This document shows positions 1 through 64,000 of a DNA stretch of 64,000 nt, one piece after another. Numbering within the stretch: the stretch's first letter is position 1; every line of letters begins with the position of its first letter. The stretch lies in contig JADGAR010000001.1 in NCBI GenBank assembly GCA_015231915.1, positions 80,625 to 144,624 of the forward strand, read 5' to 3'. The notes below the pieces were generated by a model that worked only from the letters and a program-made list of their open reading frames with translations, was not told where the DNA came from and did not search any database. Source of the DNA: Magnetococcales bacterium. GTDB taxonomy: Bacteria > Pseudomonadota > Magnetococcia > Magnetococcales > Magnetaquicoccaceae. The position numbers and the translations under genes were made by a program.

Positions 1-1
1 G

Positions 2-586
2 GCGGAAGAGGGTGTCAACGTCCTCCTCAACCGGCACCGGCAGGAGGTGCGGACCCAGCTGGTGGAAGCGCAACGCACCCTGGACGAGATGACGTTGCGG
101 CTGCGCAAATTGGCCGACAGCGCCCAGCGAACCGTGTTGCGCGCCCCGGTCAACGGGACGGTCAAGACCTTGCGGGTGACCGGCGCCGGCGGGGTGGTCC
201 CGCCGGGGGGCACGGTGCTGGAGATCGTCCCCGGCGAGGATCGGCTGATCGTGGAGGCCAGGCTGCCCCCCCAGGATGTGGGACATGTCCGGCTGGAGCA
301 GCCTGCCGTGATCCGGCTGGCGGCCCGTGACGGGGACCGCTTCGGCAAGCTCGATGGCCAGGTGCGTCACATCAGTCCCGACACCCTGATCACCCGGGAG
401 GGCGCGCCTTATTATCTGGTGCGGGTGGTCACGCCACGAACCTTTTTTGCCAACGGCCCTGACCGTTACGAGCTGGTGCCTGGGGTTGTGGTCACCATCG
501 GAATTGTGACCGGGAAACGATCCGTGCTAGAATATCTACTGGAACCCCTGTTGCACGGAATGCGTTTTGCCATGAGCGAGCGATGA
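2..586 (+). CDS. HlyD-family periplasmic adaptor, C-terminal part (5' cut by window)
   Basis: Membrane fusion protein of a type I secretion system, linking an inner-membrane ABC exporter to an outer-membrane TolC-like channel. The reading frame is open from base 2, so the start lies outside the window. What is visible is the end of a coiled-coil hairpin (glutamine- and arginine-rich), then a lipoyl/beta-barrel part with VVPPGGTVLEIVPGEDRL and the typical HlyD C-terminal strand ending in VPGVVVTIGIVTGKRSVLEYLL. The last residues include LEPLLHGMRFAMSER, the usual C-terminus of type I adaptors. The stop overlaps the next start (ATGA at 583-586), so it is translationally coupled to the TolC-like gene. 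The transported substrate cannot be told from here. Confidence 0.93.
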   Translation, partial: AEEGVNVLLNRHRQEVRTQLVEAQRTLDEMTLRLRKLADSAQRTVLRAPVNGTVKTLRVTGAGGVVPPGGTVLEIVPGEDRLIVEARLPPQDVGHVRLEQPAVIRLAARDGDRFGKLDGQVRHISPDTLITREGAPYYLVRVVTPRTFFANGPDRYELVPGVVVTIGIVTGKRSVLEYLLEPLLHGMRFAMSER

Positions 587-1905
587 GTCACATTATATTC
601 AAGCGTATCACAAAATACCTTCTGCTCCTGACGGTCATGGGGATACCGGATGGCCAGGCGCAGACCCTGAGCGAAGCGGTGAAAATGGCGCTGCAATCCA
701 ACCCGGAGTTGCTGGCAGCGGTCGACAACCTGCGCGCGGTCGAGGCGCAGGTCACGCAAGCCCGTGCCGGCGATTTGCCGGTGCTGGACCTGAACGCGGG
801 TTATGGCCGGGAAAGAAGCGACAATGCCACCACCCGCGCGGTGACCGACAGGCCGGGACACGCCCTGAGTCTGAACCGGTCGGAAGCGAACCTCACCTTG
901 ACCCAGAACCTGTTCAACGGTTTTGCCACCCGCAACCGGGTGGCCAGGGCGGACGCTGCCTCCAGGGCCGCGGGATTCGGCATGGAACGGGTGGCGGAAA
1001 CCGTGGCCATGAGCGTCGTGGAGGCCTATGTGGAAACCGTGAAGCGCCGCGAACAGTTGGAGTTGACCCGCGACAACCTCCTTTTGCATCAGCGCGTGCT
1101 GGAAAAGATGCGTGCGCGTCACGAAGCGGGTGGCGGCGAGAGCAAGGCCGACGTGCAACAGACCGAAAGCCGTCTGGCCCTGGCCTCGGCCAATCACGCC
1201 GCCAATCAAGGGGCGGAAAAGAACGCGCGATCGCTCTTCTTGCGTGTCATCGGCCAGGCGCCGGAAAACACGACCCGCCCGGAGCTGTCGGCCAGCGCAC
1301 TCCCGGAGTCGCGGGAGAAGGCGGTGGAAAGGGCCTTGGCCGGGCATCCCGCCATGCTGGCGGCCCAGGCGGAACTGGAGATGGCGCAAAAGGAGCTGGA
1401 GGAGAGCAAGGCGGCCTTTGCCCCGCAAATCTCCCTGGAGTTGACCTACGGCCAAAGCGATGACGTGGGGGGCAGCGCGGGCCATGGCAACAGCGCCGCC
1501 GCCATGGTGCGCATGAAACAGAATCTCTACCGTGGCCAGGCCGACAGCGCCCGCAGCAAGGAACTGAACGAACGGGTCTCCCAGCGCCGGAATCAGTTGG
1601 AGCAAACCCGCCGCACGATTCAAGAAGGGGTGGAAGCGACCTGGGACCAATGGCAGGCCACCCGCGACCGGGTGACCTACCTCAAGCAGCATACGGCCAT
1701 CAGCAAGGAGGTCACCGAATCCTATCATACCCAGTTCAAAATGGGCAAACGCACCTGGCTGGACGTACTGAACGCGGAAAACGAACTGTTCGTCGCCAAA
1801 AGCTCCCTGGTGGGCGAGGAGTTGAACGAGATCAAAATCCTCTGTCAACTCCTGGCCAACATGGGTCTGCTGCGGCCCTTTCTGACCGCAACCGGTGCGC
1901 CATGA
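583..1905 (+). CDS. TolC-family outer-membrane efflux/secretion protein
   Basis: A 440-residue outer-membrane channel subunit that would trimerise and dock onto the HlyD adaptor encoded just upstream. A signal peptide is visible (about residues 1-26, hydrophobic LLLLTVMG, cleavage near GQAQ). The mature part begins TLSEAVKMALQSNPELLAA, the classic TolC/AggE start, and the two alpha-helical repeats have NLFNGF and QNLYRG motifs about 190 residues apart, the duplicated OEP signature. The ATG overlaps the adaptor stop by 4 nt. Together with the preceding gene it forms the end of a type I secretion operon; such AggE/LapE-like proteins often secrete large adhesins or RTX proteins, but no substrate gene is in view. 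Confidence 0.95.
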   Translation: MSHIIFKRITKYLLLLTVMGIPDGQAQTLSEAVKMALQSNPELLAAVDNLRAVEAQVTQARAGDLPVLDLNAGYGRERSDNATTRAVTDRPGHALSLNRSEANLTLTQNLFNGFATRNRVARADAASRAAGFGMERVAETVAMSVVEAYVETVKRREQLELTRDNLLLHQRVLEKMRARHEAGGGESKADVQQTESRLALASANHAANQGAEKNARSLFLRVIGQAPENTTRPELSASALPESREKAVERALAGHPAMLAAQAELEMAQKELEESKAAFAPQISLELTYGQSDDVGGSAGHGNSAAAMVRMKQNLYRGQADSARSKELNERVSQRRNQLEQTRRTIQEGVEATWDQWQATRDRVTYLKQHTAISKEVTESYHTQFKMGKRTWLDVLNAENELFVAKSSLVGEELNEIKILCQLLANMGLLRPFLTATGAP

Positions 1906-1932
1906 GCCAGCAAAACGCGCTTCTTCCCCCCG

Positions 1933-2571
1933 TCACACGGCCACCCCGACCGGACAAAACCCCACCGGACAACCGTCGCAACGGGGCTTGACCCGGCAGT
2001 GCTCCTTGGCATGCCGGACCAGCAGGGCATGCAACTCCCCCAAAAGATGGGCGTCACGGGGGAGATGGGCGTGAATCAACGCCTGCATCTCGTCATAGCC
2101 GGCCTTGGGACCCACCCAGCCCAAACGGGAGAAAATCCGCCGGGTGTAGGCGTCCACCACGAAAACCGGACGCCCGGCGGCATAACAGACAATCGAATCC
2201 GCCGTCTCCTTGCCCACCCCGGCCACCGTCAACAGTGCCCGGCGCAAGGCGGCGGTCTCCAACCGGAACAGCCGCTCGTGCTCCCCGCCATGGGAGACCA
2301 TGAAGGCTGCCAACGCCTTCAAACGCACGGTCTTGACCCGGAAATAGCCGGCGGGACGCACCAACTCCCAGACCTGCTCGTCCGGGGCAGCCAACAAACG
2401 CGACCAGGAGTCCAGCAAACCCGCCTCCCGCAACCGCTCCACCGCCCGCGCAGCCCCGGTCCAGGCGGTGTTTTGCACCAGCATCGCCCCTGCCATCATT
2501 GCCGGAACCGTCGGTGCAGGCCACCAGTGCTGCGGGCCATGCGCCCCGAACAGCGCCTCGTACAAGGCCAT
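1933..2571 (-). CDS. Endonuclease III-like HhH-GPD DNA glycosylase family protein
   Basis: Base-excision repair type protein of the HhH-GPD superfamily with a C-terminal 4Fe-4S loop. From the in-frame TTG at 2598 the protein is 221 aa; the ATG at 2571 gives the family-typical start MALYEALFGAHGPQHWWPA and is used here. In the numbering from 2598 the helix-hairpin-helix is GVGKETAD (127-134), followed by the conserved aspartate in VVDAYT (D149), and the cluster cysteines are C201, C207, C210 and C215 (C-x5-C-x2-C-x4-C). The position of the catalytic lysine of true EndoIII (GVGRKTA) is a glutamate here, as in the COG2231 subgroup, so classical AP-lyase activity is doubtful. It is the last gene of the minus-strand run. 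Confidence 0.9.
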   Translation of the reverse strand: MALYEALFGAHGPQHWWPAPTVPAMMAGAMLVQNTAWTGAARAVERLREAGLLDSWSRLLAAPDEQVWELVRPAGYFRVKTVRLKALAAFMVSHGGEHERLFRLETAALRRALLTVAGVGKETADSIVCYAAGRPVFVVDAYTRRIFSRLGWVGPKAGYDEMQALIHAHLPRDAHLLGELHALLVRHAKEHCRVKPRCDGCPVGFCPVGVAV

Positions 2572-2594
2572 TGGGCCGCCGCGCACAAACACCG

Positions 2595-3479
2595 TCAACG
2601 CTGACGCAACTCCACCCGGTTGTTGGCGGCCAGCCCCCCAGGGGTCTCATTGTCGCCGAGGGGCTTGTCCGCCCCATACCCGGTCACCAGCAACATGTTC
2701 GGCGCAACCCCGCGATACACCAGATAATTGGCCACCATCTGCGCCCGACGCCGATCCAGACCGGTAAAATAGGCATCCATCATCCGATTGTCCGTATGCC
2801 CGGCCAACTCCAGCTTGAAGGGTCTTTGCTTCATCTGTTCGGCCACTGCGTCCAACTCCGCGTAATAGGCCGGCTTCAACTCCGACAACCCAGGCTCGAA
2901 CAGGATCACCAGATGCAACGCCCAGCAGCCATGCTCGTCCACCTTCACATGGATCGGCGAATGGGGACAATCGTCCAGATAATCCGGCACCCCATCCCCG
3001 TCCTGATCCACCGGGCAACCGAAATGATCCACCTTCACCCCACCCGGGGTGTCGGGACAACGATCCAGATAGTCCGGCACCCCGTCCCCGTCCAGATCCA
3101 TGGGACAACCGCTCCCGTTGACATCGACGCCCGCCGGGGTGCCGGGGCACTCGTCCTTGTCGTCCGTCACGCCGTCATGGTCCGCATCCGCCGGACAACC
3201 ATCCTTGGACACCTTGCTCCAGGCCGGGGTCTTCGGGCAGTAATCCTTGTAATCCGGCACGCCATCGCCATCGGTATCGATGCAATAATAATGGTTCAGA
3301 TTGACCCCGCCCGGTGCACCGATACACAGATCGAAAAATTTCAACAGAACGTCATTCCCCCAGTAACGGGTCCAAACATGGTCATCCAGCCTGTCCGGCT
3401 TGCCTGGCTCGCCTGCCATCGGCAACCCGGGCAGCAGCATGCCGCACACCACTGCCACGACCCATCCGGTCCATTTCAT
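2595..3479 (-). CDS. OmpA-family protein with thrombospondin type 3 repeats
   Basis: Exported envelope protein of 294 aa predicted to bind peptidoglycan through a C-terminal OmpA domain. A signal peptide starts at MKWTGWVVAVVCGMLLPG, so the ATG at 3479 is preferred over the one at 3500. The middle has four calcium-binding TSP3-type repeats (for example DTDGDGVPDYKDYCPKTP and DQDGDGVPDYLDDCPHSP). The C-terminal domain shows LELAGHTDN, DRRRAQMVANYL and VTGYGADKP, with the aspartate and arginine expected for peptidoglycan binding. It lies 30 nt downstream of the pseudouridine synthase gene and its stop abuts the endonuclease III-like gene, so it is probably cotranscribed. Confidence 0.93.
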   Translation of the reverse strand: MKWTGWVVAVVCGMLLPGLPMAGEPGKPDRLDDHVWTRYWGNDVLLKFFDLCIGAPGGVNLNHYYCIDTDGDGVPDYKDYCPKTPAWSKVSKDGCPADADHDGVTDDKDECPGTPAGVDVNGSGCPMDLDGDGVPDYLDRCPDTPGGVKVDHFGCPVDQDGDGVPDYLDDCPHSPIHVKVDEHGCWALHLVILFEPGLSELKPAYYAELDAVAEQMKQRPFKLELAGHTDNRMMDAYFTGLDRRRAQMVANYLVYRGVAPNMLLVTGYGADKPLGDNETPGGLAANNRVELRQR

Positions 3480-3509
3480 GCCGTCACCCCCAGAGTGCAT
3501 TCCTCGCCA

Positions 3510-4241
3510 TCACGCGCCACGTCGCCCGGAAACCGCTTCCAACAACTGCGCCACCTCGCTCCTGGTCAGAAATCGCCACGCCCCGGCAGGGGTCTCCCCC
3601 AGCAACACGCCTCCATAGGCCACGCGAATCAACCGCGCCACTTCCATGTCGAGGGAAGCGAAAATCCGTCTGACCATACGGTTGCGCCCCTCCCGCAACG
3701 TCAACATCACCCAACTGTTGGCCCCCACCACCCGATCCAGCTTCGCATCCAGCGGGCCGGTAGGACCATCCTCCAGGAGCACCCCGGCACGCAACCGCTC
3801 CATGACCCCCTCGGAGACCCGGCCATGCACCCGTACCCGGTAACTCCGGGGCACGCCGTAACGGGGATGCGTCAAACGGTTGGCCAATGCCCCATCGTTG
3901 GTGAACAGCAACAGCCCTTCCGAGTTGTAGTCCAGGCGCCCCACCCCCACCAGCCGCGGCCCCGCCCCCTCGACCAGGGAGTAGACCGAAGGCCGTCCCT
4001 GCGGATCATGCCGCGAACAGATCACCCCCACCGGCTTGTGCAGGGCCAGAACCACCCGGCCCTGCCCGACCTCCGGGGTCACGGGACGACCATCCACCGT
4101 CACCACCGACCCCTCCTCCAGCCGCACCCCCTGGCGGGTCACCACCTGGCCGTCCACGCTCACCCGGCCATCGGCAATCCAGCGTTCCCCCTCGCGCCGG
4201 GAACAAAGACCGGCCTCCGCCAACCATTTTTGCAGCCGCAT
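3510..4241 (-). CDS. RsuA/RluB-family rRNA pseudouridine synthase
   Basis: Isomerises a specific uridine to pseudouridine in rRNA. The ATG at 4241 gives MRLQKWLAEAGLCSRREGER, the expected S4 RNA-binding domain (residues 1-60). An upstream extension in the same frame to 4535 would run through trpS and is rejected. The catalytic aspartate is D104 in the GRLDYNSEGLLLFTNDG motif and the family signature NRMVRRIF follows. At 243 aa it matches RluB/RsuA; the sequence alone does not settle whether 23S (RluB) or 16S (RsuA) RNA is the target. It follows trpS after 5 nt. Confidence 0.95.
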   Translation of the reverse strand: MRLQKWLAEAGLCSRREGERWIADGRVSVDGQVVTRQGVRLEEGSVVTVDGRPVTPEVGQGRVVLALHKPVGVICSRHDPQGRPSVYSLVEGAGPRLVGVGRLDYNSEGLLLFTNDGALANRLTHPRYGVPRSYRVRVHGRVSEGVMERLRAGVLLEDGPTGPLDAKLDRVVGANSWVMLTLREGRNRMVRRIFASLDMEVARLIRVAYGGVLLGETPAGAWRFLTRSEVAQLLEAVSGRRGA

Positions 4242-4246
4242 GCCGG

Positions 4247-5287
4247 TCACTGGTCGGACAATCCCGTGGCAAAACGCCGCCGGTTCAAGGGCATGCCCAG
4301 GGCATCCATCACCTTGCGCATGGTCCTTTCCGCCCGCTCCCCGGCCAGCATCCCCCCCTGTTCGAGGACCGCATCCAACGCCCCGGCGTCGGCGCGCCAC
4401 TCCCGAAACCTGAGCCGCACCGGTTCGAGCAGCTCGATCACCGCCTCGGCGGTCTCCACCTTCAGCCGTCCGTATTGATTGTGCGCAAAATGAGCCAACG
4501 CCTCCTCCATGGTGGCCCCGCGGGCCGCGCGCCAAATGTTGAGCAGATTCACCACCCCAGGCTGATTGGCCTCGTCATCGCGCACCACCCCCAGCGAGTC
4601 GGTCACCGCCTTCTTGAATTTTTTCAAAATCGCCTCCGGCTCGTCCAGGATCATCACCTTGGCCAAATCCGCTTCCGCGCTCTTGGACATCTTCTTGGCC
4701 GGGTCCTGCAAATCCTTGATGCGCGCCGCGCCACCGCCGGTCACCAACGGCTCCGGCACCACAAACAGCGGACCATGAATCCCATTGAAACGCATCGCCA
4801 CGTCCCGCGCCAGCTCCAGGTGCTGCTTCTGATCCTCCCCCACCGGAACCTTGTTGGTGCCATACAGCAGGATGTCCGCCGCCATCAGCACCGGATAGGT
4901 GAACAACCCCGCATTGACATTGTTGACATGCCGATGCGCCTTGTCCTTGAACTGGGTCATTCGTTCCAGTTCGCCCATCATGGTGAAGGTGGAGAGCAGC
5001 CAGGCCAACTCCGCATGGGCAGTGACATGGCTCTGGATGAAGATCACGCTGCGCTGCGGATCGATGCCGCAGGCCAGATACAGGGCCGCCAGATCCAGCA
5101 CCCGCTCCCGGAATTCGACCGGATCCTGACGCACGGTCAAGGCATGCAGATCCACCACGCAAAACAGGCAGTCGTGCGCCTCCTGAAGCCGGGTCCACGG
5201 CAACAGCGCCCCGAGATAATTGCCAAGGGTCAACTGTCCGGTGGGCTGAGCCGCGCTGAAGACGATGGGACGGTGCAAGGCAGACAT
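4247..5287 (-). CDS. trpS: Tryptophan--tRNA ligase
   Basis: Class I aminoacyl-tRNA synthetase that charges tRNA-Trp. The HIGH-like motif is PTGQLTLGNYLG (residues 15-26) and the KMSKS loop is exact at 199-203. The motif GEDQKQHLELARDVAMRFN is also typical. Length 346 aa is normal for bacterial TrpRS. It sits 21 nt downstream of the M50 protease gene and 5 nt upstream of the pseudouridine synthase gene, a frequent neighbourhood (M50 protease-trpS-scpA/B-rluB) from which the scpAB genes are missing here. Confidence 0.98.
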   Translation of the reverse strand: MSALHRPIVFSAAQPTGQLTLGNYLGALLPWTRLQEAHDCLFCVVDLHALTVRQDPVEFRERVLDLAALYLACGIDPQRSVIFIQSHVTAHAELAWLLSTFTMMGELERMTQFKDKAHRHVNNVNAGLFTYPVLMAADILLYGTNKVPVGEDQKQHLELARDVAMRFNGIHGPLFVVPEPLVTGGGAARIKDLQDPAKKMSKSAEADLAKVMILDEPEAILKKFKKAVTDSLGVVRDDEANQPGVVNLLNIWRAARGATMEEALAHFAHNQYGRLKVETAEAVIELLEPVRLRFREWRADAGALDAVLEQGGMLAGERAERTMRKVMDALGMPLNRRRFATGLSDQ

Positions 5288-5308
5288 GCAGGGGAACTCC
5301 TGACGGCG

Positions 5309-5977
5309 TCAAGTCAAACCTGCCAAACGCAGGTAGATATGGTTCAAAAAGGTCATGGCCGGCACCAACAGATGCCCGAGCATCCCGGTTGCCGCCAGCA
5401 CCAACACGAGTGGCAGGCCAAAGCGCTCCAAACCGGCCAGATGCCGGTCCAACGGGTACGGCAGCAACGCGCCCAGCATCCGTCCGCCATCCAGGGGCGG
5501 AACCGGCAGCAGATTGAAGATCGCCAGCAACACATTCATCTGGATGGCCGCCACCAGCATGTTGGCCAACGGAATCATGAAATAGTCCGGCAGCAACATC
5601 ACCGCGCGAAACACCACGGCACAAGCCAACGCCAGCAAAAGATTCAGGAACGGACCCGCCGCCGCCACCCAGAACATCGCCTGCCGCATCGAGGCGCCCG
5701 GACGGGAAAAATTGCCGGGATCGATGGGAACCGGCTTGGCCCCGCCAAAGACGAACGGCGTTCCCGTGGTCATCAGGGATCCCAGCAGCATGACGCCAGG
5801 AATGATGATCGTCCAGACCAGATCCACATGGGGGAGGGGATTCAGGGTCAAACGCCCCATGAGCGCCGGCGTGGGATCGCCAAAATAGGTCGCCATCCGA
5901 CCGTGCGCCCACTCGTGCATGGTGATGGCGAACAGGATTCCGGGCGCCCAGATGATGATCCCCTGCAGCAACTCCAT
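5309..5977 (-). CDS. Site-2-protease-like M50 family membrane metalloprotease
   Basis: Integral membrane zinc metalloprotease of the YwhC/YydH-like M50B group. The zinc motif HEWAH falls at residues 22-26 of the 223-aa form and the second ligand motif NLLPVPPLDGGRML lies in the C-terminal half; several hydrophobic segments fit a five- to six-helix core. The start is either GTG at 5980 or ATG at 5977; both overlap the lolD stop. The substrate is unknown for this group. Its position in the lolC-lolD-M50-trpS run is common in proteobacterial genomes and does not indicate a specific partner. Confidence 0.93.
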   Translation of the reverse strand: MELLQGIIIWAPGILFAITMHEWAHGRMATYFGDPTPALMGRLTLNPLPHVDLVWTIIIPGVMLLGSLMTTGTPFVFGGAKPVPIDPGNFSRPGASMRQAMFWVAAAGPFLNLLLALACAVVFRAVMLLPDYFMIPLANMLVAAIQMNVLLAIFNLLPVPPLDGGRMLGALLPYPLDRHLAGLERFGLPLVLVLAATGMLGHLLVPAMTFLNHIYLRLAGLT

Positions 5978-6675
5978 CACGCCCCCATCCCCTCTTCCAT
6001 GAGGAGACCCTCCTCCAAATGCAAGCGGCGATCCAAATCGGTGGCCAACTCCGGATTGTGAGTCACCATCAGACAGGCCAAACCCCGCTTGCGGTTCAAC
6101 TCCCGCAACAGATGAAACACCTCCAGCGCGGTCTTGCGGTCGAGATTGCCGGTGGGTTCGTCGGCCAGCAACAGGTCCGGCCCCATCACCAGGGCGCGGG
6201 CAATGGCCACCCGCTGCTGCTCCCCCCCGGAGAGCTTCCCTGGACGATGCGCAAGCCGATGCCCCAACCCCACCTCTTCCAGCAGGGCCTCAGCCACCCC
6301 CCTGGCCTCCCTGCCGGAGCGGCGGGCAATCAGCAGCGGCATCATGACATTCTCCAGGGCAGTGAATTCCGACAACAACCGGTGCGACTGATAAACGAAG
6401 CCGATGCGCCGGTTGCGAAACTCGGAGGCCCGCCCGGAGGACATGGCATACAGATCCTCGCCATCCACCAGAACCGTACCGCTGCTGGGATGATCCAACC
6501 CCCCCATGATCTGCAGCAGGGTGCTCTTGCCGGACCCCGAAACCCCCAGCAGGGCGGCCATCTCCCCCTGACGCAGCAGGAGATCCACCCCCTTGAGCAC
6601 CTCCACCTGCCCGGATCCCCCACCGAACCGCTTGCTCACGCCCCTCGCCTCCAGGAGGATGGCTGCGTCATTCAT
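5977..6675 (-). CDS. lolD: Lipoprotein-releasing ABC transporter ATPase LolD
   Basis: ATP-binding subunit that powers extraction of outer-membrane lipoproteins from the inner membrane. Walker A is GVSGSGKST (44-52), the signature is [15 protein letters not shown] and Walker B/D-loop is [13 protein letters not shown] 232-aa length and the MacB/LolD-type [15 protein letters not shown]-terminus fit LolD. It overlaps the upstream permease gene by 8 nt and the downstream M50 gene by about 1-4 nt, so it is translated from the same mRNA as its permease. Confidence 0.97.
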
Positions 6676-7912
6676 AGCGCAAGGCCTCCACCGGATCGAC
6701 GCGCGACGCCCTCCAGGCCGGATAGAGCGTGGCGGACAAGGTGATGAGCAGACTCAACCCCGTGACCCATGCCACGTCGGAGGTCAACACCGTGGCAGGG
6801 ACGTGGTCGATGTAATAGACCTCGCCGGAAATGAGCTGAATGCCGAACAGCTTCTCGATGCCCCGCAAGGTCTGCTCCAGATTCAAGGAGAGCAGCAGCC
6901 CCAGCGCGGCCCCCATCAGGGTCCCCACCACGCCGATCACCCCGCCGTTGATGATGAAGATCGCCATGATCCCCGACGACCTGGCCCCCATGGTCTTGAG
7001 GATGGCGATCTCCCGCCCCTTTTCCATCACCACCATGATGAGACTGGAAATGATGTTGAACGCCGCCACCAGCACCACCAGCAGCAGGATGATGAACATC
7101 ACCGCCTTCTCCATTTTCAGGGCGCGAAAGAAATTGCTGTTCATCTCCATCCAGTCCTGGATCCAGTAATTCTCACCCAAAATCCCCTTCAGCCGTTTGT
7201 TCACCTCGAAGGCGGTGTCCGGGGTGGTGGTCATCACCTCCAGGCCGGTGACGACCTCCTCCAGCCGCAACAGGCGCTGGGCATCCTCGAAATGGATATA
7301 GGCCAACGAATTATCGTATTCATACATGCCGGAATCGAAAATCCCCACCACCTTGAACCGCTTCATGCGCGGCAGGGTGCCCACTGCGGTCACGGAGCCT
7401 ACCGCCACCGTGACGGTCACCGAGTCGTTCAATTGCACATAGAGATGTTGCGCCAACCGCTTGCCCAGGACGATACCGAAGCCCGGCAGCCGTTCGAGAC
7501 TCCCCAGCTTGAGATTCTTGCCCAGGGAGGAGACCTTCACTTCTCCTTCCGGATCGATCCCCCGCAACAGCGCCCCGGCAGAGCGCCCCATGAAGGAGAC
7601 CATCGCCTGATTGGTGATGTAGGGCGAAACAGCGGTCACCCCCGGCGTCTCCCCGGTTCTGCGCATCACCTCCCGCCAATCCTGGAGGTTCCCCGCAGAG
7701 GCCCGCACCGTGACGTAGCTGGTCACGCCCAGGATCTGCCTTTGCAACTCCTCGCGAAACCCGGTCATCACCGCCAGGACCGTGATCAAGGCCGCCACCC
7801 CGAGCGCCACGCCACCCATGGACAGAAAGGTGATGACGCTGATGAAGAACTCGGAACGTTTGGCCCGCAAATAACGGATCCCGATCAGCCATTCGTAGCG
7901 CTCACCCAACAT
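6668..7912 (-). CDS. lolC: Lipoprotein-releasing system permease LolC/LolE
   Basis: Inner-membrane permease of the Lol lipoprotein sorting complex, 414 aa. It starts MLGERYEWLIGIRYLRAKRSEFFIS, the diagnostic LolC/E N-terminus, followed by a transmembrane helix, a periplasmic domain of about 220 residues and three C-terminal helices with the FtsX-type block REIAILKTMGA. Only one permease gene is present next to lolD, so the complex may be a homodimer (LolF type) rather than LolC plus LolE. An AAAGG ribosome-binding site precedes the ATG, and a possible promoter lies at 7999-8028. Confidence 0.95.
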   Translation of the reverse strand: MLGERYEWLIGIRYLRAKRSEFFISVITFLSMGGVALGVAALITVLAVMTGFREELQRQILGVTSYVTVRASAGNLQDWREVMRRTGETPGVTAVSPYITNQAMVSFMGRSAGALLRGIDPEGEVKVSSLGKNLKLGSLERLPGFGIVLGKRLAQHLYVQLNDSVTVTVAVGSVTAVGTLPRMKRFKVVGIFDSGMYEYDNSLAYIHFEDAQRLLRLEEVVTGLEVMTTTPDTAFEVNKRLKGILGENYWIQDWMEMNSNFFRALKMEKAVMFIILLLVVLVAAFNIISSLIMVVMEKGREIAILKTMGARSSGIMAIFIINGGVIGVVGTLMGAALGLLLSLNLEQTLRGIEKLFGIQLISGEVYYIDHVPATVLTSDVAWVTGLSLLITLSATLYPAWRASRVDPVEALRYE

Positions 7913-7998
7913 GCGATATGCCTTTCAATGAAAATTCACCCATTCCGGTCGATGGACCAGAAACGATCGCGCCACATGAAAAGAATGACTGGCAAAGC

Positions 7999-8028
7999 AT
8001 TTTAGAACAACATCGTTTGGTTCGTCCA
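7999..8028 (-). promoter_or_regulatory. Possible sigma-70 promoter of the lolC operon
   Basis: On the minus strand a TGGACG -35 (8023-8028) and TAAAAT -10 (7999-8004) are separated by 18 nt, about 90 nt upstream of lolC. Matches are 4/6 and 5/6, so this is a moderate prediction. It lies in the 145-nt gap between lolC and the lysS stop. Confidence 0.4.
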
Positions 8029-8057
8029 TCGATCACACACACCATCCTGCGGCCCGC

Positions 8058-9536
<1,479 letters not shown>

Positions 9537-9556
9537 CGACTGCTCCTTGTGAATGG

Positions 9557-10667
9557 TCAGGCGGATCCCTCGCCGATCCGTTGCGACAGGGCCGCCTTGA
9601 TGAAATCGTCCAGGTCGCCATCCAGCACGGCATCGGCGGCGCCTTTCTCCACGCCGGTGCGCAGGTCCTTCACCATGCGGTAGGGGTGGAGGACATAGGA
9701 GCGGATCTGGCGCCCCCAGCCGATTTCGCTCTTGGCCTCGTTGACCGCCCTGACCTCCTCGGCGCGCTTGTCCAATTCGAGTTGATAGAGACGGGCCTTG
9801 AGCATGCCCATGGCATCGTCCTTGTTGCGGTGCTGGGAGCGCCCGTTCTGGCACTGCACGACGATGCCGGTGGGGAAATGGGTGATGCGCACGGCGGAGC
9901 TGGTTTTGTTGACGTGCTGTCCTCCTGCGCCGGAGGCGCGGTAGGTATCGATGCGCAGGTCCTTTTCGTCGATGGCCACCTGGATGCTTTCGTCCACTTC
10001 CGGATAGACGAAGACCGAAGAGAAGGAGGTGTGTCGCCGGGCCGAGGCGTCGAAGGGGCTGATGCGCACCAGGCGATGGACCCCGCTTTCGGTTTTCAGG
10101 CGACCGTAGGCGTAAGCCCCCTCCACCCGGACGGTGACCGATTTGCAACCGGCCTCGTCGCCGGGCTGGTAGTCGTTCATTTCGGCCTTGAGGCCGTGGG
10201 ATTCGCACCAGCGCAGGTACATGCGCAGCAGCATCTCGGCCCAGTCCTGGGATTCGGTGCCGCCGGCCCCGGGATGGATTTCCAGGAAGGCGTTGTTTAT
10301 GTCCGCCTCGCCGGAGAGCATGCGTTGCAGTTCCAGGGCATCGACGCGGGCCAGCATGGCGACGGCCTGACGGGCGGTTTCGTCCAGCATGGCCTGTTCC
10401 TGCTCGTCGCAGGCCATCTGGTGGAGTTCCCGCGCGTCCCGGAGTTCCTGGTCGAGGTGGTCCCATTCGCCGATGGTGTTTTCCAGGCTGCTTTTTTCCC
10501 GCATCACTGCCCTGGCGCGGTCGGGCTGGTTCCAGAGGGCCGGATCCTCGGAGAGGGCGGTAAGCTCTTCCAGCCGTTTTTTGCCGTGATCGTAGTTAAA
10601 GATGCCCCCTCAGGAGAACCAGCTTCTCCTGGATGGCGTCGAAATTTTTTTGAATGTTCTCATCCAT
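9557..10667 (-). CDS. prfB: Peptide chain release factor 2 (joined by programmed +1 frameshift at UAA)
   Basis: Terminates translation at UGA and UAA. Translation begins at the ATG at 10667 with MDENIQKNFDAIQEKL, reads 23 codons to CTG AGG GGG CAT CTT TAA (stop 10598-10596), and must slip +1 to continue as NYDHGKKRLEELTALSEDPALW. With the slip the protein has 369 aa; SPF is at 203-205 and the catalytic GGQ at 248-250 (E. coli 250-252). The internal SD-like AGGGGG and slippery CTT are as in E. coli, but the stop is TAA, not TGA, so D after the slip is replaced by N. Because RF1 also reads UAA, RF2 shortage alone should control frameshifting less tightly. A TATAAT promoter lies upstream. Confidence 0.95.
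10596..10610 (-). promoter_or_regulatory. RF2 +1 programmed frameshift site with UAA stop
   Basis: Reading the minus strand: AGG GGG CAT CTT TAA C. The AGGGGG acts as an internal Shine-Dalgarno sequence three nucleotides before the CTT slippery codon, the geometry of known RF2 sites. The zero-frame stop is TAA (forward tta at 10596-10598) where nearly all described sites carry TGA. Confidence 0.92.
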
Positions 10668-10707
10668 GGCGCAAACCGATAGAGACTGTATGAAACGGGA
10701 AAAATGG

Positions 10708-10736
10708 ATTATAACATCCTCGTGACCGCACGTCAC
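10708..10736 (-). promoter_or_regulatory. Predicted sigma-70 promoter of prfB-lysS
   Basis: On the minus strand a perfect TATAAT (10708-10713) follows a GTGACG -35 (10731-10736) with a 17-nt spacer, about 40 nt upstream of the prfB start. The -35 overlaps an inverted repeat GTGAC-N5-GTCAC (10722-10736) in the region shared with the divergent cNMP-binding gene, a possible operator. Confidence 0.6.
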
Positions 10737-10773
10737 CGTTCGATGCAACCCTATTGCGCACAGGTTGAAAAGC

Positions 10774-11226
10774 ATGCCGCAAATTGACGAGCCATCCCGG
10801 GAAGAAATTTTGCAAAAAATTGACAACATGGAATTTTTCGCAAAATTTTCCCCCTACGAAAAAAAGCGGATCTGTGGTCATCACGCCTCGTTCGAGAGCT
10901 ATCCCCCCGGGGGACGGATCATTATCGCCGGAAGTCGGGACACTTCGTTTTTCATCATCATTTCCGGTTCGGTGAGCGTGGAGAAGCAGCGTGTAGGGAT
11001 CATCGTGCTGACCGCCGGGGAATTTTTCGGCGAGATGGCCTTTCTGACCAACACCCCGCGCACCACGGACGTGGTGGCGATGGAGAAGACGCTGTTGTTG
11101 AAAATCAGCCAGGAGTTGCTGGACAATCTGAGTTCCGAGATCCGGGAGAAGATCAAGGACCGCATCATCAAGGTGCTGGTGGAGCGGCTCAACAAGTCCA
11201 CGGAGCGGTTGCGGGTGCGGATGTGA
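10774..11226 (+). CDS. Cyclic-nucleotide-binding domain protein
   Basis: Single-domain protein of 150 aa (an ATG at 10765 would add three residues). It has the cNMP-binding beta-roll: PPGGRIIIAGSRDTSFFIIISGSVSV followed by the phosphate-binding-cassette-like GEFFGEMAFLTNTPRTTDVVA and a C-terminal helix. There is no DNA-binding helix-turn-helix, so it is not a CRP-like transcription factor by itself; it probably senses a nucleotide and signals to another protein. It is divergent from prfB and is followed after 52 nt by the AT-rich ATPase gene, with no evidence of functional linkage. Confidence 0.85.
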   Translation: MPQIDEPSREEILQKIDNMEFFAKFSPYEKKRICGHHASFESYPPGGRIIIAGSRDTSFFIIISGSVSVEKQRVGIIVLTAGEFFGEMAFLTNTPRTTDVVAMEKTLLLKISQELLDNLSSEIREKIKDRIIKVLVERLNKSTERLRVRM

Positions 11227-11278
11227 TCGGGCGGGAATTACGATCCGGGGGCCAACAAGACAGCGAAAAGGTCCAACC

Positions 11279-12361
11279 ATGACGATTGAATCATTTGAAA
11301 TCAATGACAACGGATGGATATTGAACAGGACATCCTTTGGACCCCTGTCGCTGCTGGTTGGCGTTTCGGGTGTCGGAAAGACAAAAATAATCAAGGCGAT
11401 CGAAAAAATCTGCAAGGCTGCCGTTAATGGCGCCGATCATGCCGCCGGATGCTCATGGAAAATTAGTTTGCAGATTGATGGGCATGAATATTATTGGGAG
11501 GGGGTGCTGGATGATTTTGGAGATCATTTTGAATCCGAAAAAATAATATTAGATGGTTACAGGCTGGTCAATAGAAACTATATAACAGGCGAATTTCTAT
11601 ACAAGGACAACAAACTCCCAAAACTCAAATGGACAGAAAGTGCCATCAGTTTATTGAGAGACGAGGCGGATATAGCACCTTTAACACAATCATTAAATCA
11701 AATCATTATCAGCGATAATAATTTTTATTTTATCAATACAATTGATAATTCATATTTTTATCTTGACAATATGACATCTCTAGACGATTTGCAGAAAGCG
11801 CCCCACATGCATCTATTAGTAAAAATTTGGACCTTGCAAGAGAAATTCAAAAACGATTTTGAAAATATAAAGCTTAAATTTAAAGAAATATTTCCTTTTA
11901 CGGAAAATATCAAAATAAGAGCGTTCAAAGGAAATTCAACGCAATCAGGAATTTCTTATATTCTTTTCATAACAGAAAAAGAGACAAAAAAGGAAATACC
12001 AGGCCCCAATCTCTCTACAGGAATGTTGAAAACTTTAAAAATATTATTTGAACTGTCCCTGGCTCCAAAAGGAACGCTCTTTCTGATTGACGAATTCGAA
12101 AACAGCCTGGGAATCAATTGTCTGCCACAAATTGCCGAGACGATCAACGAGAGACAGGGAGACATCCAGTTCATCCTGACCAGCCACCACCCTTACGTAA
12201 TTAATAATATCAACTGGAAGAACTGGAAACTGGTCACCAGGCACGGCAGCACGGTAACAGTTCACGATGCCTCCGACATCCCCGCATTAAATACCGCATC
12301 CACCATCGACCGTTTCGAGTTGCTGGTGAATTCCCCGGAATACGAGGACGGCATCGCATGA
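11279..12361 (+). CDS. ABC-type (AAA_21/OLD-like) ATPase, candidate defence module 1
   Basis: A 360-aa SMC/ABC-like ATPase without transmembrane segments. Walker A is GVSGVGKT (28-35), a signature-like LSTG is at 245-248, Walker B is TLFLIDEFEN (266-275) and the switch histidines are in TSHHP (301-305). The gene is clearly more AT-rich than its neighbours in its first 800 nt, suggesting transfer. The start has an AAAGG box 7 nt upstream. Its stop overlaps the next start (ATGA at 12358), so it is coupled to a small TOPRIM-like partner. Such pairs resemble RloA/RloB- and PARIS-like systems, but a defence role is an inference. Confidence 0.85.
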   Translation: MTIESFEINDNGWILNRTSFGPLSLLVGVSGVGKTKIIKAIEKICKAAVNGADHAAGCSWKISLQIDGHEYYWEGVLDDFGDHFESEKIILDGYRLVNRNYITGEFLYKDNKLPKLKWTESAISLLRDEADIAPLTQSLNQIIISDNNFYFINTIDNSYFYLDNMTSLDDLQKAPHMHLLVKIWTLQEKFKNDFENIKLKFKEIFPFTENIKIRAFKGNSTQSGISYILFITEKETKKEIPGPNLSTGMLKTLKILFELSLAPKGTLFLIDEFENSLGINCLPQIAETINERQGDIQFILTSHHPYVINNINWKNWKLVTRHGSTVTVHDASDIPALNTASTIDRFELLVNSPEYEDGIA

Positions 12362-13062
12362 ATTTCTATCTCCTGGTCGAAGGGGACAGGACCGAAAAAA
12401 AATTATACCCCGCATGGCTATCCCTGACATTCGCCACAATGCGACAGGTATGGCGCATCGAAGATCTTCAGGGCGATCATTTTGTTGTTTTTGCCTTCAA
12501 GGGCCAGCCATTGACCCCAGACAAACTGACAAGACATGTCGAGGATGTCGTCTCCCTTGGACGCATCGACCATTTCTTCGTGATGGTCGATGCGGAAGAG
12601 GAAAGCTCTGCCGTGCGCCAACAAAGCATTGATCGGATCATCCGCAAAATCCCCGGCCACGACACCATCCACTACTCCATCATCGTGCAAAATCGCTGCA
12701 TCGAAACCTGGTTTCTCGGCAATCGCCGCTTCATGAAACGCAATCCACAAAGCGAGGAACTGCGCGCCTATCAAAATCATTATCCCGTACACGAGCAGGA
12801 CCCGGAACTGATGCCAAAAATGGCAAATTTCACGGGCACCCATGCCGGTTGGCACAAAAAATATCTTGAAGCAATATTTAAAGAACAAAACCTGACATAC
12901 AACAAAGAACCCTATGAAGTTAATAAACCAAGTTATTTTTATCAGTTATATGAACGCGTCACGTCCACCCCCCACCTCCCGTCCCTCAAGCGGCTTCTCG
13001 ATCAATGGCACGGCCTGGGCGGAACCCTGCCGGGTTACCCCGCGCCTTCTTCTCCGGCATGA
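12358..13062 (+). CDS. RloB/DUF4276-like TOPRIM-type partner protein, module 1
   Basis: A 234-aa protein without a recognised named family. It begins MNFYLLVEGDRTEKKLYPAW; VEG-x-x-TE (7-13) is the first TOPRIM-like glutamate motif. VMVDAEE (75-81) gives the acidic D-x-E motif, and NRCIETWFLGN (112-122) resembles the conserved E-[LT]-[WS]-[FWY]-L element of RloB and DUF4276 proteins. The residues fit a metal-dependent nuclease site, though activity is not shown. It overlaps the ATPase gene by 4 nt and is translationally coupled to it. The C-terminus is GC-rich like the host. The most likely role is effector or nuclease of a two-gene defence module. Confidence 0.75.
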   Translation: MNFYLLVEGDRTEKKLYPAWLSLTFATMRQVWRIEDLQGDHFVVFAFKGQPLTPDKLTRHVEDVVSLGRIDHFFVMVDAEEESSAVRQQSIDRIIRKIPGHDTIHYSIIVQNRCIETWFLGNRRFMKRNPQSEELRAYQNHYPVHEQDPELMPKMANFTGTHAGWHKKYLEAIFKEQNLTYNKEPYEVNKPSYFYQLYERVTSTPHLPSLKRLLDQWHGLGGTLPGYPAPSSPA

Positions 13063-13205
13063 GATCCACCCCTCGATGACGCACGCCGCGAAAAAATCGA
13101 AATCACGCCTTTACTCGGAGACGCATTTAAGGGAAAATGAGTGGTTCAGCCAGCCGAAACCAAACGGCGGCGACCGGCATCCCGAGTCAAACAGGAGAGA
13201 TGACC

Positions 13206-14312
13206 ATGGCGTGGAACGACAATAGCGGGGGACAAGGCCCCTGGGGAAACATGGGAGGCACTCCCCCACAGCCACCGGACATCGAGCAGATCATCCGGTT
13301 GCTCAAGGACCGCATCGGCCCCCATCGGCCTGCAAACCAGAAAATCTGGCCGATCCTGATCGCCATCGCCCTGGCCGTCTGGATGGCCACCGGCATCTAC
13401 GTGGTGGGACCGGACGAAAACGGCGTGGTGGTCCGCTTCGGTCGCCATGTGGAAACCACAGAACCCGGCCCCCACTGGCGCCTGCCCTACCCCATCGCCC
13501 AGGTCTTCAACCCGAAGGTCACCAAGGTGGAACGCATCGAACTCGGCTACCGCACCCGCAGCCGTTCCGAGGGACGCGCCAGCGCCGAGGAGATCGACGT
13601 GCCAGGGGAATCCCTCATGCTCACCGGTGACGAAAACATCATCGACATCGACATGAGCGTCCAGTACCGCATCAAGGAAGGCGGCGCGGCCAATTATCTC
13701 TTCAATCTGCGCAACCCCCCCTCCGACCGCCACAAGGCGGTTCGCGATGCCTCGGAGTCGGCGATCCGCCAGGTGATCGGCAGCAACGCCATCGACAGCG
13801 CCCTCACCGCAGGCAAGGAAAAAATCCAGTCCGATGCCAAACTGACCATCCAGAAAATCCTCGACAGCTACAACGGCGGCATCCTGATCCTGACGGTTCA
13901 ACTCCAGAAAGTCTCCCCGCCGCCGGAAGTGGTGCATGCCTTCAAGGACGTGGCCAGCGCCCGCGAGGACCGGGAACGGGCCATCAACGAGGCGCAGGGA
14001 TACGCCAACGACATCCTCCCCAAGGCCAAGGGCGAAGCCGCCAAGCAGATCCAGGAGGCCGAAGCCTACCGTACCGCCAAGGTGACCCGCGCCGAGGGTG
14101 ACACCCATCGCTTCCTGGCACTGCTGAAAGAGTACGACAAGGCCAAGGAGATCACCGAATCCCGACTCTACCTGGAGGCCATGGAGAACGTCATGGGCGG
14201 TGTCAACAAGGTGATCGTCAATCCCCAGGCAGGCCGCAACATTCTGCCCTACCTGCCGTTGGCCGGGCCGCAGCCCCATCCCGCCAAAAGCCCCAAGGGA
14301 GATCCCCAATGA
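13206..14312 (+). CDS. hflK: FtsH protease modulator HflK
   Basis: SPFH/stomatin-family membrane protein that with HflC forms a periplasmic cage around FtsH. The ATG at 13206 (MAWNDNSGGQGPWGNMGG) is 8 nt after AGGAG; an in-frame ATG at 13200 is too close to that box. After a Gly/Pro-rich cytoplasmic N-terminus comes one transmembrane segment (WPILIAIALAVWMATGIYVV), the band-7 domain starting GPDENGVVVRFGRHV, and a long charged helix (AINEAQGYANDILPKAKGEAAKQIQEAEAYR reduced in alanine-glutamate repeats). The product is 368 aa. It overlaps hflC by 4 nt. Confidence 0.97.
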   Translation: MAWNDNSGGQGPWGNMGGTPPQPPDIEQIIRLLKDRIGPHRPANQKIWPILIAIALAVWMATGIYVVGPDENGVVVRFGRHVETTEPGPHWRLPYPIAQVFNPKVTKVERIELGYRTRSRSEGRASAEEIDVPGESLMLTGDENIIDIDMSVQYRIKEGGAANYLFNLRNPPSDRHKAVRDASESAIRQVIGSNAIDSALTAGKEKIQSDAKLTIQKILDSYNGGILILTVQLQKVSPPPEVVHAFKDVASAREDRERAINEAQGYANDILPKAKGEAAKQIQEAEAYRTAKVTRAEGDTHRFLALLKEYDKAKEITESRLYLEAMENVMGGVNKVIVNPQAGRNILPYLPLAGPQPHPAKSPKGDPQ

Positions 14313-15187
14313 ACGTCAATCTCGCCAAGGGAATCGGCTTTCTCGTGGTGGCCGTCCTGGTACTCCTCTCCCAGTCGGCCTATACCCTCCCCCAGTGGCG
14401 GCAGGCCCTGGTCGTGCAACTGGGCAAACCGGTCAAGCCGGCCATCACCGATCCCGGTCTCCACTTCAAGATCCCGTTCCTGCAGGATGTCCATTTCTTC
14501 GACAAACGGATGCTCGAATTCGACCAGGAACCCCAGGAGATCCTCTCCGCCGACAAAAAGAACCTCAAGGTGGACAGCTACTCCCGCTGGCGGATCACGG
14601 ATCCTTTGAAGTTCTATCAGACCGTGCGGGACGAAAACGGCGCCACCGACCGTCTCAACGACATCATCTACTCCAATCTGCGCGAGGTGCTCGGCCAGTT
14701 CAAGATGATGGAGATCGTCTCCGGATCCCGCTCCGATCTGACCCAGCGGATTCGCGAACAGGCCAATGAGCAGGCCGTCAAGTACGGCATCGAGATCGTG
14801 GACGTGCGCATCAAGCGAACCGACCTGCCGGCGGAGAACTCCAAGGCGGTCTACAAACGGATGCAGACCGAACGGGAACGCCAGGCCAAGCAGTACCGGG
14901 CCGAAGGCGAAGAGGAGGCGGTCAAGATCCGCTCCAAGGCCGCCAAGGAACGGGAGATCCTGCTCGCCGAGGCCTACCGCTCCGCCCAGGAGGTCCGGGG
15001 CGACGGGGATGCGGAATCGGCCAGGATCTATGCGGACGCCTATCGGCAGGATCCACGCTTCTACGAATTCACGCGCACCCTGGAGGTCTATGCCAAGACC
15101 CTTGGACAAGAGACCACCACCCTGGTCTTGGAGCCGTCGGGCTTTTTCCGTTACCTGCAACAGGGGGCGGGACCGATCGGTCGCTGA
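14309..15187 (+). CDS. hflC: FtsH protease modulator HflC
   Basis: Partner of HflK, 292 aa. One N-terminal transmembrane helix (about residues 7-24) is followed by the SPFH domain (VVQLGKPVKPAITDPGLHFKIPF) and a helical C-terminal region with ERQAKQYRAEGEEEAVKIRSKA and DPRFYEFTRTLEVYAKTL, all typical of HflC. The ATG overlaps the hflK stop by 4 nt. The DUF2065 gene follows after 12 nt, a conserved hflKC-associated arrangement. Confidence 0.97.
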   Translation: MNVNLAKGIGFLVVAVLVLLSQSAYTLPQWRQALVVQLGKPVKPAITDPGLHFKIPFLQDVHFFDKRMLEFDQEPQEILSADKKNLKVDSYSRWRITDPLKFYQTVRDENGATDRLNDIIYSNLREVLGQFKMMEIVSGSRSDLTQRIREQANEQAVKYGIEIVDVRIKRTDLPAENSKAVYKRMQTERERQAKQYRAEGEEEAVKIRSKAAKEREILLAEAYRSAQEVRGDGDAESARIYADAYRQDPRFYEFTRTLEVYAKTLGQETTTLVLEPSGFFRYLQQGAGPIGR

Positions 15188-15199
15188 GAGACGGACGCC

Positions 15200-15385
15200 A
15201 TGAAAGCGTTTCTGAGCGCATTCGGCCTGATGCTGATCATGGAAGGGATGCCCTATTTCGTGGCGCCCGAACGCATGCGGCTGTGGGTGATCAAGATCGT
15301 CGAACTGCCGGATGCGATCTTGCGACGCACGGGTTTCGCGCTCATGGCCATCGGCTTGTTGGTGATCTGGCTGGCGAGAGGTTGA
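15200..15385 (+). CDS. DUF2065 family small membrane protein (YjeT-like)
   Basis: A 61-aa protein with two hydrophobic segments: MKAFLSAFGLMLIMEGMPYFVAP and RTGFALMAIGLLVIWLARG. The EGxPYFxxPxxM pattern is the DUF2065 signature. In many Proteobacteria this small gene follows hflC and precedes purA or other genes, as here immediately after hflC. The function is not known; association with the HflKC complex is suggested only by gene order. Confidence 0.88.
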   Translation: MKAFLSAFGLMLIMEGMPYFVAPERMRLWVIKIVELPDAILRRTGFALMAIGLLVIWLARG

Positions 15386-15390
15386 CGACC

Positions 15391-16011
15391 ATGGATACCG
15401 GCTATCCCCTGGATTTCACCGACCCGTTCCACTCCCTGACGCGCGGCTTTCGCGGGGAGGAGCCGCGGGATCTGAGCGGCGTGATTCTGGAACTGGCCAC
15501 CCTGGCCCACCGTTCGACCCCCTGGACCGCCCACGGCATTTTTCCGTCCGGCACCCTCCGGGAACTGGGAGGAGCCGGCACGGTGGACGGACCGGTGGAG
15601 TTGCATGTGCTGGCCACGCCGATCATTCGGGAGGACAGACCCCGCGTCCGGGTGTTGGGCCGGGGCTGGTGCCGGATCCGGCTGGCCTGCTCACGCTGTC
15701 TGACGGAATTCCCTCTCGACCTGGAGGCGACCATCGACGCCTGCTTCGCCGCTGGCAAGGACCCGGCGATGAAGAACAAGCGGTGGCAGATCGAGGAAGA
15801 TGTGGTCTTTCTGCCGGATGGCGTCCTGAGGATGAAACATCTCGTGGAGGAGGAGCTGCTGCTCACCCTGCCCATGAATCCCCTGTGCATGGAAACGTGC
15901 GCCGGGTTGTGCGCCGGTTGCGGCGCGGATTTGAACCACACCCCCTGTGCTTGTCGCAAGGCGAAACCGTCCGGTCCATTCGCCGTGCTGAGCCAATTTC
16001 ACAAAATGTAA
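15391..16011 (+). CDS. yceD: YceD/DUF177 family protein (23S rRNA accumulation protein)
   Basis: A 206-aa member of the DUF177 family, associated with ribosome assembly, always next to rpmF. The ATG at 15391 (MDTGYPLDFTDPFHSLTRG) was chosen because it follows the DUF2065 stop by 5 nt; the frame is open upstream but would overlap that gene. The family cysteine motif LACSRCLTEFPLDLEATI is present and the C-terminus carries CMETCAGLCAGCGADLNHTPC, likely metal binding. It precedes rpmF by 10 nt, the standard arrangement. Confidence 0.92.
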   Translation: MDTGYPLDFTDPFHSLTRGFRGEEPRDLSGVILELATLAHRSTPWTAHGIFPSGTLRELGGAGTVDGPVELHVLATPIIREDRPRVRVLGRGWCRIRLACSRCLTEFPLDLEATIDACFAAGKDPAMKNKRWQIEEDVVFLPDGVLRMKHLVEEELLLTLPMNPLCMETCAGLCAGCGADLNHTPCACRKAKPSGPFAVLSQFHKM

Positions 16012-16021
16012 GGAGCGAACC

Positions 16022-16207
16022 ATGGCAGTTCCAAAGAAGAAATCCTCGTCCTCCCGTGGCGGTCACCGGCGTTCCCACAATGCCCTGAAGGCACCTGCCC
16101 TCTCATTGTGCCCCAACTGTCAGGAGCATCGTCCCCCGCATCGGGTCTGCCCGCACTGCGGCTGGTACAAGGGCAAGGAAGTGATGACGGTCAAGGGTAA
16201 CGCCTGA
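16022..16207 (+). CDS. rpmF: 50S ribosomal protein L32
   Basis: A 61-aa ribosomal protein: MAVPKKKSSSSRGGHRRSHNAL is the universal L32 N-terminus. A zinc-ribbon type C-x2-C...C-x2-C (CPNC...CPHCGWYKGKEV) is complete. An AAGGAG box lies 7 nt before the ATG. It sits between yceD and plsX as in most bacteria. Confidence 0.98.
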   Translation: MAVPKKKSSSSRGGHRRSHNALKAPALSLCPNCQEHRPPHRVCPHCGWYKGKEVMTVKGNA

Positions 16208-16232
16208 GACCCCCAGCGTCTGGCCCGCCGCC

Positions 16233-17258
16233 ATGCCCGTCCGTATCGCCCTGGATGCCATGGGGGGTGACAACGCCCCCGGCGCGCCGGTGGAAGGGGC
16301 GATCCTTGCCGCGCGCGAACACCCGGAGGTCGAGTTCATTCTGGTCGGCAGGTCGGATGCCATCGCAACCGAACTGGCCCGTCACGACGGCGGGAAGCAG
16401 CGGCTGCGGATCCATCCGGCCAGCGAGGTGGTGGGGATGGCGGAAAAGCCTTCCGTGGCCCTGCGCACCAAGAAGGACTCTTCCATGCGGGTGGGGGCCA
16501 ACCTGGTCAAGGCCGGGGAGGCGGAAGCCTTCGTCTCCGCCGGGAATACCGGCGCCCTGATGGCCACGGCCCGTTATGTCCTCAAGACCCTGCCCGGCGT
16601 GGACCGTCCTGCCATCGCCGGGATGCTCCCTTCCATCAAGGGGCAGACCCTGATGCTGGACGTGGGCGCAAACGTGGATTGCACCGCAGAGCATCTCGGC
16701 CAGTTCGCCATGATGGGCAAGGTGTATGCCACGGCGGTGTTGGGGTTGCCGCGTCCCAGGATCGGCCTGCTCAACATCGGCGAGGAGGAGATCAAGGGCA
16801 ACGAGGTGGTCAAGGAGGCGTCCGAGATCCTCCGCAGCCGTCTCGGGGAGCGGTTCGTGGGCAACGTGGAGGCGTCGGACATCTTCATGGGCGATGTGGA
16901 TGTGGTGGTGTGCGACGGCTTCGTGGGCAACGTGAGTCTCAAGACCACGGAGGGGTTGGCGCGCCTGCTGACCCATTTCCTGCGTGAGTCGTTCGGTGCC
17001 TCCTTGTGGACGAAGCTCGGTTATCTGGCGGCGCGTCCCGCCCTGCGAACCTTCCGTGATCGGGTGGACCCGCGCAAGTACAACGGCGCCATCCTGTTGG
17101 GGCTTAACGGAATCGTGGTCAAGAGTCACGGTTCCGCCGACCCGTTTGCGTTCAGCCGGGCCATTGGCAAGGCCGTGGGTCTGGTGGAGAACCGTGTCAA
17201 CGAAAAGATCCGGCGAGAGGCCCAGGCGCTCGTCGCGGACGAGGGGAACGCAGCATGA
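16233..17258 (+). CDS. plsX: Phosphate acyltransferase PlsX
   Basis: Converts acyl-ACP to acyl-phosphate for phospholipid synthesis. The 341-aa protein starts [23 protein letters not shown] and contains [27 protein letters not shown] and [12 protein letters not shown], the family landmarks. It is peripheral to the inner membrane in known cases. The stop overlaps the fabH start by 4 nt. Confidence 0.98.
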
Positions 17259-18223
17259 CGATGCCCAGGGCAAGGATCACGGGAACCGGATCCTATCTGC
17301 CGGAAAAAAGGGTGACCAATCACGATCTGGCGCGGATGGTGGATACCTCCGACGAGTGGATTCGGGAGCGGACCGGGATCATCGAACGGCGCATGGCTGC
17401 TGAAGGCGAGACCACCTCGGATCTTGCGACGCAGGCGGCCAGGAAGGCCCTGGAGGCGGCGGATTTGCAGGTGGGGGATCTGGATCTCATCCTGACGGCC
17501 ACCACCACGCCGGATCTGATCTTCCCGTCCACTGCCGCCATTGTGCAGCACAAGCTGGGCGGGAGCGCGAGCCGCATGCCTGCCTTCGACATTCAGGCGG
17601 TCTGTTCCGGGTTCATCTATGCGTTGTCGATCGCGGATCAGTTCATTCGCACCCGTGCCTGTCAGCGGGTTCTGGTGATCGGGGCCGAGACCCTCTCCCG
17701 CATCCTGGACTGGAACGACCGGGGGACTTGCATTCTGTTCGGCGACGGGGCCGGGGCCGTGGTCCTGGAGGCGGACAAGGATGGCAAGCGCGGGATCCTT
17801 TCCACCCATCTGCACGCCGACGGCTCCCAGGCGGATCTCCTGTACACCAGCGGCGGGGTCTCCAAGGGCAACCTGGGGGCGATCCGCATGCTGGGCAACG
17901 AGGTGTTCAAGCAGGCGGTCAGGGCACTGGAAGGCAGCGTTGACGAATGTCTGGAGGCCAACGGCCTCACCAAGGAGCAGATCGACTGGCTGGTGCCGCA
18001 TCAGGCCAACATCCGGATCATCCAGAACACGGCCAAACGGCTGGGCATGCCCATGGAGCGGGTGGCGGTGACCGTGGAGCGCCACGGCAACACCTCGGCG
18101 GCGAGCGTGCCTTTGGCCCTGGACGAGGTGGTGCGCGCCGGGCGCATTCAACCCGGCCACCGGGTCCTGATGGTGGCCTTCGGCGGCGGCTTCACCTGGG
18201 GGTCGGCGCTGGTGCGGTGGTAA
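17255..18223 (+). CDS. fabH: Beta-ketoacyl-ACP synthase III
   Basis: Condenses acetyl-CoA with malonyl-ACP to start fatty acid synthesis. The catalytic cysteine is C117 in [14 protein letters not shown]; the His and Asn of the triad are in [10 protein letters not shown] and RHGNTSAAS; the C-terminus [14 protein letters not shown] is canonical. Length 322 aa. The start overlaps plsX (ATGA); a second ATG two codons later is possible. Instead of fabD or ihfA, the next gene is the ATPase of module 2, 21 nt downstream. Confidence 0.98.
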
Positions 18224-18244
18224 AAGAATCCATGAGGCACAAAG

Positions 18245-19441
18245 ATGAAAATAGAATCAATACGCCTCAAAAATTATAAGCTATTTAATGAAATTGAATT
18301 AAATCACTTGCCAAAATTTTGTCTGCTGATCGGAGCCAACGGCACCGGCAAGACCACTCTGTTTGATGTATTTGGTTTTCTAAAGGATTGCCTGACTTAT
18401 AATGCAACCAAGGCAATACAAAACCGAGGCGGTTTTGACGAGATGATCAGTCGAGGCGCACGGGAACCGGTCATTCAGATCGAAATCAAATACCGGATGC
18501 GTATCACTGGAAAAGAGCGCTTGATAACCTATTTTCTCGCCATTACCCGTGAAGAGCGACAAATCATTATCGAGAGGGAGATTCTCCGTTACAAACGGGG
18601 CAGATACGGAATGCCATTCCATTTTCTGGATTTTTCCCGTGGCGAAGGATGGGCCATCGTCAACGAAGAAGATTTCGACAAGACGGAAGAGGAACTGACT
18701 CGCGAAAATCAGTCGCTGGGCAAGGCGGACATCCTGGCTGTCAAAGGCGTGGGACAATTTGCGCGCTTCAAGGCTGCCAACGCCTTGCGCCAACTCATCG
18801 AAAATTGGCACATATCCGACTTTCACATCAAATTGGCACGCGGCAGCAAGGACATTTCCGGCGATGCCGATCACCTCTCGGTGACCGGGGATAATCTGCA
18901 ACTGGTGGCCAATCGGATGTTCGAAAATGATACCCAAGATGGAACATTCAGTAAAATCATTGAACAGATGAAACGACGCGTCCCAGGCATTGAATCCATT
19001 GAACCGGAACAGACGCGGGATGGTCGTCTGCTCCTGAAGTTCAAGGATGGGGCTTTTCAGGATCCGTTCATCGACAAGTACGTCTCGGACGGGACAATCA
19101 AAATGTTCGCCTACCTGATTTTGCTCCACGATCCGCAACCACATCCGTTATTGTGTATTGAAGAACCGGAAAATCAACTCTATCCGAAACTGTTGTGGGA
19201 ACTGGCAGAAGAGTTCCGTGCCTATGCGCAGCGAGGCGGACAGGTATTCGTCTCGACCCACTCCCCTGCCCTTCTCAATGCTGCCCGTGTGGAGGAGGTT
19301 TTCTGGCTGGTCAAAAAAAACGGCTACACGCAAGTCAAATGTGCCCAGGACGACCCCCAGATCTCTGCCTACATGGCGCAGGGCGATCAGATGGGGGCGT
19401 TGTGGGAGCAGGGCTTTTTCACGGATGCGGATCCGCCATGA
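18245..19441 (+). CDS. AAA_21-type ATPase (RecF/SMC-like), candidate defence module 2
   Basis: A 398-aa soluble ABC-type ATPase. It begins MKIESIRLKNYKLFNEIEL, typical of RecF/OLD-like proteins; Walker A is GANGTGKT (30-37), a signature-like VSDGT is at 280-284, Walker B is PLLCIEEPEN (301-310) and the switch histidine is in STHSP (337-341). The 5' third is more AT-rich than fabH upstream. The stop overlaps the DUF4276 gene by 4 nt. This AAA_21/DUF4276 pairing is widespread and often found in defence islands; here it sits between fabH and housekeeping purU, so it looks like an insertion. Defence function is inferred. Confidence 0.88.
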   Translation: MKIESIRLKNYKLFNEIELNHLPKFCLLIGANGTGKTTLFDVFGFLKDCLTYNATKAIQNRGGFDEMISRGAREPVIQIEIKYRMRITGKERLITYFLAITREERQIIIEREILRYKRGRYGMPFHFLDFSRGEGWAIVNEEDFDKTEEELTRENQSLGKADILAVKGVGQFARFKAANALRQLIENWHISDFHIKLARGSKDISGDADHLSVTGDNLQLVANRMFENDTQDGTFSKIIEQMKRRVPGIESIEPEQTRDGRLLLKFKDGAFQDPFIDKYVSDGTIKMFAYLILLHDPQPHPLLCIEEPENQLYPKLLWELAEEFRAYAQRGGQVFVSTHSPALLNAARVEEVFWLVKKNGYTQVKCAQDDPQISAYMAQGDQMGALWEQGFFTDADPP

Positions 19442-19989
19442 CCATGCTGGTATTCCTGCTGGAAGAGCCTTCCGCCCGCGAGATGTTGCAGGCCACTCTG
19501 CCCAGGCTGTTGCCGGAGACTGCGTTCCAGTGCATCGTGTTCAAGGGCAAACAGGATCTGGAAAAACAGCTGCTCCCCAAACTGCGCGGCTGGCTTACCC
19601 CGGATTCCCGTTTCATCGTCCTCAGAGATCAGGACTCCGGCGATTGCGTGCGGATCAAGGCCCATCTGCGCAGCCTTTGCCAGCAGGCTGGCCGCCACGA
19701 TGTCCTGATCCGGATCGCCTGCCGGGAACTGGAAAGCTTTTATCTGGGCGACTTGACGGCGGTGGAAAAAGGATTGGGGCTGACCGGTCTGGCGCGTCAT
19801 CAGAATACGGCCAGATTTCGCGATCCCGACCACTTGGCGAATCCTGCCTTGGAATTGGCGACCCTGACCAGGGAACGCTATCAAAAAGTCTTGGGATCCC
19901 GTGCCATTGCCCCACATCTCGCTCTTGACACCAACCGATCCGTCAGTTTCAACGCCCTCATCACCGGCATCAGGTCCCTGCATCCATGA
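19438..19989 (+). CDS. DUF4276 family TOPRIM-like protein, module 2
   Basis: A 183-aa protein; ATG at 19438 overlaps the ATPase stop (a second ATG is at 19444). Diagnostic DUF4276 motifs are LLEEPSAREML (7-17), LRDQDSGDC (62-70) and RIACRELESFYLGD (92-105). The three acidic blocks follow the same order as in the module 1 partner and fit a TOPRIM-like metal site. Activity has not been assigned to the family with certainty; a nuclease or effector role is the common hypothesis. Its stop overlaps a possible start of the FecR gene. Confidence 0.85.
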   Translation: MTMLVFLLEEPSAREMLQATLPRLLPETAFQCIVFKGKQDLEKQLLPKLRGWLTPDSRFIVLRDQDSGDCVRIKAHLRSLCQQAGRHDVLIRIACRELESFYLGDLTAVEKGLGLTGLARHQNTARFRDPDHLANPALELATLTRERYQKVLGSRAIAPHLALDTNRSVSFNALITGIRSLHP

Positions 19990-20654
19990 AACCTGTCAGA
20001 TCACCAGAACCCATGCACCGCCGCGACTTCCTGCAAAGAGGCGTCCTGTTTGGCCTGACCTTATGCGGGGGGGCCGGAGGGTGCGCGACAAAACCCATGC
20101 GCCAGGAGATTCATCAACTGGAGGGAAGTCTCACCGTCGATGGACGACCGGCTGGACCGGATACCCTCATCCGTCCGGGACAGACCGTCGCCACCTCCGG
20201 GCAGGGCCGACTGACCCTCGTGATGGGTGAGGACGCCTTCCTGCTTGGCCCCAGTACCCGTGTCGCGTTCCAGCCCGCCGATTCCCGCCAGCCCATGACG
20301 AGCACCGGATTCACCCTGCAGGCCGGTCGCATCCTGTCGGTGTTCGGCCCTGGCCCCCGCGGCATCAAAACCCCCACGGCCACCATCGGCATTCGCGGCA
20401 CGGGACTTTTTCTCCAGGCCGAACCGGAGCGGGACTATCTGTGCCTCTGTTATGGCCGGATCGAAATCCGCATGCACGCCAAGCCGGAGCAGGTCATCCC
20501 CCTGGAGTCCCGTTATCACGCCTCCCGCTATCTCTCCGGTGCCTCGGCGCCCAGCAAGGCCCCCATGCACAACCATACCGACGAAGAACTTTTTCTGCTG
20601 GAATCCCTGGTCAATCGCCGCCCCCTGCTGGATGATGGCGCCACCGGGTATTGA
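19986..20654 (+). CDS. FecR-domain protein with twin-arginine lipoprotein signal
   Basis: A 222-aa exported protein. The N-terminus has MHRRDFLQRGVLFGLTLCGGAGGC: a twin-arginine RRDFL motif, a hydrophobic stretch and a lipobox-like GGAGGC, so it may be a Tat-exported lipoprotein. The start may be ATG 19986 (overlapping the DUF4276 stop) or ATG 20013, nine codons later. The FecR domain covers EGSLTVDGRPA...GQTVATSGQGRLTLVMGEDAFLLGPSTRVAF and TATIGIRGTGLFLQAEPERDYLCLCYGRIEI. No sigma/receptor genes are nearby, so it is not an iron-sensing FecR; the domain here probably serves as an envelope beta-solenoid. Confidence 0.85.
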   Translation: MKPVRSPEPMHRRDFLQRGVLFGLTLCGGAGGCATKPMRQEIHQLEGSLTVDGRPAGPDTLIRPGQTVATSGQGRLTLVMGEDAFLLGPSTRVAFQPADSRQPMTSTGFTLQAGRILSVFGPGPRGIKTPTATIGIRGTGLFLQAEPERDYLCLCYGRIEIRMHAKPEQVIPLESRYHASRYLSGASAPSKAPMHNHTDEELFLLESLVNRRPLLDDGATGY

Positions 20655-20665
20655 AAGGATCCCTC

Positions 20666-21520
20666 ATGCAACCAGACCCCTCCAACATCGTCTTTCTGTG
20701 CCACTCCCCGGATCGTGTCGGTCTGGTGGCGCGCATCACCAATTTCTTCGCCAACGAGAATTTCAACATCCTCGATCTGGCGCAACATACCGAACATGGG
20801 CGCTTCTTCATGCGCATCGTGGGCAGGGAGGAGTCGGCCAGGCAGGAGATCCGCACCTGGCAGGCGAAATTCCGCCCCGTGGCTGCCGAACTCGACATGG
20901 AGTACGCTTTCCACGACCCCATGGAACGCCCCGGCGTGGTGATGTTCTGCTCCAAGACGCTCCCCTGCCCCATGGAGATCATCTCCCGCCATCTGAGCAA
21001 CGACCTCAACATCTCCCTGCTGGCCATCATCAGCAACCATCTGGAGATCGCCCCCATCGCCGAGCAGTTGGAGATCCCCTTTCACCACATCCCCACCGTG
21101 GGCGACACCCACGCGTTCGAAAACCGCCAACTGGAGCTCCTGCAACTCCTGCAACCCGACCTGGTGGTGCTGGCCCGCTACATGAAGATCCTCTCCGAGG
21201 AGTTCCTGCGCCGGATTTCCGCGCCGATCATCAACATCCACCACTCCTTTCTCCCCTCCTTCATCGGCAACGACCCCTATGAACAGGCCTATCGCCGGGG
21301 CGTCAAGCTGATCGGGGCCACCGCCCACTTCGTCACCAGGGAACTGGACGAAGGACCGATCATCATCCAGGACGTGACGCGGGTCAACCACCGCTTTTCG
21401 ATCGCGGACATGAAGCAACTCGGCGCGGATATCGAAAAACAGGTCCTGGCCTCGGCGGTGCGCAAATTCACCGAGCACAAGGTCATGCAGTGGCAGGGCC
21501 GCACCATCGTCTTCCACTGA
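20666..21520 (+). CDS. purU: Formyltetrahydrofolate deformylase
   Basis: Hydrolyses 10-formyl-THF to formate and THF, balancing one-carbon pools and feeding PurT. The ATG at 20666 is 6 nt after AAAGGA; a TTG at 20651 is less likely. The N-terminal ACT domain is FLCHSPDRVGLVARITNFFANENFNI (split by the length rule: landmarks DRVGLVARIT, HGRFFMRIVG). The formyltransferase core has ISNH, IHHSFLPSFIG and ELDEGPII, giving the Asn-His-Asp catalytic set. Length 284 aa is typical. Confidence 0.97.
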   Translation: MQPDPSNIVFLCHSPDRVGLVARITNFFANENFNILDLAQHTEHGRFFMRIVGREESARQEIRTWQAKFRPVAAELDMEYAFHDPMERPGVVMFCSKTLPCPMEIISRHLSNDLNISLLAIISNHLEIAPIAEQLEIPFHHIPTVGDTHAFENRQLELLQLLQPDLVVLARYMKILSEEFLRRISAPIINIHHSFLPSFIGNDPYEQAYRRGVKLIGATAHFVTRELDEGPIIIQDVTRVNHRFSIADMKQLGADIEKQVLASAVRKFTEHKVMQWQGRTIVFH

Positions 21521-21596
21521 CCCGCTGTGCCTGCATTTTGACGCTTCCCATAACCTGCCCCCGCTCCTGGCTGCGCCATGCGCGGTTAAACAAAGC

Positions 21597-21612
21597 TGGC
21601 ACATATCCTGCT
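21597..21612 (+). promoter_or_regulatory. Sigma-54-like (-24/-12) promoter 1
   Basis: TGGCACATATCCTGCT: the -24 TGGCAC is perfect and the -12 CTGCT differs by one base from TTGCT, with the required GG-GC spacing. It lies 49 nt upstream of the 128-aa gene at 21661. Confidence 0.6.
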
Positions 21613-21660
21613 TGCTTTCGTTTAACCGCTGCTCTTTTTCCACACCAGGAGGTCAACGCC

Positions 21661-22047
21661 ATGCAACTCTCATCCAAAAGCCACCCGCGGACTTCTTCCC
21701 TCGCGCCCCGGCCCATCACCCGCGTGGCACAACCGGAATGCCACACCATGGACGACGACAGCGCCAAAAAGCTCTGGGCCGCCGTCATGGAAAGGGCCAT
21801 CCTGGATCTGCAAGAAACCCGCACCCGCGCAGCCGCCGTCGAATGGATCACCTCCAAGCGCTCCGGTGTCGGCTCCTTTATCTGGGTGTGCCACCAGCTG
21901 GACATGGCCCCGGATTCCGTGCGTCGCGCCCTTCTGGGACACTCCGTCTCCCTGCGCCTCCTCCAGCACCACTCCCTGCCGCCCGCGCCGCCTCGCAAGC
22001 AGAATTTGCCGCCTGCCCACCCGGTGGCCCAGCTGTCAAACGCCTGA
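21661..22047 (+). CDS. Hypothetical protein, 128 aa (possible regulatory domain)
   Basis: Not assigned to a named family. The ATG at 21661 is 8 nt after a strong AGGAGG box and follows a sigma-54-like promoter. The central part, KLWAAVMERAILDLQET...AAVEWITSKRSGVGSFIWVCHQLDMAPDSVRRALLGHS, resembles a small domain seen in many proteobacterial hypotheticals with the pattern W-I-x-S...SF-x-W-V/I-C-x-x-L-x-x-x-P-x-x-V-R-x-x-L. The tail is Pro/His rich and may be disordered. No signal peptide or membrane segment. Control by sigma-54 suggests a regulated accessory role. Confidence 0.75.
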   Translation: MQLSSKSHPRTSSLAPRPITRVAQPECHTMDDDSAKKLWAAVMERAILDLQETRTRAAAVEWITSKRSGVGSFIWVCHQLDMAPDSVRRALLGHSVSLRLLQHHSLPPAPPRKQNLPPAHPVAQLSNA

Positions 22048-22081
22048 CGACAGCCACATTTCGCCCGACCACCGTTCATCC

Positions 22082-22097
22082 TGGAGCGATTCTTGCT
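22082..22097 (+). promoter_or_regulatory. Sigma-54-like (-24/-12) promoter 2
   Basis: TGGAGCGATTCTTGCT has the invariant GG and GC at the right spacing and a perfect TTGCT -12 box; the -24 TGGCAC is degenerate at two bases. It is 61 nt upstream of the 73-aa gene at 22159. Confidence 0.55.
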
Positions 22098-22158
22098 TGG
22101 GGGTTCCTGCAAGGACCTACAACCTGAATCCACTCTTGCACCAAGAAGGATCGCTCCG

Positions 22159-22380
22159 ATGAACAACGTCACCAGCCTCATGTCCGACGTCTACAGCATG
22201 AACTCCGTGCGTGCCAGCCAAGCCACCAAACAGATCGTCCAAAAGACCCACAACATCTCTGGAACCACCCTGCATGAGATCAATCAACAGAATTCCCTGC
22301 CCAATTTCATATCTGCCAAGGCCTATTCGGTGAACATCTCCACCGCAGCCCTGCAGAAAAGCAACATGCAACCGGCATGA
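22159..22380 (+). CDS. Hypothetical protein, 73 aa
   Basis: Small protein MNNVTSLMSDVYSMNSVRASQ... rich in Ser, Asn, Gln and Thr, without signal peptide or membrane helix. The ATG at 22159 follows an AAGAAGGA box by 8 nt and a sigma-54-like promoter, which together support translation. No family was recognised. The gene immediately upstream is also small and has its own -24/-12 match, so the two may belong to one regulon. Confidence 0.6.
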   Translation: MNNVTSLMSDVYSMNSVRASQATKQIVQKTHNISGTTLHEINQQNSLPNFISAKAYSVNISTAALQKSNMQPA

Positions 22381-22384
22381 CTTG

Positions 22385-22402
22385 GCAAACGGACCCGTTT
22401 GC
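22385..22402 (+). terminator. Stem-loop after the 73-aa gene
   Basis: GCAAACGG-AC-CCGTTTGC is a perfect 8-bp inverted repeat starting 5 nt after the stop at 22380. No T-run follows, so factor-independent termination is uncertain; it could separate the small gene from the CoA-transferase gene. Confidence 0.4.
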
Positions 22403-22457
22403 GGGATGATGGGAGGCACCCCGCAAACCCCGACCTGCCTGTCCGGCAAGGAGCGAC

Positions 22458-24320
22458 ATGTCCGCCTTCACCATGCCCCCGAAACTCACCAGTTGGAAGA
22501 AATACCTCAAATCCGGCGACCGGGTATTCATCGGCTCCAACGCGGCCTGTCCCCATGCCCTGACCGAGGATTTGGTCCGCAATGCCGCCGCCTTCCGGGA
22601 TCTGGAGATGATCCACATCCTCATCCTGGGACCGCACCCGTGGACCGACGCCAGGTACGGACGCAATTTCAACGTCAACTCCCTGTTTCTCGGTCCCGGC
22701 ACGCGCAACGCGGTGGCGGCGGGCATCGCCGATTACACCCCCTGCTTCCTCTCCGAGATTCCCGGCCTCTTCACCAACGGCGTCCTCCCCCTGGACGTGG
22801 CCCTGATCCAGGTCACCCCCCCGGATCGCTACGGCTACTGCTCCCTGGGGCCATCGGTGGACATCGTCTCGGCGGCCTGGAGGTCGGCGCGCTGCGTGAT
22901 CGCCCAGTTCAATCCCTCGGCACCCCGCACCTACGGGCAGAGCTTCATCCATGTCAGTTCGATCCACGCCGCCATCGAGGCCGATATCCCCATGCCGGTC
23001 CTCACCCCGCCGGAACTGGACGAGACCACCCTGCGGATCGGTCGCTACGTCGCCTCCCTGATCGAGGATGGCTGCACCCTGCAAATGGGCATCGGTCGCA
23101 TCCCTGACGCCGTGCTCCGCAGCCTCGCCCGCCACAAAAATCTCGGCATTCACACCGAAATGTTCTCCGACGGGGTGATCGACCTGTTCCGTTCCGGGGT
23201 GATCAACAACGCCCACAAGAGCCTCCACCCCGGCAAGATCATCTCCTCCTTCTGCATGGGAACCCAGAAGCTCTACGACTTCGTACACGAAAACCCGCAC
23301 GTGGAGTTTCATCCCTCCGAGTATGTCAACAGCCCGACGAATATCGCCCGCAATCAGAACATGGTCGCCATCAACAGCGCCATAGAGGTGGATCTGAGCG
23401 GCCAGGTGGTCTCCGATTCGGTGGGCAGGCGCTTCTACAGCGGCATCGGCGGGCAGGTGGACTTCATCCGGGGGGCGGCCATGAGCCAGGGGGGGCGCCC
23501 CATCATCGCCCTCCCCTCCACCGCCAAAAACGGCACCATTTCCAAAATCGTCCCCTTCCTCACCGAAGGCTCCGGGGTGGTGACCTCCCGCGGGGATGTC
23601 CACTACGTGGTGACCGAGTACGGCATCGCCACCCTGCGCGGCAAGAGCATCCGGGAACGCGCCCTGGAACTGATCCAGGTGGCCCATCCGGCATTTCGCG
23701 ATCGCCTTCTTGCGCAAATGCGCACGCAACACTGGGTGCCGGAATACCTCGTCAACCCTCCCAGCCGGGTCGAGGAGCTGGGCGATCCCCAGGAAATCCG
23801 CCTGAACCTGAAGGGAAACACCTACTTCATGCGTCCGTTGCGCCCCGCTGACGGACGGATTTTTCAGGAATTTTTCTACTCCCATGACGAGGAGACCGTG
23901 CTGCAACGCTACCGCTACCGTCCGGACGGGATGTCGCGGCAAAAGGCCAGCAACGTCGTCAACGTGAACCAGAGCCGCGATCTGGCCCTGTGCATCGTGC
24001 GGCGCAAGGGGCCGCGGGAGACGATCCTGGCGGTTGGACACTATTATTGGCTGGAACAGGAGAACATGGGGGAGGCCTCCTTCGTCGTGCGGGAGTCCAG
24101 CCGGGCCAAGGGCATGGCCGGCGTGCTGATGACCACCATGATCGACATCGCCCGGCAACGCAATCTGGCCGGGATGCTCTGTCTGGTGCGCCTGGACAAC
24201 AAACCGATACGCAAACTTCTGGAAAAATTCGCCTTCCAGACCCTGCCGGGCGACGAACCCATGGAACTCAAGATGGTGCTGCCTCTTGGGAATCCTGTGG
24301 AGTCATCGTCTCCGGGATGA
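22458..24320 (+). CDS. Acetyl-CoA hydrolase/CoA-transferase fused to GNAT acetyltransferase domain
   Basis: A 620-aa two-domain enzyme. Residues 1-430 are a family I CoA transferase/acetyl-CoA hydrolase: QMGIGRIPDAVL, the NSAIEVDLSGQV block with the likely catalytic Glu310, FYSGIGGQVDFIRGA and VVTEYGIATLRG. Residues about 440-610 form a GNAT domain (YFMRPLRPADGRIFQEFFYSH, EASFVVRESSRAKGMAGVLM, IDIARQRNLAGM). Such fusions may combine CoA-thioester turnover with protein or metabolite acetylation, but the substrate is unknown. An AAGGAG box precedes the ATG. Its 3' end overlaps the convergent cyclase gene by 53 nt. Confidence 0.9.
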   Translation: MSAFTMPPKLTSWKKYLKSGDRVFIGSNAACPHALTEDLVRNAAAFRDLEMIHILILGPHPWTDARYGRNFNVNSLFLGPGTRNAVAAGIADYTPCFLSEIPGLFTNGVLPLDVALIQVTPPDRYGYCSLGPSVDIVSAAWRSARCVIAQFNPSAPRTYGQSFIHVSSIHAAIEADIPMPVLTPPELDETTLRIGRYVASLIEDGCTLQMGIGRIPDAVLRSLARHKNLGIHTEMFSDGVIDLFRSGVINNAHKSLHPGKIISSFCMGTQKLYDFVHENPHVEFHPSEYVNSPTNIARNQNMVAINSAIEVDLSGQVVSDSVGRRFYSGIGGQVDFIRGAAMSQGGRPIIALPSTAKNGTISKIVPFLTEGSGVVTSRGDVHYVVTEYGIATLRGKSIRERALELIQVAHPAFRDRLLAQMRTQHWVPEYLVNPPSRVEELGDPQEIRLNLKGNTYFMRPLRPADGRIFQEFFYSHDEETVLQRYRYRPDGMSRQKASNVVNVNQSRDLALCIVRRKGPRETILAVGHYYWLEQENMGEASFVVRESSRAKGMAGVLMTTMIDIARQRNLAGMLCLVRLDNKPIRKLLEKFAFQTLPGDEPMELKMVLPLGNPVESSSPG

Positions 24321-26034
24321 GGTGGCAAACCCGGTTGCGTCCCCCCTTCTTGGCGGCGTACAGCGCCTGATCGGCGGCCTTGACCAGGGCGTCCGCACCG
24401 GCGCGTCCCTCATCCGGAAAGATGGCCACACCGATGCTCACGGTCACGTTCAGGCCGTTGATGACAAGCTTTGCCACGCTCTCGCGCAGCCGTTCCGCAG
24501 AGCGCAGCACCCCCGCCACCCCGGTGCTGGGCATGATGACGCAGAACTCCTCGCCGCCGTATCGGCAGGGGTAGTCCACAGAGCGGAAATGGCTCCGCAT
24601 GACCCCTGCAATGGCCTGCAGGACCCGGTCCCCCTGGTCGTGCCCATGCTCGTCGTTGAACCGCTTGAAATGGTCCACGTCCAGCATGAGCAGGCCCAAC
24701 ACCAGTCCGTAGCGTTCGGCGCGGTCGTACTCTTCCAGCAGCGCGGTGTCGAAACGCCGGCGATTGAACAGACCGGTCAGTGCGTCGCTGTTGGAGAGCG
24801 CCCGCAGTTCCTCTTCCAGGGCCTTTTCGCGGGTCACGTCCCGGATGAGCGCCGCCGAACCGATCAGCTCCCCACCTGCGGCCCGAATCGTGGCCGCATG
24901 CACCCGCAACATGCGCGCGTTGTAAAAGACCAGGCCCGGCAGTTCGTGCAGGTGATCCTCCAGGAGCATTTGCAGGTGGTCCGGGTCGTCGAAGAGCGCC
25001 AGGAATCCCTGCTCCCGGATCCGGTGCGCGCTCTTGCCCAGCAGTCGTTCCGCAGCGGGATTGATCAGGGCCACCGCTCCCGTGCTGTCGGTCACCACGA
25101 TCCCCTCCCGGCTCCCCAACAGGATCGTGGTGAGTTTGTCCCGTTCCTGACGAAGGCCGTGCATGGCCGTGCTCAGCTGGCTGGTCATGTGGTTGAAGGC
25201 TGCGGCCACCTGCCGGAACTCCTGGCACCCCTCCACCTCCAGGAAACGATCCGGCTGGGTGACATCCTCCAGGGTGGCGGCCATGCGCTCCAGGGGGGTC
25301 ACAGCCGAGCGCCGCACCACCAGATGGACCAGCAGCATCACCGCCACCCCGATCAGGGTGCCCATGCCGAAGATCCACCAGCGCGCGGTGGCGACTTCCG
25401 CCTCGGCCTTGGCCAGCGACATGGTCAGCTTGACCACTCCCCGGTGCGTCTCGCCGTGACCATGACAGGCCCGGCAAGGCTCCTGCGAGGGAATGGGGGC
25501 GATGTAGGTGAGGCGTTTCCCTCCGGTGGCGGCGTCCCGGCCATAGACCGGGATCTCGCTGCCCTGGGCGAGGGCCTGACGGAGTGCTGCGGCGTCCTTT
25601 TCCATCCCCTGTTTGCGCGCCGCATGCTTGCGCAGGGGAAAGCGCTGGCTGCCCAACCGGCCATTGACGATCTCGATGGTCTCGTTGTCACGGAAGGCCT
25701 CGCTGCCATCGGTGCGCAGGATGCGAAAATCGACCATCTCGGGGACGTTCTGGAGATTGGCGATGAAATCTTCCGCCACTTCCGCGTCGCCGGCCAGCAT
25801 GATGGTGTTCACGGCCCCGGCGACGCTGCGGGTCACCATCAGGATCGCCCTTTCGTTCTGGGTGATCACCAGATGTTCGTGGATCCGGGAGACCAGCAGG
25901 GAGAGCACCAGCCAACCGAGCAGCAGGGTAACGCCCCCATGAACCAGGACGCGCCCTCCCAACCGATCCGTCAAGATGCCGAAACGTCTGCCGACCGGGG
26001 CAAGCCACTTGCCAAGGATGGTCCGAGAGGTCAT
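24268..26034 (-). CDS. Membrane diguanylate cyclase with periplasmic CxxCH (heme c) motif
   Basis: A 588-aa sensor enzyme making c-di-GMP. From the ATG at 26034: TM1 about 32-48, a periplasmic domain with EPCRACHGHGE (CxxCH 187-191), TM2 about 220-240, HAMP, PAS (GIVVTDSTGAVALINPAAERL) and GGDEF. The active site is GGEEF (493-497) with an intact RxxD I-site (RSVD) five residues before it, so it should be active and feedback inhibited. The CxxCH suggests covalent heme for redox or gas sensing, similar in architecture to Tll0287-type heme sensors. Alternative ATGs are at 26055 and 26076. It is divergent from the histidine kinase gene. Confidence 0.88.
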   Translation of the reverse strand: MTSRTILGKWLAPVGRRFGILTDRLGGRVLVHGGVTLLLGWLVLSLLVSRIHEHLVITQNERAILMVTRSVAGAVNTIMLAGDAEVAEDFIANLQNVPEMVDFRILRTDGSEAFRDNETIEIVNGRLGSQRFPLRKHAARKQGMEKDAAALRQALAQGSEIPVYGRDAATGGKRLTYIAPIPSQEPCRACHGHGETHRGVVKLTMSLAKAEAEVATARWWIFGMGTLIGVAVMLLVHLVVRRSAVTPLERMAATLEDVTQPDRFLEVEGCQEFRQVAAAFNHMTSQLSTAMHGLRQERDKLTTILLGSREGIVVTDSTGAVALINPAAERLLGKSAHRIREQGFLALFDDPDHLQMLLEDHLHELPGLVFYNARMLRVHAATIRAAGGELIGSAALIRDVTREKALEEELRALSNSDALTGLFNRRRFDTALLEEYDRAERYGLVLGLLMLDVDHFKRFNDEHGHDQGDRVLQAIAGVMRSHFRSVDYPCRYGGEEFCVIMPSTGVAGVLRSAERLRESVAKLVINGLNVTVSIGVAIFPDEGRAGADALVKAADQALYAAKKGGRNRVCHLIPETMTPQDSQEAAPS

Positions 26035-26084
26035 GAGCGAGCGCCGTGCATGCATATCCGATTGACAACAAACCATATCCGCAT

Positions 26085-26114
26085 ATTATACTAGCACATG
26101 CACAATCCTGTCAC
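26085..26114 (-). promoter_or_regulatory. Predicted sigma-70 promoter of the CxxCH diguanylate cyclase
   Basis: Minus-strand GTGACA (26109-26114) and perfect TATAAT (26085-26090) with an 18-nt spacer. The expected transcription start near 26078 makes the ATG at 26076 unlikely and favours starts at 26055 or 26034. Confidence 0.6.
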
Positions 26115-26138
26115 AATGTCCGGGAAGACCGCACCCCC

Positions 26139-28919
26139 ATGAGCCAGCCATCGACCTTGCCACCCGGCATCGCCATCCCCCTGCGCAAGCGGCTTTCCTG
26201 CCGTCAGGCGCGCGCTGCAGTGCTGGTGGGCATGGCGGTGGGATTGCTGCTGGGTATCGTCGAGGTGATCCACGACCTCTACCGGGAGCGGACGCGCATC
26301 CATTCCAACATCGCCCAGGTGCTGGAAGTGGTCCGCGAGGCAGCGGGCCACGCCACCTCGGAAAACGACCCGCTATTGGCCGACAAGGTCCTCGAGGGGC
26401 TGTTCAACTGCCAGTCCATCCACCATGCCCACCTGAACACCGCGACAGGGGGCCTGCTGCGCCAGAAGGACCGCCCTCACCCGGAAACCGGGATCATCAA
26501 ATGGATCGCCTCCCAACTGCTCACGGACGTGAACGAGATCACCACGCCGCTGAACTGGAACGGACGGCTCGTCGGCCAACTCTCCATTGCCGTGGATCCC
26601 TACCTGAGCGCCAGGGATTACCTGTTCCGGGCCAGTTTCACGCTGCTTTCGTCCCTGTTTGCCGCCTTTCTGCTCGCCGCCCTCCTGACGATCATCTTTC
26701 ACCACCTTCTGACCCGCCCCATCCTGATGTTGGGCCAGCAACTCGCCCGGCTGGATCCCGATGCGCCGGCCCGGCAACCCCTCACCCTCCCGACGGGTCA
26801 CCAGGGGGATGAACTCGACCATCTGACCCACTCCATCAACCAGACCATGGAATCCTTCGCCAGCGCCCTGCGCGCCCAGCAGGAGACGGCCAGACAGCTG
26901 AAACAGACCCAGTTCTCCGTGGACCACGCGGCGGACATGATCTGCTGGATCGGACCCGACGGTCGTTTCCTGTACGTCAATCAGGCCATGTGCGAGGCCG
27001 CGGGGTACTCCCAGGAAGAGATGAAGGGGATGACCGTCGCCGACATCAACCCGGACCTCACCCCGACGGCATGGAGCGCCCACTGGAACGACCTCAAGCA
27101 ACGCCATCGCAGTCGCATGGAGAGCCAGGTCCGCACCAAGGATGGCCGACTGCTGCCCATCGAGATCCACATCACCTTCCTGGAGATCGACGACCAGGAG
27201 ATCCACTGCAACTTCGCCCGGGACATCAGCCGCCGCAAGGAGGCAGAGGTGGCCATCAACCGGGTCAACCGGATCCTTTTGACTCTGAGCCGCGGCAACG
27301 AGGCCATGATCAAGGCCACCTCCGAACAGGAATTGCTCAACAGCATCTGCCGCCTGATCGTCGAGGAGGGGGGATATCGCATGGTCTGGGTGGGGTATCC
27401 GACACCAGACGACAGCAAGCGGATCCTGCCGGTCGCCCAGTATGGGTTCGACGACGGTTATCTGCAACAACTGGAGATCACCTGGGAAGATAACGAAAAA
27501 GGGTGTGGCCCCACCGGAACCGCCTTCCGCACCCGGCAGCCCAGCTGCGCACGCCGGATTCGCACCGATGCCAACTTCACCCCCTGGCGCGAGGAGGCCA
27601 CCCGACGCGGATACGCCTCCTCCATCGCCCTGCCTTTGCCCAACGACAACCTCTTGCCCCTGGGGACCATCAACATCTACAGCGCCGAAACCGATGCCTT
27701 CGACCAGGACGAGCTGCGACTCCTGGAAAATCTCGCCAACAATCTGGCCTTCGGCATTCTCAAATTCCGCGAGGCCGAGGAGCGCCGCCGCGCCCAGCGG
27801 GCCATGGCGCTCTCCGAAGAGAAACTGCGCACCCTGTTCCACCACTCCCCGGACTGCCTGATGACCCTGGATCGGCAGGGTGCGGTCCAATTCAGCAACC
27901 GCCAAGGCCCGAACCACCCCAGGGCGTTGCTCCAGGAGGCGATGATCCCCCATCTGCGGGAACGGCTGGACACCGTCTTCAAGACCGGTCAGGCCATGGA
28001 ATACCCCTTCACGGACGGGGAGAAGGCCTGGTGGGAGGCGCGGCTGGCCCCGATCTTCCAGGACGGCAAGGTGACCGAGGTGTTGGCCGTCTGTCAGGAC
28101 ATCACGGAAAAGCGCACCTTGCAGGCGCAAAACCTCCGCAACGCCCGGCTGGCCTCCCTGGGGGTGCTGTCGGCCAGCGTGGCCCACGAGATCAACAATC
28201 CCAACAATGCCATTCAGTTCAACGTCCCGATCCTGACCGCCATCTGGGAGGACGCCCTGCCGATTCTGCAAAAGGCCCACGCAGGGTCCGGCGCCTTCTG
28301 CCTGGGCGGCATGCCCATGGACGAGGCCATGGAGGTGCTCCCGCAACTGTTGGACGGCATCCGCATGAGTTCGCACCGGATCCAGACCATCATCGGCGGT
28401 CTGAAACACATGGCCCGCCAGGACAGGGAGCCGCTCACCCAGCGGTTCGACATCCGGGAACCGATCCAATCCGCGCTCCTGATCCTCCAGAGTCAGGTGC
28501 GGCAGACCACCGACCATTGCCAATTCATTCCCCACCCTTCTCCCCTGATGGTGCGGGGCAATGCCCAGCAGTTGGAACAGGCATTCATCAACATCATTCA
28601 AAACGCCCTGCAATCCCTGCGCAGTCGCGCCAACCGGGTGACCATCTCCACCGCTCCCCACGCGGACCACACCCGCGTGCAGGTCATTCTGCGCGACGAA
28701 GGGTGCGGCATCGATCCGGAACATCTGGACAAACTGACCAACCCCTTCTTCACCACCCGGACCGCGACCGGTGGCATGGGACTCGGGCTGTCCATCACCA
28801 AGACCATCATCGACAACCACTCCGGCGATCTGTCGTTCCAATCGGTTCCCGATCAGGGGACCACGGTTACGGTCAGCCTACCCGCAGTCGTCGAACCCAC
28901 GCGAGGAGACGCCCCATGA
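26139..28919 (+). CDS. Membrane hybrid-sensor histidine kinase (PAS-GAF-PAS-HisKA-HATPase)
   Basis: A 926-aa sensor kinase. The ATG at 26139 is chosen because the upstream extension crosses the divergent promoter. TM1 is about 26-45, periplasmic part 46-160, TM2 about 163-190, then HAMP, PAS (ADMICWIGPDGRFLYVNQAM), a GAF domain (about 400-545), a second PAS (LFHHSPDCLMTLDRQGAVQF) and a kinase core. The phosphoacceptor is in SASVAHEINNPNNAIQ; the ATPase has N-box INIIQNALQS and G-boxes DEGCGID and GGMGLGLSI. No receiver is attached; its partner is the sigma-54 regulator overlapping by 4 nt. Signal unknown. Confidence 0.93.
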   Translation: MSQPSTLPPGIAIPLRKRLSCRQARAAVLVGMAVGLLLGIVEVIHDLYRERTRIHSNIAQVLEVVREAAGHATSENDPLLADKVLEGLFNCQSIHHAHLNTATGGLLRQKDRPHPETGIIKWIASQLLTDVNEITTPLNWNGRLVGQLSIAVDPYLSARDYLFRASFTLLSSLFAAFLLAALLTIIFHHLLTRPILMLGQQLARLDPDAPARQPLTLPTGHQGDELDHLTHSINQTMESFASALRAQQETARQLKQTQFSVDHAADMICWIGPDGRFLYVNQAMCEAAGYSQEEMKGMTVADINPDLTPTAWSAHWNDLKQRHRSRMESQVRTKDGRLLPIEIHITFLEIDDQEIHCNFARDISRRKEAEVAINRVNRILLTLSRGNEAMIKATSEQELLNSICRLIVEEGGYRMVWVGYPTPDDSKRILPVAQYGFDDGYLQQLEITWEDNEKGCGPTGTAFRTRQPSCARRIRTDANFTPWREEATRRGYASSIALPLPNDNLLPLGTINIYSAETDAFDQDELRLLENLANNLAFGILKFREAEERRRAQRAMALSEEKLRTLFHHSPDCLMTLDRQGAVQFSNRQGPNHPRALLQEAMIPHLRERLDTVFKTGQAMEYPFTDGEKAWWEARLAPIFQDGKVTEVLAVCQDITEKRTLQAQNLRNARLASLGVLSASVAHEINNPNNAIQFNVPILTAIWEDALPILQKAHAGSGAFCLGGMPMDEAMEVLPQLLDGIRMSSHRIQTIIGGLKHMARQDREPLTQRFDIREPIQSALLILQSQVRQTTDHCQFIPHPSPLMVRGNAQQLEQAFINIIQNALQSLRSRANRVTISTAPHADHTRVQVILRDEGCGIDPEHLDKLTNPFFTTRTATGGMGLGLSITKTIIDNHSGDLSFQSVPDQGTTVTVSLPAVVEPTRGDAP

Positions 28920-30370
28920 ACCCCCCCGTCAAGAAGAATCCTCCCATTGTCCTGGTGGACGACGAGGAGACCGTGCTGTTCAGCTCCAAGATCCTGCTCA
29001 AGACGGCGGATGTCTCCCCGGTGGTCACTTTGACCGATGGCCGCAAACTGATGCCTTTTCTGGAGGAGAACGGCGCTGCGGTGGTGGTGCTGGACCTGGT
29101 CATGCCCCATCTGTCCGGCACGGAGATCCTCCCCAAGATCCGCGAGCGGTTCCCGGAAATCCCCGTCATCGTCATGACCGCCACCCAGGAGGTCAATATC
29201 GCGGTCCAGTGCATGAAGGACGGCGCCTTCGACTATCTGATCAAGCCTGCGGAGAACAGCCGTTTCATTTCGTGCGTCCGGCGCGCCATGGAGGTGCGTT
29301 CTTTGCAGCGCGAGGTGGGCACCCTGAAGCATTATCTCCTCGAGGACCAGTTGCAACACGCCGAGGCCTTTGCCGCCATCATCACCAAGAGCCGCAAGAT
29401 GCGCGCGGTCTTTCAGTATGTCGAGGCCATCGCCCCCTCCTCCGAGCCGGTGCTGATCATCGGCGAGACCGGCGTTGGCAAGGAACTGCTCGCCAATGCC
29501 ATTCATCTCGTGAGCCACCGCAACGGCCCCCTCGTGGCCCTCAACGTGGCCGGCCTGGACGACAACATGTTTTCCGACACCCTGTTCGGCCATCGCAAGG
29601 GGGCCTTCACCGGCGCCAACGAAAACCGCGAGGGGCTGATCGCCGCTGCTGCCGGTGGCTCACTCTTCCTGGACGAGATCGGCGACCTCAAGGAGTCCTC
29701 TCAGGTCAAGCTGCTGCGGCTGTTGCAGGAGCGCAAGTACTATCCCCTCGGCGCCGATGGCTATCTCAAGACCGATGCGCGCATCATCTGCGCCACCAAT
29801 CGCGATCTCAAGTTCATGATGGCGGAAAAGACCTTTCGTTCCGATCTCTATTTTCGCCTCTCTTCACATCAGGTGCGCATCCCCCCCTTGCGGGAGCGCA
29901 AGGAGGACATCCCGCTCCTGACCGCCCAGTTCCTGGAGGAGTCCGCGCGCATCATGGGCAAACCCGCGCCCATCCCTCCCCCGGAACTCTTCAATCTTCT
30001 GAACGCCTATGATTTTCCTGGCAATGTCCGTGAGTTGCGGGCCATCAGCTTCGATGCCGTCGCCCGCCATCAATCCGGTGTCCTCTCCCTGGAACGGTTC
30101 CGCGACAGCGTTTTTCCCAACGCCGACGAACACAATCCCCAACTCGATGCCGCTGCGGAGAACCCCTTCAAGCGGATTACCGGTCGTCTGCCCACCCTGC
30201 GGGATGCGGAGATTTTTCTCCTCGAGGAGGCCCTGGAACGCGCCCAGGGCAACAAAAGCCTGGCCGCAACCCTGTTGGGGCTTTCCCGCCAGACTCTCAA
30301 CTACCGCCTGCAGCAGATCAAAAAGAGCGGCATGCCCCCTGCGGGAACGCGTGCCGGCCAACCGAAGTGA
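28916..30370 (+). CDS. Sigma-54-dependent response regulator (NtrC family)
   Basis: Output of the two-component pair with the upstream kinase, 484 aa; the ATG overlaps the kinase stop. The receiver phosphorylation site is D60 in VVVLDLVMPHLSG. The AAA+ domain has Walker A GETGVGKE (183-190), the sigma-54 loop GAFTGA (229-234) and Walker B SLFLDEIGDL (249-258). A Fis-type helix-turn-helix ends the protein (LAATLLGLSRQTLNYRL). It should activate -24/-12 promoters; the two in this window at 21597 and 22082 are possible but unproven targets. Confidence 0.96.
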   Translation: MNPPVKKNPPIVLVDDEETVLFSSKILLKTADVSPVVTLTDGRKLMPFLEENGAAVVVLDLVMPHLSGTEILPKIRERFPEIPVIVMTATQEVNIAVQCMKDGAFDYLIKPAENSRFISCVRRAMEVRSLQREVGTLKHYLLEDQLQHAEAFAAIITKSRKMRAVFQYVEAIAPSSEPVLIIGETGVGKELLANAIHLVSHRNGPLVALNVAGLDDNMFSDTLFGHRKGAFTGANENREGLIAAAAGGSLFLDEIGDLKESSQVKLLRLLQERKYYPLGADGYLKTDARIICATNRDLKFMMAEKTFRSDLYFRLSSHQVRIPPLRERKEDIPLLTAQFLEESARIMGKPAPIPPPELFNLLNAYDFPGNVRELRAISFDAVARHQSGVLSLERFRDSVFPNADEHNPQLDAAAENPFKRITGRLPTLRDAEIFLLEEALERAQGNKSLAATLLGLSRQTLNYRLQQIKKSGMPPAGTRAGQPK

Positions 30371-30690
30371 GCCGGACAAAATTTTGCACTTCGTTACATT
30401 TTGTAAAAAAAATTTTCATCTTTTCATTATGTATTTGAAAATTATAAATAAATTTTGATGTATTTTGTTACAATTATCTTTTCGTCCGCCTGAAGTGCTC
30501 AAAATTTTGCACCACCCATCCCCGACCACTCCAGAAACATTCCTCTACAATTTATTGATTTTGCATATCTTTTTATCTGGCTCACTCATGGCACGATTCC
30601 TGATATATATAGATACAAAGGGACTTGAACTTGTCGTGACGAGACAAGGATGTCTCGGTTGCAAATGGATTCTTGCAATTGGCAACAGAT
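30371..30690. other. AT-rich intergenic stretch, no gene seen
   Basis: Very AT-rich compared with its surroundings. It holds two direct copies of CAAAATTTTGCAC (30377-30389 and 30500-30512) about 123 nt apart, and a small stem CGAGACA-AGGA-TGTCTCG near 30641. Short open frames here have no ribosome-binding site or family match. It leads into the palindromic repeat cluster. Confidence 0.6.
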
Positions 30691-30902
30691 GGGTTGCCCG
30701 GCAGTATCAGGGCAACCCGGATCAAGGGCTGGACACCCCCTCCCCGATTCCCAGCCCTTGATCCCCCTCCCTTGCGGGAGGCACAGGCTGACAACATGAA
30801 TGGGGCGTCTCTTTTACAAGTGCGCCCCCACCAAGGGTCCGACATCCCCCCCCTCGAGTCGGCCCTTGGTTTTTCTTGGGATGCTGCCGCAAGGTGCGTC
30901 CC

Positions 30903-30946
30903 AAACCAGGGGCCGACTACCCCCCCCTCAGGTCGGCCCCTGGTTT
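30903..30946. repeat. Best copy of the C-loop palindrome
   Basis: Left arm AAACCAGGGGCCGAC (30903-30917), loop TACCCCCCCCTCAG, right arm GTCGGCCCCTGGTTT (30932-30946). The stem is perfect over 15 bp. On the minus strand the loop is a G-tract. Confidence 0.9.
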
Positions 30947-31068
30947 CCCTTTTAATCCGAGGCGCCGCCGGTTTGTCCCGTCGCCGTCCGGGTGTCCGAC
31001 GCCAAAACAAAGACGTCGGACACTTTAATTCATCCAGGCAATGAGACGATGCCGGTTCGGATCGTCTC

Positions 31069-31109
31069 AACCAGGGGCCGACTCCCCCCCCTCAGGTCGG
31101 CCCCTGGTT
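31069..31109. repeat. C-loop palindrome, second perfect copy
   Basis: AACCAGGGGCCGAC (31069-31082), loop TCCCCCCCCTCAG, GTCGGCCCCTGGTT (31096-31109); perfect 14-bp stem. It is directly preceded by another hairpin, TGAGACGAT with ATCGTCTCA (31042-31069), whose loop is GCCGGTTCGG. Confidence 0.9.
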
Positions 31110-31237
31110 TCTCGATCCATCCGCGTGACGGATGTCAGACATTTTTTAGCAATCATCCATTTTGAGGCGATGCCGGTTCGGGTCGTCTCCAGCCAGGGGC
31201 CGACTCCCCCCCTCAAGTCGGTCCCCTGGTTTTCCGT

Positions 31238-31954
31238 TTAATCCGAGGCGCCACCGGTTTGTCCCGTCGGCGTCCGGTTGTTCGACGCCCCCTGGGGCGT
31301 CGAACACTCAAACTCCTTTCCCGCCAAAAGGGCCGCCACCGGCCCGAACGAACGCCGATGGACCTCGGTGACCCCCAGGGTACGCAAAGCCGTGAGATGT
31401 CTTGATGTGGGATAACCGGCATTCTCTTCCCAGCCATAACCGGGGAAGCGGGACGCCAGGCGTGTCATGATGCCGTCCCGATGGGTTTTGGCGATGATGG
31501 AGGCTGCGGCGATGGAAGCGGAAATGCGGTCGCCCCGCACGACGGCGCGCGCGGGGGCAGGCAAGGCATCGGGCAGGTCGCGGCCATCGACCAGCACGAA
31601 ATCGGGGGGCATCGGCAGGGCCGCAACCGCCCTGGACATGGCGAGCAGGGCAGCACGCCGGATATTGAGGCGATCGATTTCGTCCGGGTCGGCCAAGCCG
31701 ACCCCAACCGCCATGGCCTCGCGACGGATGGCCTCGGCGAGAAGCTCACGCCGTTGCGGGGTGAGCCTCTTGGAGTCGTCCAGTCCGGCCAACGCAGGAG
31801 CGAGGGGTCCAGGCGCCAGGATGACGGCAGCGGCCACCACCGGCCCGCACAGGGGGCCGCGACCGGCTTCGTCCACACCACAGACGGCACGACACCCGCT
31901 GACGGCGAGTTCCTGTTCCAGGTCGGTCCCGGGCAGGGGGTGGCGTGCTACCAG
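31238..31954 (-). CDS. rnhB: Ribonuclease HII, apparently with a CTG start
   Basis: Removes ribonucleotides from DNA. The catalytic start motif [19 protein letters not shown], later [21 protein letters not shown] and GYPTSRH show RNase HII. The first ATG/GTG/TTG in frame is the GTG at 31876, which encodes the V of GVDEAGRG and would remove the first beta strand. Upstream the frame continues as [20 protein letters not shown]..., the usual family N-terminus, up to a TGA; the best start is CTG at 31954, 8 nt after GGGAG and overlapping the rplS stop. The last ~25 residues ([21 protein letters not shown]) are encoded inside the palindromic repeat cluster. Confidence 0.88.
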
Positions 31955-32295
31955 TCCCGTTTCTCCCGGATACGGGCGCCCTTGCCGGTGCGGTCACGGA
32001 GGTAGTAGAGCTTGGCCCTCCGGACATCGCCCTTGCGCAGGACATCGATCTTGTCCAGCTTTGGGGAGTAGAGGGGGAAGGTGCGCTCCACGCCCTCGCC
32101 GAAGGAGACCTTTCGCACCGTGAAGGTGGAGCGGTATCCCGCGTTGCGGCACCCGATGCAGACCCCTTCGAACACCTGGATCCGCTCACGGGTTCCTTCC
32201 ACCACCTTGACGTGGACCCGCAGGGTATCCCCGGCCCCGAACTTGGGGGGGGTGATGGTCACCATGGATTGTTCAAACTGCTGTAATTCGTTCAT
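31948..32295 (-). CDS. rplS: 50S ribosomal protein L19
   Basis: A 115-aa ribosomal protein. [27 protein letters not shown] and the conserved [36 protein letters not shown] region (core [19 protein letters not shown]) are typical L19. The ATG at 32295 overlaps the trmD stop. The C-terminal coding end overlaps the putative rnhB start. Confidence 0.98.
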
Positions 32296-33071
32296 TGTTC
32301 GTCTCTTTCCAAATCGTGTTCCATGGCCTCCAGGTCGTTGGCCAATGCCTCGATGACTCTGCGTTCCTGCTTGCTCCACGCCACCCGTTGCAGGAGTTCC
32401 GGGCGGCGGATCAGGGTGCGCAACATGGCCTGTCTGCGGCGCCAAGCGGCCACGGCCCCGTGGTCACCGGCGAGCAGGATGGCGGGTACGCGCCGTTCTC
32501 CCCCCGCAAGCGGATGCCAGACCGCTGGCCGGGTGTAATGGGGGTGATCGAACATCCCTGCGCCGAAAGAGTCGGTTCCGGCGCTTTCGGCATCGCCCAG
32601 CACCCCCGGCAACAGCCTGGCGACGGCATCCAGCACCACCATGGCCGGCAGTTCCCCTCCGGTCAGGACGAAATCCCCCAGGGAGAGTTCCTCATCCACG
32701 GCGTGTTCGGCGAACCGTTCGTCCACCCCCTCGTAGTGACCGCAGACCAGGATCAGATGGGGGCAGCCGGCCAGCCTCCGGGCATCCGCCTGTTCGAAAC
32801 GTCCGCCCTGGGGCGTCAGCAGGATCACCCGTCCTTCTTGTTGCGCCCGGACGTGTTGCAAGGCGCGGTCCAGCACATCCGCCTTCATCACCATGCCCGG
32901 CCCGCCTCCAAAGGAGGCATCGTCGGTACGCTGGTGTTTGTCGGGGGCGAAATCCCGGATCTGCACCAGATGCGTCTCGATGAATCCCCGCTGCGCAGCC
33001 CGTTTCAGGATCGAGCTTCCCAGGATGTTGGTGAACATCTCCGGAAAAAGCGTCAGGATGGAAAAACGCAT
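32292..33071 (-). CDS. trmD: tRNA (guanine37-N1)-methyltransferase
   Basis: Methylates G37 of tRNAs to prevent frameshifting. The ATG at 33071 gives [22 protein letters not shown]. The SAM-binding trefoil-knot motifs are [15 protein letters not shown] and [33 protein letters not shown] is also conserved. 259 aa. It overlaps rplS by 4 nt in the rpsP-rimM-trmD-rplS operon. Confidence 0.98.
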
Positions 33072-33091
33072 CCCCGGCCAGCCTCCTCGGC

Positions 33092-33670
33092 TCACAATCC
33101 CGGCATCAGCCGGACGCGGATGATCCCTTGCAGGGGATCCACCTGTTCCACGGTCTCGTGGATGAAGGGGAGCAGTCGTTCGCTGCTATCTGCGGTCGCC
33201 ACGACCAGGACATCGTTGGAACCGGTGGCCAGGACCTCCCGCACCTCGCCGAGTTCGGCGACCGATCCGGGATCCGTCACATCCAGCACCCGCAGGCCCA
33301 GCAGGCGAAACCAGTAAAAAGAGCCTTCCGGCAACTCCGGGAGGAGGGCATCGGAGAACCAGATTCTCATGCCAGCGAGGATTTGCAGATCCTCGCGCAA
33401 CGGGATTTCCGGCACCCGGACCAGGATCCCGCCTCCGGAAAGGCGACCCTCCGTCCAGCGCACCTCCCGCTCGCCAGGCGGTTCCCGTCCCAGACGCCAG
33501 ACCGGGAACTCCAGCAAGCGCGCTTCCGGGAAGCGGAATGGCGGATCCCGACTGGGGAGCAGTCGGACGACATCCGGGGCCAATGGGATGACCCGCAGAT
33601 CGCCGCGCACGCCGCTTGGCCCCTTGACGCGACCCAGCGCCACCCAGGTGGCGCCATCCTCGCTGCGCAC
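33092..33670 (-). CDS. rimM: Ribosome maturation factor RimM
   Basis: Assists 30S assembly. The product has the RimM core WVALGRVKGPSGVRGDLRV and a C-terminal PRC-barrel (YWFRLLGLRVLDVTDPGSVAELGEV, DVLVV, LLPFIHETVEQVD). No ATG is present; the GTG at 33670, 5 nt after the rpsP stop, gives 192 aa and a normal N-terminus, though its ribosome-binding site is weak. A GTG eight codons later is an alternative. Confidence 0.93.
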   Translation of the reverse strand: MRSEDGATWVALGRVKGPSGVRGDLRVIPLAPDVVRLLPSRDPPFRFPEARLLEFPVWRLGREPPGEREVRWTEGRLSGGGILVRVPEIPLREDLQILAGMRIWFSDALLPELPEGSFYWFRLLGLRVLDVTDPGSVAELGEVREVLATGSNDVLVVATADSSERLLPFIHETVEQVDPLQGIIRVRLMPGL

Positions 33671-33675
33671 GGCGC

Positions 33676-33918
33676 TCAGGCCGGGGCGCCCTGCTGCTTG
33701 ATCAGCCGCTCCACCGTATCCGAGGGGACCGCCCCGACCCCGATCCAATGGTTGATGCGTTCCATGTTCAGGCTCGCCCCATCCGTCTTGAGGGGGTCGA
33801 ACACGCCCAGTTTTTCCAGGAACCGGCCATCCCGGCGCATCCGGGAATCCGCCGCGACCACTGCGTAGAATGGCCGCTTCTTGGAACCCCTGCGCTGCAT
33901 ACGAATCCGTACCGACAT
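33676..33918 (-). CDS. rpsP: 30S ribosomal protein S16
   Basis: An 80-aa S16: MSVRIRMQRRGSKKRPFYAVVAADSRMRRDGRFLEKLGVFDP is the universal N-terminus (landmarks RGSKKRPFY and GRFLEKLG). First gene of the ribosomal/tRNA-modification operon, behind a good promoter at 33991-34018. Confidence 0.98.
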   Translation of the reverse strand: MSVRIRMQRRGSKKRPFYAVVAADSRMRRDGRFLEKLGVFDPLKTDGASLNMERINHWIGVGAVPSDTVERLIKQQGAPA

Positions 33919-33990
33919 TGTTCTTGGCCTCTTTGTGCTTGTTGGTTTCCATCCGTGTCACGCCATCTTTGCATCACACGAAAACGTCAT

Positions 33991-34018
33991 ATTCTAGCGA
34001 TTTTCCCCCGACAGTCAA
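33991..34018 (-). promoter_or_regulatory. Predicted sigma-70 promoter of the rpsP operon
   Basis: Minus-strand TTGACT (34013-34018), 16-nt spacer, TAGAAT (33991-33996), about 73 nt before the rpsP start. Each box matches the consensus at 5/6 positions. It separates ffh from rpsP. Confidence 0.65.
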
Positions 34019-34054
34019 GCTGCAATCGATACACTTGCAAAAAAGGGGCACACC

Positions 34055-35479
34055 TTACGACGGCATCCCCGGCGGTTTGCCGCCACCAAACAGACCCGCC
34101 CCAGGAAAACCGCCTCCCCCAAGACCGGGAATCCCGCCTCCCCCAAGACCGGGAATGCCACCCCGCAGGAAACTCTTGCCCATCTTGCCGAACCGCTTCA
34201 TCAGGGTCTGGGTCTGCACGAACTGTTTCAGCAGTTGATTCACCTCCTGCACCGTGGTGCCGGACCCCATGGCAATGCGCCGCTTGCGCGAGGCGTTGAG
34301 AATCTGATGCCTGCGCCGCTCCAGCGGGGTCATCGACAGAATGATCGCCTCCACCCGCTTCAAGTGCCGCTCCTCCACCTGCATGTCCCGCCCCTTCATC
34401 GCCTGCTTGACACCGGGAATCATCGACATCAAATCCCCCAACGGACCCATCTTCTTGACCTGCTGCATCTGAGAAAGAAAATCTTCCAGGGTGAAGGCCG
34501 ACGAGGAGAGCAGCTTCTCCTGCATCTTGGCGGTCTCTTTGAGATCCACCTTCTCCATGACGTTTTCGACCAGCGACAGGATGTCCCCCATCCCCAGAAT
34601 CCGCGAGGCGACCCGGTCGGGATGAAACGGCTCCAGCCCGTCCAGGGTCTCCCCCATCCCCAGGAACTTGATCGGCTTGCCGGTGACGTGCCGGATGGAA
34701 AGCGCCGCCCCACCCCGGGCATCGCCGTCGGTCTTGGTGAGGATCACCCCGGTCAGGGTCAGCCGGGCATCGAAACTGCGCGCCACATTCACCGCATCCT
34801 GACCGGTCATGGAGTCCACCACTAACAGAATCTCCGTCGGTTTGACCAGCGCGGCCACATCCACCAACTCGGTCATCAGGGTCTCGTCCACGTGCAACCG
34901 ACCGGCGGTATCCAGCAGCAACACGTCATGTCCGCCATTGCGCGCCGCCTGCAGCGCCCGCGTCGCGATGTCGCGCGGGTTCTCCCGAGGATCGGTCGCC
35001 AGCACCTTGGCCCCGGCTGCCGTGCCGATGGTGGCCAACTGATCCATGGCCGCAGGCCGATAGACATCCAGCGAAGCGAGCAGCGGCTTGCGGCGCTCCT
35101 TCTCCAGCAACCGCTTGGCCAGCTTCGCGGTGGTGGTGGTCTTGCCGGAACCCTGCAAACCCACCAGCATCACCACCACCGGCGGCTGCGCGGCCAGCCG
35201 CAACTGCTCGTTGTGACCCCCCATGACATGCACCAGTTCCTTGTGCACCTCATGGATCATCTGCTGGCCCGGGGTCAGGGAACCCATCACCTCCTGCCCC
35301 ATCGCCTTCTCCCGCACCCGGGCGACGAAGGCCTTGACCACATCCAGATGCACATCCGCCTCCAGCAGGGCCAGCCGCACCTCGCGCATGGCCTCGCGGA
35401 CATTCTTCTCGTTCAAGGAGCCATGACCCTTCAGGGTCTTGAATACCGTTTCCAGACGTTCAGAAAGGGAGTCGAACAT
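34055..35479 (-). CDS. ffh: Signal recognition particle protein Ffh
   Basis: GTPase of the signal recognition particle, targeting membrane proteins with 4.5S RNA and FtsY. 474 aa: N domain, G domain with GLQGSGKTTTTAKLA, DVYRPAAMDQL and DTAGRLHVDE, TKTDGDARGG, and the methionine-rich M domain ending in a Gly/Pro tail (IPGLGGGGIPGLGGGGFPG). That tail is encoded by a 24-nt tandem duplication near 34110-34160. It follows the rhodanese gene by 17 nt. Confidence 0.98.
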   Translation of the reverse strand: MFDSLSERLETVFKTLKGHGSLNEKNVREAMREVRLALLEADVHLDVVKAFVARVREKAMGQEVMGSLTPGQQMIHEVHKELVHVMGGHNEQLRLAAQPPVVVMLVGLQGSGKTTTTAKLAKRLLEKERRKPLLASLDVYRPAAMDQLATIGTAAGAKVLATDPRENPRDIATRALQAARNGGHDVLLLDTAGRLHVDETLMTELVDVAALVKPTEILLVVDSMTGQDAVNVARSFDARLTLTGVILTKTDGDARGGAALSIRHVTGKPIKFLGMGETLDGLEPFHPDRVASRILGMGDILSLVENVMEKVDLKETAKMQEKLLSSSAFTLEDFLSQMQQVKKMGPLGDLMSMIPGVKQAMKGRDMQVEERHLKRVEAIILSMTPLERRRHQILNASRKRRIAMGSGTTVQEVNQLLKQFVQTQTLMKRFGKMGKSFLRGGIPGLGGGGIPGLGGGGFPGAGLFGGGKPPGMPS

Positions 35480-35496
35480 GATCGCGCATTCCCGCC

Positions 35497-36327
35497 TTAT
35501 CGAGGAGTTTCACCCAAAACCACCGGCCCGTCGCTCATCCGCCACTCGGCCATGGATCCGTCGTACAACCGCACCTTCTCCCACCCCAAATGCCGCAGCA
35601 CGGTCCAGGTGTGCGAGGCCCGATGGGCGGATTCGCAATAGAGGATCACCTCGCTCCCCGGATCGTCCAGCCCGATGGCGGCCAAACGGGCGCGCATGGC
35701 AGCGGCATCCTGCAACCGGGGATCGTGACGGCCCACCAAAAGATCCATCCAATCCAGGTGCAGCGCTCCGGGGATGTGGCCACGCGGCATCCGCAACGTC
35801 ATCCCGACATATTCATTGCGGCTGCGGGTGTCCAGCAAGACCCCGGCCTCCCTCCCTTCGGCCACCGCCAACACCCGCTCCCGATCCGCCTCCCAGCGGG
35901 CATCCGGACGCGGGGTGAAGCCGACCGAGCCGATCCGTGGCAACTCCGCCTCGGTGGGATGGCCCTCGTGTACCCAGACGGAGAGTCCCCCGTCCAGAAT
36001 CGCCAGACCCCCGCGATGACCCATGCTGGCCAGGGTCCAGATCAGACGGGCGGCATCCGTCCCGCCGGAGACATCATAGGCCAACACCGCCGTCTCCGGC
36101 CCGATGCCGAGACGCCCGAACAACGCCGACAAATGCGCCTGGTCCGGACGCATGCCCGGCACCCCGTCCCGCATCACCGTCAACTCCGCATAGGGCAATA
36201 ACAGCGCGCCCGGCACATGCATCCGGGCATAATGGCTCTCCCCGCCCACCTGCACCACCCGCATGCCCGCATCGCCCAGACGCTCCCGCAACCAGGCCGT
36301 CCCCACGAACCATCCCGGATCCTCCAT
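35497..36327 (-). CDS. Thiosulfate sulfurtransferase (tandem rhodanese)
   Basis: A 276-aa two-rhodanese-domain protein transferring sulfane sulfur. The inactive N-terminal domain includes HVPGALLLPYAELTVMRDG and DVSGGTDAARLIWTL; the active C-terminal domain has LLDTRSRNEYVG, RGHIPGALHLDW and the catalytic loop with C231 in YCESAHRAS. No signal peptide, so cytoplasmic. It starts 24 nt after the HD-GYP regulator gene. Confidence 0.93.
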   Translation of the reverse strand: MEDPGWFVGTAWLRERLGDAGMRVVQVGGESHYARMHVPGALLLPYAELTVMRDGVPGMRPDQAHLSALFGRLGIGPETAVLAYDVSGGTDAARLIWTLASMGHRGGLAILDGGLSVWVHEGHPTEAELPRIGSVGFTPRPDARWEADRERVLAVAEGREAGVLLDTRSRNEYVGMTLRMPRGHIPGALHLDWMDLLVGRHDPRLQDAAAMRARLAAIGLDDPGSEVILYCESAHRASHTWTVLRHLGWEKVRLYDGSMAEWRMSDGPVVLGETPR

Positions 36328-36351
36328 AATCGCCTCCCTTCTCCTCGCTGA

Positions 36352-37905
36352 TCAACCGGCCTTCCGGTCTTCATAACGGTCCCGGATCGCCAGAAATTCG
36401 TCCAGATTGTCCAGAAACAGATCCACCAGCCGGGGATCGAAACGCTTGCCCCGTGCATTGCGGATGAACTCCAGGGTGCTCTCCAGGGGCCAGGCCTTCT
36501 TGTGGGTCCGCTCGTGGGACAAGGCGTCGAACACCTCCACCAGAGACACGATCCGGGCGAACAGATGGATCTCCTCCCCCTGCAACCCTTGCGGATATCC
36601 GGCCCCATCCCACCGCTCGTGATGCTGCGCGGCAATCGTGCCCGCCATGCGCAGGATCCGGCGATTGGAATCCTTGAGCAACTGGGCGCCCAGGATCGCA
36701 TGTTCCCGCATCACCGTCCACTCCCCGTTCTCCAGTTGGCCCGGTTTTTTCAGGATCTCCTCCGGGATGCCGATCTTGCCCAGATCGTGCAACGGCGCGG
36801 AGAGCCACAACAGATCCAGTTCGTCCCCCTCGACCCCCGCCAGCCGACCCAGTACGCGGGCGCTCTCGGCCACCCGCCGCACGTGATTGCCGGTCTCGTT
36901 GGAGCGCGCCTCGATCAATTCGCCCAGGGCAAAGGTCAAATCCTGCTGGGTCGCGAAGATCTCCCGATGCATGAGCAGATTGTCGAAAGCCAGCCCCACA
37001 TTGGCGGCAAACAGTCGGATCAACTCCTGATCCCACTCGCCGAGATCCCCCATCCCCTTGAGATAGAGCAGATTCACCGATCCTTGCATGGTGCGGAAAC
37101 ACCCCACATAGGCGTTGCCGAAAAACAGGCTCTCTTCCCGTTCCAAAGCCTGGCGGACCTGCCCCAACACCTCCTGGTCCACAGCCTCCTCCAGGGGTAA
37201 TCCCTCGCACGCGGCAAACCGTCCGGTCCCGGCGTACAGCCGCATAAGGCCCGACTCCCCGTTGACCGCGAAGCCCGAGGCCTGGGCATAAAGGGCGCTT
37301 TCGTCCAGACCCAGAATGGAAACCAGTTGTGTCAACACCCCGGTGGCCAGGGTCTTGATGGAACGCACCTCGAACAGACTGCCGGTGGCGTGGATGATCT
37401 TCCGGAGACCCTGCCGGCTGTGCTCGATGATCATCAGATCCCGAAACGAACGCAACGAGGTGATCACCGCCGTGACCAGACGCAGGTCGGTCAGGTCGAT
37501 TTTTTCTTTATAGTCATTGATGTCATAATCCATGATCACCTGCTGCTGCGGGGCGAAACCCGGCTGCCCGGTACGCAGGATGATCCGCACCAGACGGTTG
37601 CCCAACGTCTCGCGGATGAAACGCACCACATCCAGCCCGGCCTGATCGGTCTCCATTACCACGTCCAGCAACAGGACCGCCGTGTCCGGGTGTTCCTGGA
37701 TCAGCCGCTGCGCGTCCGACCCGGAGTAGCCTTCGATGAAGCGCAGCGTGCGCCCCTCGAAGCGGAAATTGCGCAGCACCAGCCTGCTCAAGGCATGCAC
37801 ATCCCGGTCGTCATCGATGATCATGAGTTTCCAGGGATCCGGCTCCCGCTCCGCAACCTGATCGCCAGCGGAATCCTCGGCAAAGATCAATCGGTCGGAT
37901 GTCAT
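36352..37905 (-). CDS. Response regulator with DUF3369 and HD-GYP phosphodiesterase domain
   Basis: A 517-aa regulator predicted to hydrolyse c-di-GMP. The receiver has MIIDDDRDVHALSR and phospho-site D81 (VLLLDVVMETDQAG). A DUF3369/GAF-like middle (about 180-330) is followed by an HD-GYP domain: LHDLGKIGIPEE (HD near 373), HHERWDGAGYP (GYP near 436-438). The ATG at 37905 follows a GGGGGG-type box and overlaps the histidine kinase stop by 4 nt, so that kinase is its likely phosphodonor. Confidence 0.94.
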   Translation of the reverse strand: MTSDRLIFAEDSAGDQVAEREPDPWKLMIIDDDRDVHALSRLVLRNFRFEGRTLRFIEGYSGSDAQRLIQEHPDTAVLLLDVVMETDQAGLDVVRFIRETLGNRLVRIILRTGQPGFAPQQQVIMDYDINDYKEKIDLTDLRLVTAVITSLRSFRDLMIIEHSRQGLRKIIHATGSLFEVRSIKTLATGVLTQLVSILGLDESALYAQASGFAVNGESGLMRLYAGTGRFAACEGLPLEEAVDQEVLGQVRQALEREESLFFGNAYVGCFRTMQGSVNLLYLKGMGDLGEWDQELIRLFAANVGLAFDNLLMHREIFATQQDLTFALGELIEARSNETGNHVRRVAESARVLGRLAGVEGDELDLLWLSAPLHDLGKIGIPEEILKKPGQLENGEWTVMREHAILGAQLLKDSNRRILRMAGTIAAQHHERWDGAGYPQGLQGEEIHLFARIVSLVEVFDALSHERTHKKAWPLESTLEFIRNARGKRFDPRLVDLFLDNLDEFLAIRDRYEDRKAG

Positions 37906-39890
37906 GGTTGTTCCCCCCCTTGTGCGTGACGGATCGGAAACCGGATCGAGAACAGAACGCCATGGCCAGGCGTGCTGATGCAATGGATCTCCCCTCCCAG
38001 CGTGGCCGTCACCAGATTGAAGACGATATGCATCCCCAGGCCGCTCCCCCCCTTGCCCCGCGCCGTGGTGAAAAAGGGTTCGAAGATCCTGGACCGTACC
38101 TCATCGGTCATGCCGTGACCGTTGTCCGCATAGCGCAACAGCATCTCGTCCTCTCCCAGTGGGGCGATCTCGATCCGAATCTCGCCGGTCTGGCTGGGGT
38201 CGAAACCATGTTGCAGGGAGTTGAGCACCAGATTGGTCACAATCTGGGAGAAAACATCCGGGCGACCAAAATGATACAATCCTTCCGGACATTGCACCAG
38301 GAGTTGATGGCCGGTTTTTTTCAGATGGGGATGAAGGCTGTGCAGGATCTGATGCAACAGGGTGGCGAAATCGAACCGGCGACTCGCCTCGCTGCTGGTA
38401 TCCACTGCCACCTGCTTGAAGCTGCGCACCAGATCCGCCGCCCGCTTGAGGTTGGACAGGATCATGGCGGAAGAATCGAGGGCATCCTGAAAATAGGTCG
38501 CCAGGTCCGATTTCGACAGAGTGCCCGCCTGAAAACTGGCGCTGCACTCCCTGGTCTTGCCCTCCAGATAGGAGGCCGCCGTCACGCCGATGCCCACCGG
38601 ATTGTTGATCTCATGGGCGATCCCCGCCACCAGCCCCCCCAGGGAGGCCATCTTCTCCGATGCCAGCAGCTGCACATGGGTCCGCTTCACCAGGCTGAGC
38701 GAGGATTCCAGTTCGCGATTGGTGTTGGTCAGACGGATGGCGTACTCCGCCTCCCGCCGCCTCGCCTCCTCGATCTCCCTGGCCAGCAGGGCGAACTGCT
38801 GTTCCATCTGTTCCAGGGGATTGGCCCCGGTGGCCGTCGATAGCGACAGACCGAGCCGTTCCTGGGCAAAACTCACCATCCGGCCCGTCAGGGTCCGCAT
38901 CCGCCCCCCGACCCAGTAGACGATACCAATAAACACTAAAATCATCAAAAAATGGCCAATCGCCCGTTGCGCGCGCCCCTCGCCGGCAATGGGCAGTGAC
39001 AGCTCGGCCAGCAGACTCCTGGGGATCAGGGTGGCAAAATGCAAAAAGAATTCGGCAGCACCCCCATACCCGGTGAAGTCCTTGCCGGAAACCAGATACT
39101 CCCGTGCCAGCTCCGCAAGCGACGCCCCTGCCGGAATCATGTCGGGACGGCTGCTGGCGGCCACCCGGTCACCGCTTTCGTTCAGCAGGACGAAGATTTC
39201 TTGCGCCACATGGTTGACGTGCAAGGAGATCAGGAACGCGTGATCGAGGGGGGTGCTGAAGACCAGGATCGCCCGCAGACGGTCATCCTTGCCCCGCAAC
39301 GCCGCCCGGGTCAAAAAATGGGGCGTGCCTTGCCACTCGCGGATGTCGCTGGAGATGGAGTCCACGGCGCACTGCCTGGGGAGTTGTTCCAGGAGAGACA
39401 TGGGCAAGGGCTTGTCCTGCGGGCCGTACACCTCGCGGACCCTGCCTCTGCCATCCGCCAACACCACATGGGTGGCATGAACGAATCCCCGCATCACGGC
39501 CTGACCCGGCAACCAGGGAGGCGCATCGGGATAGACGACCGGGGGGACACTCTCCTGAGACGACCAGCCCTGCGCCTCCAGCCGTTCGATGTAGGCCACG
39601 AACTCCTTGCGGTCGAGGAGCAGTTGCACCGCCCGGTCCTGGGAACGCAACCGTTCGTCCATCAACCGCCAGTGCTGACCGGCCTCGGCGGTGAGCGAGC
39701 GCACGAGGTGATCCTGGAAGATCTCGCCAAGACGCTGCGAATGGATGCGATCCTGCACGAACCAGAACAGGATCCCGGCGGCCCCGGTGACCAGCAGGGC
39801 CTGCAAGGTCAGAGGCGCCCCCTGTCGCCAAAGGTCGAAACGCGCCCGCACCGCGCGCGCGAGCGTCACCAACCGTTCCAGGACCCTCAT
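37902..39890 (-). CDS. Membrane sensor histidine kinase
   Basis: A 662-aa kinase with TM1 about 27-45, a large periplasmic sensor of about 260 residues with no recognised family, TM2 about 313-330, HAMP, a coiled coil and a kinase core. The phosphoacceptor is in VAGIAHEINNPVGIG; the ATPase has NLVLNSLQH, ADNGHGM and GKGGSGLGMHIV. It overlaps maf upstream by 4 nt and its HD-GYP regulator downstream by 4 nt. Confidence 0.94.
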   Translation of the reverse strand: MRVLERLVTLARAVRARFDLWRQGAPLTLQALLVTGAAGILFWFVQDRIHSQRLGEIFQDHLVRSLTAEAGQHWRLMDERLRSQDRAVQLLLDRKEFVAYIERLEAQGWSSQESVPPVVYPDAPPWLPGQAVMRGFVHATHVVLADGRGRVREVYGPQDKPLPMSLLEQLPRQCAVDSISSDIREWQGTPHFLTRAALRGKDDRLRAILVFSTPLDHAFLISLHVNHVAQEIFVLLNESGDRVAASSRPDMIPAGASLAELAREYLVSGKDFTGYGGAAEFFLHFATLIPRSLLAELSLPIAGEGRAQRAIGHFLMILVFIGIVYWVGGRMRTLTGRMVSFAQERLGLSLSTATGANPLEQMEQQFALLAREIEEARRREAEYAIRLTNTNRELESSLSLVKRTHVQLLASEKMASLGGLVAGIAHEINNPVGIGVTAASYLEGKTRECSASFQAGTLSKSDLATYFQDALDSSAMILSNLKRAADLVRSFKQVAVDTSSEASRRFDFATLLHQILHSLHPHLKKTGHQLLVQCPEGLYHFGRPDVFSQIVTNLVLNSLQHGFDPSQTGEIRIEIAPLGEDEMLLRYADNGHGMTDEVRSRIFEPFFTTARGKGGSGLGMHIVFNLVTATLGGEIHCISTPGHGVLFSIRFPIRHAQGGEQP

Positions 39891-40465
39891 ACCACCGTCA
39901 CCCCTGCCTGCTCCAGCATCCCGGTCAGTGCGATCAGGGGCAGGCCCATCAGCGCGGTCGGATCGTCACCGATCATGCGCGCGAACAAGGCGATGCCCAA
40001 CCCCTCCGACTTGAAACTCCCCGCGCAATCGAACGGGCGTTCCCGTTCGAGGTAGTTGCCAATCCGCGCTTCGGACAGTTCGCGAAAGACCACGCGAAAG
40101 GGGACCAGCGTGCCTTGCTTCCGGTCGGGTCCGGGACCCGCCACGCACAAAGCGGTCCAAAACACCACTTCGCGACCCGAGGCAAGACGCAATTGCGCCA
40201 CAGCCCCCGCGAAATCACCCGGCTTGCCCAACACCCGGTCGTCGATCACCGCACACTGATCCGAACCGATGACCACCGCTCCGGGGAACTCCCCGGCCAC
40301 GGCCAGGGCCTTGGCCTCGGCCAGACGCCGGACCATGGCCTGCGGCGGTTCGTCCGGCAGGCGATGCTCCTCGATCCCCGGCGCCCGCGTGACGAAGGGC
40401 AATCCCAGACGCTCCAACAGCGCACGCCGGTAAACCGAAGTGGAAGCCAGCACCAGCGACGGCAT
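39887..40465 (-). CDS. maf: Maf-like nucleotide pyrophosphatase
   Basis: A 192-aa house-cleaning NTP pyrophosphatase. MPSLVLASTSVYRRALLERLGLPF and VVIGSDQCAVIDDRVLGKP are the family motifs, closest in style to the YceF (m7GTP) type. ATG 40465 is used; a GTG at 40474 overlapping the previous stop is an alternative. It is embedded in a signalling operon without an obvious functional link. Confidence 0.95.
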   Translation of the reverse strand: MPSLVLASTSVYRRALLERLGLPFVTRAPGIEEHRLPDEPPQAMVRRLAEAKALAVAGEFPGAVVIGSDQCAVIDDRVLGKPGDFAGAVAQLRLASGREVVFWTALCVAGPGPDRKQGTLVPFRVVFRELSEARIGNYLERERPFDCAGSFKSEGLGIALFARMIGDDPTALMGLPLIALTGMLEQAGVTVV

Positions 40466-40470
40466 CGCGC

Positions 40471-42015
40471 TCACCACAAATCCACCTCTCCGGTATCCCG
40501 TTCCACATCCTCGACATGCCCGGCTGCCACCAGAACATGATGAAAATGGACCTGATTCCTGCCATTGGACTTGGCGAAATAGAGCGCCTTGTCGGCCTTT
40601 TCGATCAGGGAAGCCGCCAGTTCTCCCGCATCGACCCGCACTGCCCCGATGCTGACCGTGACCTGGCCCACCTGTGGAAAGGGATAGGAGGCGATGGATT
40701 GACGAAACCGGTTCAACACCACCTCGGCGACTTCCGGGGTGACATCGTGCAGCAGGACCACGAACTCCTCGCCCCCGAACCGAAACGTGGCATCCCTTTC
40801 CCGGAAGCACTCGGTCATCTTGCGGGCAAACAGCACCAGCACCTCGTCCCCGATCAGATGGCCGTGGTTGTCGTTCACCTTCTTGAAATGATCGATATCG
40901 AAAATCGCCAGGCATGCCCCCTGGAAAGGGGCCTCGTTGTGCCGGCGCGTGGGATTCTGCAGGGCCATGAACAATTTATTGAAAGTCTGATCGAAGAACT
41001 GGCGGTTGTGCAGACCGGTCAGGGGGTCGTGATAGGCCATGAAACGCAATTGTTCCTCGGCCTGCTTGAGTTCGCCCTCGGTCTTGCGGTGTTCCAGGAT
41101 GCGGGCCAGGGTGGCACTCAGGGTGCTCAGCAACGCCTCCTCGTCCGGCGCGGGCCGGTGCCCCTCTGCAAGATAGAGGCACAACACCCCCAGCAAGGCA
41201 TTCTGGTTGACCAGAGGCACGCAGTAATGGCCATGAGGCTGCATCCCCTCGTAGCGGGTCACATGGGCCTCGCCGACCCGGTCGGAAAAGACGATCCGGC
41301 GCGTCTGGGCCGCCTGACCGCACAGGCACTGCCCCACCTCCACCCGGTCGCAAACCCCCAACACCGCTCCATCCAGATTCTTGTGACCGACCAGGGTGAG
41401 ATGGGTCCCGGATTCATCCAGTTGAAACAATGCCCCCTTGCGCTGCCCGAAGAACCAGGGAATGTTCAGGATGATATCAAGGATCACCTCGATCTGTTTG
41501 GGAAACGCAAGACGCTCCAGGCTGGTTTCCAGCAGGGCGGTGATGGCGATGCGGGTCGCCAGCGCACGATTGGCCTCGAATTCCGCCTGTTCGCGGTTGC
41601 CCACCTCGCTCTTGAGCAGATCCTCCTTGTGCCGCAACTCGTCCCGGATGCGCTTGATTTCCCGACACCTCTCCACATAGATGCGCAACTCGTCCCGATG
41701 CACCGGTTTTTCCAGTTCGACCGCGATGTGATGAGAGATGACCTGCATCACCGATGGGCGATCCCTGGGGCCGGTCAGCAGAATCACCTGCAAGGCATTC
41801 TGCATCGCCTGGGCTTGCCGGGTCAGTTCCAGTCCATCCATCTGGGCCAGTTCGAAATCGGTCACCATGATATCGACTGCATGGTTTTTTAAAATTTCTA
41901 ATGCGTTTGCCGGGGTTGATGCATGAAAAATTTCATATTGAGGAACTGGGTAATTCTCTCTCAGCTCATCATCCGTCTCGGAAAATTGTCCCACAAAAAG
42001 AATAATACTGGTCAT
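40471..42015 (-). CDS. Response-regulator diguanylate cyclase (REC-GAF-GGDEF)
   Basis: A 514-aa soluble regulator. The receiver-like domain has D in DIMVTDFELAQMDGLEL, then a GAF domain (about 165-310) and GGDEF. The active site is GGEEF (414-418) and the I-site RERD stands five residues before it, so activity with product inhibition is expected. ATG 42015 follows a GGGGAG box; GTG 42021 is possible. With the HD-GYP regulator two genes further on, the operon encodes both synthesis and breakdown of c-di-GMP. Confidence 0.93.
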   Translation of the reverse strand: MTSIILFVGQFSETDDELRENYPVPQYEIFHASTPANALEILKNHAVDIMVTDFELAQMDGLELTRQAQAMQNALQVILLTGPRDRPSVMQVISHHIAVELEKPVHRDELRIYVERCREIKRIRDELRHKEDLLKSEVGNREQAEFEANRALATRIAITALLETSLERLAFPKQIEVILDIILNIPWFFGQRKGALFQLDESGTHLTLVGHKNLDGAVLGVCDRVEVGQCLCGQAAQTRRIVFSDRVGEAHVTRYEGMQPHGHYCVPLVNQNALLGVLCLYLAEGHRPAPDEEALLSTLSATLARILEHRKTEGELKQAEEQLRFMAYHDPLTGLHNRQFFDQTFNKLFMALQNPTRRHNEAPFQGACLAIFDIDHFKKVNDNHGHLIGDEVLVLFARKMTECFRERDATFRFGGEEFVVLLHDVTPEVAEVVLNRFRQSIASYPFPQVGQVTVSIGAVRVDAGELAASLIEKADKALYFAKSNGRNQVHFHHVLVAAGHVEDVERDTGEVDLW

Positions 42016-42017
42016 AC

Positions 42018-42656
42018 TCACTCCCCCTGGCCGGAACCGAAACGCAACCCCATGACCTTGACCTCAACCTTGCCGGTCCAGCCGACCGGGGTATCGTCGG
42101 CCAAGACATGGAACTGACGACCGCTCCCTGCGGGAAGGGCCTCGGAGCGATCACCGAACAATCCACCCGAAACCACCAGAGGATTGACCGACCGGGAAAG
42201 GATGACCTGCCCTTCGGCATTCAGAAACTGCACGCGCACCTCGGCCCCGGTCAGTTTGCGCGGTCCATGATTGAACAGGCGCGCCCGCACGCGGCGCTCC
42301 CCGCTCTCCGCGACCACCACGGTCACCTGATCCAGACTCACCTCTGCCTGATCCGGGCCGCGCATGGGGGCCGACTGCACGAAATCTTCCTTCCGCTCCT
42401 CCCGTTCGGGGCGAGGCGGCTCCTTGAAGGGGTGGACCGTGGGGATCTTGCGGGCCTCGGCGGCCCGTTTTTCCACTTCGGACGGCTCGCGATGCACCTG
42501 TTCGGCCTCGTGGCCACCGGACAGAAAACCCATCTTTCTGCCGATCAACCACCCTCCCCCCGCCAACAACACAACCCCGACCAGGATCGCGGCCACCAGA
42601 AGCAGCTTGTTCCTGGACTTGGGCTTTTCCTCTTGTGTGCTCTCTTCCTCGTCCAT
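42018..42656 (-). CDS. Membrane-anchored DUF3426-like protein
   Basis: A 212-aa single-pass protein: charged N-terminus, one transmembrane helix (LLLVAAILVGVVLLAGGGWLI, about 18-38 by hydrophobicity), a Pro/Glu-rich linker and a C-terminal beta domain (VTVVVAESGERRVRARLFNHGPRKLTGAEVRVQFL) resembling DUF3426, which lacks here the usual zinc-ribbon N-terminus. Function unknown. It lies 33 nt downstream of purL and overlaps the cyclase gene if GTG 42021 is used. Confidence 0.75.
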   Translation of the reverse strand: MDEEESTQEEKPKSRNKLLLVAAILVGVVLLAGGGWLIGRKMGFLSGGHEAEQVHREPSEVEKRAAEARKIPTVHPFKEPPRPEREERKEDFVQSAPMRGPDQAEVSLDQVTVVVAESGERRVRARLFNHGPRKLTGAEVRVQFLNAEGQVILSRSVNPLVVSGGLFGDRSEALPAGSGRQFHVLADDTPVGWTGKVEVKVMGLRFGSGQGE

Positions 42657-42689
42657 GTCTTCACCCGCGACAAGTGAAAAAAAGGTCCC

Positions 42690-45600
42690 CTAGGTCCTGT
42701 CCAGCCAGTGACGGGCATTGCGGAACATGCGCAGCCAGGGGCCATCCTCGCTGGTGATACCCTCTGGATACCAGGAGTGCTGGACCCGGCGGAACACCCG
42801 TTCCGGATGAGGCATCATGATGGTCACCCTGCCATCGCGACTGGTCACCCCGGCGACCCCCCATGGAGAGCCGTTCGGATTGGCCGGATAGCGTTCGGTC
42901 GCCTTGCCCCGGTTGTCGATATAGCGCAAGGCGATCAGCGTGGCATCCTCGCTGGCCATGACCGCCCGCCCCTCGCCGTGGGCGCAGGGCACCAGCAGCC
43001 GTGAACCCGTCATCCCCGCCAGCAGCACGGAAGGGGTATCGGCGATCTCCACCCCCACCAGCCGCGCCTCGAAACGGTTGCTTTGGTTGCGCAGGAAGCG
43101 GGGCCAGCCCTGTGCGCCGGGGATCAGTTCCTCCAGGGCGCTCAGCATCTGACAGCCGTTGCACACCCCCAGGGCAAAGGTATCCGAACGATGAAAAAAG
43201 CCCTGAAACGCCTCCTGCAGCCGCTCGTTGTAGAGGATGGAACCTGCCCAACCCCGGCCCGCCCCCAGTACGTCACCGTAGGAAAAGCCGCCGCAGGCGG
43301 CCAGGCCGCGATAATCCGACAGCCGGATGCGGCCCGTCGCCAGATCGGTCATGGTGGCATCCAGAGGGTCGAAACCGGCTGCGTGAAACGCCGCAGCCAT
43401 CTCCACATGGCCGTTGATCCCCTGTTCCCGCAGGATCAGCACCTTGGGCCGGGCACCGACCGCAATGGCGGGAGGATCGACAAACTTCACCCGAACCGAC
43501 AGGCCGGGATCCCGGGCGTCCAGCAAATCATCGTATTCCATAGCCGCACAGGCGGGGTCGTCACGCAGGGCGCGCATGCGCCAGCCGGTTTCGGACCAGA
43601 GGCGGCGATAATGGACCCGTGGCGCCTCCAGCACCACCCGGTCGCCGGCCACGAAGCGGATCTGCTCCCCGTCGTCGGGCGCGCCCAGCAGGGTGATCCG
43701 ACCCACCCCCCGGAAACGCTCCCGCACTGCCTCGGCCTGACCGGCGCGCACCTGCAACACCGCACCCAGTTCCTCGGCGAAGAGCGCAGCCACAGGGTCG
43801 CCCGCTCCGTCCAGGGAGACGGTCACCCCCACACCGCCGGCAAAGGCCATTTCACATACCGTGACGAACAAGCCTCCATCGCTGCGGTCATGATAGGCAA
43901 GGATCGTGCCTTCCCGATGCAGATCCCGCATCACCTCGCAAAACCGCCGCATGCGGAGCGGATCGTCCAGGTCCGGGGGCGTGGCGCCCATCCGGCCATA
44001 CACCTGGGCCAGGAGCGATCCCCCCAGGCGGTTTGCCCCATCGCCAAGATCCACCAGCAGCAGCATGGTCTCCCCGCAATCGGTGCGCAAACGGGGGGTC
44101 AGGGCGCCCCGGACATCCTCCAGGGAGGCAAAGGCGGAGACGATCAGCGAGACCGGGGCGATCACCGCCCGTTGCTCGCCACCCTGTTCCCAGACGGTCT
44201 TGAGGGACAACGAATCCTTGCCGACCGGGATGCCGATGCCGAGCGCCGGGCACAACGCCATGCCCACGGCAGCGACGGCGTCGAACAGCAGGGCGTCCTC
44301 GCCGGGGTGGGAGGCAGCCGCCATCCAGTTGGCAGAGAGCTTCACCCGCTCCAGTGGGCCGATGGGGGCGGAAACCAGATTGGTCAACGCCTCGCCCACG
44401 GCCATGCGGGCTGAGGCCGCCGCGTCGAGAAGGGCCAGCGGGGTACGCTCTCCCATGGCCATGGCCTCGCCGGCAAACCCCGCATAATCCCGCAAGGTGA
44501 CGGCGGCATCGGCCACCGGGACCTGCCAGGGACCCACCATCTGGTCCCGATGCACCAGACCGGTGACCGTGCGGTCGCCGATGGTGACGAGAAACCCCTT
44601 GTCCCCCACGGCGGGATGGAGCAGCACCCGCTCGGCAGCCTCCGCCGGGTCGATGCCGCTGCTCTCCCACGCCTCGGGCCGCGCAGCGGGACGACTGGCA
44701 TGACGGGTCATGCGGGGCGGCTTGCCCAGCAGCACCTCCATGGGCAGATCGATTGGCGTGGTGTGGTCGCGGCCATCCACGAGGAGCAACCGCTGGTCGG
44801 CGGTGGCGCTCCCCAGCACGGCGAAGGGACAGCGCTCTCTGATGCAAAACGTGGTGAAAAGCGCCTCGTCCTCCGGGGCGATGGCCAGGACATAACGCTC
44901 CTGTGCCTCGTTGCACCAGATTTCCATGGGGGACATGCCCGGATCGTCGTTGGGGACCCGCATCAGGTCCAGCCGCCCCCCGACCCCGCCGCCGTGCAGG
45001 AGTTCCGGGACGGCGTTGGACAATCCACCCGCGCCCACGTCGTGGATCGAGAGGATCGGATTGTCGGCCCCCCGGCGGAGGCAGGCGTTGATCACCTCCT
45101 GGCAGCGGCGCTGCATTTCGGCGTTCTCGCGCTGCACCGAGGCGAAATCCAGTTCGGCGTGGGACGCCCCGCTCGCCTGGGACGAGGCCGCACCCCCCCC
45201 CAGTCCGATCAGCATGGCCGGGCCACCAATCTGGATGATCAGGGAACCGGGGGGGAGTGGCCGTTTTTCGATCTGCTCCGGCTCGATGCTCCCCAGCCCT
45301 CCGGCCACCATGATGGGCTTGTGATAGCCCCGCACCTGCCCCGCAAACCGCTGCTCGAAGGTGCGAAAATAACCGAGCAGATTGGGCCGACCGAATTCGT
45401 TGTTGAAGTTGGCCGCGCCGATCGGCCCTTCCAGCATGATGGAAAGCGCCGAGACGATCCGATCCGGCTTGCCGCAATCCTCGCTTTCCCATGGCCGGAG
45501 GGCGCCGGGCAGCCGCAGATGGGAGACGGAAAAGCCGGTCAGGCCCGCCTTGGGCCGCGACCCCCTGCCGGTGGCCCCCTCGTCGCGGATCTCCCCGCCG

Positions 45601-46424
45601 GAACCGGTGGCCGCCCCGGGATAGGGGGAGATGGCGGTGGGGTGGTTGTGGGTCTCCACCTTCATCAAAACGTGGAGCGTGGCCGGAACCGGATGGTAGA
45701 TGCCGCTTGCCGGATCGGGGGCGAAACGCAGGCCCGCACCGCCTTCCATCACCGCCGCGTTGTCCCGGTAGGCCGACAGGGCCGCAACGGGGGTGGTGGC
45801 CTCGGTGTGGCGGATCATGCCGAAAAGGGTCTCAGAGCGCTCCTGGCCGTCGATCACCCAGGAGGCGTTGAAGATCTTGTGGCGGCAATGTTCGGAGTTG
45901 GCCTGGGCGAACATCATCAATTCCACTTCGGTGGGATCGCGTCCCATGCGGCGGAAGTGGTCCGTCAGATAGTCGATCTCATCGGCGCTCAGGGCCAAGC
46001 CCAGCCCGACATTGACCCGCATCAACTCCGCGAGCGGTACCGTGACCAGCGGGCCTGGCACCACCGGGCGATTCCGCAGCGCCAGCAGTTCCTGGCGGCC
46101 CAGGACCGCCTGGGTCATGCGGTCGTGGCAGGGCGGGAGGCGATGGGCCGTGCCGTGCTCCACCCGCCGCACCCCGGTCAGGCCGCAACCGCGCACAATC
46201 TCGGTGGCCTTGGTGGACCAGGGGGAAATGGTCCCCGGACGCGGCACGCGATAGTGAACGCCGTCGGCCAGTTCGCCGGGCGCAGCCCCGTCGAGCAGGG
46301 CGCCCAACCTCCGCAGCGCATCCTCTTCCAGCGGGGCATCCAGGTCCACGAAATAGACCGGCTGACCGGACGCATCGTCGCTTTCGGGCGCACCCAGCCA
46401 GACCATGGGCAACGAACCGATCAT
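42690..46424 (-). CDS. purL: Phosphoribosylformylglycinamidine synthase, large single-chain type
   Basis: Fourth step of purine synthesis; 1244 aa, the long form that includes its own glutaminase. The central synthase has [20 protein letters not shown] and [15 protein letters not shown]; the C-terminal class I glutamine amidotransferase has [18 protein letters not shown] with the nucleophilic Cys and a PHPERVFR His-Glu site. The ATG at 46424 overlaps the purC stop by 4 nt. The large PurL is typical of gamma/beta-proteobacteria rather than alphaproteobacteria, which use PurSQL. Confidence 0.97.
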
Positions 46425-47146
46425 CCTGCCAATTCCAACCCCATGCGCCGCGCCACTTCCCGATAGGCCTCCACCACCCCGCCCAGATCGCGGCGGAAGC
46501 GGTCCTTGTCCAGTTTTTCCCCGGTGGTCATGTCCCACAGGCGACAGGTGTCCGGGGAGATCTCATCGGCCAGCACCAGTCGGCCCGGATCCTCGGCGAG
46601 ACGACCGAACTCCAGCTTGTAATCCACCAGACGCACCCCGATATTGGCAAAGAATCCGATCAGGACATCGTTGATGCGCATGCAGGTGGCCTGGATCCAG
46701 TCCAGTTCCGCCTCGCTGGCCCAGCCGAACACCAGGGCATGGTCACGGGTGATCAGGGGGTCGTCGAGGGCATCGGCCTTGTAGTAGAACTCCACCACGG
46801 GTCGGGGCAACGGCTCGCCCTCCTGGCGGCCCAGACGCTTGGCCATGGATCCGGCCACCACGTTGCGCACCACCACCTCCACCGGGATGATCGTCACCTT
46901 GCGCACGAGTTGTTCCCGGGGAGAGAGCCAGCGGATCAGATGCACCGGAATCCCCACGGCCTCCAGGATGGTCATCAGCCGGGCGGTGACCATGTTGTTG
47001 ATCACCCCCTTGTCGGTGATGCTCCCTTTCTTCACGCCGTTGAAGGCGGTGGCGTCGTCCTTGAAATACTGAATGAGCTGGTTGGGGTCATCCGTGGCGA
47101 AGATCACCTTGGCCTTGCCCTCGTAAAGCTGCGCTCTTTTTTCCAT
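46421..47146 (-). CDS. purC: SAICAR synthase
   Basis: Purine biosynthesis enzyme ligating aspartate to CAIR. The 241-aa protein begins [21 protein letters not shown] and contains [27 protein letters not shown] and [14 protein letters not shown], all family signatures. A GGGAAGTC box precedes the ATG. It is the first gene of the purC-purL-signalling run. Confidence 0.98.
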
Positions 47147-47162
47147 CTGACTTCCCTTTTCT

Positions 47163-48035
47163 TTAGAATGAATGACTCTCCGCCAGCCCATTCCCCAACC
47201 GCAGCGGGGCAATGGCCAAACAGCGTCCGGTGGTGGCATCGGCGCGGATGAGCGCGCCGCACAACATGGCCTCGCCCATGGCCGGCTCGAAGCGGGTGGG
47301 CATTTTGGTCAAGAACCTGGGCATGACCGACACGGCGCTCATGCCGATGACGGAGTCGTAACACCCGGTCATGCCGACATCCGTGATGAACCCCGTCCCC
47401 TGCCGCAGGACGCGGTGATCGGCGGTGGGGACATGGGTATGGGTGCCGAAAATGGCCGTCACCCGACCATCGAGATGAGATGCCAGGGCCATTTTCTCGG
47501 AAGAGGCCTCGGCATGCATATCCACCACCCAAAGATCCACATCCCGACCGAACCGCACCTGATCCAGCAGTTGATCCGCAGCACGAAAGGGACAGTCCAG
47601 GGCCTCCATGAAGACCCGTCCCTGGAGATTCATCACGCCGATGCGCGCCCCGCTCGCGGTCTGGTAGACCCCGTACCCCCTGCCCGGGGTGCCGGGGGGA
47701 AAGTTGAGCGGTCGCAGGATGCGGCGGTTGTCCTCCATGATAGACAAGATTTCCTTGTGCCGCCAGACATGATTGCCGGTAGTCAGCATATCGACACCCG
47801 CACCCAGGAGATCCCTGGCCACTTCCGGGGTGATGCCAACGCCCGCAGCGGCGTTTTCGCCATTGGCGATGACGAAATCGACCCCGTAGGTGGCCCTGAC
47901 CTCGGGCAGATAACGCGCCAGGGCGCGCCGTCCCGGTTTCCCGAAGATGTCGCCGATCATCAACACCACCAGCGAACGCCCCTGTCTGGCGGAGTTCGCG
48001 CCGGTCGTCGCCGCGCCTGTTGTCTGGTTGCCCAA
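47163..48035 (-). CDS. YmdB/TIGR00282-family metallophosphoesterase
   Basis: Cyclic-nucleotide-type phosphoesterase related to Bacillus YmdB. Metal ligand motifs are [47 protein letters not shown] and [12 protein letters not shown]. No ATG fits: the ATG in VVLMIGD would delete the first strand. A TTG at 48035, 5-6 nt after GGGGAGAG, gives a 290-aa protein with a short extra N-terminus; an ATG at 48113 is the alternative. It precedes purC by 16 nt. Confidence 0.9.
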
Positions 48036-48219
48036 TCCGCTCTCCCCATATGAAGGACCCGTTTGATTTTTGGACAGGGTAACACACAAACCGGTTTGGC
48101 CGATAGCTTGCATCGGTGTTTTGGGCCGGTTGGCAGCAAAAAAATTCACGAGATGAGGATGACGCGGGATGATGGGTTCATCGACGCAACCTGGCATGAT
48201 CGAGGGGGATTGACGCCCC

Positions 48220-48783
48220 ATGCGGATCTGGCCCGGTTTGGCAATCTTGATGCTTTTGGGAGGCGCGGGGCTGGGCTTTGCCTACGCCACCCTGGCGCGC
48301 ATGGAGGAGTGGCTGGGCATGCTCGCCGACGCATCCGGCAGCGCGGCAGTGGCGGTGGCGGGCGCACGCGCCGCCATGGAGCGCATGGGTTCCCTGCTGG
48401 ATCTGCTGGTGGTGACCTGGGGGGGCGGTTTTGCCCTGCTGGGACTGGATGGCTGGAGGAATGGTCGCCGTGAGCAGCCGGAGGAGCGGGAGAAACGGCT
48501 GACCCGCATCATCCGGGAGAGCGCCGACGCACAAAAGGAGGCGTTGCGGAGACTGGAGGAGGCGTTGATCAACAAACCGCCCGCCCCGCCGGAACCGGCT
48601 CCGGCCCCGGCTCCGACTCCGGCCCCAGCCCCGACTCCGGTCCCGGAGCAAGGCGCCCTGATCCCCGTCGCATCCCCCTTCCCCGTCTACCGGACGGATG
48701 CCCCCCCGCCCGCCGTGCCACGTCTGGCCCTGGAGGCGCCCGTTGTCCCGGACAAGCACGACGAGGATTTCGAGCCGTTCTGA
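48220..48783 (+). CDS. Hypothetical membrane protein with Pro-Ala repeat tail
   Basis: A 187-aa protein of unknown function. Residues 5-25 and about 60-78 are hydrophobic (MRIWPGLAILMLLGGAGLGF; LLDLLVVTWGGGFALLGLDGW), a charged helix follows, then a low-complexity APAPAPTPAPAPTPVP segment. The start has a purine-rich AGGGGGA box about 10 nt upstream. It diverges from the YmdB-like gene and is followed by another small exported protein. Confidence 0.75.
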   Translation: MRIWPGLAILMLLGGAGLGFAYATLARMEEWLGMLADASGSAAVAVAGARAAMERMGSLLDLLVVTWGGGFALLGLDGWRNGRREQPEEREKRLTRIIRESADAQKEALRRLEEALINKPPAPPEPAPAPAPTPAPAPTPVPEQGALIPVASPFPVYRTDAPPPAVPRLALEAPVVPDKHDEDFEPF

Positions 48784-48814
48784 CCCTGCCCCTCTTGCTT
48801 CAGGAAAGACCGCC

Positions 48815-49102
48815 ATGCCCCATTACACCAGACTGGCCGTGCCGCTGCTCACCCTCCTGCTCGCGCTCCCCGGTGTTGCCAGCGCCGCCCCTCCCGCCAA
48901 AAACGCCCCGTCCCCCTGTTCCGCGCAACAGGGCGGTTTCTTGAAATGCGACGGCCCGAAATTCATCTGCAAGGACGGCAGCCAAGGCCGCAGCGACCGC
49001 CTGTGCGGCGAATACGACCTGCTCAATCCCAACCGGGACCCCCGCAAGACGAAACCGGAACCTGCCAACCGCCGCCCCCCGGCCAGAAGGACCACCCAAT
49101 AG
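48815..49102 (+). CDS. Small exported hypothetical protein
   Basis: A 95-aa protein with a clear Sec signal peptide (MPHYTRLAVPLLTLLLALPG, cleavage near ASA). The mature part has four cysteines (CSAQQGGFLKCDGPKFICKDGSQGRSDRLC in outline: C...C...C...C), suggesting disulfides, and a basic Pro/Arg-rich C-terminus. An AGGAAAG box precedes the ATG. No family is recognised. Confidence 0.72.
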   Translation: MPHYTRLAVPLLTLLLALPGVASAAPPAKNAPSPCSAQQGGFLKCDGPKFICKDGSQGRSDRLCGEYDLLNPNRDPRKTKPEPANRRPPARRTTQ

Positions 49103-49199
49103 CACTCGGCCCCCGCCGGGACGAACGAAACCTGTCACCAGCCACCCCGGAGCAGCACGCAAAGCCGTTCCGGCCACGCACACTAGGAATACAAATATT

Positions 49200-51101
49200 T
49201 TATTGATTTAAAAAGTTAGATTTTATTATATTTTTATCAATATCAAGATATTCTTTTTCAATATTTCTTGGCAATCGATCCTTTATAGTGCCAAGATCCT
49301 TACAGGACAATTTCGATAACAACACTTGACCCTTGTCTTTTCTGGCATGCGCGAGGATCCCGCGGACCATCCCCAGCAAAAGATACGGATCGGCACAAAT
49401 GGCGATTTTCTCTTTTTTCCACCTCCCATAATCCATATTTTCCACAAACGGGCATGCCGACTGCGCACTGCTACACATTGCCTCTATCGATTGCTGATTA
49501 ATAAAAATTCTCGCAGTATACAACCGACCGAACGTAACAAGATAGTTACCGGAAACGGCGTCCTTGATCCGCTGCAAGGACCGATTAAAATCACTCACAA
49601 GCGACAAATCCATGGTCGAATCTGATGATAATAGTATTTTATAATAGAAATCATTCCAATTATTTTTTATTTTATCCCATGCATCAATATTGAATTTCAC
49701 TGGTAAAACCCCTACATAATCTGCAAAATCCATCCACGACTCACTCAGATTCACGCCCAGCAACCTGGCGCCACCGAAAGTGGCATGCTGCAAATCAGCC
49801 CCCCAGAGATTCACACCCTGCATATCCGTATTGTTGAAAACTGTGCCCCGCGCAGATAAAAAAGATAAAGCAGCGCCTTGCAGTTGGGCAAAGGAGAAGT
49901 CGGCTCCATCCAGGCGCGTTTTGACAAAAAGCGCCCCCATCATGCGAGCACTCTCAAGGATTGCACCACGCATATCGGCCTCTGAAAACACCGCGCCCTG
50001 CAACCGCGCAATACGAAACTGAGCGCCTTCCAGGTTGGCTCTATAGAATACCGCACCTACCAAGGTCGCATTCTCAAAAACCGATCCTCGTAAATCCGCT
50101 GCCTTGTGATTTCCATCATTATAAAATCTCACCCTGAAAAATTTCGAAGAGGTGAAATCGGCATAACGAAAATTCCTGCCACTCAGATCCAATCCCTGGG
50201 CATGCCCAAGCCATGCATTTTCCTCGGACTCCTTGGGATCCCACTTGCGAGGCGAATTTTGCTGATCATAATCGGACTTGACGTAAGCCGCGACGATCTC
50301 CACTGCTGGCGGTTCCTTGACCAGTACTTCATTATTCAACTTCAAGGCACGACGCAGCCAGGGATGATGAGGATCAATGGACAGAAAACGGGTTTCAATC
50401 ATTTCATGAGGAATCACAAAAAAACCAAAAACAAGTATTAAAATAAATGCATTGATAAAAACAAATAATAATTTCTTCAACAATTTCCGCTGCTCCCACC
50501 AGGAAAACCGATGCGTAATCCTGGGCCAAAATAGATAAAGCGACAACAAATCCAACACAATCACCACCCGGTGCGACCATGTAATGGATTCGTTCTGATA
50601 AGGCAGAAAACGCACTTGCGTCAAGATCAAGAGCAGGACAGGTAAAATTAATGTTGTCAAGACAACATAACCACCCAACACCCAAGAGATGGCACGACTG
50701 GCATGTACCCCGGATATCCATTGCGGAAAGGGAAACAGATACAATTTGTCCTTGATGTAGGCAGCACCTTGATTGGCCAACAGATCCCGATCAAATTGCC
50801 ACAATTGATCCAGTTGGCTGGCCAACATGTACATCAACAAAAGAAGATTGATGTGCAACAACAACCAGGCCCACGGCACCCAGATGTACATCTGCACGAT
50901 GGGCAGGGCGACATTGAGCAGAGGCAACGTCACCGGGCTTTCCAACAACAATTGCTTGTGGGTGGTGGAGCCGATCAAAATGGCCAGATAGATCCCCACC
51001 AGGACAAACAGCAAATGCACTTCCCGATTCAACTTGATGGCCTCGTTGACCGAGTCCAGCCGATCCTTGAGTTCCTTGAACTGCGGATTATCCTGATCCA
51101 T
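49200..51101 (-). CDS. Membrane protein with pentapeptide repeats
   Basis: A 633-aa protein with an N-terminal membrane region of about four to five helices (near 28-48, 72-98, 148-172, 185-200, 214-236) and a C-terminal right-handed beta-helix of pentapeptide A(D/N)LXX repeats (about 325-450: YADFT, ADLRGSVFENATLVGAVFYR shows the pattern). The last 180 residues have no assigned fold. Codon use and base content are AT-rich, especially 49200-49700 and 50400-50600, unlike neighbours, so it was probably acquired. A related arrangement (TM plus pentapeptide) occurs in Magnetococcales and cyanobacteria; function unknown. Confidence 0.85.
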   Translation of the reverse strand: MDQDNPQFKELKDRLDSVNEAIKLNREVHLLFVLVGIYLAILIGSTTHKQLLLESPVTLPLLNVALPIVQMYIWVPWAWLLLHINLLLLMYMLASQLDQLWQFDRDLLANQGAAYIKDKLYLFPFPQWISGVHASRAISWVLGGYVVLTTLILPVLLLILTQVRFLPYQNESITWSHRVVIVLDLLSLYLFWPRITHRFSWWEQRKLLKKLLFVFINAFILILVFGFFVIPHEMIETRFLSIDPHHPWLRRALKLNNEVLVKEPPAVEIVAAYVKSDYDQQNSPRKWDPKESEENAWLGHAQGLDLSGRNFRYADFTSSKFFRVRFYNDGNHKAADLRGSVFENATLVGAVFYRANLEGAQFRIARLQGAVFSEADMRGAILESARMMGALFVKTRLDGADFSFAQLQGAALSFLSARGTVFNNTDMQGVNLWGADLQHATFGGARLLGVNLSESWMDFADYVGVLPVKFNIDAWDKIKNNWNDFYYKILLSSDSTMDLSLVSDFNRSLQRIKDAVSGNYLVTFGRLYTARIFINQQSIEAMCSSAQSACPFVENMDYGRWKKEKIAICADPYLLLGMVRGILAHARKDKGQVLLSKLSCKDLGTIKDRLPRNIEKEYLDIDKNIIKSNFLNQ

Positions 51102-51142
51102 ATGCGCACCTTGCCTGCAAAAATATGGAAATCTTCAAGGTT

Positions 51143-51171
51143 ACTCTACGCCAGTCTGTTGACGTTCGCAA
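51143..51171 (-). promoter_or_regulatory. Possible promoter of the pentapeptide membrane protein gene
   Basis: Minus-strand TTGCGA (51166-51171), 17-nt spacer, TAGAGT (51143-51148), 42 nt upstream of the ATG at 51101. Moderate match. Confidence 0.35.
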
Positions 51172-51344
51172 GGTTTTTTGACTCGGATGCGCATCAATCG
51201 GACTTGAGCCAGAACGGACTCTCGCGTAACATTGCCGTCATTGTCCGGAAGGATTCGTTATTGAGAAAGAAATCAGTCAACATTGATTTTTGCGCACGGC
51301 ATCCTGTCCGACACATCTCGCAAGGGGAGTATCATCATAACGCC

Positions 51345-51596
51345 ATGGCCCGTTTTCTCTATTTTTCCTGGGTGCGGGAAAAGATCGGCGCCCCCACCGA
51401 ACAGCTCACCCTGCCGCCGGACGTGACCAGGGTGGCGGAGGTGCTCGACTTCCTGCGCGGCATCGACACGGCCCACGCCACGGCCATCGCCCACCCCAAC
51501 CTGCGGGTGGCGGTCAATCAGACCTATGCACGCATGGACGACCCGGTGAGCGACGCGGACGAAATCGCCCTCTTCCCCCCGGTCAGCGGAGGTTGA
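51345..51596 (+). CDS. moaD: Molybdopterin synthase sulfur carrier subunit
   Basis: An 83-aa ubiquitin-like protein donating sulfur to molybdopterin. MARFLYFSWVREKIGAPTEQL and the C-terminus DEIALFPPVSGG with the terminal Gly-Gly are diagnostic. moaE is not adjacent; mobB follows directly. An AAGGGGAG box is present but about 14 nt from the ATG. Confidence 0.95.
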   Translation: MARFLYFSWVREKIGAPTEQLTLPPDVTRVAEVLDFLRGIDTAHATAIAHPNLRVAVNQTYARMDDPVSDADEIALFPPVSGG

Positions 51597-51601
51597 CCCC
51601 C

Positions 51602-52117
51602 ATGACCCTCCCACCGGTCGTCGGTTTCGTCGCGCCCAGCGGCTCAGGCAAAACCACACTGATGAAAAAAGTAATCGCTGCCCTGGTCCGCTCGGGAGTC
51701 AGGGTGGGGGCCATCAAGCACGGCCATCACCCGGCAGACCCGGATACCCCCGGCAAGGATACCCACCAGTTCCGCGCTGCGGGCGCCTCCAGCGTGCTCT
51801 TCGCCTGCCGGGAACGGTGGTTCATGATCCAGGAGACCGGCACGAACCAGGAACCGACCCTGGACGAACAGTTGCGCCACATGACCGGCCACGACCTGAT
51901 CCTCGTGGAAGGCTACAAGGACGAAGCCCATCCCAAGATCGTCGTGCATCGACACGAGGCCGGCGCCCACGACCTCCACCACCAGTTGCGCCACGTCATT
52001 GCCGTGGCCACCGACGACCCGGAACTCCCCACCCACCTGCCCCGTCTCCCCCTGAACGACCCGGAAGCCGTGGCGGCATTCATTCGCGCCCGCATGTCAC
52101 AAGGAAAAACGCCATGA
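51602..52117 (+). CDS. mobB: Molybdopterin-guanine dinucleotide adapter MobB
   Basis: GTP-binding protein assisting MobA in Mo-bisMGD formation, 171 aa. Walker A is APSGSGKTTLMKKVI; AIKHGHHPADPDTPGKDTHQFRAAGA and LILVEGYKDEAHPKIVVHR are family blocks. The ATG at 51602 is 9 nt after GGAGG, which is inside the moaD stop region. Its stop overlaps the macrodomain gene by 4 nt. Confidence 0.95.
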   Translation: MTLPPVVGFVAPSGSGKTTLMKKVIAALVRSGVRVGAIKHGHHPADPDTPGKDTHQFRAAGASSVLFACRERWFMIQETGTNQEPTLDEQLRHMTGHDLILVEGYKDEAHPKIVVHRHEAGAHDLHHQLRHVIAVATDDPELPTHLPRLPLNDPEAVAAFIRARMSQGKTP

Positions 52118-52635
52118 ACGCCATCAAGACCCTCACCGGCGATATCACCCATCTGGTCATGGACGCCATCGTCAACGCGGCCAACGCCTCGCTCCTGGGA
52201 GGCGGCGGCGTGGACGGGGCGATCCACCGCGCCGGAGGACCGGCCATCCTGGAAGCGTGCCGCAAAATCCGCCAGGAGATCCACCCGGACGGCCTGCCCA
52301 GCGGCGAAGCGGTGGTAACCACCGGCGGCAACCTGCCGACGCGCATGGTGATCCATACCGCCGGACCCGTCTATCACTCCGATCCCGACCCGGCAGGCAA
52401 TTTGGCAAAATGCTACCGGCGCTGCCTGGAACTGGCCCACCAGCACGGCGCCACACGCATCGCCTTCCCCGGCATCAGCACCGGCGTCTACGGCTTTCCC
52501 AAGGAGGATGCGGCCCGGATCGCCGTCGCCACGATCCGGACCTTTTTCACCGATTTCCCGGAGGCCGACATGACCGTGACCCTGGTGGCCTTCTCACCTG
52601 CAGACGAGCAGATCCTGCAACGTCACTTGAAATGA
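52114..52635 (+). CDS. Macrodomain protein (ADP-ribose binding/hydrolysing, YmdB E. coli type)
   Basis: A 173-aa stand-alone macrodomain: DAIVNAANASLLGGGGVDGAIHRAGGP and FPGISTGVYGFPKEDAARIAV are the ADP-ribose-binding loops. Likely deacetylates O-acetyl-ADP-ribose or removes ADP-ribose from proteins. The ATG overlaps the mobB stop. The 3' end overlaps the convergent cytochrome gene by 13 nt. Confidence 0.96.
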   Translation: MNAIKTLTGDITHLVMDAIVNAANASLLGGGGVDGAIHRAGGPAILEACRKIRQEIHPDGLPSGEAVVTTGGNLPTRMVIHTAGPVYHSDPDPAGNLAKCYRRCLELAHQHGATRIAFPGISTGVYGFPKEDAARIAVATIRTFFTDFPEADMTVTLVAFSPADEQILQRHLK

Positions 52636-52925
52636 TAGAACGTGGCGTTGAGATACGCCACCACGTCCGCCTCGTCCTCCGGGAACCACTCGGACTTGAG
52701 GACCTGCTGGTTGCAAAAGGAGACCTGAACCTTCAACTTCTCCAAAGTCTCCTTGCGATTGGGACGCTGGTACAAGGCATCCGGATTGCCGTTGCCCCTG
52801 GAGGCGTGACAGGCCCCCTTGCAACTCTTGTCGTGCAACTCCTTGCCGCGCACCGCGTCCGCCGCCATCGCCGACCCGGAGGCCGCCACCAGCAGGGCGA
52901 TCCCGATCCATAAACTTTTCTTCAT
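52623..52925 (-). CDS. Small periplasmic c-type cytochrome with CxxxCH motif
   Basis: A 100-aa protein with signal peptide (MKKSLWIGIALLVAASGSAMA) and mature start ADAVRGKELHDKSC. The heme motif reads CKGACH (35-40): three residues between the cysteines instead of two. The C-terminal helix EDEADVVAYLNATFYHFK is typical of small class I cytochromes. No obvious methionine ligand follows. It may still bind heme or be a diverged cytochrome. Monocistronic, convergent with the macrodomain gene and divergent from panE. Confidence 0.85.
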   Translation of the reverse strand: MKKSLWIGIALLVAASGSAMAADAVRGKELHDKSCKGACHASRGNGNPDALYQRPNRKETLEKLKVQVSFCNQQVLKSEWFPEDEADVVAYLNATFYHFK

Positions 52926-52959
52926 CGTACCGAACTCCCGTAGCCATTGAGGATGGAAA

Positions 52960-53946
52960 ATGCCTGCACACCATACACCCAACCCAAACAATCCGCCAGT
53001 CGATTCTCCTTCCATTCTGGTCGTCGGCAGCGGGGCGGTGGGGGGCTTTTACGGAGGAAAACTGGCCAAGGCGGGGGCGCGGGTGACCACGGTCCAGCGT
53101 TCCGACTTCGAGGTGGTCCGGCAACAGGGCATCGCCATCGAAAGCATCGACGGCGACTTTCATTTCACCCCGCATGAGGTCCTGCGCTCCCCGGGGGAGT
53201 GCAAAACCCCGCCAGACTACCTGCTGGTCACCCTCAAGTCCCTGCCGGAGTTGGACATCCCGACCCTCATCCGGCCTGCCGCAGGTCCCGGGACCGTCAT
53301 CGTGCTGATGCAAAACGGCATCGATATCGAGGAACCCGTGGCGCGCGCCTTTCCGGACAATCCGCTGATTTCCGCGCTGGCCTTCGTCTGCGTGCAGCGC
53401 ATCGCTCCGGGGCGCATCCGGCATCTGTGTTTCGGTCGGGTGACCATCGGCCTGTATCCCTCCGGCCCATCGGCAGCGGTGGGGCGTCTGGAGCGGCTGT
53501 TTCGGGCGGGAGGCATCCCGTGTCAGGTCACGGAACAGCCACGCACCGCCCGCTGGGCCAAGCTGGTCTGGAATGCCGCCTTCAATCCCGTCTCCGTGCT
53601 GGCAGGCCATGCCACCACCACCGAGATGCTGGCCATGCCGGAATGCGAGCAATTAATAACAGAAGTAATGAAGGAAGTCGTGAGCGTGGCGCGCCTGGCA
53701 GGTCACGAACTGCCGGAGTCCACGGTGGAGGAGAATCTGCGGGCCACCCGCCGGATGGAACCCTACCTCACCAGCATGGCCCTGGACCATATGGCCAACC
53801 GCCCCCTGGAAAGCGAAGCCATCCTGGGGGCGGCCATCCGTCACGGAGAACGCCTTGGGGTCCCGACACCCTGCCTGTCGGGTCTGTACGCCATGCTTAC
53901 GTTATTGACCAGGAAACGACCAGGAGAATCGGAAACTACTGTCTGA
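52960..53946 (+). CDS. panE: 2-dehydropantoate 2-reductase (PanE/ApbA family)
   Basis: NADPH-dependent ketopantoate reductase for pantothenate/CoA synthesis, 328 aa. The dinucleotide fold is ILVVGSGAVGGFYGGKLAKAG; LVTLKS, LMQNGID, the catalytic Lys in RWAKLVWNAAFNP and the C-terminal PLESEAI block fit the family. Other ketoacid reductases share this fold, so the exact substrate is probable, not certain. Overlaps a small minus-strand gene at its end. Confidence 0.88.
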   Translation: MPAHHTPNPNNPPVDSPSILVVGSGAVGGFYGGKLAKAGARVTTVQRSDFEVVRQQGIAIESIDGDFHFTPHEVLRSPGECKTPPDYLLVTLKSLPELDIPTLIRPAAGPGTVIVLMQNGIDIEEPVARAFPDNPLISALAFVCVQRIAPGRIRHLCFGRVTIGLYPSGPSAAVGRLERLFRAGGIPCQVTEQPRTARWAKLVWNAAFNPVSVLAGHATTTEMLAMPECEQLITEVMKEVVSVARLAGHELPESTVEENLRATRRMEPYLTSMALDHMANRPLESEAILGAAIRHGERLGVPTPCLSGLYAMLTLLTRKRPGESETTV

Positions 53947-54085
53947 TCCAGGAGACCAGGATCATGGCCTGCACCAGCGAGACCGCGATCAGCCCGTAGG
54001 CACCGCCGACATAGAGCGCACTCAAAATTTTGACGGTAATTTTGGAGGTTTGTGCCAATTTTTGACCTGCACGAATACCGGACAT
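53936..54085 (-). CDS. Small single-pass membrane protein, 49 aa
   Basis: Starts at the ATG 54083-54085, 9 nt after AAGGAG, and stops at TAG 53936-53938. The sequence begins MSGIRAGQKLAQTSK and has a hydrophobic helix (LSALYVGGAYGLIAVSLVQA) ending VSWIRQ. It follows the 144-aa membrane protein by 19 nt and closes the motA-motB run. It overlaps the panE 3' end by 11 nt. No family recognised; the strong ribosome-binding site supports it. Confidence 0.7.
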   Translation of the reverse strand: MSGIRAGQKLAQTSKITVKILSALYVGGAYGLIAVSLVQAMILVSWIRQ

Positions 54086-54104
54086 CACTCTTGACTCCTT
54101 GATA

Positions 54105-54539
54105 TTATAAATGGGACAACAACACCCAGATCGGATTGCCCGCCGGCACGACCCCCATGGCCACCACGGTAAGCAGCAGCAGAACGATCAGCGACACGCT
54201 GATGTGGTCGTTCTTGCGCCGCAGGCGCATGGTGTTGAGGGCCAACCCCCCCATATTGACCAGGATGGTCAACCACAGAAAGATCCAGCTCAAGGTCAGC
54301 AGATCACGGTTCCAGTGCCGCGCCGCCGTGCTTTCGAGCAGATGGTGAAAAAAGCCGATCTCCGGCGGTTTGGCGGACTGCGCGAAGTAGCCGGCCATGC
54401 ACAGGAACAGATAGCCCACCCATTTGCACCACAACAGCGGATTGCCCGCCGGATTGTACAGGGTTTTGCGACGCTCCTTGCGGGGCGCAGGCGGTTCCCT
54501 GGTTTGCGGCGCGTTGCGAGCCGGGGTTGGTGTGGCCAT
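54105..54539 (-). CDS. Hypothetical membrane protein downstream of motB
   Basis: A 144-aa protein with a basic, Pro-rich N-terminus (about 1-30) and three likely transmembrane helices (about 36-54, 82-103 and 115-140). It starts 2 nt after the motB-like stop, so is cotranscribed with the stator genes. No family recognised; a stator-associated role is inferred from position only. Confidence 0.75.
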   Translation of the reverse strand: MATPTPARNAPQTREPPAPRKERRKTLYNPAGNPLLWCKWVGYLFLCMAGYFAQSAKPPEIGFFHHLLESTAARHWNRDLLTLSWIFLWLTILVNMGGLALNTMRLRRKNDHISVSLIVLLLLTVVAMGVVPAGNPIWVLLSHL

Positions 54540-54541
54540 GG

Positions 54542-55279
54542 CTAATTTCCTCCCGCATCGACGACCGGCGCGGACGAGTCTCCGGCGCCTCTGTGCTCTG
54601 TGGTTTTCATGATACCGATCTCCATCGCAAAATGGGATTTGTCCTGGGTGGCCCCGGGAAAATCCGAGGAGCGCTTGCCATACGATACCACCCGAACCCG
54701 TCTGGCATCGATCCCCCCTTCGCTCACCAGGAATGCGGCCACTGCCTGACCTTCCACCAGACCGGCGGCCCAGGGATTCAGCTTGGCCAGTTGCGCCGGC
54801 GGGTTGGCGTCCGGATCGCTGACCACCTCGATTTCGTTGCGCAATCCCTGCAGCAGCATGGTGATCTGGCTCAATTTCAGCTTGCTTTCCGGGTGCAACT
54901 CCAGGGAGTTGGGTTGGAACAACGCCTTGCGGGTAAGCCGCAGATAAATGCCCGCATCGGTTTCCTTGATCTCCGCCTCGCCGTTATCGACCAGATTGTT
55001 GACCAGCAACTGAATCTTTTCCACCAACTGCACCAGCTTGATCTCCTGCTGGAAATCCACGGCCACCAGGCTGTCCCCGCCCACCGGATTGAGCTGTTGC
55101 GAACGGTTGAGGCCAAAGGCGTTCTTCATGGTGCCTTGCAGCTTCATGAACTTGGTGGCGTTCACCGTTGACATCGAAAACAGGATCACGAACAGACAAA
55201 GCAAAAGCGTTGCCATATCCGCCCACGAAATGAACCACAACGGGGTGCCTTTCTTGCAGGTCGGACACTTCTTGGCCAT
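54542..55279 (-). CDS. motB: MotB/PomB-type flagellar stator protein
   Basis: A 245-aa stator B subunit. The N-terminus MAKKCPTCKKGTPLWFISWAD contains a CxxC pair and the ion-binding Asp21 at the start of the single membrane helix. The C-terminal OmpA-like domain is diverged: the GHTD and NxxLSxxRA motifs read SDPDANPP and LNPWAAGLVEGQA, so peptidoglycan contacts are altered. It follows motA by 32 nt. Proton versus sodium use cannot be stated; the MAKKCP start resembles PomB proteins. Confidence 0.9.
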   Translation of the reverse strand: MAKKCPTCKKGTPLWFISWADMATLLLCLFVILFSMSTVNATKFMKLQGTMKNAFGLNRSQQLNPVGGDSLVAVDFQQEIKLVQLVEKIQLLVNNLVDNGEAEIKETDAGIYLRLTRKALFQPNSLELHPESKLKLSQITMLLQGLRNEIEVVSDPDANPPAQLAKLNPWAAGLVEGQAVAAFLVSEGGIDARRVRVVSYGKRSSDFPGATQDKSHFAMEIGIMKTTEHRGAGDSSAPVVDAGGN

Positions 55280-55311
55280 GGCATGTCTCCTTTACGCCGG
55301 ATCGAACCGCG

Positions 55312-56067
55312 TCAGCCGATGCTCTCGCGTTGCTTGCGGGACAAAGCCGAAACCAGGGCCTTTTCCAGGATGCGCGGATTGACCCCGCGCTGGATCCCCT
55401 GCACCCCGTCCATGACGAGTTCGTAGATGATCCCTTCATGGGTGCTGTAGTGGTGGAGTTTGATGCCGAAGGGGATCACGATCAGATTGGCGACGATGGC
55501 CCCGTACATGGTGGCCAGCAGCGCCACCGACATGGACGGTCCGATGGAGTCCGGGTTGCTCAGGTTGGCCAACAGTTCCACCATGCCGATGAGGGTGCCC
55601 ACCATGCCCATGGCCGGGCCGGCCTCGCCCATGCTTTCGAACATCACCACCCCGACGTGGTGACGGATTTCCATGTACTCTTTTTCCTTGGCCATCATCT
55701 CGCGCAGATAGACCGGGTCCACGCCATCCACGCAGAGGGTGATGGCGGTCTGCAACACCGGGTTCTGGATCTGCACCTTTTCCAGGGCGAGCATGCCGTC
55801 CTTGCGGGCGATGTTGGCGCAGTTGATGATCTGCTCGATGATCTCCTTGGGATGGTCCTGGGGATTGGTGAAGATCTTGCCAACGATCCCCATGGTATTC
55901 ATAACATCTGTAATATGAAATTTTACAAATGTGCTAGCAATCAAGCCGCCAACCACCACAATAAAGGCATGCATACTACCAAACATCTTCAAGTTACTGC
56001 CCATCAAGCCAAACACAATCATGATGGCAATAACAACACCAATTACGGATGAGATATCGAGTTTCAT
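55312..56067 (-). CDS. motA: MotA/PomA-type flagellar stator protein
   Basis: A 251-aa stator A subunit with four membrane helices: MKLDISSVIGVVIAIMIVFG at the start and AGPAMGMVGTLIGMVELLANL plus MYGAIVANLIVIPFGIKL in the third and fourth helices. The cytoplasmic loop has the family charged residues (RKDGMLALEKV, DPVYLREMMAKEKEYMEIRH). The ATG at 56067 was chosen as the family start. It precedes motB. Confidence 0.96.
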   Translation of the reverse strand: MKLDISSVIGVVIAIMIVFGLMGSNLKMFGSMHAFIVVVGGLIASTFVKFHITDVMNTMGIVGKIFTNPQDHPKEIIEQIINCANIARKDGMLALEKVQIQNPVLQTAITLCVDGVDPVYLREMMAKEKEYMEIRHHVGVVMFESMGEAGPAMGMVGTLIGMVELLANLSNPDSIGPSMSVALLATMYGAIVANLIVIPFGIKLHHYSTHEGIIYELVMDGVQGIQRGVNPRILEKALVSALSRKQRESIG

Positions 56068-56150
56068 CGCTCCACCAACCCTTCCCAGCCAAGAGTCAAA
56101 AAATTTTGGCAACCAAGCCATGGTTGAGGGGGTTAAAGCAAAATTCAAGC

Positions 56151-56178
56151 CATTATTGGCAACAGTCCGCCAATAATG
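56151..56178 (-). terminator. Stem-loop downstream of glnS
   Basis: CATTATTGGC (56151-56160) and GCCAATAATG (56169-56178) form a perfect 10-bp stem with an 8-nt loop, 22 nt after the glnS stop and upstream of motA. A clear T-tract is missing, so it is a probable terminator or mRNA-stabilising stem. Confidence 0.5.
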
Positions 56179-56200
56179 AGGAGCGATGCGGGAATGGCAT

Positions 56201-57892
56201 TCAAGCAGGAGCGGTTTGCTGCTTCTCGATCTTGGCCCAGGTGTCGCGCAGACTCACCGCACGATTGAAGACCGGACGATCCGGGGTGGAATCCGGATCC
56301 CGAAAGAAATACCCCAGCCGCTCGAACTGGTAGGCGAGATCCTGGCGCGGGTCCGCCAGGCCGGGTTCCAGGTGGCAACGGGTCAGCACCGTCATGGAGT
56401 CGGGATTGACCTGCTCGACGATCTCGCCCTTCAGCCCGTCCGGGTCCGGCACGTTGAACAACGGGGCATACAAACGCACCTCCCCCACCACGCAACGGGT
56501 GGCCGACACCCAATGGATCACCCCCCGCACCTTGCGCCCCACCGGGTTGACGTTCAATGTGGCCTGATCGTATTCGCACCGCACCTCGATCACCTCTCCG
56601 GCCTCATTCTTGACCGCCTCCAGACAACGGATGACATAGCCGTTGCGCAGCCTTACCTCCCCGCCCAGGACCAGCCGCTTGTACTCCTTGGAGGCGCTTT
56701 CCCGAAAATCCTCCTGCTCGATGAAAAGCTCTCTGGTGAAAAAAAGCTGACGCGTCCCCATGGCCTCGTTCTGGGGATGGGCGGGGGCGGTCAACGCCTC
56801 CACCCGCTCCTGCGGAAAATTGACGATCACCACCCGCAACGGATTCAGCACCGCCATGGCGCGCGGGGCACGGGCATCCAGATCGACCCGCAGGCAATTC
56901 TCCAGCAGGGAGTACTCCACCCGGTTCGGCGACTTGGAGATCCCGATCAGCCGGCAGAACTGACGGATCGACTCCGGCGTGAACCCCCGCCGCCGCAAGC
57001 CGGAGATGGTGGGCATGCGCGGGTCGTCCCACCCCTGCACCACCCCGGATTGCACCAGCGCGTTCAACTTGCGCTTGCTCATCACCGTGTATTCCAGCGA
57101 CAGCCGGGAAAATTCGATCTGCCGGGGCCGCGCGGGCACCTCCAGATTGTCCAGGAACCAGTCGTACAACGGACGATGATCCTCGAACTCCAAGGTACAC
57201 AGGGAGTGGGTGATCCCCTCCAGGGCGTCCGACAGACCGTGGGCGAAATCGTAGGTGGGATAGATCACCCAGTCGTCGCCGGTGCGGTGATGGGTCACCC
57301 TGCGGATGCGGTACAGCGCCGGATCCCGCATGTTCATGTTGGGCGAGGCCATGTCGATCCTGGCCCGCAACACCCGGGAACCGTCCGGGAACTCCCCGGC
57401 GCGCATCCTCCGGAAGAGATCCAGATTCTCCGCCACCGAACGGCCACGACAGGGACTCTCCCGGCCAGGCTCGGTCAAGGTGCCGCGATAGTCGCGCATC
57501 TCGGCGGCGCTCAGGTCGCACACGTATGCCCTGCCCGCCAGGATCAACTCCTCGGCGAACTGGCAGAGCCGGGGAAAATAATCCGAGGCGTAAAAGATGC
57601 GCTCCTCCCAGTCGAACCCCAACCAGCGCACGTCCTCCTGGATCGATTCCACATATTCCACATCCTCCTTTTCGGGATTGGTGTCATCGAAACGCAGATT
57701 GCACAGCCCCCCCGGATGCTCTGCCGCCACCCCGAAATTGAGACAGATGGACTTGGCGTGACCGATATGCAGATAGCCGTTCGGCTCGGGGGGGAAACGG
57801 GTGTGCAGCCTCCCGCCGTTGCGACGCTCGGCGAGATCCTGGGTGATGATGTCGCGGATGAAATCCGCGCCGCTGGTGATGGTATCGTTCAT
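56201..57892 (-). CDS. glnS: Glutamine--tRNA ligase
   Basis: Class I synthetase charging tRNA-Gln directly, 563 aa. HIGH is in [16 protein letters not shown] and the KMSKS equivalent is [17 protein letters not shown] and the C-terminal anticodon beta-barrel ([25 protein letters not shown]) are typical. Many alphaproteobacteria lack GlnRS, so its presence argues for a gamma-like gene content. ATG at 57892. Confidence 0.98.
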
Positions 57893-57958
57893 GGAAGGGT
57901 TTCCAACGCAATCGGGCCGGGGGTCGAACAAAAATTCCACTTCTGGATTGCGGGAATT

Positions 57959-58339
57959 CTACGCGTGTTCGTTCGATCCGGCAACCCGTCGCAACAACGC
58001 CTCGTGCCGCTCGGACAACTGCCGGATCCCTTCCCGCAGCGAGTCCAGCGACTCCTGCAAGGAGAGCAACAGCTCGTTTTGATTGATGAAGATCCGCGCG
58101 CTCTCTTCTTCCTGCTCCTCGGTCTTGCGCAACAGCACCTCCTGTTGGGCGAGGAGTTCGGTCAATGGCCCGTCGAGACGCCCGGCCATGCCGTCCAGAC
58201 GCTCCCGCGTCAGGCGTTCCAGTTCTTCCATGCGCGTCACCAGCTTGGCCTGACGCTGATGGAGGATATCCAGCCGCGTATGCATATCGTCGACGATGGC
58301 ACCACACCCTAAAGGCCGAAACTCCTTCTCCTTGGCCAT
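57959..58339 (-). CDS. Hypothetical coiled-coil protein
   Basis: A 126-aa soluble protein, mostly charged helix with heptad-like spacing (MEELERLTRERLDGMAGRLD; LLLSLQESLDSLREGIRQLS). ATG at 58339 follows an AGGAGG-type box. It lies between the FlhB-like gene and glnS in the same direction. It may be related to flagellar or export-apparatus helpers by position, but no family is recognised. Confidence 0.7.
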   Translation of the reverse strand: MAKEKEFRPLGCGAIVDDMHTRLDILHQRQAKLVTRMEELERLTRERLDGMAGRLDGPLTELLAQQEVLLRKTEEQEEESARIFINQNELLLSLQESLDSLREGIRQLSERHEALLRRVAGSNEHA

Positions 58340-58358
58340 GCCCCCTCCTCCTGACCCC

Positions 58359-58667
58359 TCACGCGGGGTCGATCTTGTTGATGCGATAGACGTATGCCAA
58401 CACCTCGGCCACGGCCTTGTACAGGTGCGGGGGAATGGATTCGCCCACCGGGACCTTGCCAAGGAGATTGATCAGGTCCGGATCCTCCATCAGGGTGATG
58501 CCCGCCTCCCTGGCCGTCCGGATGATGGCCTCGGCGATGCGCCCCTGCCCGGAGGCCGTGACCTGCGGGGCGACATCCCGATGGCGCTGATAACGCAGCG
58601 CCACTGCCCGGCGGCGATACAGGGCCGCATCCCCCTCCCCGGCGTCGTGTGCATCGGTCGCGGCCAT
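58359..58667 (-). CDS. FlhB-like C-terminal domain protein (FhlB/FlhX type)
   Basis: A 102-aa protein equivalent to the cytoplasmic domain of the flagellar export switch FlhB. AVALRYQRHRDVAPQVTASGQGRIAEAI matches the FlhX pattern ALxYxxxxxxAPxVxAxGxG; the autocleavage NPTH is absent, as usual for these orphans. LIPPHLYKAVAEVLAYVYRI-type ending is present. In some bacteria such proteins partly replace the cleaved FlhB domain. It starts 3 nt after the transporter stop. Confidence 0.88.
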   Translation of the reverse strand: MAATDAHDAGEGDAALYRRRAVALRYQRHRDVAPQVTASGQGRIAEAIIRTAREAGITLMEDPDLINLLGKVPVGESIPPHLYKAVAEVLAYVYRINKIDPA

Positions 58668-58670
58668 GGA

Positions 58671-59690
58671 TCACAACCACTTGAGTTTCTTGAAAATCAA
58701 CACCTCGACCCCCCCGATTGCCAACAGCAGGATCCCCTCCACGACAAAGCCGTCCCGGCTCGGGAACCAGGCGCTGTCCACGTTGAGAAAGAGTCCGCTG
58801 ACATTGCTGCCGAACCATCCCACCACAAAGGAGAGCGGCATGAAAAAGGCCGACAGCATGGTCAGTTTGAAGAGCAGATCGTTCAATCCCTCGTTGATGG
58901 CGTTGGCCACCGAATCCTGAATGACGCCCGCCGTGTCGCGGATCTCGTCCAGATCCTCCATGTGACGGGTGATTTCGTTCACCACCTCCAGCAGACGGGG
59001 CCGGAACTCCTGGCCGAGCCAGGAGAAATCCTCGTTCATCAACCGGGCGATGGCCTCCTTCTGGGGGGAGAGGTAGCGGCGCATGGCCACTGCCGCCACC
59101 CGCAAGCGGCCCAACCTCTGGCGGATCAAAGGACCCTTGCGGCGCATCTGGTAGGCGTCGTGCTCGGCCAGGAGATAGGTCTGGAGTTCCTCCAGTTGAC
59201 CCCGCAAATTTTCCAGGATCGGCTCCATGCGCAGGGTCATCCGTTCCAGGAGTGTCACCAGCAGTTCGGTCGGGGTTTTTGGCCCCTGCCCGGCCTCGAG
59301 GGCGTGATGGATCTCCTCCATGAAAAACGTCCGGCGTCCACGCATGCCCAGGATGCCACGTGCATCCACCCACAGGCGCAGGGCCACCATGTCGTGAAAT
59401 TCATGACCTTTATTTTCGTTGACACTACGCAACATCAAGACCGCGCCATCCTGAAACCGGGTGCAGCGTGGCCGGGTTTCGTCGGCCAGGAACGCCCGCA
59501 CGGCACTCGCATCCATCCCGGAACAGGTACTGACCCATGGAAAAGAGGCTTCGGCATTGCGATTCAGGTAAATCCAGAAGGGCGCGATCTTGCCCGGCGG
59601 GGTGCACTGGAGTTCGTTCCAGCCCATGGACAGCCCCCCACCGTAACCATCGAAGCGCCAGGCATGGATCAAAGGATCGACGGCGGTCAT
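58671..59690 (-). CDS. CorA/ZntB-family divalent cation transporter
   Basis: A 339-aa magnesium/zinc transporter with a large cytoplasmic N-domain, a long stalk helix (around 235-280) and two C-terminal membrane helices. The pore motif GMN of CorA is GSN here (VVGWFGSNVSG), as often seen in ZntB-like members. ATG 59690 overlaps the stop of the glycosyltransferase-like gene. Ion specificity is not settled. Confidence 0.93.
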   Translation of the reverse strand: MTAVDPLIHAWRFDGYGGGLSMGWNELQCTPPGKIAPFWIYLNRNAEASFPWVSTCSGMDASAVRAFLADETRPRCTRFQDGAVLMLRSVNENKGHEFHDMVALRLWVDARGILGMRGRRTFFMEEIHHALEAGQGPKTPTELLVTLLERMTLRMEPILENLRGQLEELQTYLLAEHDAYQMRRKGPLIRQRLGRLRVAAVAMRRYLSPQKEAIARLMNEDFSWLGQEFRPRLLEVVNEITRHMEDLDEIRDTAGVIQDSVANAINEGLNDLLFKLTMLSAFFMPLSFVVGWFGSNVSGLFLNVDSAWFPSRDGFVVEGILLLAIGGVEVLIFKKLKWL

Positions 59691-61030
59691 GGCGCGCGCG
59701 CCCCCCGCAAAGAACGACCACCCTTCAGGCTTTCCACCCCGTCCCAGAACGCCCCGCGCAACCGCTGCACCGACAGGCGGCGGCTCCACGCACCGAGGGT
59801 CTCCTCCCCGAAGGTCCGGATCTCGTTGGCGATGCGCTCGGAGGCCTTGTTGTCCTTCATGCCCCAGTACTCCTGGATGAACGCCTCCCAATCCTCCCTG
59901 GAATAGCGCAACGTTGCCTGCGGATTGGCCAGATAGCCAGGGATCTCCTCCACGCGGCAGAAGGCCCCCAACCAGGAGCGAAACCAGGGGTTGGCCGTGA
60001 CGGATCGGGTATGCCAATGGCTCGAAGGACCGATCGGCAGGCGTCCCAGTTTGTTGGTGTCGAACGCGGGGTGATCGGGGGGGGGCAGCAGATCGGAATC
60101 CACATATATGAAAGGCTTGTCGAAATACCCCATGTCCAACGCGGAGTGGGAGTTGATGCCCAGACCCACGTCGGCGTAATGATACATGGCCATGGTATGG
60201 GCCGCGTCCAGCACCCTGGCCCAGGGGTACTGTTCCCAGTACCGGAACTCGAACCCGCTGTCACAGTTGTACGAGGCGTAGGCGGTGGGATGCATCTTGA
60301 TCAACAGATTGCAATCCGCTTCCCTGACCTGGGCGCAGATCCGGGCATATTTGTCCAGAAAGGCCTGATTGTAACGGTCCACGCGCTCCTGGTCCCACTC
60401 CGGGAACCACACGGCCACCTTTTTGTGAAAGGATTGAATCCCCTTGGGGAAGAGGACCGCGATGGGGCGCTCCGGACGCAGGCCATAGTGACGACAGAAG
60501 CTCTCCCGATCCGGAAAGCCGATCGGGTCCTGGTCCTGGGGATATTCGTACTGAATGGAGCCGACCACGCGCATGTCGTCATCTGCGGGCAGGGAATGAC
60601 CGAATTCCTCGTGCAGGTGCTGAAGCAGTCGTTTCGTGAATGCGCTGCGGATCAGGCAGCGGTCCACGCCATGGGACCAGTGATCCTGACCGGAGGCGGC
60701 GCAGAAGTTGATGGTGGGACGCCCCTCGGCCCTGGCCATGAGGGTCAGTTGTTCGTAGCTGCGCCAGGTGCTGAAGACCACCATCTGGCAGCCGCGCATG
60801 GCCTTGCGGAATTCCCACTCCCCGTCCACGCGCCAGGCGCGTTCCTGGCGGAACATCTCGGCGTGGTCGCCGGTATCCAGCTCCGCGCCCTTGTTCAACC
60901 CACGCCCGGGAATGACAAAACGCACTTCCACCCCCAACTGCTCCAGGCGATGCTTGACGAGCACCTCACGGTAGGGGCTGGAAGGCTGGTAGCGGCCAGC
61001 GACCAGCATGACGCGTTTCAAGGAGTGCAT
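59687..61030 (-). CDS. GT-B-fold glycosyl/glycerophosphotransferase-like protein
   Basis: A 447-aa soluble protein. The N-terminal MLVAGRYQPSSPYREVLVKHRLEQLG and the C-terminal block LLIKMHPTAYASYNCDSGFEF followed by ADVGLGINSHSALDMGYFDKPFIYVD resemble CDP-glycerol glycerophosphotransferases and other GT-B proteins. The donor is unknown. It is divergent from a GT2 gene, so both may act in surface polysaccharide synthesis. The start is at ATG 61030, with ATG 61009 as alternative. Confidence 0.75.
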   Translation of the reverse strand: MHSLKRVMLVAGRYQPSSPYREVLVKHRLEQLGVEVRFVIPGRGLNKGAELDTGDHAEMFRQERAWRVDGEWEFRKAMRGCQMVVFSTWRSYEQLTLMARAEGRPTINFCAASGQDHWSHGVDRCLIRSAFTKRLLQHLHEEFGHSLPADDDMRVVGSIQYEYPQDQDPIGFPDRESFCRHYGLRPERPIAVLFPKGIQSFHKKVAVWFPEWDQERVDRYNQAFLDKYARICAQVREADCNLLIKMHPTAYASYNCDSGFEFRYWEQYPWARVLDAAHTMAMYHYADVGLGINSHSALDMGYFDKPFIYVDSDLLPPPDHPAFDTNKLGRLPIGPSSHWHTRSVTANPWFRSWLGAFCRVEEIPGYLANPQATLRYSREDWEAFIQEYWGMKDNKASERIANEIRTFGEETLGAWSRRLSVQRLRGAFWDGVESLKGGRSLRGARAP

Positions 61031-61297
61031 GATTTTTCAATAATGACTGGAAAATACCTGCCCGACGCGGTTGCGGCGAACACATTTTTGGAAAAATACG
61101 GCATCTCAGTCTCCCACGTTGCAAAAAAATTGTCAAGATCCGACAGCGCGGGACGCAAACTCCCCGCACAGGGGCAGCAGACAAAGATTTCTCTGGATTC
61201 CCTGCCAAAAAATGGCTAAATTGTTCCAACCCCGTGAGTGATTGTCCGGGTCGTCACCAGGCTCAACGCACCATTCCTCTCACCCGCCAGGTCGATT

Positions 61298-62272
61298 GTG
61301 TCGGAATCCTTCCTCTCCATCATCATCCCGATCTACAACGAGGAAGAGAACATTCTGCCATTATGTCAGGATTTGCTCGCAAACCTTGAATCCCTCGGAC
61401 TGCCCTTCGAGATCCTCCTGGTCAACGACGGCAGCCAGGACAGCTCCCAGGAACGCCTGCGCGAAGTGGCAGCGTGGAACGCCCATTTCAAGGTCATCCG
61501 CTTCCGGCGCAATTGCGGCCAAACCGCCGCCATCATGGCGGGGATCGAATTCGCCAGGGGCGACATCATCATCCCCATGGACGCCGACCGGCAGAACGAT
61601 CCCAGGGACATCCCCCGCCTGCTGGCCAGGCTGAACGAAGGATACGACGTGGTTTCCGGCTGGCGCAAATCCCGCAAGGACAACCCCCTGATCCGCACCC
61701 TGCCCAGCCGGGCGGCCAACTGGCTGATCTCGCGCATTTCCGGGGTTTTTCTGCACGACTACGGCTGCACCATCAAGGCCTACCGCCGCCATGTCCTCGA
61801 GGGGGTCCAGCTCTACGGGGAGATGCACCGCTTCATCCCGATCTATGCCCACTGGATGGGGGCCAAGGTCACCGAACTGGAGGTCACCCACCACCCCCGC
61901 CAGTTCGGGCACTCCAAGTATGGCCTCAATCGCATCTTCAAGGTCATCCTCGACCTGATCGTGGTCAAGTTCCTCGACAAATATTTCGTCAAACCGATCT
62001 ATCTGTTCGGCAGCTTCGGGCTGTTTTCGCTGCTCCTCTCCCTGCTCAGCGGGGGATGGGCGGTCTACCTGAAATTCTTCAAGAACGAATCCTTCATCGT
62101 CACCCCGCTCCCCCTGGTGTCGGTCATGACCTTCATGATCGGGATCGTCGCCATTCTCCTGGGACTGGTCGCCGAGATGCTCGTGCGGACCTATTTCGAA
62201 TCCCAGGGACGCCGCACCTACCAGATCGGCGAAACCATCAACCTCCCCCCACCCGAGGACCGGCCCCACTGA
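61298..62272 (+). CDS. Membrane glycosyltransferase family 2 (DPM1/ArnC-like)
   Basis: About 324 aa. GT2 catalytic domain: SIIIPIYNEEENILPLC, VNDGSQDSSQERLRE, the DxD-like MDADRQNDPRDIPRLL and a GWRKSRKDNPLIRTLPS loop; two C-terminal membrane helices (about YLFGSFGLFSLLLSLLSGGW and MTFMIGIVAILLGLVAEML). Likely transfers a sugar to undecaprenyl phosphate. The GTG at 61298 (VSESFLSI) follows CAGG; GTG 61238 is the longer alternative. It overlaps the asparagine synthetase start by one base (TGATG). Confidence 0.9.
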   Translation: MSESFLSIIIPIYNEEENILPLCQDLLANLESLGLPFEILLVNDGSQDSSQERLREVAAWNAHFKVIRFRRNCGQTAAIMAGIEFARGDIIIPMDADRQNDPRDIPRLLARLNEGYDVVSGWRKSRKDNPLIRTLPSRAANWLISRISGVFLHDYGCTIKAYRRHVLEGVQLYGEMHRFIPIYAHWMGAKVTELEVTHHPRQFGHSKYGLNRIFKVILDLIVVKFLDKYFVKPIYLFGSFGLFSLLLSLLSGGWAVYLKFFKNESFIVTPLPLVSVMTFMIGIVAILLGLVAEMLVRTYFESQGRRTYQIGETINLPPPEDRPH

Positions 62273-64000
62273 TGTGCGGCATCTGCGGCTTCGCGGGCGA
62301 GGGCGGCGACCGGGAGCACCTGGCACGCATGACCCTCTCCCTGGCGCACCGCGGCCCGGACGGAGAGGGCCTGCACGCCGATCCGGACAACCGGGTCTTT
62401 CTTGGCCATCGCCGCCTGGCCATCCTGGATCTGGCGGGGGGCGGACAACCGATGTGGACCGCCGACCGCCGGCTCGCCATCGTCTTCAACGGCGAGATCT
62501 ACAACCACGCCGACCTGCGCACGACGTTGCAGGCGCGCGGTCACCGCTTTCAGACCGACCACTCCGACACCGAAACCCTGCTCCACGGCTACCGGGAATG
62601 GGGCGAGGCGTTGCCCGAACGGCTCAACGGCATGTTCGCCTTCGTGATTCACGACCTCGACCGCAAACGGCTGTTCGCCGCCAGGGACCGCTTCGGCAAA
62701 AAGCCTTTTTTTTATCACCACCATCCACGGCGGTTCGTTTTCGCCTCGGAATTGACGGCCCTGCGTCTCCATCCCGCGATCCCGGGGGATCTGGATCCCG
62801 TTGTCTTGCAAAAATACCTGGCTTATGGATTCATCCCCGCCCCCAACGCCCTCTATCGGGGCTGCCGCAAGCTGCCGGGGGGCCATTGGCTCACCCTGGA
62901 TCTGACCTCGTTCACCCTGCGACTGCACGCCTACTGGAAATTCCGCCTCACCCCCGATCCGGCCTGGAAGGAACGCCGGGAAGAGGAACTCGCCGAGGAG
63001 TTGCAGGCGCTGCTGACACAGGCCGTGCGGCGGCGCATGGAAAGCGACGTGCCCCTGGGACTGTTTCTGAGCGGCGGCATCGACTCCAGCGCCATCCTCT
63101 CCCTGGCGGCCCGCCATGCCCCGCCCTCCACCCTGCACACCTTCTCCATCGGCTTTGCGGAACCCTCCTACGACGAATCGGCTTATGCCCGCAGCGAAGC
63201 GCAACGGGTCGGTGCGCGTCATCGCGAGGAGATCCTGACCCTGGAACGGGCCAGGGCCATGCTGCCGGAACTGCTGGGCCGGCTGGACGAACCCCTGGGG
63301 GACGCCTCCATCCTGCCGACCCACCTGCTGTGCCGCTTCACCCGCGCCCACGTCACCGTGGCCCTGGGAGGCGATGGCGGGGACGAACTGTTCGCAGGCT
63401 ACGACCCGTTCCAGGCACTGGCCGCAGGCCGTCTCTATCACCGCCTGGTCCCCGGGGCGCTCCATCGTGGCATCCGCCGCCTGGCCGGGCTGCTGCCGCG
63501 CTCCGGCAGCAACATGAGCCTGGACTTCAAGCTGCGCCGCTTTCTGGCCGGGGTCTCCCACCCCATGCCCCTCTGGAATCCCACCTGGATGGCCCCTCTG
63601 CAACCGGACGAGATCGCCGATCTGTGGCACCAGCCCATCGACCCGGAACTCCTCTACAGCGAAGCCCTGGAGGTGTGGCAGGATTCCGAAGTCAGCCACC
63701 CGGTGGACAAGACCCTGGAATATTTCGCATGCCTCTATCTGCCCGACGACATCCTGGTGAAGGTGGATCGGGCCTCCATGCTGATTTCGCTTGAGGTGCG
63801 CGCCCCGTTTCTGGATAATGACGTGGTTGCCTTTGCCCGGCGGCTGCCCCATGAATTCAAGATGCGACGCGGCGTGCGCAAATATCTGCTCAAGCGGGCC
63901 ATGACCGGTCTGCTGCCGGATACGATCATTCATCGCAAAAAAAAGGGATTCGGCATCCCGGTGGCCGAGTGGCTGGAAACCGTTCCGGAGAGCCCCCCGC
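62272..64000 (+). CDS. asnB: Asparagine synthase (glutamine-hydrolysing), 3' end outside window
   Basis: The open frame from ATG 62272 reaches the window edge (about 576 codons). The start MCGICGFAG has the Cys2 nucleophile of the class II glutaminase; LAHRGPDGEG, FNGEIYNH and DRFGKKPFF follow. The synthetase domain has the P-loop SGGIDSSAILSLAARHA, ALGGDGGDELFAGYD and KVDRASMLISLEVRAPFLD. In a glycosyltransferase context it may be an exopolysaccharide-cluster amidotransferase (XrtA/WbpS-like) instead of the housekeeping enzyme. Confidence 0.93.
   Translation, partial: MCGICGFAGEGGDREHLARMTLSLAHRGPDGEGLHADPDNRVFLGHRRLAILDLAGGGQPMWTADRRLAIVFNGEIYNHADLRTTLQARGHRFQTDHSDTETLLHGYREWGEALPERLNGMFAFVIHDLDRKRLFAARDRFGKKPFFYHHHPRRFVFASELTALRLHPAIPGDLDPVVLQKYLAYGFIPAPNALYRGCRKLPGGHWLTLDLTSFTLRLHAYWKFRLTPDPAWKERREEELAEELQALLTQAVRRRMESDVPLGLFLSGGIDSSAILSLAARHAPPSTLHTFSIGFAEPSYDESAYARSEAQRVGARHREEILTLERARAMLPELLGRLDEPLGDASILPTHLLCRFTRAHVTVALGGDGGDELFAGYDPFQALAAGRLYHRLVPGALHRGIRRLAGLLPRSGSNMSLDFKLRRFLAGVSHPMPLWNPTWMAPLQPDEIADLWHQPIDPELLYSEALEVWQDSEVSHPVDKTLEYFACLYLPDDILVKVDRASMLISLEVRAPFLDNDVVAFARRLPHEFKMRRGVRKYLLKRAMTGLLPDTIIHRKKKGFGIPVAEWLETVPESPP

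What the first reader, a model, noticed from the sequence alone, without database searches (positions are those of the whole stretch)
10596..10610. prfB programmed frameshift uses UAA instead of UGA
Sequence: AGG GGG CAT CTT TAA C on the minus strand, with full RF2 homology on both sides only if a +1 shift occurs. Known RF2 sites use UGA, which RF2 alone reads, creating feedback. UAA is also read by RF1, so termination here should compete with frameshifting regardless of RF2 level. Either the control is RF1+RF2 based, UAA termination is weak in this context, or the base is a sequencing error. The following residue changes Asp to Asn accordingly.
Basis: partly seen in the sequence, partly recalled or inferred. 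Interest (0 to 1): 0.75.

Follow-up and report, generated by a model that had tools for sequence, protein, structure and literature searches.

The report
RF2 frameshift site with UAA stop
In one genus of Magnetococcales bacteria the gene for release factor 2 carries the stop codon UAA, instead of the usual UGA, at the site where ribosomes are predicted to jump one base; this rare stop is shared by all eight species that could be read, so the switch likely loosens the factor's control over its own making, and a predicted RNA hairpin that may help the jump lies just upstream.

Summary
Observation confirmed: minus strand 10610-10595 reads AGGGGG CAT CTT TAA C, and RF2 homology continues only in the +1 frame. 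It is not an error: 37 of 48 genomes of the order have the site; all 8 in the window's genus read TAA, the 29 others TGA; the 8 form one clade needing one change. Elsewhere TAA is sporadic. The kind is known: 1.4% of 8,164 sites in a 2025 survey, which judged TAA not broadly fixed in clades (PMC12421855); here it is genus-wide. RF1 is encoded, so both factors should read this stop; feedback through RF2 likely persists, diluted, with RF1 cross-control. New lead: a predicted stem abutting the internal Shine-Dalgarno, favoured by codon choice in the order (mean z -2.10 against -0.09; 21 of 37 at p<=0.05), absent in three genomes that lost the shift, weaker in other families, with thin covariation. 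Frameshifting, feedback and hairpin function are untested.

The parts
9557..10667 (-). prfB (RF2), whole gene needing one +1 shift; 369 residues when joined
   Evidence: TIGR00020 519.5 bits against cut-off 370; only one match over the RF2 cut-off in the genome
10596..10667 (-). ORF1: 23 codons and premature TAA
10611..10631 (-). predicted stem-loop CAGGAGAA-GCTGG-TTCTCCTG, 8 bp, abutting the internal Shine-Dalgarno
   Evidence: MFE -12.2 kcal/mol, lower than all 500 synonymous-codon versions in that run; coordinates
10605..10610 (-). internal Shine-Dalgarno-like AGGGGG
10602..10604 (-). spacer codon CAT
10598..10601 (-). slippery CTTT (CTT Leu codon plus the first base of the stop)
10596..10598 (-). 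premature stop TAA in place of TGA
10595..10595 (-). C directly after the stop (position +4), as in other RF2 sites
9557..10597 (-). ORF2 in the +1 frame, from AAC (Asn) to TGA at 9559-9557; 346 residues
10708..10736 (-). promoter-like site (GTGACG, 17 nt, TATAAT with TG before it) upstream of the ATG
   Evidence: consensus match only

Best explanation
This is a prfB frameshift site of the standard layout in which TGA was likely replaced once by TAA in the ancestor of one Magnetococcales genus, so ribosomes on it are predicted still to slip +1 from CUU to UUU, but would do so in a race against termination by both RF1 and RF2 rather than by RF2 alone. Shown: the sequence, the open +1 frame encoding RF2, the presence of prfA, TAA in 8 of 8 readable genus members and TGA in the 29 other order members with the site, and a tree on which the TAA rows are one clade needing one change. 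Inferred: the direction of the change, that frameshifting occurs, and that feedback stays negative through RF2, because this RF2 has the Ala246-type residue that goes with UAA reading and UGA is the commonest stop in the sampled genus DNA, while RF1 would now also repress RF2 synthesis. A predicted stem-loop directly 5' of the internal Shine-Dalgarno, which TGA relatives have too, likely adds to the shift and may have made the change tolerable; that last link is a guess.
For: Site and frames; RF2 identity; prfA at 504.4 bits against cut-off 423.25. 37 of 48 order genomes hold the pattern: 8 TAA, all in the genus; 29 TGA, none in it. Tree of 40 RF2 proteins: TAA rows one clade, support 100/99, one change (the Asn/Asp column itself was left in, 1 of 346). 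Pairwise fourfold differences in the genus are 0.08-0.52, so the species are truly diverged. RASGAGGQ (Ala at the 246 position, placed by motif) and SPF in 40 of 40 sequences; PMC5373646 (passages) says UAA is decoded by both RF1 and RF2 in strains whose RF2 has Ala246. Stop use in DNA samples of five genus genomes: UGA 142, UAA 45, UAG 26 of 213 long ORFs. PMC12421855 (passages) holds that TAA sites would still respond to RF2. Stem-loop; a designed hairpin upstream of CUUUGA gave about 60% of the SD effect in vitro (PMC6321510, passages).
Against: No reads, ribosome profiling or mass spectrometry were available; frameshifting is inferred from layout. The strength of UAA-C in this lineage is unknown, and two factors at the stop should lower RF2 output, an odd change in UGA-rich genomes. 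Constancy of the A is weak evidence for selection: 27 of 116 fourfold columns are also invariant across the eight. For the stem, 16 of 37 sites do not reach p<=0.05 singly, among them two of the eight TAA species (G006, G008) and seven of the eight f13 genomes; covariation is thin (one pair changed on both sides, 369 of 500 shuffles as high on that count; none). TGA relatives have the stem too, so it does not explain TAA.
Confidence: 0.75

Rival explanations
1. Sequencing or assembly error, or a lone broken gene.
For: The window's assembly is in 133 contigs.
Against: 8 of 8 readable genus members read TAA, six of them under different assembly names, with real synonymous divergence and an otherwise intact RF2.
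Confidence: 0.02
2. TAA is a nearly neutral substitute: RF2 does most UAA reading, so the loop works much as with UGA and the change has no regulatory meaning.
For: Ala246-type RF2 in 40 of 40, TGA species included; UAG only 26 of 213 stops, which hints at little RF1; PMC12421855 argues that TAA sites still respond to RF2; TAA arises sporadically elsewhere.
Against: TAA is rare over bacteria (1.4%) and was found in 0 of 94 matching genomes of the phylum outside the order, so it is likely selected against as a rule.
Confidence: 0.35
3. Release-factor feedback has been lost in this genus and the site is a fixed-rate throttle on the way to full loss, as in the in-frame family.
For: The order contains a clade of three genomes that lost the shift; high RF2-specific stop use goes with loss in PMC12421855 (abstract), and UGA is 142 of 213 here.
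Against: AGGGGG, spacing, CTTT and the +4 C are intact in all eight; decay would be expected if control were idle. PMC13245932 (passages) found the tie between UGA use and loss not significant once phylogeny is allowed for (P = 0.0576).
Confidence: 0.15
4. The upstream stem is not a shift stimulator but hides a decoy Shine-Dalgarno (AGGAG in its 5' arm) so that the rRNA tail stays free for AGGGGG.
For: GGAG faces CTCC or CTTC in 36 of 37 sites; the review PMC5009743 (passages) notes that competitor SD sequences are lacking just 5' of the site.
Against: In some other families the predicted stems have arms without that core, e.g. GAGCG with CGTTC, though the codon-controlled signal in that family is weak (f31, mean z -0.60).
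Confidence: 0.3

Closest known systems
Bacterial prfB +1 programmed frameshift (E. coli type, AGGGGG TAT CTT TGA C)
   Same: Short ORF1, internal SD, 3-nt spacer, CTTT, +4 C, RF2 in the +1 frame.
   Different: Stop is UAA, which RF1 should also read; the residue after the shift is Asn, not Asp.
TAA-type prfB sites of the 2025 survey (1.4% of 8,164; PMC12421855)
   Same: CTTTAA premature stop; the survey found such sites in multiple phyla and kept among strains of a species (passages).
   Different: The survey calls TAA not broadly fixed in clades; here it marks a whole sampled genus (8 of 8). Its supplement was not read, so overlap with its list is unknown.
Designed hairpin upstream of CUUUGA stimulating +1 shift in vitro (PMC6321510)
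   Same: Hairpin close 5' of the same slippery site (predicted here).
   Different: Natural, and next to an SD rather than in place of one; effect untested.

Membership tests
prfB programmed +1 frameshift | Short ORF1 ending in a premature stop, RF2 encoded only in the +1 frame | tested here: met
prfB programmed +1 frameshift | SD-like AGGGGG three nucleotides before CTTT | tested here: met
prfB programmed +1 frameshift | C directly after the stop | tested here: met
prfB programmed +1 frameshift | Premature stop readable by RF2 (TGA or TAA, as the 2025 survey counts it) | tested here: met
   TAA; survey passages
prfB programmed +1 frameshift, textbook form | Premature stop read by RF2 alone (UGA) | tested here: not met
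   TAA in 8 of 8 genus sites, and prfA is in the window's genome: hence a variant, not the textbook form
prfB programmed +1 frameshift | Ribosomes shift and RF2 level controls the rate | not testable with these tools
   needs a reporter, profiling or proteomics
Upstream +1-stimulating hairpin | Predicted hairpin close 5' of the slippery site, more stable than coding need explains | tested here: met
   37 sites, mean z -2.10 against 490 control windows at -0.09; 21 of 37 at p<=0.05, own site p = 0.000 of 500
Upstream +1-stimulating hairpin | Base pairing proved by compensatory changes | tested here: inconclusive
   one pair changed on both sides, a count that 369 of 500 shuffles reach; covariation score reached by 14 of 500; 88.3% of cells paired against 48-60% when slid; no two-sided change in the RNAalifold consensus
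Upstream +1-stimulating hairpin | Raises +1 frameshifting | not testable with these tools
   no assay here

The most novel reading that the evidence does not exclude
The RF2 frameshift cassette has a second, undescribed cis element: a stem-loop docked against the internal Shine-Dalgarno at the ribosome's mRNA exit, kept in Magnetococcales and in other families of the phylum and dropped with the shift; in one Magnetococcales genus it supports a cassette whose stop is UAA, turning RF2 autoregulation into a sensor of RF1 plus RF2 together.
Probability: 0.35. Interest if true: 0.65.

Novelty: new variant of a known kind. Interest (0 to 1): 0.45.

Why it matters
The prfB site is the textbook case of autoregulation by frameshifting, and its logic rests on a stop that only RF2 reads. 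A genus in which that logic is relaxed in every species sampled is a natural experiment on whether factor specificity matters, and it qualifies the published view that TAA is poorly tolerated and not fixed in clades. If the upstream stem-loop works, a much-studied cassette of 16 nucleotides is incomplete; one published in vivo assay used only 23 nucleotides of E. coli prfB around the site (PMC2680264, passages), too short to hold such a stem.

Tried and rejected
Loss of RF1, which would have made UAA an RF2-only stop, was checked and rejected for the window's genome. Sequencing error rejected. Bypass by an ordinary start upstream in the RF2 frame rejected: stop at 10612. The SPF and RASGAGGQ motifs do not differ between TAA and TGA species. 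Stop usage does not separate the genus cleanly from relatives: UGA 142 of 213 in the genus, 58 of 102 in the sister genus, 35 of 43 in G021 (crude ORF calling on 20-100 kb a genome). Rfam has nothing at the site; four hits with E<=1, all far below their gathering scores, lie upstream at 10795-10900. Fixed TAA clades elsewhere: none seen in two families; I could not centre a search on the genera of the single cases (searches failed). A link between TAA and a strong upstream stem in other taxa: of seven TAA loci, two of them identical over the stretch tested, two pass p<=0.05, so no claim. Dropped before counting: four of 15 genome-contig hits without an RF2 match; 44 of 94 non-order matches for want of fetched RF2 sequence.

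Full report
What is there. The minus strand holds a complete prfB with a premature stop: ATG at 10667, 22 further sense codons ending in AGG GGG CAT CTT, then TAA at 10598-10596 and C at 10595. In the +1 frame the sequence goes on with AAC TAC GAT to TGA at 9559-9557; the joined product matches the RF2 model at 519.5 bits with cut-off 370. The genome has one match over the RF2 cut-off and one over the RF1 cut-off, so UAA should have two readers.

It is real. In the order, 37 of 48 genomes match GGGGGNNNCTTTRACTAYGA: 8 read TAA and all are in the window's genus; 29 read TGA and none is. Eleven did not match: three genus members without a readable site (G004, G007, G009), three genomes of one family whose prfB is in frame (G027, G034, G038), and five others in which no prfB, or only a cut-off piece, was found (G015, G016, G026, G031, G043). 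On a tree of 40 RF2 proteins the TAA rows are one clade (100/99, one change; the Asn/Asp column was left in, 1 of 346; the root is not inferred). The eight differ by 0.08-0.52 at shared fourfold sites, but 27 of 116 fourfold columns are invariant too, so constancy of the A shows that it is inherited, not that it is selected.

How rare. A 2025 survey (PMC12421855; abstract, introduction and passages seen; supplement not read) found TGA in 98.6% and TAA in 1.4% of 8,164 sites, no TAG; it found TAA in several phyla and kept among strains of a species, and judged it poorly tolerated and not broadly fixed in clades. Here: 131 of 398 genomes drawn from the phylum match GGGGGNNNCTTTRACTWYGA; the 8 TAA are the genus and the other 123 are TGA, 94 of them outside the order. 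In two large families the TAA form occurs in 0 of 398 and 2 of 392 genomes, the two being of 1.4 and 1.8 Mb. A scan of genome contigs for AGGGGGNNNCTTTAACTAYGA gave 15 hits; 11 encode RF2: six of this genus and five single cases (a Sumerlaeia, a Sphingobacterium, a Comamonadaceae, Thiodictyon intracellulare, Serratia symbiotica). These patterns are strict, so other TAA sites may be missed. The kind is known; genus-wide fixation is what is added. A search for papers holding 'Magnetococc', 'release factor' and 'frameshift' gave none (open-access library only).

How it likely works. By the mechanism described for E. coli (PMC12421855, introduction), tRNA-Leu on CUU slips into the +1 frame while the stop waits in the A site, helped by the internal SD. 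With UAA the wait should be ended by RF1 or RF2. This RF2 has Ala at the position called 246 in E. coli (placed here by the motif RASGAGGQ, from recall) as do all 40 sequences compared; PMC5373646 (passages) reports UAA decoding by both factors in strains with that residue. In DNA samples of five genus genomes UGA ends 142, UAA 45 and UAG 26 of 213 ORFs of 150 codons or more. So RF2 is likely the larger share of UAA readers and feedback would stay negative, weaker per unit of RF2, with RF1 as a new repressor. None of this was measured.

The stem-loop. Directly 5' of AGGGGG lies CAGGAGAA-GCTGG-TTCTCCTG (10631-10611). Against synonymous versions of the same ten codons, the 37 sites of the order have mean z -2.10, 21 at p<=0.05 and 13 at p<=0.01; 490 control windows in the same genes have mean -0.09, sd 0.99, 5.7% at p<=0.05. 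Singly, 16 sites miss p<=0.05, among them G006 and G008 of the genus, seven of eight f13 genomes and three of four f5 genomes; G025 has no stem (p = 0.738). Codons in the stem are nearly frozen (GAG in 36 of 36 Glu; CTC 34 and CTT 3 of 37, against CTG as the usual Leu codon; T as third base in 33 of 37), those in the loop are not (AAG 21 and AAA 15; six Leu codons). In the three in-frame genomes the excess is gone (z 0.48, -0.30, -0.11), but that is one loss event. Compensatory change is thin: one pair changed on both sides, a count that 369 of 500 shuffles reach; the covariation score is reached by 14 of 500; 88.3% of cells are paired against 48-60% with partners slid; the RNAalifold consensus keeps five pairs of the stem with no two-sided change. 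Outside the order I tested 50 of 94 matching genomes (those with enough RF2 sequence fetched): mean z -1.22 against -0.13, 17 of 50 at p<=0.05. By group means the window ending at the SD is the lowest in both sets (-2.10 over 13 order groups, -1.22 over 20 other families), with t-tests against downstream windows at p = 0.00007 and 0.005; groups are not independent, and the first window after the stop is also low in the other families (-1.09), which weakens that part. Family f25 (eight loci) shows no stem of more than three pairs next to the SD, and f31, f23, f50 and f81 give little or none. By hand from the rounded rows, the TAA genus has mean z about -2.7 and the rest about -1.9; one clade, so no inference.

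Known or new. PMC6321510 (passages) shows that a designed hairpin upstream of CUUUGA stimulates +1 shifting in vitro, about 60% of the SD effect. My searches (listings) and term look-ups in PMC12421855 and PMC13245932 showed no report of a natural stem there; subscription papers are not covered.

Verdict. A real, inherited, rare variant of a textbook site; ordinary as a kind, unusual in being genus-wide, with an upstream stem-loop as the more novel lead.

Noticed in passing
window 10631-10611 (-), and the homologous stretch in 36 other Magnetococcales loci: Predicted stem-loop abutting the internal SD, favoured by codon choice and gone in the three genomes that lost the frameshift.
   Followed up: partly
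first 30 nt of ORF2 after the site in 20 other families of the phylum: A second dip in codon-controlled folding energy (family mean z -1.09), unexplained.
   Followed up: no
codon before AGG (window 10613-10611; 37 order sites): CTA, 21 of 1,144 Leu codons in ORF2, stands here in 19 of 37 genomes (the window itself has CTG); it would lengthen the SD to TAAGGGGG and puts a stop in the RF2 frame just upstream.
   Followed up: no
RF2 alignment columns 67, 296, 320: Three residues fixed in the eight TAA species differ from one residue shared by all 32 others (D to E, H to R, N to A).
   Followed up: no
window 10687-10668 (-): No evident Shine-Dalgarno in the 20 nt before the prfB ATG at 10667.
   Followed up: no
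loci L071, L073, L220, L221: Several isolated TAA cases are in small or symbiont-named genomes (Thiodictyon intracellulare, Serratia symbiotica, genomes of 1.4 and 1.8 Mb).
   Followed up: partly
window 10765-11226 (+): Divergent ORF of 153 aa that looks by eye like a cyclic-nucleotide-binding domain; not searched.
   Followed up: no
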